Shown here in pieces: positions 1 to 20,603 of a stretch of 20,603 nt of DNA. The notes below the pieces were generated by a model. That model ran no database searches, was not told where the DNA came from, and worked only from the letters and a program-made list of their open reading frames with translations. Every line of letters begins with the position of its first letter. The stretch's first letter is position 1. The stretch spans positions 1 through 20,603 of the IMG/VR virus record IMGVR_UViG_3300024262_000313; one strand, 5' to 3'. Both the position numbers and the translations under genes were made by a program. This DNA is from a virus.

Positions 1-2626
1 TTTCAAATATAGTTAAATTATTTATATCTTCAAAAACTATTGGGTTAGTTCCTGCACCAATATTTTTAACTCCAAATTGCTTAGAGCCAGTTTGAGAAGT
101 AGATACTTGAACTATAAATGGATTTGAATCTGATTTATATAAACTAGAGTAAGGATTAGCTGAATCAGTTATAGGGATTATAGCTGAACCATCCGTAAAC
201 GCAGCTACGTCAAACATGTCATTAAGATCTTCTATAGAAGAAGTAGTGAAAGACGACCTACCAGGGTAGTATTGTCCATTTCCCATATTGCTATAAGCAT
301 TTGATGTGTTTTCTACTCTTCCGTATAAAATAACAGAGCTTCTAAAAGATTTATCTTGTGGCCCAACCTCTGAAAGATCTCTTGGGACTTTGTTTATATT
401 ATCATTTAATAATGATACAAAAGAAATGTTATTTTCTAGATTACCTACACTAGTTGTATCATAATCCCAAGGAAGCCCTTTCATTGCTCCAGCAGAATAT
501 ACATTATAATACTCTTGCTCAGTTTGTTTTACAACGATTTTATAAGAATACCAACCTAATGGATTATAATTAGCACTAGAAACATCACCGTTATATAACC
601 CAGGTCCAGATCCTGGGATTGGATCATTTAACGATATTTTTAATGAGTTACCAGGCCACTGAACTGTATTAGTTCCCTCATCAATATAAGGAGAATAAAG
701 TGTAGAACCTGTAAAGCTTTGTTCACCAATTTGAACAGAATCTTTGTTACTAGATAATATTACTGTAGATTGTCTACCGAATCTATCTGATAATACAAAC
801 CCAACTTGATAATTTCTATTAGTTTTTAAACTGCTACTAGGATATTCTATTATACTAGTAGTTGGATTAACTAGTTGAGGAAAAACTAAAGTGGAAATTA
901 TCGGATCCCCATTCCAAGGTATACTTACATTCTGGTTAACCACTAAAGTATTACCAGTTAAGCTAACTACTAAAACTGGTTGAGTAGGTTGTGGGTTAAA
1001 ATTAACAGATGTTACAATTCTACCAGCAACTATGCTACTTGGGTTTACAATACCGCTAAGTGTTAATGTATTTGTTGGAGAAGTAACTTCATAATCAACA
1101 GAGGCTTGCGCTTCTGAGTGTAAGTCGAAGTCAGATTTTTCACCAGCATTTACATTATAATTAAGAGAGGATGGTGGAGTGTGTTTGTCTTGAAAGTTTG
1201 CATAAGCAACTCTGTTACTTATAATTTCTTGACCTAGAGCTTTTACTGGCACTTTGTCATATACTCTAATACTTTCTTTAGATGGTAATGTTTTATATGG
1301 TTTTTTAGACTGGTAAGAATAGACGTAAATAGATCCAACCCCTGCTAAAAACGAAGCGGAGGTAGTATCAATTGTTTCTATAACTTGCATAGCTAAACCA
1401 TCTGACTCTTTGTAGAGAATGTCTATACTAACAACATGAAAATCTGAAGAAAAACTACTAATAGCGCTTGGTAAAGATATCTGTAAATCTATATTATTAA
1501 CTTTGTTCTCCATGAATTCTACAATAGTAGAAGAAAAAGCCTGCTGTTGGTCGCCTTTGTTTTCTTCGGTATTTAAAAAATACCCGTCTTGTTTAGGTAT
1601 AAAACATGGTTGAGTAAATGGAGCAACTATAGAGTACTCTCCGTCATCAAACTTGAATCTATAACTAAATCTTGCAAATTTATCTTCTAAGAAGTTTGGA
1701 TCACCATTGTAGTTATTAATGTAGTATGGATTTGGACTAACGACTAGAACGTCACTAACAGTACTATCGATATTTTTATCTATAGTTATTGTACCTGAAG
1801 TATAACCACTAATTTTTACATCTAAAACATCAACACCACTTAATTGCATAGGTACTACATCACCATCAACAAGTTGCTTCACAAACATACCTATAGCAGG
1901 CTCGTTTGGATAAACATTAATATTTGTTAATGAAGTATCTATACCTATACTTGTAGCATTAGCTACTGTTGCGTTAACTGTGCAAAGTCCACCATCTGGT
2001 AGAAACTTACTAACAACATCTTTCATTGTTGTCTCGTAATTACCTGGTGAAACTAAGCTCTCTTGATAAAGCCCTATAGCCTCATATGGATTGTACTTAG
2101 CTACAGACACATGGTCTTCTGTAGAATAATAAGAAATATCACTCGCTGCTTTAGATACATTTATTTTTCTAGGTTGATTTCTATTGTCTGTCCAAAAAAG
2201 CAATAACTCTAATATATTTACACCATATATTTGATTATTTCTTGAGAAATTTAAGAAAGCACCTTGAACTAATTTAGTAACTACAGGCTCTTGTCCTGAT
2301 GTATTTACTTTGTATATAAAATGATTAGATCCTGCACCAGATGCCACATAGTTACTAGACTCATTGTCAGTTAAAAAAACATATATATCACTATTAACCT
2401 CGTCAGTTAAGTGACTTATAGAGAATAGATTGGCTACACCAGTCAAAGCTCTAAAATCTACAAAAAAGCTATTACCTAGAGCACTTTCTAAAGCACCTAC
2501 ATCAGATCCTTCAGATTTACTAACTTGAGCATTTAAAGCGTTTCTATATTCTCCTGATGGAACCAACCTAGAATCAAGGTCTTTGTTCATCTTAGACCTT
2601 ATAAAGGCATTTTTAACTTCAGCCAT
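1..2626 (-). CDS. Large structural 'stabilization'-type protein, C-terminus cut by window edge
   Basis: An open frame runs from the ATG at 2624-2626 to the window edge without a stop, giving at least 875 residues with the C-terminus missing. The N-terminus contains MNKDLDSRLVPSGEYRNALN (about residues 13-32) followed by a SEGSDVGALE stretch. I recognise this signature from large proteins annotated as 'stabilization' or structural proteins in uncultured marine phages. The rest is rich in Asn, Ser, Thr and Val with predicted beta character and no transmembrane segment, as expected for a tail or fibre-associated virion protein. It starts 6 bases after the 396-aa connector-like gene and is the most downstream gene seen in the head-tail module. 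A role in stabilising the head-tail junction or tail is inferred from annotation precedent and position. Confidence 0.72.
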   Translation of the reverse strand, partial: MAEVKNAFIRSKMNKDLDSRLVPSGEYRNALNAQVSKSEGSDVGALESALGNSFFVDFRALTGVANLFSISHLTDEVNSDIYVFLTDNESSNYVASGAGSNHFIYKVNTSGQEPVVTKLVQGAFLNFSRNNQIYGVNILELLLFWTDNRNQPRKINVSKAASDISYYSTEDHVSVAKYNPYEAIGLYQESLVSPGNYETTMKDVVSKFLPDGGLCTVNATVANATSIGIDTSLTNINVYPNEPAIGMFVKQLVDGDVVPMQLSGVDVLDVKISGYTSGTITIDKNIDSTVSDVLVVSPNPYYINNYNGDPNFLEDKFARFSYRFKFDDGEYSIVAPFTQPCFIPKQDGYFLNTEENKGDQQQAFSSTIVEFMENKVNNIDLQISLPSAISSFSSDFHVVSIDILYKESDGLAMQVIETIDTTSASFLAGVGSIYVYSYQSKKPYKTLPSKESIRVYDKVPVKALGQEIISNRVAYANFQDKHTPPSSLNYNVNAGEKSDFDLHSEAQASVDYEVTSPTNTLTLSGIVNPSSIVAGRIVTSVNFNPQPTQPVLVVSLTGNTLVVNQNVSIPWNGDPIISTLVFPQLVNPTTSIIEYPSSSLKTNRNYQVGFVLSDRFGRQSTVILSSNKDSVQIGEQSFTGSTLYSPYIDEGTNTVQWPGNSLKISLNDPIPGSGPGLYNGDVSSANYNPLGWYSYKIVVKQTEQEYYNVYSAGAMKGLPWDYDTTSVGNLENNISFVSLLNDNINKVPRDLSEVGPQDKSFRSSVILYGRVENTSNAYSNMGNGQYYPGRSSFTTSSIEDLNDMFDVAAFTDGSAIIPITDSANPYSSLYKSDSNPFIVQVSTSQTGSKQFGVKNIGAGTNPIVFEDINNLTIFE

Positions 2627-2632
2627 ATTATT

Positions 2633-3823
2633 TTAGTGTTTTATCCATTTAGATTTACCTCTCATGACTTGAGAAATTTCTTCAAGTTTAATGTTAGATA
2701 ATCTTATTTTAGCATTTCTAAGTTTTGCAACTTTCTCTCTATTTAATCTATTGATAACATATTCTGGCTGATTAGATCTTGCAGCTAAGACAGCGTGGCT
2801 CATATAAGCATACATAGCTTCCTCTGCCATCTTAGGGACCTTAGTGTCTAGGTCATACGCTAAACCATCAGAAACATACTCTAAAATGATTAAACGATCA
2901 ACTAGGTCATTTGAGAATGAAAAGGTATTCTGTCTTTCGTTTATAGTAAACCACCCATTAACTTGAGCAGTTGACGGGTTTAATCCATAAAGACCTCCTC
3001 CGCTACCATTGTTGACACCATTAGCCCAATATAAGTTACCGTCTATTAGATTATTATTTACATTACTTAATCCATTAGTGTCCCATCTAAAATCTGTAAT
3101 AGAAGTACCTTCAATATTATTACCAAAATTATCTTGCGTTGGTATTCCGTTAGCATCTTGTATAGGATTCCTATAAGGATTACTAGTTAAAGTAGTAGGG
3201 TATATTATATGTTTAACACCTGAATTATCTACCCAACTCATTTTAACGTAATTAACGTAATCTTGAGGGATAGGTACACTTAAGTTAGGCGGTATGGTTA
3301 ATTCTTGTGATTTGATGCTTTTTAAAGTATCATAACTAAATTCTTGCATTGCTCTTTTAGCAAAGAAAATTAAGTCAGTTCTTTTAACACTAGGTATTAA
3401 TTTCCCAGCACCAACATAAGCAACTAAAAAGTTATTTATAATATCGTTAAGTTTTATATAAGCGTAACTTCCCCAGTTCTCTTGAACAGTATCTCCATAA
3501 GCGTTTTTATCCCCGTAGTTTCCACCAGTTTCCGTCTTTAATTGTACAACAACGCTAGTGTTTACATTAAGGTTGCCAGTTATTGTTATGGTATTTCCAG
3601 ATACAGTAAAGTCTAGGACATACTCAACATAATCAACATCCCCAGGAGCTGCTGTGTATATTTTAAAGTTATTTAAAGCGTAGTTTGTTTGCAGTGGGTC
3701 ATAGCTACCGAATACTATATTAGTATCAAAAGTAGTGGTAAATGATTGGCCAGTACCAGCTATAGATATAAAACTCTGAGATCCAGCGTAATATTGTGTA
3801 TTATTTTCTGTTATTAGTGACAT
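2633..3823 (-). CDS. Putative head-tail connector (ring/adaptor) protein with N-terminal beta domain
   Basis: This 396-aa protein appears to have two parts. Residues 1 to about 120 are beta-rich and Gly/Thr/Asn-rich (including VSGNTITITGNLNVNTSVVV), loosely like the N-terminal attachment domain of T7-type tail fibres. From about residue 123 (KLNDIINNFLVAYVGAGKLI) it turns helical, and then carries ELTIPPNLSVPIPQDYVNYV and KMSWVDNSGVKHIIYP. I recall this segment from structural proteins of Bacteroidota and marine phages. A long helix-rich C-terminus (MAEEAMYAYMSHAVLAARSN onward) ends in basic residues. It sits between another connector-like gene and the stabilization-type gene with gaps of 3 and 6 bases. 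A ring or adaptor role below the portal is inferred from context; the family assignment is from memory. Confidence 0.55.
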   Translation of the reverse strand: MSLITENNTQYYAGSQSFISIAGTGQSFTTTFDTNIVFGSYDPLQTNYALNNFKIYTAAPGDVDYVEYVLDFTVSGNTITITGNLNVNTSVVVQLKTETGGNYGDKNAYGDTVQENWGSYAYIKLNDIINNFLVAYVGAGKLIPSVKRTDLIFFAKRAMQEFSYDTLKSIKSQELTIPPNLSVPIPQDYVNYVKMSWVDNSGVKHIIYPTTLTSNPYRNPIQDANGIPTQDNFGNNIEGTSITDFRWDTNGLSNVNNNLIDGNLYWANGVNNGSGGGLYGLNPSTAQVNGWFTINERQNTFSFSNDLVDRLIILEYVSDGLAYDLDTKVPKMAEEAMYAYMSHAVLAARSNQPEYVINRLNREKVAKLRNAKIRLSNIKLEEISQVMRGKSKWIKH

Positions 3824-3826
3824 CTA

Positions 3827-4615
3827 TTAGCTTTTTTTATTTATTTCTGTTTGTTGAATTTCTGAAGCAGCTACTTGAATAACTTGAGGGTCTCTTATTA
3901 TAACACCAGAATAAAATAATATTCTAGTTATAACATTTACTTGCTCAGAAGCATTAAGCTCAAAATGTTGAGATGCAATACCATTGTTTGGAGTTGCTGA
4001 AGCTGGGCTAACATATATATATTGACCTAAAGTACCAACGTTATAACCCCACGCTACGTTTCTAGGTTTTCTAATAAAGCTAGTATTAATGCTAGTTGTT
4101 ATACTAGTAGGTCTTATAATTAACTTATTACTCTCGTATAGATATGTAGGAAAATCTTTAGTAGAAGCGGTTAGTGGAGATTTTTGAATATTATAAAAAT
4201 CATTACGTTGTAATCTTTCTATTTCAGTAACATCTCCTGTAACTGTTTGATACACTGGAGTACCTAATTTATAAAATACTACTTGCGTACCAGTAGGCTC
4301 TGTACCGTCATTAACAACTACATTACCATCAGTGTCAGCAATAGGAAGATTAAACTTTCCATTAGCATAGATACATGCTCCTTCTGTTTTAAATATTGAT
4401 ATATTTTCGTCGACACTCATCTGTCTATCAGAGTAGTCGTAATCTGATTGTGGCACTCGCAGTTGTTGATTCAAATCATCAAAGTACTGCTCAAATATAT
4501 CAAGCTGAACTTGCGTTGCTGTTCTATTAAACTCATTAGGCGTTATATATCCACGCTGTTCTTTATTTAATATCAACAGAACTGTCTTATATACTGTATC
4601 TACGTTTATTGCCAT
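3827..4615 (-). CDS. Putative head-tail connector or ring structural protein
   Basis: This 262-aa protein begins with a helical segment, VDTVYKTVLLILNKEQRGYI then TPNEFNRTATQVQLDIFEQY (about residues 5-44). I recognise this pattern from structural proteins of phages of Bacteroidota. The middle is beta-rich (FNLPIADTDGNVVVNDGTEP), and a FPTYLYESNKLIIRPTSI stretch leads to a conserved-looking IRKPRNVAWGY. The C-terminus is helical and polar (SEQVNVITRILFYSGVIIRD to EIQQTEINKK). Helix plus beta-barrel-like architecture, modest length and a place between capsid and tail genes fit a connector or ring protein. The start is the ATG at 4613-4615, preceded by an A-rich leader without Shine-Dalgarno. 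The exact ring position cannot be told from sequence. Confidence 0.55.
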   Translation of the reverse strand: MAINVDTVYKTVLLILNKEQRGYITPNEFNRTATQVQLDIFEQYFDDLNQQLRVPQSDYDYSDRQMSVDENISIFKTEGACIYANGKFNLPIADTDGNVVVNDGTEPTGTQVVFYKLGTPVYQTVTGDVTEIERLQRNDFYNIQKSPLTASTKDFPTYLYESNKLIIRPTSITTSINTSFIRKPRNVAWGYNVGTLGQYIYVSPASATPNNGIASQHFELNASEQVNVITRILFYSGVIIRDPQVIQVAASEIQQTEINKKS

Positions 4616-4637
4616 TTTTTATTATTTATTATAATAT

Positions 4638-4661
4638 AAAGGCCCGAGTTAACGAGCCCTA
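4638..4661 (-). terminator. Terminator-like hairpin after the 286-aa gene
   Basis: Read as minus-strand RNA, AGGGCUCG pairs with CGGGCCUU around a UUAACU loop. The stem contains U-G and G-U wobbles, so it pairs better in the minus-strand transcript than in the plus strand, which matches gene direction. It lies in the 61-base gap after the 286-aa gene and is followed by a short U-rich stretch (UUUAUAUU). The weak U-tract means it may be a partial terminator or an RNA-processing or stability element. Confidence 0.5.
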
Positions 4662-4676
4662 TATTAGTATTACATG

Positions 4677-5537
4677 TTATGAGAACTTTTTCTCGATTGA
4701 TCGGTATATTTCTAAACCTTCATCCGTCTTAAAGAACGCTGCCATTGCTGAGTAAGGATGTTCGTCGAAAGGAACTGTCATTAGTTTTCTACCGTTAGAT
4801 CCCCATTTGAAAGTTCTTTGATCAGGAGCTAATACAATAATTCCAGCTTCATTAGCTTTAATTGCAAAGTTCCTTAGAATAACATTATCATCATTAGCTA
4901 ATTCCATAAATAAAGCAGGATTTCTTCTAGCAAATAGTATTAAATCTCTTTTTAATTCTCTACTACTCATTGTGGAAACTTGTGATCCTAGTTCAGCTCT
5001 AAGTATAGCCTCTGCTTGATCGATGTCCATTGCTCTAGAAGCGTTTAAGGCATCTATTTCTAAGTTTAAATAATCTAAATCATTAGTAGCTTTTTCAACT
5101 TTACTAAATTCATAGTATTTGTTGTTCAAGTCTGGGTGATAGATTGATAATAGTTTTTGTAAATTTTGTTGACTCTTAGGCACAGTAATCTTACCATTAG
5201 AGAATATGATGTGACCAAGCGTTGCTTCTCCTTTTTGATCTTCTGTAAACGGAGACGTTTGGTTTGTAGCATATCTTAATTCTTTTTGTTCATTTAATTC
5301 ATCATCAAACCATAACAATGGGAATCTAGATGAATGTTTTGATCTTATTGTATAAGTTAAAGGCGTGAAATGACCTTTAAGTATATACGTTCTGTCTTTT
5401 ATTTCCCAAGATGGTTTTTGTGGAGTAAAAACTTCTTGCTTTACTTGCACTTTTTCTACGTACTCTTGTTCTATATATTCTTGTTCAATAACTTGAGGAG
5501 CAACCTCAACTCTCTTTGCTACAGCTTGTTTTGCCAT
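4677..5537 (-). CDS. Conserved post-capsid virion-associated protein, function unknown
   Basis: This 286-aa protein starts at the ATG at 5535-5537. The first 40 residues are low-complexity, rich in Val, Gln, Glu and Lys with repeated EQEY/VEK units (VIEQEYIEQEYVEKVQVKQE), and probably disordered or coiled. The remaining globular part includes DRTYILKGHFTPLTYTIRSK, a helical middle (about residues 145-215) and a C-terminus NGRKLMTVPFDEHPYSAMAA that ends in a short amphipathic helix. I cannot assign a biochemical function. It lies directly downstream of the capsid gene, framed by two terminator-like hairpins, so it may be expressed partly on its own. Its leader shares a 16-base repeat, at identical spacing, with the leader of the 390-aa gene. 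A head decoration, auxiliary capsid or head-completion role is only an inference from position. Confidence 0.7.
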   Translation of the reverse strand: MAKQAVAKRVEVAPQVIEQEYIEQEYVEKVQVKQEVFTPQKPSWEIKDRTYILKGHFTPLTYTIRSKHSSRFPLLWFDDELNEQKELRYATNQTSPFTEDQKGEATLGHIIFSNGKITVPKSQQNLQKLLSIYHPDLNNKYYEFSKVEKATNDLDYLNLEIDALNASRAMDIDQAEAILRAELGSQVSTMSSRELKRDLILFARRNPALFMELANDDNVILRNFAIKANEAGIIVLAPDQRTFKWGSNGRKLMTVPFDEHPYSAMAAFFKTDEGLEIYRSIEKKFS

Positions 5538-5543
5538 GATATA

Positions 5544-5559
5544 ATATAATTAAATAGTT
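5544..5559 (-). repeat. Leader repeat copy 1 (AACTATTTAATTATAT)
   Basis: On the minus strand the 16 bases AACTATTTAATTATAT lie exactly 6 bases upstream of the ATG of the 286-aa gene. The identical 16-mer lies exactly 6 bases upstream of the ATG of the 390-aa gene (8246-8261). Equal spacing to two start codons suggests a translation-initiation or promoter-proximal element, although high A+T content raises the chance background. Confidence 0.55.
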
Positions 5560-5579
5560 TAAAAAAATAAAAGTAATAA

Positions 5580-5606
5580 TTACCCCCGTTAATGCAACGA
5601 GGGTAA
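5580..5606 (-). terminator. Rho-independent-like terminator after the major capsid gene
   Basis: The gap after the capsid stop codon holds a stem of TTACCC plus CGTT pairing with AACG plus GGGTAA, with a single C/A mismatch and a 5-base loop. On the minus strand the hairpin is followed by an interrupted T-run (ACTTTTATTTTTTT). This is the expected arrangement for an intrinsic terminator or attenuator that sets high capsid expression apart from downstream genes. The run starts several bases after the stem, so termination may be partial. Confidence 0.65.
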
Positions 5607-5623
5607 GAATTACATATTAATTA

Positions 5624-7054
5624 TTATGCAGTAAAAAGTACGAAGTTATTCGCAGCTTGTACACATAAACATCTTTCAGATAAGAAGTGAACTTCCATTG
5701 CATCAAGATCAGAAGTATAAGCACCTCCAACAGAACCAGTTAACCAAGATTTCATTCTTCTATCATCTGATTGAGAAGCTCTATATCTTACGTGTAAGAA
5801 AGGTCTTCTGATGTTAGTTCCTAAAATTTGATCATAAACTGTAGATGTTCCAGCAGGAACTAATACACCATCAATACCAGAATCTGCAACAGCTCCACGA
5901 GTAGATGCATCGTTTAAGTATTTCCAGTCAGTTTTGTAGAAGTCATAAGATCCACGTCTAAATCCAGAGAAGCCTAAGTTTAAAGCCATGTCTTCTGAAT
6001 TTTCGAATACACCATAAGATGTACCACTAGCTCCATAAGAATTTACACCAGCCAACATGTTATCGATAGTTAAAGAAAGTTGTCTGTTTAAAAACATCAT
6101 ATTTTCTTCAATCGCACCTTGAGTATCTAAGTTCTTTAAGATATTGTCAAAATCAGTTAAATCACCAGCAGCTGGAGCAAAACCTGAATATACATTACCT
6201 CTAGCTTTTACAGCAGCGAATAAACCTTCAGTACCTTTGTTAGCAGAAGCAGTTAAAGCAGCAACACCAGATCCGGCAGCAGCTTTAGTACCTTCAATTA
6301 CAGACATTTCTAAGTAGTCTTCAAAACGTAATCTTGTTTCAGATTCAGCTTTTAAATACCACATAAATCCACCTGTACCGTCTTCAGTCGCAACTTCAAC
6401 CCATCCAATTTGAGCAGCATCAGAACCATTGATAGCATACTTAGATTTGATAATGATTGGAGAGTTACTAAATTGAGTGAAAGAAGGTGTGATAGACTTG
6501 ATATCAGCATCTCCAGTACCTTTCTGATATTCAGAACCATATACAAAGATTTTAAGACCAGTGTCAGCAACATTAAAAGTAGCATCTAAGTCAGCACCAG
6601 TATAAGTAGCAACTGTTAAAGTAGCTAAAACAGAACTAGTATCAACGCTGCTAGTAACTAAAGCAGTAACTTCAACACCTGTAGCAGGGTTTAATACAAC
6701 GATAGTTTGATCTTTCGAAATAACGTTTGCTACGAAGGTAGAACCAGCGGTAGCATCTAAAACGAAAGTTAAAGTAGTAGCAGAAGCAACAGTAACACCG
6801 TTGTAAGCTACATGTAATCTATTTTGCTCAGACCAAACTACTTGATCAGAAGACATTGGGATTTCAGCACCAACCATACGTAAAAATCCAGATAAAGTTC
6901 TGTTTCCATAACGCTCTACTTCTTGTTCGTAGATCTCAGGTAAATATTGTTGTGCAAAGTCATTATCTCCATCGGTAAAACTTAAATAGTTTGTTGATAG
7001 AGCTTGTTGTTTTTGAGACGGTATAATTGTACCGAATGTAGGATTTAAAGCCAT
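5624..7054 (-). CDS. Major capsid protein (HK97-fold, inferred)
   Basis: This 476-aa protein has no transmembrane segment and follows terminase, portal and a scaffold-like gene in transcription order, the usual capsid position. The N-terminal region includes FAQQYLPEIYEQEVERYGNR (about residues 33-52) and a following segment with GAEIPMSSDQVVWSEQNRLH, which I recognise from major capsid proteins of marine phages of this type. A beta-rich, Val/Thr/Ala-rich stretch (about residues 85-170) looks like an inserted surface domain. It is followed by a helical region, RLRFEDYLEMSVIEGTKAAA, which may be the HK97 spine helix. The C-terminus has YDFYKTDWKYLNDASTRGAV and RPFLHVRYRASQSDDRRMKS. Alanine-rich, even codon use, an A-rich strong-looking leader (TAAAAACAAAACAAA before ATG) and a hairpin terminator fit a highly expressed gene. 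The fold itself is inferred. Confidence 0.88.
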   Translation of the reverse strand: MALNPTFGTIIPSQKQQALSTNYLSFTDGDNDFAQQYLPEIYEQEVERYGNRTLSGFLRMVGAEIPMSSDQVVWSEQNRLHVAYNGVTVASATTLTFVLDATAGSTFVANVISKDQTIVVLNPATGVEVTALVTSSVDTSSVLATLTVATYTGADLDATFNVADTGLKIFVYGSEYQKGTGDADIKSITPSFTQFSNSPIIIKSKYAINGSDAAQIGWVEVATEDGTGGFMWYLKAESETRLRFEDYLEMSVIEGTKAAAGSGVAALTASANKGTEGLFAAVKARGNVYSGFAPAAGDLTDFDNILKNLDTQGAIEENMMFLNRQLSLTIDNMLAGVNSYGASGTSYGVFENSEDMALNLGFSGFRRGSYDFYKTDWKYLNDASTRGAVADSGIDGVLVPAGTSTVYDQILGTNIRRPFLHVRYRASQSDDRRMKSWLTGSVGGAYTSDLDAMEVHFLSERCLCVQAANNFVLFTA

Positions 7055-7066
7055 TTTGTTTTGTTT

Positions 7067-8239
7067 TTAGATTTTAATTTTCTTTATTGTCAATTTTGAA
7101 GAATCATTACCTGTTTGACCTAATACTTTAACCTTAATACCATTAACAAATCCATCGCTCTGAGCGACTTGTCTAGCTTGAGTGCTAGGGTTTTTAGAGC
7201 TACTTATAATTTCTTTAGTAGCATCTGACTTACCTTGTTCATAAAAATGATTAATAATAGTATCCGCATTAGAAGCCATATAAAGCGCTTTGTGATAACC
7301 TTTCGCATCTGTTACATTTCCTTTATCGTCTAGGAACTTCCTTACGAAATTGTTAATGTTGGATTGGTCCTCTGCTAATTTACCTGGATCTTGTACTCCG
7401 TATCTAAATTTCTTACCACTGACATCGAAATCAAAACCTTTGAAATCATCAGAAAAGTATTTATTAGTTTTGGATTTAAAATCTAAGTGTTTTTGCTCAG
7501 CTTCTTTTTGGTCCTGATTGTATCGATTGAAAAATTCAGTTGCTTTCTTTTGCTCTTGAGTAACGCCGGGTCTCAACTTGATTTCGTCGTAGTATTTACT
7601 CTTTGTTTGCTCTAGAAAGTTTCTAGCATTCGCAACCTCTTCTTTAATTGCTAGTTTTTTAAGCCTAATATCTCTATCATCATCGATATCTTCGTCATAT
7701 GAAAACTTGTCTTCCATTAAAAACGAAATCTCGCTCACATCTAGATGAGGCTTAGTTTTTTTATAATATTCTATTAGTAACACGTTGTCACTCACTGATG
7801 AGTAATCAGCATTTAATCTAACATAGTCCTCAATACCTCCACCAGTTTCCCTCATAAACGAAACTAGTTTATCTATATTGTCCGGTAATAAAGCTGTTTC
7901 CGTAGTTAACTCGTTATTTACAAACTCTTTAACTAGTTTTTCACCAATAAGCGTTGGCTCTATATCTTCTTTTACGATGCTATCTGTAATAGGTTTTTCA
8001 TCATTAACTTCTTGTATGTTAGTGAACTCCTCTTTTACAGTATTTGTTAACACTTCTTTTTTAGGTTCTTCACTTGAGATAACAACCTTAATTGGTTCAT
8101 CTTTTTTTGGCTCATCTAAACTTACTTTCGCAGGTTCTGACAAGTTAACTTTCTTGACTTCTGTATTACTATTGCCTAGATTCTTCATCTTTGGCTTTGA
8201 TTTAATCTTGAAGTCTCCTTCTTGTACTGATTCTGACAT
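7067..8239 (-). CDS. Putative scaffolding or internal head protein
   Basis: This 390-aa highly charged protein sits between portal and capsid genes, where scaffolding proteins are normally encoded. The first ~130 residues are low-complexity and rich in Lys, Glu, Val, Pro and Ser (for example SLDEPKKDEPIKVVISSEEP), probably disordered. The middle contains long helices rich in Lys, Glu and Gln (about residues 190-260), consistent with a coiled coil. A more ordered C-terminal part contains FDFDVSGKKFRYGVQDPGKL (residues ~275-295) and a basic tail ending KKIKI. No protease motif was seen. Lack of close family recognition means the scaffold role rests on position and composition. The ATG at 8237-8239 is preceded by leader repeat copy 2. 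Confidence 0.6.
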   Translation of the reverse strand: MSESVQEGDFKIKSKPKMKNLGNSNTEVKKVNLSEPAKVSLDEPKKDEPIKVVISSEEPKKEVLTNTVKEEFTNIQEVNDEKPITDSIVKEDIEPTLIGEKLVKEFVNNELTTETALLPDNIDKLVSFMRETGGGIEDYVRLNADYSSVSDNVLLIEYYKKTKPHLDVSEISFLMEDKFSYDEDIDDDRDIRLKKLAIKEEVANARNFLEQTKSKYYDEIKLRPGVTQEQKKATEFFNRYNQDQKEAEQKHLDFKSKTNKYFSDDFKGFDFDVSGKKFRYGVQDPGKLAEDQSNINNFVRKFLDDKGNVTDAKGYHKALYMASNADTIINHFYEQGKSDATKEIISSSKNPSTQARQVAQSDGFVNGIKVKVLGQTGNDSSKLTIKKIKI

Positions 8240-8245
8240 AATATG

Positions 8246-8261
8246 ATATAATTAAATAGTT
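8246..8261 (-). repeat. Leader repeat copy 2 (AACTATTTAATTATAT)
   Basis: This is the second exact copy of the 16-mer found at 5544-5559, again with 6 bases between its end and the ATG (here of the 390-aa gene). It occupies most of the 30-base gap between the portal stop and this start. Flanking bases differ between the copies, so identity is confined to the 16-mer. Confidence 0.55.
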
Positions 8262-8269
8262 AATAAATC

Positions 8270-10675
8270 TTAGCTAGGACCAAATTGTTCTAATCCAAAT
8301 CCACCTAAATTATCGTTTCCAGCAGATTCAAAGTCTTTAGGTAATAAATCATTTTGTCTTTGATCTATTAATTCTGACTGCTGTGTTCCTTGCATTTTTA
8401 TTCTTTTGTCTTTTCTATCTTCTAACTCTTTCTCTTTCTGAGACTCTGAGTTAGCAGTTACTTGAGCTAATTGCATTTTGTAATTAAACTCTTCAGCCAT
8501 AAGCTCTTTCTTAATACTAGCCTCCATCTGCCTACGTTGTATATCAAATTGAGATTTTGCTTGCTCTATACTTACTTTTTCAGAAGTTAAAGCTTGTTGT
8601 TTTTGAACTTCAAACATAGCTGCTTTTTCAGCAGATTCAGCATTGGCTTGAGCTTGAGCTTGAATATTTCTTTGTTGAGCTTCTTGTTCTCTTTTTATTT
8701 TTTGAGTTTGCCTTAGTTTTAGAAACTGATTGGCTGTTTTAGTGTTTTTAATCTCGCGGATATCAATAGCATCCGATAAGGCTATAGCCCCTGTTTGTAA
8801 AGCCATTTGAACATTTTGTTCTAATAAAGCTTTGTCATGATCCTCTGGTTCCATTTCTAAGTATAAACCAAAATCATGAAGTTGTAGATTTATTAATTCT
8901 TCTAGTGTTTTTGTGTTAAAAGTACTAATAGAATTTTTTAAAGAATTCTCAGTTAAAGGGTTTTGAATTAAATCAGCAACCTTAAGACTTATATTCTCAC
9001 ACATCCTTAAAGTAACGTACAGTAAAGAATCTAATAAATGTCTAGTAGCTGTATTAGAAGCGTTTACTGCTAATTTTTGTAAACCAACTAAAGCATCTTT
9101 ATCAGGAGCGCTACCGTCTCTAGCTTCATTTAAACCGGTTACATCACGAATCATTTGTAAATAGTATTGATAAGTGCCGATTAAACTCTGTATCTTAGCT
9201 TGTCCAGATGATGAAGATAATTCTTGAATAGGTACTTTACCTGCATTCATTCCACCTTCTTGAGTTAATGACCTACCTACTATACTACCCGTTTGGAAAT
9301 ACATATTAAGTGCTTCAGCAGGATTATAAGCTGTTCCATTACCTAAATCAACCTCTGCTAAACCATCCATATCTAAGAATACTCCATCTGGAACTATTCT
9401 AGACATTACTTGTTGTAATTTAAGATGTGTTAACTGTATCATATCAGCAAATCCAGTTATTCTACTTACTATAGATTCTATACGTCCTTTATACATTTTA
9501 GGTGCTGAAATACAAAAATTCATTTCAACTTTAGTTGTATCAGCTGTTGGTCTAGTCATATTTTCCGCTAGTTTCCATTCTAACATAGTATTATTACCTA
9601 GCACTTTAGCTCCAGTGTAAAGAACTTCTATAGTTCTATATACTCTTTCAAAATTATCATTTAATGGCGGATTAAATCCATCTGTCTTTTCTAATGTTTT
9701 TTCTAAACCTTGTTCTGTTTTTTTAATCTTGAACACCTGGTTCATATAAGTTTTGTATTCAAAATACATAACTTGAACAGTATTTTCATCGTAATTTCCC
9801 CAACCAGTTATATACTGAGAGTTTCCTGGCATTTCTTGTATCTTCTGTAACTCTTCCTCAGATAAATTAGGGAATTGTTTTTTAAGCTCTGGTATAGTTA
9901 TCGACTTTACTTCACCAACATAGTATATGTCCTCAAAGTTTGGATCCTCCGTGTAAGAGTAAACTAAATAAGCTGGATCAACATAGTCAATTTTAATACC
10001 TTCTGTTCTATCAAATCTTGTTTTACAAGCGGCAATACCTAGAATAGTTAAATCGGCTGCTAACCTTCTTTTGGTTTGATCATATTTATTAGCGGCTAAA
10101 ACATTGTTAATTACTTCTTCTTCAGCAATTTCTACATTTTGCTTATAAGACATCTGCATGTGAAGATCAAGTTCTTCTCTACTCTCAGGTAAAGTATTTA
10201 AGTCACTAGTCATAGACAAGTCTGCACCAAGTTGGTTTTTGATATCTATTAGCAACTCTTTAGTATTCATGTCTCTTTGAATTGCCGCTGCGTAATCAGT
10301 TCTAGTTTTAACAGAGAAAGGATCTTGTGCATAAGCTGAAATATCATAAGACTTATTAGACATACCATTAGCTACTATATCAACAAATTTAGATATGACA
10401 GGTACAGGTGTCCAGTCTAAATTCAAATAAGATAAATCACCATTTATAGATAATTCATCTTTGTATTTCTGTACGCTTTGCTCACCTCTAGCGTATAATC
10501 TTAATTGGTGAAAATTTGAGTACGACTGAGCGTATCTGTTACCAGACCTACCTTCTTGAAACCATTCGCCTTCTATAGCTCTTGCGACTTGCGTACCGTA
10601 ATCTAAGCTTGCTTTTATTTCGTCGCTAACTACTTGGCTAGGAAATGAACTATTAGTATTAGTCTGTATTTTCAT
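8270..10675 (-). CDS. Portal protein
   Basis: This 801-aa protein lies immediately downstream of the large terminase gene (3-base gap), the standard portal position. The length suits large portals of short-tailed phages. The N-terminal part includes LRLYARGEQSVQKYKDEL (about residues 58-75) and LDWTPVPVISKFVDIVANGM, which look like the clip/wing-side start seen in marine phage portals. The centre has FADMIQLTHLKLQQVMSRIV and PDGVFLDMDGLAEVDL, then the region RDVTGLNEARDGSAPDKDAL (about residues 523-542), typical of portal proteins ahead of the stem/crown helices. From about residue 640 the protein is a long Gln/Glu/Lys/Ala-rich helix (VQKQQALTSEKVSIEQAKSQ), probably a C-terminal coiled-coil or barrel reaching into the capsid. 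It would form the dodecameric DNA channel at one capsid vertex. Assignment rests on motif pattern and context together. Confidence 0.87.
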   Translation of the reverse strand: MKIQTNTNSSFPSQVVSDEIKASLDYGTQVARAIEGEWFQEGRSGNRYAQSYSNFHQLRLYARGEQSVQKYKDELSINGDLSYLNLDWTPVPVISKFVDIVANGMSNKSYDISAYAQDPFSVKTRTDYAAAIQRDMNTKELLIDIKNQLGADLSMTSDLNTLPESREELDLHMQMSYKQNVEIAEEEVINNVLAANKYDQTKRRLAADLTILGIAACKTRFDRTEGIKIDYVDPAYLVYSYTEDPNFEDIYYVGEVKSITIPELKKQFPNLSEEELQKIQEMPGNSQYITGWGNYDENTVQVMYFEYKTYMNQVFKIKKTEQGLEKTLEKTDGFNPPLNDNFERVYRTIEVLYTGAKVLGNNTMLEWKLAENMTRPTADTTKVEMNFCISAPKMYKGRIESIVSRITGFADMIQLTHLKLQQVMSRIVPDGVFLDMDGLAEVDLGNGTAYNPAEALNMYFQTGSIVGRSLTQEGGMNAGKVPIQELSSSSGQAKIQSLIGTYQYYLQMIRDVTGLNEARDGSAPDKDALVGLQKLAVNASNTATRHLLDSLLYVTLRMCENISLKVADLIQNPLTENSLKNSISTFNTKTLEELINLQLHDFGLYLEMEPEDHDKALLEQNVQMALQTGAIALSDAIDIREIKNTKTANQFLKLRQTQKIKREQEAQQRNIQAQAQANAESAEKAAMFEVQKQQALTSEKVSIEQAKSQFDIQRRQMEASIKKELMAEEFNYKMQLAQVTANSESQKEKELEDRKDKRIKMQGTQQSELIDQRQNDLLPKDFESAGNDNLGGFGLEQFGPS

Positions 10676-10678
10676 TTA

Positions 10679-12901
10679 TTAAATCATTTTTGATGATGAA
10701 CCAGTGTTATCATATTTTTTTATTCCTAAGTCTATAGGTTGGTATTCTCTCTTAGACGTTGGGATGTATCTATTCTTGTTGCAGGCCATTAAAGCTAATC
10801 CAGAGCTTATAGAAGCATCATATTTGGTTCTGTTATTTATATCAAATTTTGCCCAGTCTTCTAGTGTTCTTTGAAAATACATATCTCCAAACCCATTATC
10901 AGTGGAGCCAACGTAGGTATTTATATACGTTTCAATAGCTGCTGCATGCGCTTGTTTAATATCTTCACTAGAGTTAGGTATTCCACCTATATCTTTTTCT
11001 GTTACTGATAATTTATTCCAAACTTTATCAGGTCTATTCATAGAGTAACCTCTATAGCCTCTTCTTTTAAAGTGATATAATAATCTAGGTTTATTATTTT
11101 CACATAATATAGGCATTCCGTAGAACACACAAGCCATTAAAACGTCTTCAAAAAATATTTCAGCAGTTTGTGGTCTAGCTATATATTCTAAAAAGAAATG
11201 ATTTGGTGGTACATCTTCCATACTAAATTTAGTTAAACCATGTAAAGCTCCATTAGAACCTCTGCCATCAACTGTACCAGATATATCATAACTATCACAA
11301 CCAAAAGCTCCACAGTGTTCGTTACCCGGATACTTATTACCGTTCTTTAGTATTACGCGGTTTTGTAAGCTTAGAGGTGGAACCCAAGAAATTCTAAAAT
11401 TACCATCTTTATTTGGTATAAATATAACTTTAGAGTCTCTTACTCCATTCTCCCATTGAAAACTACCAATAGTTACAGATGATAAATTATTAAGGTCTTC
11501 GTTGCTATCTATCTGTTCGTATATTTTAGCTAAATTAAATAAAGACTGTTTTGTTTCGTCTCTAAAAGCGTGTTTCTCTGTTCTTGGAAACTGACGATAA
11601 TATTCATTTAAACCATCTTGATCATTCTTTAATCCTTCTACCTCATTATCCCAATGCTCTATAACACCTACTGTTATTTTATTACCACTTGGGTCTACGC
11701 AATCTTTCTGTGGGTTGTCGAATACAGGTAATCCGTAAGAATCAATGAATCCCTCGTAGTTCCATTCCATAGGTATGAACAAACTATATAGTCCTGAGCT
11801 AGTCTGACCATTGCGGTTTCTACTTGTAACGTCTGAAGCATTATAAAGTTTTTTAAAGTTCGCACCACCCTTATCTAAAGCATTTGATGTTGAACCCATC
11901 ATACATTTTCCAACGATCCTACTACCAAGTCTTAGACATGTTTTTGTAACTCGCCAGTTGTTTAGTATATTATCTGGTTTTTCCCACTTTCCACTCTCAT
12001 CGTGTACTAGTAGTTTTAATTTTTCTCCATCATAGGAGTTGTCACCAGTATTCTTCCAGTCTATAGTAGTATCAAGACCTGCAAGTTCCTCATCTGTTTT
12101 TCCTTCGTTTAATTTCTTTCTAGTAAGCCTAGATGCTGGTATTCTATAAGCTAATTCGGTTTTTGGCCTATCCATACCATCTTGAATTGGCTTGAAAAAG
12201 AAAGGGTAGTTAATTGATATGGGTACGACTTTATCAGTGAACATCTTTTTTGCATCAGCACCTGATTTGGATAAAATACCGAACCTTGAATCTGTTGATA
12301 TTGTGGCCATATTAACTGTTTCCCCGGATGCCATGAATGAAAATCCAGAACGTCTATTTTTGAGGTATGACATTCCGTAGCATCTAATATCTGCTTTACA
12401 AGCTTCCCAGAAGATAAAGAATAATCTATTTGATTCCCTATAATCTGCTGACCCAATATCAATCTTGGACCACTGCAAGTACATGTAATGAGTGCCAGTG
12501 ATATAAGTTGGATTGCCATTATTAAAAAACCAAAAACCTTGTTCCCTTCTCTCAAATTCTTTGTCAATATACCCATACCATTCTTCTTTGAAATCAATAG
12601 AGTGCTTGTCCCATTCGAATACGTTTTTAATACTAGATAGTTTTTTAGGATATTCTAGCTTAGTCCACACTTGTTCTTTTTTATCATCAGAACATTTGTA
12701 AACTTCTTTAGATTCTAATGGTAGAGCAATTTTTAGATTTTGAATTTCTATAATTTCACCTATAGTACCGTCTTTGCTTATTATAACAATATCAAAATCA
12801 GCATTATAACCATACTCCCATTTTTTATACTTATTATTTCTATTAAGTATAATAGGTTTTATGTGGTCATTTATAGTTTTGACTAAAGTTTGCTTATACA
12901 T
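10679..12901 (-). CDS. Terminase large subunit (packaging ATPase-nuclease)
   Basis: This 740-aa protein would dock on the portal, pump DNA into the prohead and cut concatemers. Visible ATPase elements are a P-loop-position segment NRRSGFSFMASGE (about residues 182-194), a Walker B strand LLVHDES (297-303) with the Asp-Glu pair, and a coupling motif MMGSTSN (334-340). The C-terminal RNase H-like nuclease half has a candidate metal-binding Asp in FGCDSYD (Asp536), a Glu in ILCENNK (Glu601) and a late Asp in TKYDASISSGLALMA (Asp695). The canonical GK[ST] is absent from the P-loop-position segment; an Arg/Lys nearby may substitute, as in other divergent phage terminases. The start overlaps the preceding 93-aa gene by 8 bases, and the portal gene follows. 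The N-terminal ~100 residues are less conserved-looking. The start at 12901 is the first ATG in frame after the overlap. Confidence 0.88.
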   Translation of the reverse strand: MYKQTLVKTINDHIKPIILNRNNKYKKWEYGYNADFDIVIISKDGTIGEIIEIQNLKIALPLESKEVYKCSDDKKEQVWTKLEYPKKLSSIKNVFEWDKHSIDFKEEWYGYIDKEFERREQGFWFFNNGNPTYITGTHYMYLQWSKIDIGSADYRESNRLFFIFWEACKADIRCYGMSYLKNRRSGFSFMASGETVNMATISTDSRFGILSKSGADAKKMFTDKVVPISINYPFFFKPIQDGMDRPKTELAYRIPASRLTRKKLNEGKTDEELAGLDTTIDWKNTGDNSYDGEKLKLLVHDESGKWEKPDNILNNWRVTKTCLRLGSRIVGKCMMGSTSNALDKGGANFKKLYNASDVTSRNRNGQTSSGLYSLFIPMEWNYEGFIDSYGLPVFDNPQKDCVDPSGNKITVGVIEHWDNEVEGLKNDQDGLNEYYRQFPRTEKHAFRDETKQSLFNLAKIYEQIDSNEDLNNLSSVTIGSFQWENGVRDSKVIFIPNKDGNFRISWVPPLSLQNRVILKNGNKYPGNEHCGAFGCDSYDISGTVDGRGSNGALHGLTKFSMEDVPPNHFFLEYIARPQTAEIFFEDVLMACVFYGMPILCENNKPRLLYHFKRRGYRGYSMNRPDKVWNKLSVTEKDIGGIPNSSEDIKQAHAAAIETYINTYVGSTDNGFGDMYFQRTLEDWAKFDINNRTKYDASISSGLALMACNKNRYIPTSKREYQPIDLGIKKYDNTGSSSKMI

Positions 12902-13175
12902 TCTTAGATCTACCTTCAGCGAAACCTTTGAATTGTTTCTCTTGTTTAACGTCTCTTGGCTTCTCCTGTAATAATTTTTCCTCTTCCTCTATGCGATTAA
13001 GTATTTCAAAAGCGTCAAATATAGCTAGCTTTTTAGTAGCGGCAGCATTTTTAAGTCTATCAGCTGAGATGTCTTCTCCTGAGTCAACAATCTTTTCCTG
13101 CGCCACTTTTATTAATTCCTCAACTGCTTTTTGCCCAGCTCGGATTATATTTAACTTCGTCTCCTTGTTTGTCAT
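12894..13175 (-). CDS. Small terminase subunit candidate or terminase-associated protein
   Basis: This 93-aa, almost entirely helical protein is encoded directly upstream of the large terminase and overlaps it by 8 bases, while overlapping the 201-aa gene before it by 56 bases. The middle segment AATKKLAIFDAFEILNRIEE is recalled from small proteins beside terminase genes in marine phage contigs. Charged helices (LIKVAQEKIVDSGEDI and IEEEEKLLQEKPRD) could form an oligomeric coiled coil. Its size, helix content and position suit a small terminase subunit, but no clear helix-turn-helix DNA-binding motif is visible, so the role is inference. The 56-base overlap is long but no later Met exists in frame. 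Confidence 0.6.
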   Translation of the reverse strand: MTNKETKLNIIRAGQKAVEELIKVAQEKIVDSGEDISADRLKNAAATKKLAIFDAFEILNRIEEEEKLLQEKPRDVKQEKQFKGFAEGRSKNV

Positions 13176-13725
13176 ATTTGATTACAATATCATTTGATTT
13201 CATACAATACAATCTTTCGTTATCTATAAAAAATTCAAACTCACCGAACGGTGTGTAACCAACTAGATCACCAGGATTGATTTCTATAGCTTCTAATGAG
13301 CTATTACCATATTTTAGTATTCCTATAAGCTTTTTTTCTTTATCTGCTGTTAGATCATCACTATCAATTATAGGATTTACAAAGCATCTATCTCCAAAAG
13401 CTTTCCATTCACTATCTCGTTTATATAAATAAACTTGATCTATAGAACAGAAAAATTTATCATCAGTAAATTTAGATCTACTATCTTTTTGATTACCTCT
13501 CATATCGTAGAATCTTCTAAAAACATTGTGATGTATTATTACGGTATCACCTTTTTTAATTTTAGTTTCAAAAGCTCTAGGTACTTCTAGTACCACAGCT
13601 CTGTTACTAACTGATTTAAACGATTCGATACTACTATTAGTTATTAAAGTTTTATCACCTACTTTAATTTCATTATCGTATCTTTTATTGACAGGTTCAA
13701 CAATAAAGTCAAATAAACTCTGCAT
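13120..13725 (-). CDS. Tandem GroES-like protein, possible pseudo-dimeric co-chaperonin
   Basis: This 201-aa protein reads as two copies of a GroES-like pattern. Half one has LFDFIVEPV (residues 4-12), like GroES LHDRVIVKR. It then has AVVLEVPRA (43-51), IKKGDTVIIHHN (56-67), like GroES VKVGDIVIFND, and FFCSIDQVYLYK (91-102), like the GroES C-terminal strand. Half two repeats this with FGDRCFVNPI (110-119), LIGILKYGNSS (133-143), INPGDLVGYTP (149-159) and LYCMKSNDIVIKYD (172-185). I recall similar proteins in marine phage contigs. No clear GroES mobile loop is seen; residues 18-40 could fill that position. It starts on the stop of the 75-aa gene (TAATG) and runs 56 bases into the terminase-side 93-aa gene. 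An alternative is a virion protein that uses the same beta-barrel. The comparison was made by eye. Confidence 0.5.
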   Translation of the reverse strand: MQSLFDFIVEPVNKRYDNEIKVGDKTLITNSSIESFKSVSNRAVVLEVPRAFETKIKKGDTVIIHHNVFRRFYDMRGNQKDSRSKFTDDKFFCSIDQVYLYKRDSEWKAFGDRCFVNPIIDSDDLTADKEKKLIGILKYGNSSLEAIEINPGDLVGYTPFGEFEFFIDNERLYCMKSNDIVIKYDKQGDEVKYNPSWAKSS

Positions 13726-13952
13726 TAGTATGTAAGATCATATTCAACGGATACCGCCATGTTGGAATTAAACTTCTTCCATGGCATTACCTCGTTACTT
13801 TTCTTAATATAAACGTTATAAGAATTATCAGATTCTTCGTGTAGTATGTGAGATATTTCATGACCTCCATAAACCGATTGACCTACAGCGTAATGCATTG
13901 CATCCGTTTTGTAGTCAGAACCTATACTTATTTTTCTTATTATTGAAGACAC
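13725..13952 (-). CDS. Small protein of unknown function
   Basis: This 75-aa protein uses a GTG start at 13950-13952; the next in-frame Met is residue 19, which would remove the SIIRKISIGSDYKTD segment. It contains YAVGQSVYGGHEISHILHEE and ends with SVEYDLTY, mixed beta and loop. The HEISH run looks superficially like a zinc-protease HExxH motif but reads H-E-I-S-H within a short protein, so a protease claim is not supported without further evidence. The stop overlaps the start of the 201-aa GroES-like gene, suggesting translational coupling. Confidence 0.6.
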   Translation of the reverse strand: MSSIIRKISIGSDYKTDAMHYAVGQSVYGGHEISHILHEESDNSYNVYIKKSNEVMPWKKFNSNMAVSVEYDLTY

Positions 13953-13956
13953 GTTA

Positions 13957-14214
13957 TTACTCTATTACTTCTGCTGCTTCTACTTCTTCCTTAATCTCTT
14001 CAAAGCTACCATCATGTAAATTAATACTGATTGCTCCGTATTTCTCCTCTAAGACTTTCTTATTGTCTTCTACTTCTTTGTTGAGTTCTTGGATATGACC
14101 CATTAGTCCATACTTTTGAGCCTCTAACACACCTACTTGAGATAGTACTTGATTCATTTTTCCTTGGTTCTCTTGAACTAACTTTAACTCTTCTGCTGTA
14201 ATCTTGTTTTCCAT
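13957..14214 (-). CDS. Small coiled-coil protein
   Basis: This 85-aa protein is mostly helical with heptad-like spacing over residues 6-60 (for example KLVQENQGKMNQVLSQVGVL and IQELNKEVEDNKKVLEEKY). It then has a short ISINLHDGSF strand and an acidic tail. The pattern, helix-loop-helix with a GLMGHI turn, resembles small prefoldin-like or accessory phage proteins I have seen in marine phage contigs, but the function is unknown. It starts with the ATG at 14212-14214 after an A/T-only leader. Confidence 0.7.
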   Translation of the reverse strand: MENKITAEELKLVQENQGKMNQVLSQVGVLEAQKYGLMGHIQELNKEVEDNKKVLEEKYGAISINLHDGSFEEIKEEVEAAEVIE

Positions 14215-14255
14215 TTGATTTAATTTAATTGTTTTTAATGTAAATTTTACTATTA

Positions 14256-14654
14256 TTATTTATTATCACTTGATCGTTTTGATTTTTCCCATGTTCTACC
14301 CACAAAATAAGCACCGTACACTGTTATTAATAAAGATTGGAATATAGGTGTGTATTGTTCTGCTACCTTAAAACCTCCAATATTACCGTCGAAAAAAGCT
14401 AATATAGTAAAGACAACAGTTAAGTATATTAAAACTAAAGGTCTAATGTTTTTAGATAACCAACTATCGCTAACCATATCAGCTTTCCAGCGATCTGTAA
14501 CTTGAGCCTGTGCGTCACTATCAGCTTTCTCTAATATCTCTTGTATTAATCTCTGAGCCTCTAGCTTTTCTTCCTCGGTAGTCGTAAGCTTGTCAATAAC
14601 ATCACCAACACTTTTGATAACGCCACCTGTAAGCCATTGGAATATTTTATTCAA
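14256..14654 (-). CDS. Holin candidate, GTA-type 3-TM holin family
   Basis: This 132-aa membrane protein has a helical, soluble N-terminal part that includes TTEEEKLEAQRLIQEILEKA. It then carries the family-like segment WLSKNIRPLVLIYLTVVFTI (about residues 65-84) that spans a first membrane helix. A second is SLLITVYGAYFVGRTWEK (about 107-124). Arrangement and motif match the phage/gene-transfer-agent holin family with a conserved W-x-S-K-x-I-R-P start. It would open lesions in the inner membrane at lysis. No endolysin is visible in this window, so the lysis pair is incomplete here. Confidence is fairly high for the family, lower for the role. Confidence 0.75.
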   Translation of the reverse strand: MNKIFQWLTGGVIKSVGDVIDKLTTTEEEKLEAQRLIQEILEKADSDAQAQVTDRWKADMVSDSWLSKNIRPLVLIYLTVVFTILAFFDGNIGGFKVAEQYTPIFQSLLITVYGAYFVGRTWEKSKRSSDNK

Positions 14655-14675
14655 TTGATTTTGATTTAGTAGGGT

Positions 14676-15071
14676 TTATTGTTCTCTTTTTGCTTCTCTA
14701 GCAGCTACTCTGTCATACCTTTCTCTAAGCCTGTGTGCTTTCCTTTTATTCCCGCTAGCTAGCGCCGCTTCACCTTTAGCTCTAATTTTTTGAGATCTAG
14801 TTTGATCTACCTCGTTTTTTGGTTGTAACTTGGTTTGTAAAGTTACAGACTTTTTTTCAACATTAGATACAGCTTTCACTTCTGCTGTTTTAATTGTGTC
14901 TACAGCTCTAACCTTAGCTCTAGGTTTTTCAACTGCTTTTGTTGTGTCATCCTGAGCCCAACCGCGAGCCGTATATTCGTCCATCCTTGATTGACTACCG
15001 ATTTTGTAATCTTTCATACTACCAGTAGCTTTACCTCCTGGTTTTACGTAACTTCTTATATTAAAGACCAT
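14676..15071 (-). CDS. Basic small protein, unknown function
   Basis: This 131-aa protein is strongly basic (many Lys and Arg) with little hydrophobic content. The N-terminus (VFNIRSYVKPGGKATGSMKD, then YTARGWAQDD) looks more conserved. The middle is low-complexity with Lys/Val repeats, and the C-terminus is a basic helix (ANKRKAHRLRERYDR-like with RVAAREAKREQ at the end). It could bind nucleic acid or be packaged in the virion, but there is no recognisable domain. It belongs to a run of small genes between the chaperonin cassette and the terminase genes. Confidence 0.65.
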   Translation of the reverse strand: MVFNIRSYVKPGGKATGSMKDYKIGSQSRMDEYTARGWAQDDTTKAVEKPRAKVRAVDTIKTAEVKAVSNVEKKSVTLQTKLQPKNEVDQTRSQKIRAKGEAALASGNKRKAHRLRERYDRVAAREAKREQ

Positions 15072-15082
15072 CTTATTTATTT

Positions 15083-15328
15083 TTAATAGGGTTTATTATT
15101 CTTTTTTAAAGCTATCATTCTTCTATTAGCAACACTTCCTTTAGGAAATTCGTTTGGAAGCTTAGATATTTCACTCTTTGTCATTGTTTTTGCTTTTTCA
15201 AAAATATCTCTTCTATTATCGTTAACATCAACTTTCTTAATTAATGTACCTTGTTTTACTAAGTCATCAATAAGTTTTTTATTGATCGGTTTTTTAACCA
15301 CTATTTTTTTTGGGTCTATAATTACCAT
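15083..15328 (-). CDS. Small basic protein, unknown function
   Basis: This 81-aa protein is Lys-rich, with an N-terminal strand-like MVIIDPKKIVVKKPINKK and a C-terminal segment SEISKLPNEFPKGSVANRRM that looks conserved in style. No domain was recognised. It is preceded by an ATG with an A/T-rich leader and separated from its neighbours by 11 and 19 bases. Confidence 0.65.
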   Translation of the reverse strand: MVIIDPKKIVVKKPINKKLIDDLVKQGTLIKKVDVNDNRRDIFEKAKTMTKSEISKLPNEFPKGSVANRRMIALKKNNKPY

Positions 15329-15347
15329 GTGTTAATTTTTTATTATG

Positions 15348-15593
15348 TTACCATTTTACTTTATCTGCCCAGTAAGCAGCAGAACTTTTACCTTTAGCAA
15401 TATTCTTGCCATGCCTAGCTTTAAAAGATTTTCTTTTTGCTTTCATTTCGTCAGATTCACCAGCTTTAGGTTTACCAGCTGTACTAGCTCCAGCTTCTCC
15501 AAATCTAATTATTTTCTCAATACCATTATAACAAGCTTTAACTACATGAGACTTCCCTCCACTAGACTGAGCCTTTGGCTTGTTACAAGGCAT
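15348..15593 (-). CDS. Conserved small phage protein (PCNKP type)
   Basis: This 81-aa basic protein starts at the ATG at 15591-15593. A GTG 18 bases upstream would add MINKKE, but I prefer the ATG because MPCNKP is the usual N-terminus I recall. It has SHVVKACYNGIEKIIRFGEA, then GKPKAGESDEMKAKRKSFKA and AYWADKVKW at the end. This family is widespread in marine phages and its function is unknown. Gly/Lys-rich and basic composition suggests nucleic-acid contact or virion packaging, but that is inference. Confidence 0.75.
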   Translation of the reverse strand: MPCNKPKAQSSGGKSHVVKACYNGIEKIIRFGEAGASTAGKPKAGESDEMKAKRKSFKARHGKNIAKGKSSAAYWADKVKW

Positions 15594-15622
15594 TTCTTTC
15601 TTATTTATCACCTTTTATAAGT

Positions 15623-15805
15623 TTATTTTTCCTGTTCTTGTTCTTGTTCTTGCTTATTCTTATTATTGCTTAAACGAACCCATCTATTTAATGTATATCC
15701 TATAGACACCGATAATAGTAATATTTTCAACCCCATTTCAAGATCTGAAAAGGTTGTAACGCTTAAAGTTATAGTATTTAAGCTGTACAGTTTTATGTCA
15801 CTCAT
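15623..15805 (-). CDS. Small one-TM protein with Glu-Gln repeat tail
   Basis: This 60-aa protein starts at the ATG at 15803-15805; a GTG 9 bases upstream is the alternative. One hydrophobic segment (MGLKILLLSVSIGYTL, residues 24-39) is followed by RWVRLSNNK and a QEQEQEQEK tail. The one-membrane-span layout with a charged C-terminal tail is seen in phage lysis accessory and holin-type proteins, and a holin candidate lies about 1 kb downstream. No family is certain. The tail is encoded by a CAAGAA microrepeat near 15633-15652. Confidence 0.6.
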   Translation of the reverse strand: MSDIKLYSLNTITLSVTTFSDLEMGLKILLLSVSIGYTLNRWVRLSNNKNKQEQEQEQEK

Positions 15806-15817
15806 GTTAAGCACTTT

Positions 15818-15988
15818 CTATTTCTTTGCTACTTGAGTAATTGGACCAGCTTTATGGGTTGGTTCAATAAACTTCAATTTCATACCAGTAATTCCAGAGC
15901 TAGATCCTTTACCGTGAGGTCTACCATCTTGGCTTAAGGGACCATCCCATACGGTGTTTTCTCCTGTGATTTGTTTTTTGATGTCCAT
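15818..15988 (-). CDS. Short protein, unknown function
   Basis: A 56-aa open frame runs from the ATG at 15986-15988 to a TAG at 15818-15820, filling the gap between the 76-aa and 60-aa genes. It reads MDIKKQITGENTVWDGPLSQ, with a Gly/Ser-rich middle and IEPTHKAGPITQVAKK at the end. No domain was recognised. Same-strand fit into an otherwise empty 192-base gap and an A/T-rich leader (AATTAAACAACATGG) support it. Confidence 0.6.
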   Translation of the reverse strand: MDIKKQITGENTVWDGPLSQDGRPHGKGSSSGITGMKLKFIEPTHKAGPITQVAKK

Positions 15989-16006
15989 GTTGTTTAATTT
16001 ATGTTA

Positions 16007-16237
16007 TTAATATGTTTGATTAATGAAGTTAGGATCAACAGAATTTGCTTTTTGTTGTACATCACCAAAAATACCATTTGCCAAAGCTTGGTCTTTATAG
16101 TTAAATACAGGCCTTGCAGAGCCAAGTTCATTGCTTGGTACTGGTGGAACCTGAGCTTGTTGCTGAACAGGTAGAGCTTGCTGTACTGGCATCCCAGTCA
16201 ATGGGTCTACTGGTAAAGGTTGTAGTTGATCTATCAT
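16007..16237 (-). CDS. Pro/Gln-rich small protein, unknown function
   Basis: This 76-aa protein has an N-terminal half rich in Pro, Gln, Val and Ala (for example LPVDPLTGMPVQQALPVQQQ) and a C-terminal half with NELGSARPVFNYKDQALANG and FGDVQQKANSVDP. It is probably disordered with a short folded C-terminus, as in small virion-linked proteins. It starts 2 bases after the stop of the winged-helix-like gene. Confidence 0.65.
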   Translation of the reverse strand: MIDQLQPLPVDPLTGMPVQQALPVQQQAQVPPVPSNELGSARPVFNYKDQALANGIFGDVQQKANSVDPNFINQTY

Positions 16238-16239
16238 AA

Positions 16240-16683
16240 TTATCTGTTTTTATCTTTATTTACATTATTTATAGAAGTAATCAAAACTTTATCTGTATAG
16301 TTCTGACCTTTCATTATTTTATTTCTTCTAGTACTAGTTGGTATATCTTCCTCACCAAGAATAATCCTGTACATTCTAAGGATTAGTTGCTTGCACTGGA
16401 AAGATACTTTGTATATATTGTATTTTTGGGTTGTTCTATTTCTTTCTCTCCAAACTTCAATCCAACCTTCTTTCAATAACCTATTCCATCTTCTATTGTC
16501 CCAACTGTAAGAGTATGAGCCAGTCAAGAAGTCTTGCTTTGAAAACAAGTCCATACAGTCTAAATATATTAAAAGTTCCAAATCAGCATCGTTTAAATTA
16601 TTATTCTTACATGCCCATTTACGTACTATTCTATAATGTTTAAATAAATTAAGATCTTTTATGTCACCAGCGGTTAGTCTCAT
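16240..16683 (-). CDS. Winged-helix-like DNA-binding protein, coupled to GroES gene
   Basis: This 147-aa protein has a helix-rich core followed by a wing-like strand pattern. LNDADLELLIYLDCMDLFSK (about residues 31-50) is followed by the putative recognition region SYSWDNRRWNRLLKEGWIEV (about 58-77), and a wing RERNRTTQKYNIYKVS leads to another helix. This resembles MarR-type winged-helix proteins, in which the LLKEGWI segment precedes the wing. I recall similar proteins in marine phage contigs. The ATG overlaps the GroES stop (ATGA, 16680-16683), so translation is probably coupled to GroES. It may regulate phage transcription; a non-regulatory DNA-binding role, such as packaging, is possible. 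Confidence 0.6.
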   Translation of the reverse strand: MRLTAGDIKDLNLFKHYRIVRKWACKNNNLNDADLELLIYLDCMDLFSKQDFLTGSYSYSWDNRRWNRLLKEGWIEVWRERNRTTQKYNIYKVSFQCKQLILRMYRIILGEEDIPTSTRRNKIMKGQNYTDKVLITSINNVNKDKNR

Positions 16684-16940
16684 AAAACAACAACAACATC
16701 ACCCATTTTTATAATATGGAAAGATTCTTTGTTTATTTCAATTTTATGCCCGGCATGCCTATCAAAATATATAACATCATTTTCTTTAATACCAACAACA
16801 TCGTTACCTAAGGATATCACTTTCCCTTCTACGTATCTAATATCTTCTCTGTGAGATTCAGCTAAGAAAAGCCCACCTTTTGTAGAGGTGGTACCTTCTT
16901 TTAGCTTCTCTATAATTATGTTACTACCTATTGCTTTCAT
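16680..16940 (-). CDS. groES: Phage GroES-like co-chaperonin, short (roofless) form
   Basis: This 86-aa protein is a co-chaperonin that should cap the GroEL cavity encoded just upstream. It begins with the chaperonin-10 strand MKAIGSNIIIEKLKEG. The mobile loop is about residues 15-33, with hydrophobic anchor LFL (24-26) at the place of the bacterial IVL. The segment VEGKVISLGN (38-46) matches GroES RGEVLAVGN, and ENDVIYFDRHAGHKIEIN matches the later barrel strands. Bacterial GroES is usually about 97 residues. Here the roof hairpin between the GN and the KEND segment is nearly absent (only DVVGI), as in T4 Gp31, which lacks a roof. The gene overlaps the GroEL stop by 1 base (TAATG) and the winged-helix start by 4 bases. 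Gene order is groEL then groES. Confidence 0.88.
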   Translation of the reverse strand: MKAIGSNIIIEKLKEGTTSTKGGLFLAESHREDIRYVEGKVISLGNDVVGIKENDVIYFDRHAGHKIEINKESFHIIKMGDVVVVL

Positions 16941-18484
16941 TATGTAACTCTTAAATTATTAATTACACAATCGGTTGATAATATCGTTGTAGCTACTGAC
17001 ACCGCATTTTGCAAAGCGCATTTAGTAACTAGTAATGGATCTATAATACCAGATTTAACCATATTAACAGTTTTACCTGTGATAACATTAAGGCCTTTCC
17101 CTTTACTGTTAGGTATTTTTATGTCTGTTATACCAGCATTTTCTAATATTGTCTTAAAAGGTGCTCTAATCGCATCCAGTAACACTTGTTCTCCTATGTT
17201 CATAGCTTTAAGATACATTGAAGCATTTAATAAAGCAATTCCACCACCAGGTACAATACCTTCTTTGATAGCTGCTTTAGTTGCGCAAATAGCATCTTCC
17301 ACTCTGTCGTTCTTTTCTTGTAACTCAATTTCAGAATTAGCACCAACTTTAACAATAGCTATTTTAGCTGATAACCTAGCTAATCTTTTTTCTAGCTTAA
17401 TAACTTTGAATGATTGCTTCTCAATTAATAACTGTTCTTTTAAATCAGCTATAATGCTTAAAACTTCCTTCGTTGGTTCACCTACTTTTAATATAGTTTC
17501 TTCGTGAGTTGTTATGCTTCTTAAACAAAAACCTAGATGCTCAACTTGGATTAAATCCATATCGTCACCAAGATCTTCATTTATAATGGTAGCACCTGTT
17601 AATAAAGCAAGATCGTCTAATATTTCTTTCTTACTAATACCAAATGTAGGTGCATCAATAACATTAACTTTAATGTTACCTTTATTTTTGTTCATTGCTA
17701 GAGCTGATAAAACACCTTGATCTAAATCACCTATAATAAGTAGAGGCTTGTGGTTTTTTATTACATACTCTAATACTGACTGAATTTGTCTAATTGTTTC
17801 AACTGGTGACTCAATTAATAAAACCAATGGTTTTTCTAACTCAGCTGATTTATCCTGTTGATTAGTAATGAAATGAGAGTTTTTTAATCCCTTGTCATAT
17901 TGAATACCATCTACAACTTCTATCTCTGTAATCCCAGACGAAGATGTCTCCATCATAACTATTCCTGTGTTGTCAACCGCTCTAAATGCATCGGCTATTA
18001 ACTTACCTAGTTCTGGATCGTTGTTTGTAGAGATAGTAGCTATTTGGTCTATCATATCACCTTTAACGTTGATAGAATTTTGTTTTAAATATTTAACTAC
18101 TTTTTCTGTAGCTGAATTAATACCATCTTTTAATTCTCTTGAGTTTGTTTTGTTTGACACTTTATAAGCTTCTTTCAGTATAGCGTGAGCTAATACAGTA
18201 GCTGTGGTTGTTCCGTCTCCTGCTTCTCTAACAGTTTTCCTAGCTGCTTCTTTTAAAAGTGTAGCCCCCATATTTTCTACAGGATCTAGTAACACTATTG
18301 AATCAGCTACGGTTACGCCATCTTTAGTGATAACTGGTCTACCTGACCCATCTTCTAACATTACACATTTGCCACTAGCACCTAAAGTGGAGCTAACAGC
18401 TAGTGTAAGTTTTTCTATTCCTTTAAATACATTAGCTCTGGCCTGTTCACCGAAGTTAAGGTTTTTTACTATCTTATCTGACAT
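16940..18484 (-). CDS. groEL: Phage GroEL-type 60-kDa chaperonin
   Basis: This 514-aa protein belongs to the group I chaperonins, which form a folding cavity driven by ATP. Nucleotide and catalytic residues align to E. coli GroEL: KDGVTVA with Asp55 (E. coli Asp52), GDGTTTATV with Asp90 (Asp87), and RVEDAI with Asp397 (Asp398), plus PGGG at 412-415. The apical helices IRQIQSVLEYV (231-241) and GVLSALAMN (257-265) keep most hydrophobic contact positions. Differences include TLGASGK at 33-39 where E. coli has TLGPKGR, YDKGLKNSHF (196-205) where E. coli has FDRGYLSPYF, and an end at NNLRVT without the Gly-Gly-Met tail (514 versus about 548 residues). The start is the ATG at 18482-18484. It should fold phage proteins such as the capsid protein with the adjacent GroES. 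Confidence 0.95.
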   Translation of the reverse strand: MSDKIVKNLNFGEQARANVFKGIEKLTLAVSSTLGASGKCVMLEDGSGRPVITKDGVTVADSIVLLDPVENMGATLLKEAARKTVREAGDGTTTATVLAHAILKEAYKVSNKTNSRELKDGINSATEKVVKYLKQNSINVKGDMIDQIATISTNNDPELGKLIADAFRAVDNTGIVMMETSSSGITEIEVVDGIQYDKGLKNSHFITNQQDKSAELEKPLVLLIESPVETIRQIQSVLEYVIKNHKPLLIIGDLDQGVLSALAMNKNKGNIKVNVIDAPTFGISKKEILDDLALLTGATIINEDLGDDMDLIQVEHLGFCLRSITTHEETILKVGEPTKEVLSIIADLKEQLLIEKQSFKVIKLEKRLARLSAKIAIVKVGANSEIELQEKNDRVEDAICATKAAIKEGIVPGGGIALLNASMYLKAMNIGEQVLLDAIRAPFKTILENAGITDIKIPNSKGKGLNVITGKTVNMVKSGIIDPLLVTKCALQNAVSVATTILSTDCVINNLRVT

Positions 18485-18509
18485 ATTAAATTAAATTTGA
18501 TTTGAATAA

Positions 18510-18800
18510 TTACTTAAAAGTCTTTACAACTTTAGGGCCATCAATAAATTCTACTTTTTTAGAGTAATGCTTAATAGCATTGTCAATAGCTGTTTCCGCT
18601 TCATGTATTGATTCTCTTCTAGTGACATCTCTCCATAAATCTTTCTGATGTACATCTTGATACTCTGTTTGGTAGAATCCGTTTATTAATTGAACAATAC
18701 GCCAATTTTTCTTATTAGAAATGTGTTTCCAAAGGTTAATTAAATCCTCTGTTGGTTGTGAACTGGTGGACCAAGAATTGGTCTGGTAAAATAATGTCAT
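18510..18800 (-). CDS. Small protein of unknown function upstream of GroEL
   Basis: This 96-aa soluble protein contains SQPTEDLINLWKHISNKKNW (about residues 14-33), then IVQLINGFYQTEYQDVH and a helical EAETAIDNAIKHYSKKVEFI. I cannot name its domain, but the style (W-R repeats, charged helices) fits phage auxiliary proteins. It precedes GroEL by 25 bases and follows a 91-base gap after the 119-aa gene, the largest in this half of the window, so a promoter or transcript boundary could lie in 18801-18891. Confidence 0.7.
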   Translation of the reverse strand: MTLFYQTNSWSTSSQPTEDLINLWKHISNKKNWRIVQLINGFYQTEYQDVHQKDLWRDVTRRESIHEAETAIDNAIKHYSKKVEFIDGPKVVKTFK

Positions 18801-18891
18801 TTTGGTTTTGGTTTGTGTTAATTTAGGTTTGTCCGTTCCAGGACTCGGTATGGTTTGTATTATTACATGTTTTATTCTTAAATTACCTTTT

Positions 18892-19251
18892 TTACACTGT
18901 TGGAGGTACTGGCTCTCCTATAGTTAAGGTAACTGTGGTTGGCGTGATCAAAGAATTAATCTGAGATTCAATACTAGCTTCAATAGAAGCAACCTGCTCT
19001 TCACCCATCGCTCCTTGAGTCCATACAACAACAATTTCATTTGTTAAATCCTCAAAAGGGATAAATTCTGTTACGTCTGTAACGTCTAATGTTTGTGTTC
19101 CAATATTAGTAGCACTGTAAGCAACTCCTTTGGGGTTTTCTACATCCGAAGTACCAGTAACTATCCAGTGAACGTTATATACTAAATCAGCGTATTCACC
19201 GTCCTGAGGATAAGCGTCTACTGTTTTGCAATTCCAATCGTAAGTAATCAT
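18892..19251 (-). CDS. Small tail-linked phage protein (DUF7936-like)
   Basis: This 119-aa protein starts with MITYDWNCKTVDAYPQDGEY, then LVYNVHWIVTGTSD, a strand-rich middle and a C-terminal helix IEASIESQINSLITPTTVTL ending in a Pro-rich tail. I recall this pattern (a Y-x-W-x5-D-x-Y-P start and VHW) from a small protein family found near tail-fibre genes of cyanophages and marine phages. Its position next to the fibre genes agrees. The function is unknown; a virion accessory role is inferred. Confidence 0.65.
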   Translation of the reverse strand: MITYDWNCKTVDAYPQDGEYADLVYNVHWIVTGTSDVENPKGVAYSATNIGTQTLDVTDVTEFIPFEDLTNEIVVVWTQGAMGEEQVASIEASIESQINSLITPTTVTLTIGEPVPPTV

Positions 19252-19261
19252 AATTTCTGTT

Positions 19262-19281
19262 TTTATTTATTTATTTATTTA
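19262..19281 (-). repeat. (TTTA)5 tetranucleotide tract before the 119-aa gene
   Basis: Five perfect TTTA units (AAAT class on the minus strand) fill the 27-base gap between the methyltransferase stop and the 119-aa start, and the methyltransferase stop codon is the last unit. In an A/T-rich genome this may be chance, or an expandable spacer that changes the distance between stop and next start. Confidence 0.6.
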
Positions 19282-19818
19282 TTTTATTAACCATTTGTGA
19301 AGCACGGGTACATATAATGCCCCTCCTTCGTTTAAATTTGTATTATAGAATTTAGAAACAAGTAGTTGATATTGCTCTTCTGTCATTTCTTCTTTTTCCC
19401 AGATTGTATCTATAATAATTAAATCATATTTTTCTGTTGTAGTATATGTAAATATATCACCTTTTATAATATTTATAATAGGGTTTAAATGTCCTGAAGA
19501 AATGTTGTAGTCAATAACTTCTTGACTAATTTCTACAACATCAATTTTACTACATTTATTAACCTCAGATAATTCGTGAGGTATTAACCCAAAACCTAAA
19601 CCCGTAACTAATACTGAATCATAGGTAAAATCTTTAAAAGAATCTTTAAAAAACCCGGTACAAGAATCACATTTACCTAAAAACACAGAAGCATACGTGT
19701 CTCTGTTATCTATCCATTGTCCATTAGAAAACTTTATAAATGTAATACCTTCTGAGTCTTTATAAACATTAAATTCGGTACCTGAATAATCTTTTAAGTC
19801 TGTATCTATTATTTTCAT
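19279..19818 (-). CDS. Class I SAM-dependent methyltransferase-like protein (spermidine synthase-like fold)
   Basis: This 179-aa protein carries the Rossmann methyltransferase signatures VLVTGLGFGLIP (about residues 69-80, motif I), IDVVEISQEVID (about 92-103, acidic residue for the cofactor), GDIFTYTT (about 119-126) and YDLIIIDTIWEKEEM (about 130-144). The pattern and length resemble the spermidine synthase-type core of small marine phage proteins. The N-terminal part has a KCDSC pair (about residues 49-53), which could be a metal-binding or disulfide site. The substrate is not deducible; polyamine synthesis is not supported beyond fold similarity. It is flanked by tail-linked small genes, so a virion or host-modification role is possible. 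The start ATG at 19816-19818 follows an A/T leader. Confidence 0.7.
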   Translation of the reverse strand: MKIIDTDLKDYSGTEFNVYKDSEGITFIKFSNGQWIDNRDTYASVFLGKCDSCTGFFKDSFKDFTYDSVLVTGLGFGLIPHELSEVNKCSKIDVVEISQEVIDYNISSGHLNPIINIIKGDIFTYTTTEKYDLIIIDTIWEKEEMTEEQYQLLVSKFYNTNLNEGGALYVPVLHKWLIK

Positions 19819-19834
19819 ATTATTTTATTTAAAA

Positions 19835-20281
19835 TTAACACAAGTAATAAGCAGTTACAACCCCTGAAGAGTTTACTACAATTCTAGATCCTACATATCC
19901 TCCTGAATAAAAAGTTTGACCATAGGTTCCCGCGGCATACGTTGTTGTACCTGCTGAATTGCTATATACTGTATCTCCAACAGCCGCTATAGTATTAGAA
20001 CCTCCGTTATGGTAAGCAACATTATTAGCTGTGCCATAACAAGCAAAAGTACTTTTTGGTGTATTCACTGTTAGATGGAATGTAGTTAATGTAACAGCTC
20101 CGTAGTTTCTAAAATTATAAAGATTATTATTTGTTCCATCTGAATTTGGATTATAAGTGGAGTCGAATTTATTTGACACGGCATGCGCGAAGCAGGCTAC
20201 TAAATCCTCATTCACTTCCCATAACTCTAATTCATTTATAACGTCTATTAAGCCAAATGTACTTGTATCTGGTACTGCCAT
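19835..20281 (-). CDS. Small putative virion/fibre-associated protein
   Basis: This 148-aa protein begins MAVPDTSTFGLIDVINELE and contains NKFDSTYNPNSDGTNNNLYN then FRNYG, a pattern I recall from small structural proteins next to fibre genes in phages of Bacteroidota. The C-terminal half is Gly/Thr/Tyr/Ser-rich and strand-forming (YGQTFYSGGYVGSRIVVNSS), ending in YYLC. Its start overlaps the stop of the S74 gene in a TAATG junction (20279-20283), suggesting coupled expression. No membrane segment or export signal was seen. Function is unknown; a fibre accessory or decoration role is inferred. Confidence 0.65.
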   Translation of the reverse strand: MAVPDTSTFGLIDVINELELWEVNEDLVACFAHAVSNKFDSTYNPNSDGTNNNLYNFRNYGAVTLTTFHLTVNTPKSTFACYGTANNVAYHNGGSNTIAAVGDTVYSNSAGTTTYAAGTYGQTFYSGGYVGSRIVVNSSGVVTAYYLC

Positions 20282-20603
20282 TATATTCCTGCTTTTTCTA
20301 GTCTAGCCTCTAATTCAGCTATCTTAGATATTAATAAATCAATATATTTTACAGACTTAAATCCTTCGTTATCTGTGTTTACAAATTCAGGATGTTTTAT
20401 CTCTAATTCTTGAGCTATAACACCCACCCTGTATTCTCCTTCATCGCTTTTCATCTCGAAAGACTTCCAGCTTATATCTATATTATCACGCGATAAATCC
20501 TTTATTTTGGTTTTCTTTCTTTCATCAGAAGATAATATAAAGTTTGTTGCTGTTACAGTTGAGGTAAATCTACCTATTCCGCTTACATCTAACTTATACG
20601 AAG
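20281..20603 (-). CDS. S74 intramolecular chaperone domain of a tail fibre protein, N-terminus cut by window edge
   Basis: The frame ending at the TAA 20281-20283 is open to the window edge and gives 106 residues of C-terminus. It contains LSSDERKKTKIKDL, the S74 hallmark in which autocleavage occurs before the Ser of the SDER-type motif. It then contains YRVGVIAQELEIKHPEFVNT and FKSVKYIDLLISKIAELEAR, ending in a helical coiled-coil tail. In endosialidase and related fibre proteins this domain helps the fibre trimerise and is then cut off. The gene lies upstream of the other tail genes and probably encodes a host-binding fibre or tailspike; the receptor-binding part is outside the window. Confidence in the domain is high; the parent protein type is not known. 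Confidence 0.9.
   Translation of the reverse strand, partial: SYKLDVSGIGRFTSTVTATNFILSSDERKKTKIKDLSRDNIDISWKSFEMKSDEGEYRVGVIAQELEIKHPEFVNTDNEGFKSVKYIDLLISKIAELEARLEKAGI

Follow-up and report, generated by a model that had tools for sequence, protein, structure and literature searches.

The window, by which we mean the whole stretch of DNA that was analysed, comprises a 20,603-base contig from IMG/VR. Profile searches identified a terminase, a portal protein, structural proteins, a holin and the end of a tail-fibre gene, as expected for a fragment of a tailed phage. On one strand, the window carries, in order, groEL, groES, a gene for a 147 aa protein, genes for small proteins, the holin gene, further small genes, and genes for a 201 aa GroES-like protein, a 93 aa protein, the terminase large subunit (TerL), the portal, a 390 aa protein, the probable capsid protein and more structural proteins. 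The chaperonin genes therefore lie in a phage with head genes, as a preliminary description of this DNA had proposed. The features discussed here are the following:

5624-7054, minus strand: virion structural protein, probable major capsid protein (phrog_13704; capsid role by position)
8270-10675, minus strand: portal protein (phrog_6547)
10679-12901, minus strand: terminase large subunit (phrog_6681)
13120-13725, minus strand: second co-chaperonin (GroES2), 201 aa, with tandem Cpn10-like domains and a long docking-type loop in domain 1 only
14256-14654, minus strand: holin (phrog_3427, PF11351)
16240-16683, minus strand: 147 aa protein (phrog_17028); 4-nt overlap with the groES stop
16680-16940, minus strand: groES, 86 aa Cpn10 co-chaperonin with the mobile-loop motif TKGGLFL and a shortened roof segment
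16938-16942, minus strand: TAATG stop/start overlap of groEL and groES (TAA 16942-16940, ATG 16940-16938; one-base overlap)
16940-18484, minus strand: groEL, phage group I chaperonin of 514 aa with an intact ATP pocket; the GGM tail is absent

The gene for the 147 aa protein is stop/start coupled to groES and is the next gene in nearly all relatives. The annotated phages nearest to the window by TerL identity were ctfjg026 (a Manatee Spring isolate, 62%), Elemovirus (46%), Maribacter phage Panino (40%) and the Cellulophaga phages phi19:3 (~38%) and phi38:1 (~36%), and the host is therefore probably a flavobacterium-like organism. Taken as a whole, we consider the window to be part of a podovirus-like phage, kin to flavobacterial phages (Elemovirus, Panino and ctfjg026), which encodes its own GroEL and GroES along with a double-domain lid, and we assign this reading a probability of roughly 0.8. 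A search for RNA families and tRNAs in the window found none. A methyltransferase / spermidine-synthase-like gene near the tail genes (19279-19818, minus strand) was present in at most one other fetched locus, and is an apparent recent insertion.

The phage GroEL and GroES

The phage-encoded GroEL and GroES pair reported earlier was intact at both genes, and profile searches confirmed the identity of each. GroEL matched Pfam PF00118 over residues 28-509 (207 bits), indicating full-length Cpn60 homology above the cut-off, and also matched phrog_5725 (448 bits) and E. coli GroEL (337 bits). GroES matched PF00166 (46 bits) and phrog_3188 (48 bits), and only Cpn10/GroES chains matched its AlphaFold model at E < 0.001. 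Comparison with a relative (L006) gave dN 0.034 and dS 0.61 for GroEL, and dN 0.036 and dS 0.50 for GroES, indicating strong purifying selection on both proteins.

Residues of the ATP/Mg pocket of GroEL (T30, K51, D52, G53, D87, T89-91, S151, D398, G414-416, I493 and D495) were kept in 20 of 20 clade members. At the apical positions that bind clients and GroES, F204, L237, L259 and N265 were retained, and others carried conserved changes (Y199 to L/I/M, Y203 to H, L234 to Q, V263 to A and V264 to M). The inter-ring positions A109, E434, E461 and V464 were changed or deleted. We take the roles of these pocket, apical and inter-ring positions to be those established for E. coli GroEL. By homology, the retention of the pocket along with the changes at the apical and inter-ring positions suggests that the ATPase works, that its partners are altered and that contact between the rings is weaker or different.

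The mobile loop of GroES, TKGGLFL, keeps the GGLxL motif, with T20, G22, G23, L24 and L26 invariant in 29 relatives, and was modelled with pLDDT < 50. Where E. coli GroES has 21 residues between the flanks of its roof hairpin, and roughly half of our bacterial set has 16, the GroES of the window has 12; this stretch is coil in the AlphaFold model. An about equally short roof was present in 8 of the 72 bacterial GroES proteins of the set, and a short roof alone is therefore no proof of a gp31-like role.

Gene order and junction

The preliminary description stated that groEL precedes groES through a TAATG overlap, in the reverse of the bacterial order, and both statements held when the junction was read and related loci were compared. 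The one-base form of the junction is peculiar to the window and its closest kin. In most relatives the overlap amounts to 17-23 bases; the difference arises because GroEL in the window is missing the final few residues (DESxR) present in its kin. All 187 related viral contigs in which both genes were seen carried groEL followed by groES on one strand. This order was found in 93 of 93 distinct contigs of the window's clade (clade A), with overlaps of 1, 4, 17, 20 or 23 bases, and in 79 of 79 ctfjg026-like contigs with both genes, where GroES lay downstream on the same strand at positions ranging from overlapping to 2.1 kb apart. It was also seen in 14 of 14 Elemovirus-like contigs and in the one Panino contig. 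Translation of the two genes would be coupled, with groEL read first and groES second.

The order groES-groEL was found in 77 of 78 bacterial loci with adjacent genes, a figure that is indicative since the set consisted of the best 80 loci by likeness to the window. The sole sampled bacterial locus with groEL before groES was from a planctomycete (L192, a Planctomycetes MAG; GroEL at 2992-4620), with a gap of 158 nt. Host-like order was seen in the phages immuto and SJC03, and phi38:1 carries groES, one ORF and then groEL. An assembly chimera, which the preliminary description had named as a possible refutation, is excluded in practice because the clade shows the same order and neighbours in 93 distinct contigs. 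In the crAss-like cr108_1 and cr111_1, small ORFs that overlap GroEL at its 3' end were considered as candidates for GroES; this was not supported, their sequences being unlike Cpn10. One record of 129,537 bases (L073) holds, next to an intact GroEL, a second one split between two reading frames (C1:125719-127171), and may be a concatenation or contain a decayed GroEL duplicate.

Phylogeny of the pair

The GroEL of the window was 73-100% identical to that of 80 loci of IMG/VR contigs, and a terminase search supplied another set of relatives. The highest identity to a bacterial GroEL was 43%. We built a careful GroEL tree of 49 sequences, omitting long-branched ones such as cr111, cr108 and Vibrio YC. 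All phages with the order groEL-groES were split from all bacteria and the host-order phages at 98/95, and the window's clade was recovered at 100/100 on a stem of 1.13 changes per site. Gene order requires one change on this tree, and the order counts together with the tree tie the groEL-groES order to a phage GroEL clade. A single origin of this order, uniting the four lineages that carry it, is only probable, because the deep part of the tree has long branches (Panino and phi38:1) and the program warned that long branches meet. The GroES tree (95 columns) was weakly resolved, and separated bacterial GroES with immuto and SJC03 from the reversed-order phages with phi38:1 at 99/99.

These trees allowed us to weigh whether a host groESL operon had been captured recently and then rearranged. 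The GroELs of SJC03 and LR756501 were placed among Bacteroidota and those of Va1 and 2.275.O among Gammaproteobacteria, and the nesting of SJC03, LR756501 and some Vibrio phages near host groups indicates that some other phages did capture host GroEL. The window's clade, however, lies outside the bacteria on its own stem, with low identity to the best bacterial match, and the reversed order is common to all four related lineages. AU tests rejected placement of the clade with the two Flavobacteriaceae (p 8.6e-5) and with all Bacteroidota (p 8.0e-5), which rules out host capture for the sampled bacteria. We consider recent capture of the operon to be highly improbable for the window. The split in the GroEL tree and the AU rejections thus support the earlier proposal that the pair is a separately evolved phage cassette; it belongs to an old phage clade that stands apart from host GroEL.

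A second, double-domain co-chaperonin

The 201 aa protein encoded next to the packaging genes had been overlooked in the preliminary description, whose account of a phage pair, in reversed order and within a phage clade, otherwise stands. This protein matched phrog_13932 ('co-chaperonin GroES') over its whole length, and its second half aligned with the GroES of the window in a profile comparison (E 1.6e-4, probability 50%). Sequence comparison with the PDB gave no usable match, and a fold search was therefore needed. The AlphaFold model (pLDDT 87) contained two Cpn10 domains in one chain. Confident Foldseek matches in the PDB were all Cpn20, GroES, Cpn10 or gp31, the best being 7ekq_R (E 8e-6), a Cpn20 chain of the Chlamydomonas Clp complex, and in a viral structure library the protein matched 'Chaperonin cpn10' of phi18:3 over the full length. 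Domain 1 has a less certain loop of 28 residues (~12-41) at the place of the GroES mobile loop. The loop of domain 2 is only 9 residues long (121-129), so that a mobile loop was found in one of the two domains.

The location of this protein in the packaging module, and a second domain without a long docking loop, would also fit a structural virion protein that has a GroES-like barrel and does not act as a lid. We regard this as unlikely, given that the strong PDB fold matches were all to Cpn10, Cpn20, GroES or gp31, and that a GroES profile also detects the homologues in phi19:3 and phi38:1 by sequence. A co-chaperonin lid is the reading we prefer. Isolates annotate the gene as "GroES/cpn10", and we found no published description of its double domain among open-licence papers.

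The gene for the double-domain lid lies beside the terminase in all six related lineages examined, namely the window's clade, ctfjg026, Panino, Elemovirus, phi38:1 and phi19:3. In the window's clade, it lies beside the terminase in 87 of the 93 loci with the pair, and the DNA fetched for the remaining six gave no match to it. Since the lid lies beside TerL even where GroEL is missing, its link to the packaging module is tighter than that of the GroEL/GroES pair. Phage phi19:3 (L165 / L171) carries a small GroES and the double-domain lid, and a search of its whole genome gave no match to GroEL; its lids presumably use the GroEL of the host. Loss of GroEL was also considered for ten loci of the terminase scan that have the double-domain lid. 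Of the seven that were examined, two, on records > 42 kb, carry GroEL further off, and the five with GroEL not seen on the whole record are fragments of ~20 kb or less, so that we make no claim of loss.

Possible roles in folding and head assembly

An ATP-driven GroEL ring with its own small GroES lid would make up a complete phage-specific group I chaperonin, and the pair could act as an ATP-driven cage for phage proteins. The altered apical residues and missing inter-ring contacts may reflect tuning to the phage's own lids and clients, and stable double rings may not be needed. Folding of the capsid by the pair is plausible. In Elemovirus, groEL-groES lie on the strand opposite to the head genes, which weakens the link to head assembly for the pair itself. 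With less certainty, the double-domain lid may act in head assembly, since its gene stays with the terminase/portal module also in phages where GroEL is absent or lies elsewhere, and it is a better candidate for a head-assembly partner than the pair.

The pair could instead help early or replication proteins and not the capsid, with the double-domain lid acting as the head-assembly factor together with phage or host GroEL. The groES and groEL genes of phi38:1 lie among DNA polymerase and resolvase genes, the Elemovirus pair is opposite to the head module, and the lid is found by TerL in all six lineages, including phi19:3 without GroEL. In the window's clade, however, the pair shares its strand with the lid and head genes and lies a few kb upstream of them, and we hold this division of labour to be possible, though not the favoured explanation. 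Somewhat more tentatively, the ring and its two lids may form a three-part chaperonin, in which the lids swap according to client or are mixed in one cap in the manner of chloroplast Cpn10/Cpn20. Given that each double-domain chain has a single docking loop, such lids may build a taller dome of two tiers to house large head proteins.

Comparison with known systems

The reversed arrangement is not new. It is present in GenBank for Elemovirus, Panino and ctfjg026, and Marine et al. 2017 (ISME J, PMC5649160), as quoted in PMC9611531, linked the order of large and small subunit genes in virioplankton to GroEL phylogeny. Their virioplankton proteins are likewise divergent phage group I chaperonins in which order follows phylogeny. 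They associated GroEL with genomes > 70 kb, whereas the isolates related to the window (Elemovirus and ctfjg026) are ~60 kb. Elemovirus (Flavobacterium phages, e.g. MT497071) has the same order, a one-base overlap and the double-domain lid by the terminase, and GenBank annotates both its groEL-groES pair and its 'chaperonin cpn10'; it differs in a GroEL only 37% identical to that of the window, as well as in the strand of the pair. Panino and ctfjg026 (MW202828) share the order and the lid beside TerL, but their GroELs are 35-38% identical to that of the window, and the Panino genes are 121 nt apart. The GroEL and GroES of Panino have been reported (PMC11590407).

With the window, the known virus-specific chaperonins gain a well-sampled clade, and gene order is seen to mark one set of phage lineages. 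Of the whole finding, the second lid most deserves to be followed further. A tandem-domain lid by the terminase in cultivable phages (Elemovirus, Callevirus and Baltivirus) provides material in which one could test by what means phages widen the folding cage, and how a lid of two domains can fit a ring of sevenfold symmetry, a question so far addressed mainly in chloroplasts and the apicoplast.

Chloroplast Cpn20 likewise has two Cpn10 domains per chain and coexists with single-domain Cpn10, and the two form mixed seven-domain caps (Tsai et al. 2012, as summarised in PMC3542282). Apicomplexan cpn20 has a mobile loop and roof in both domains (PMC3542282), unlike the window's lid with a long loop in domain 1 only. 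T4 gp31 is a phage lid of the Cpn10 fold that is without roof loops, a lack believed to make the cage larger or more open for the T4 capsid protein (PMC6318259). Both lids of the window match it in fold, but it differs in sequence and size and works with host GroEL, whereas the phage of the window has its own. The chaperonins of phages EL, OBP and AR9 are also phage-encoded; those of EL and OBP are reported to work without a lid (PMC5934643), and the GroELs of OBP and other jumbo phages are ~22-26% identical to the GroEL of the window.
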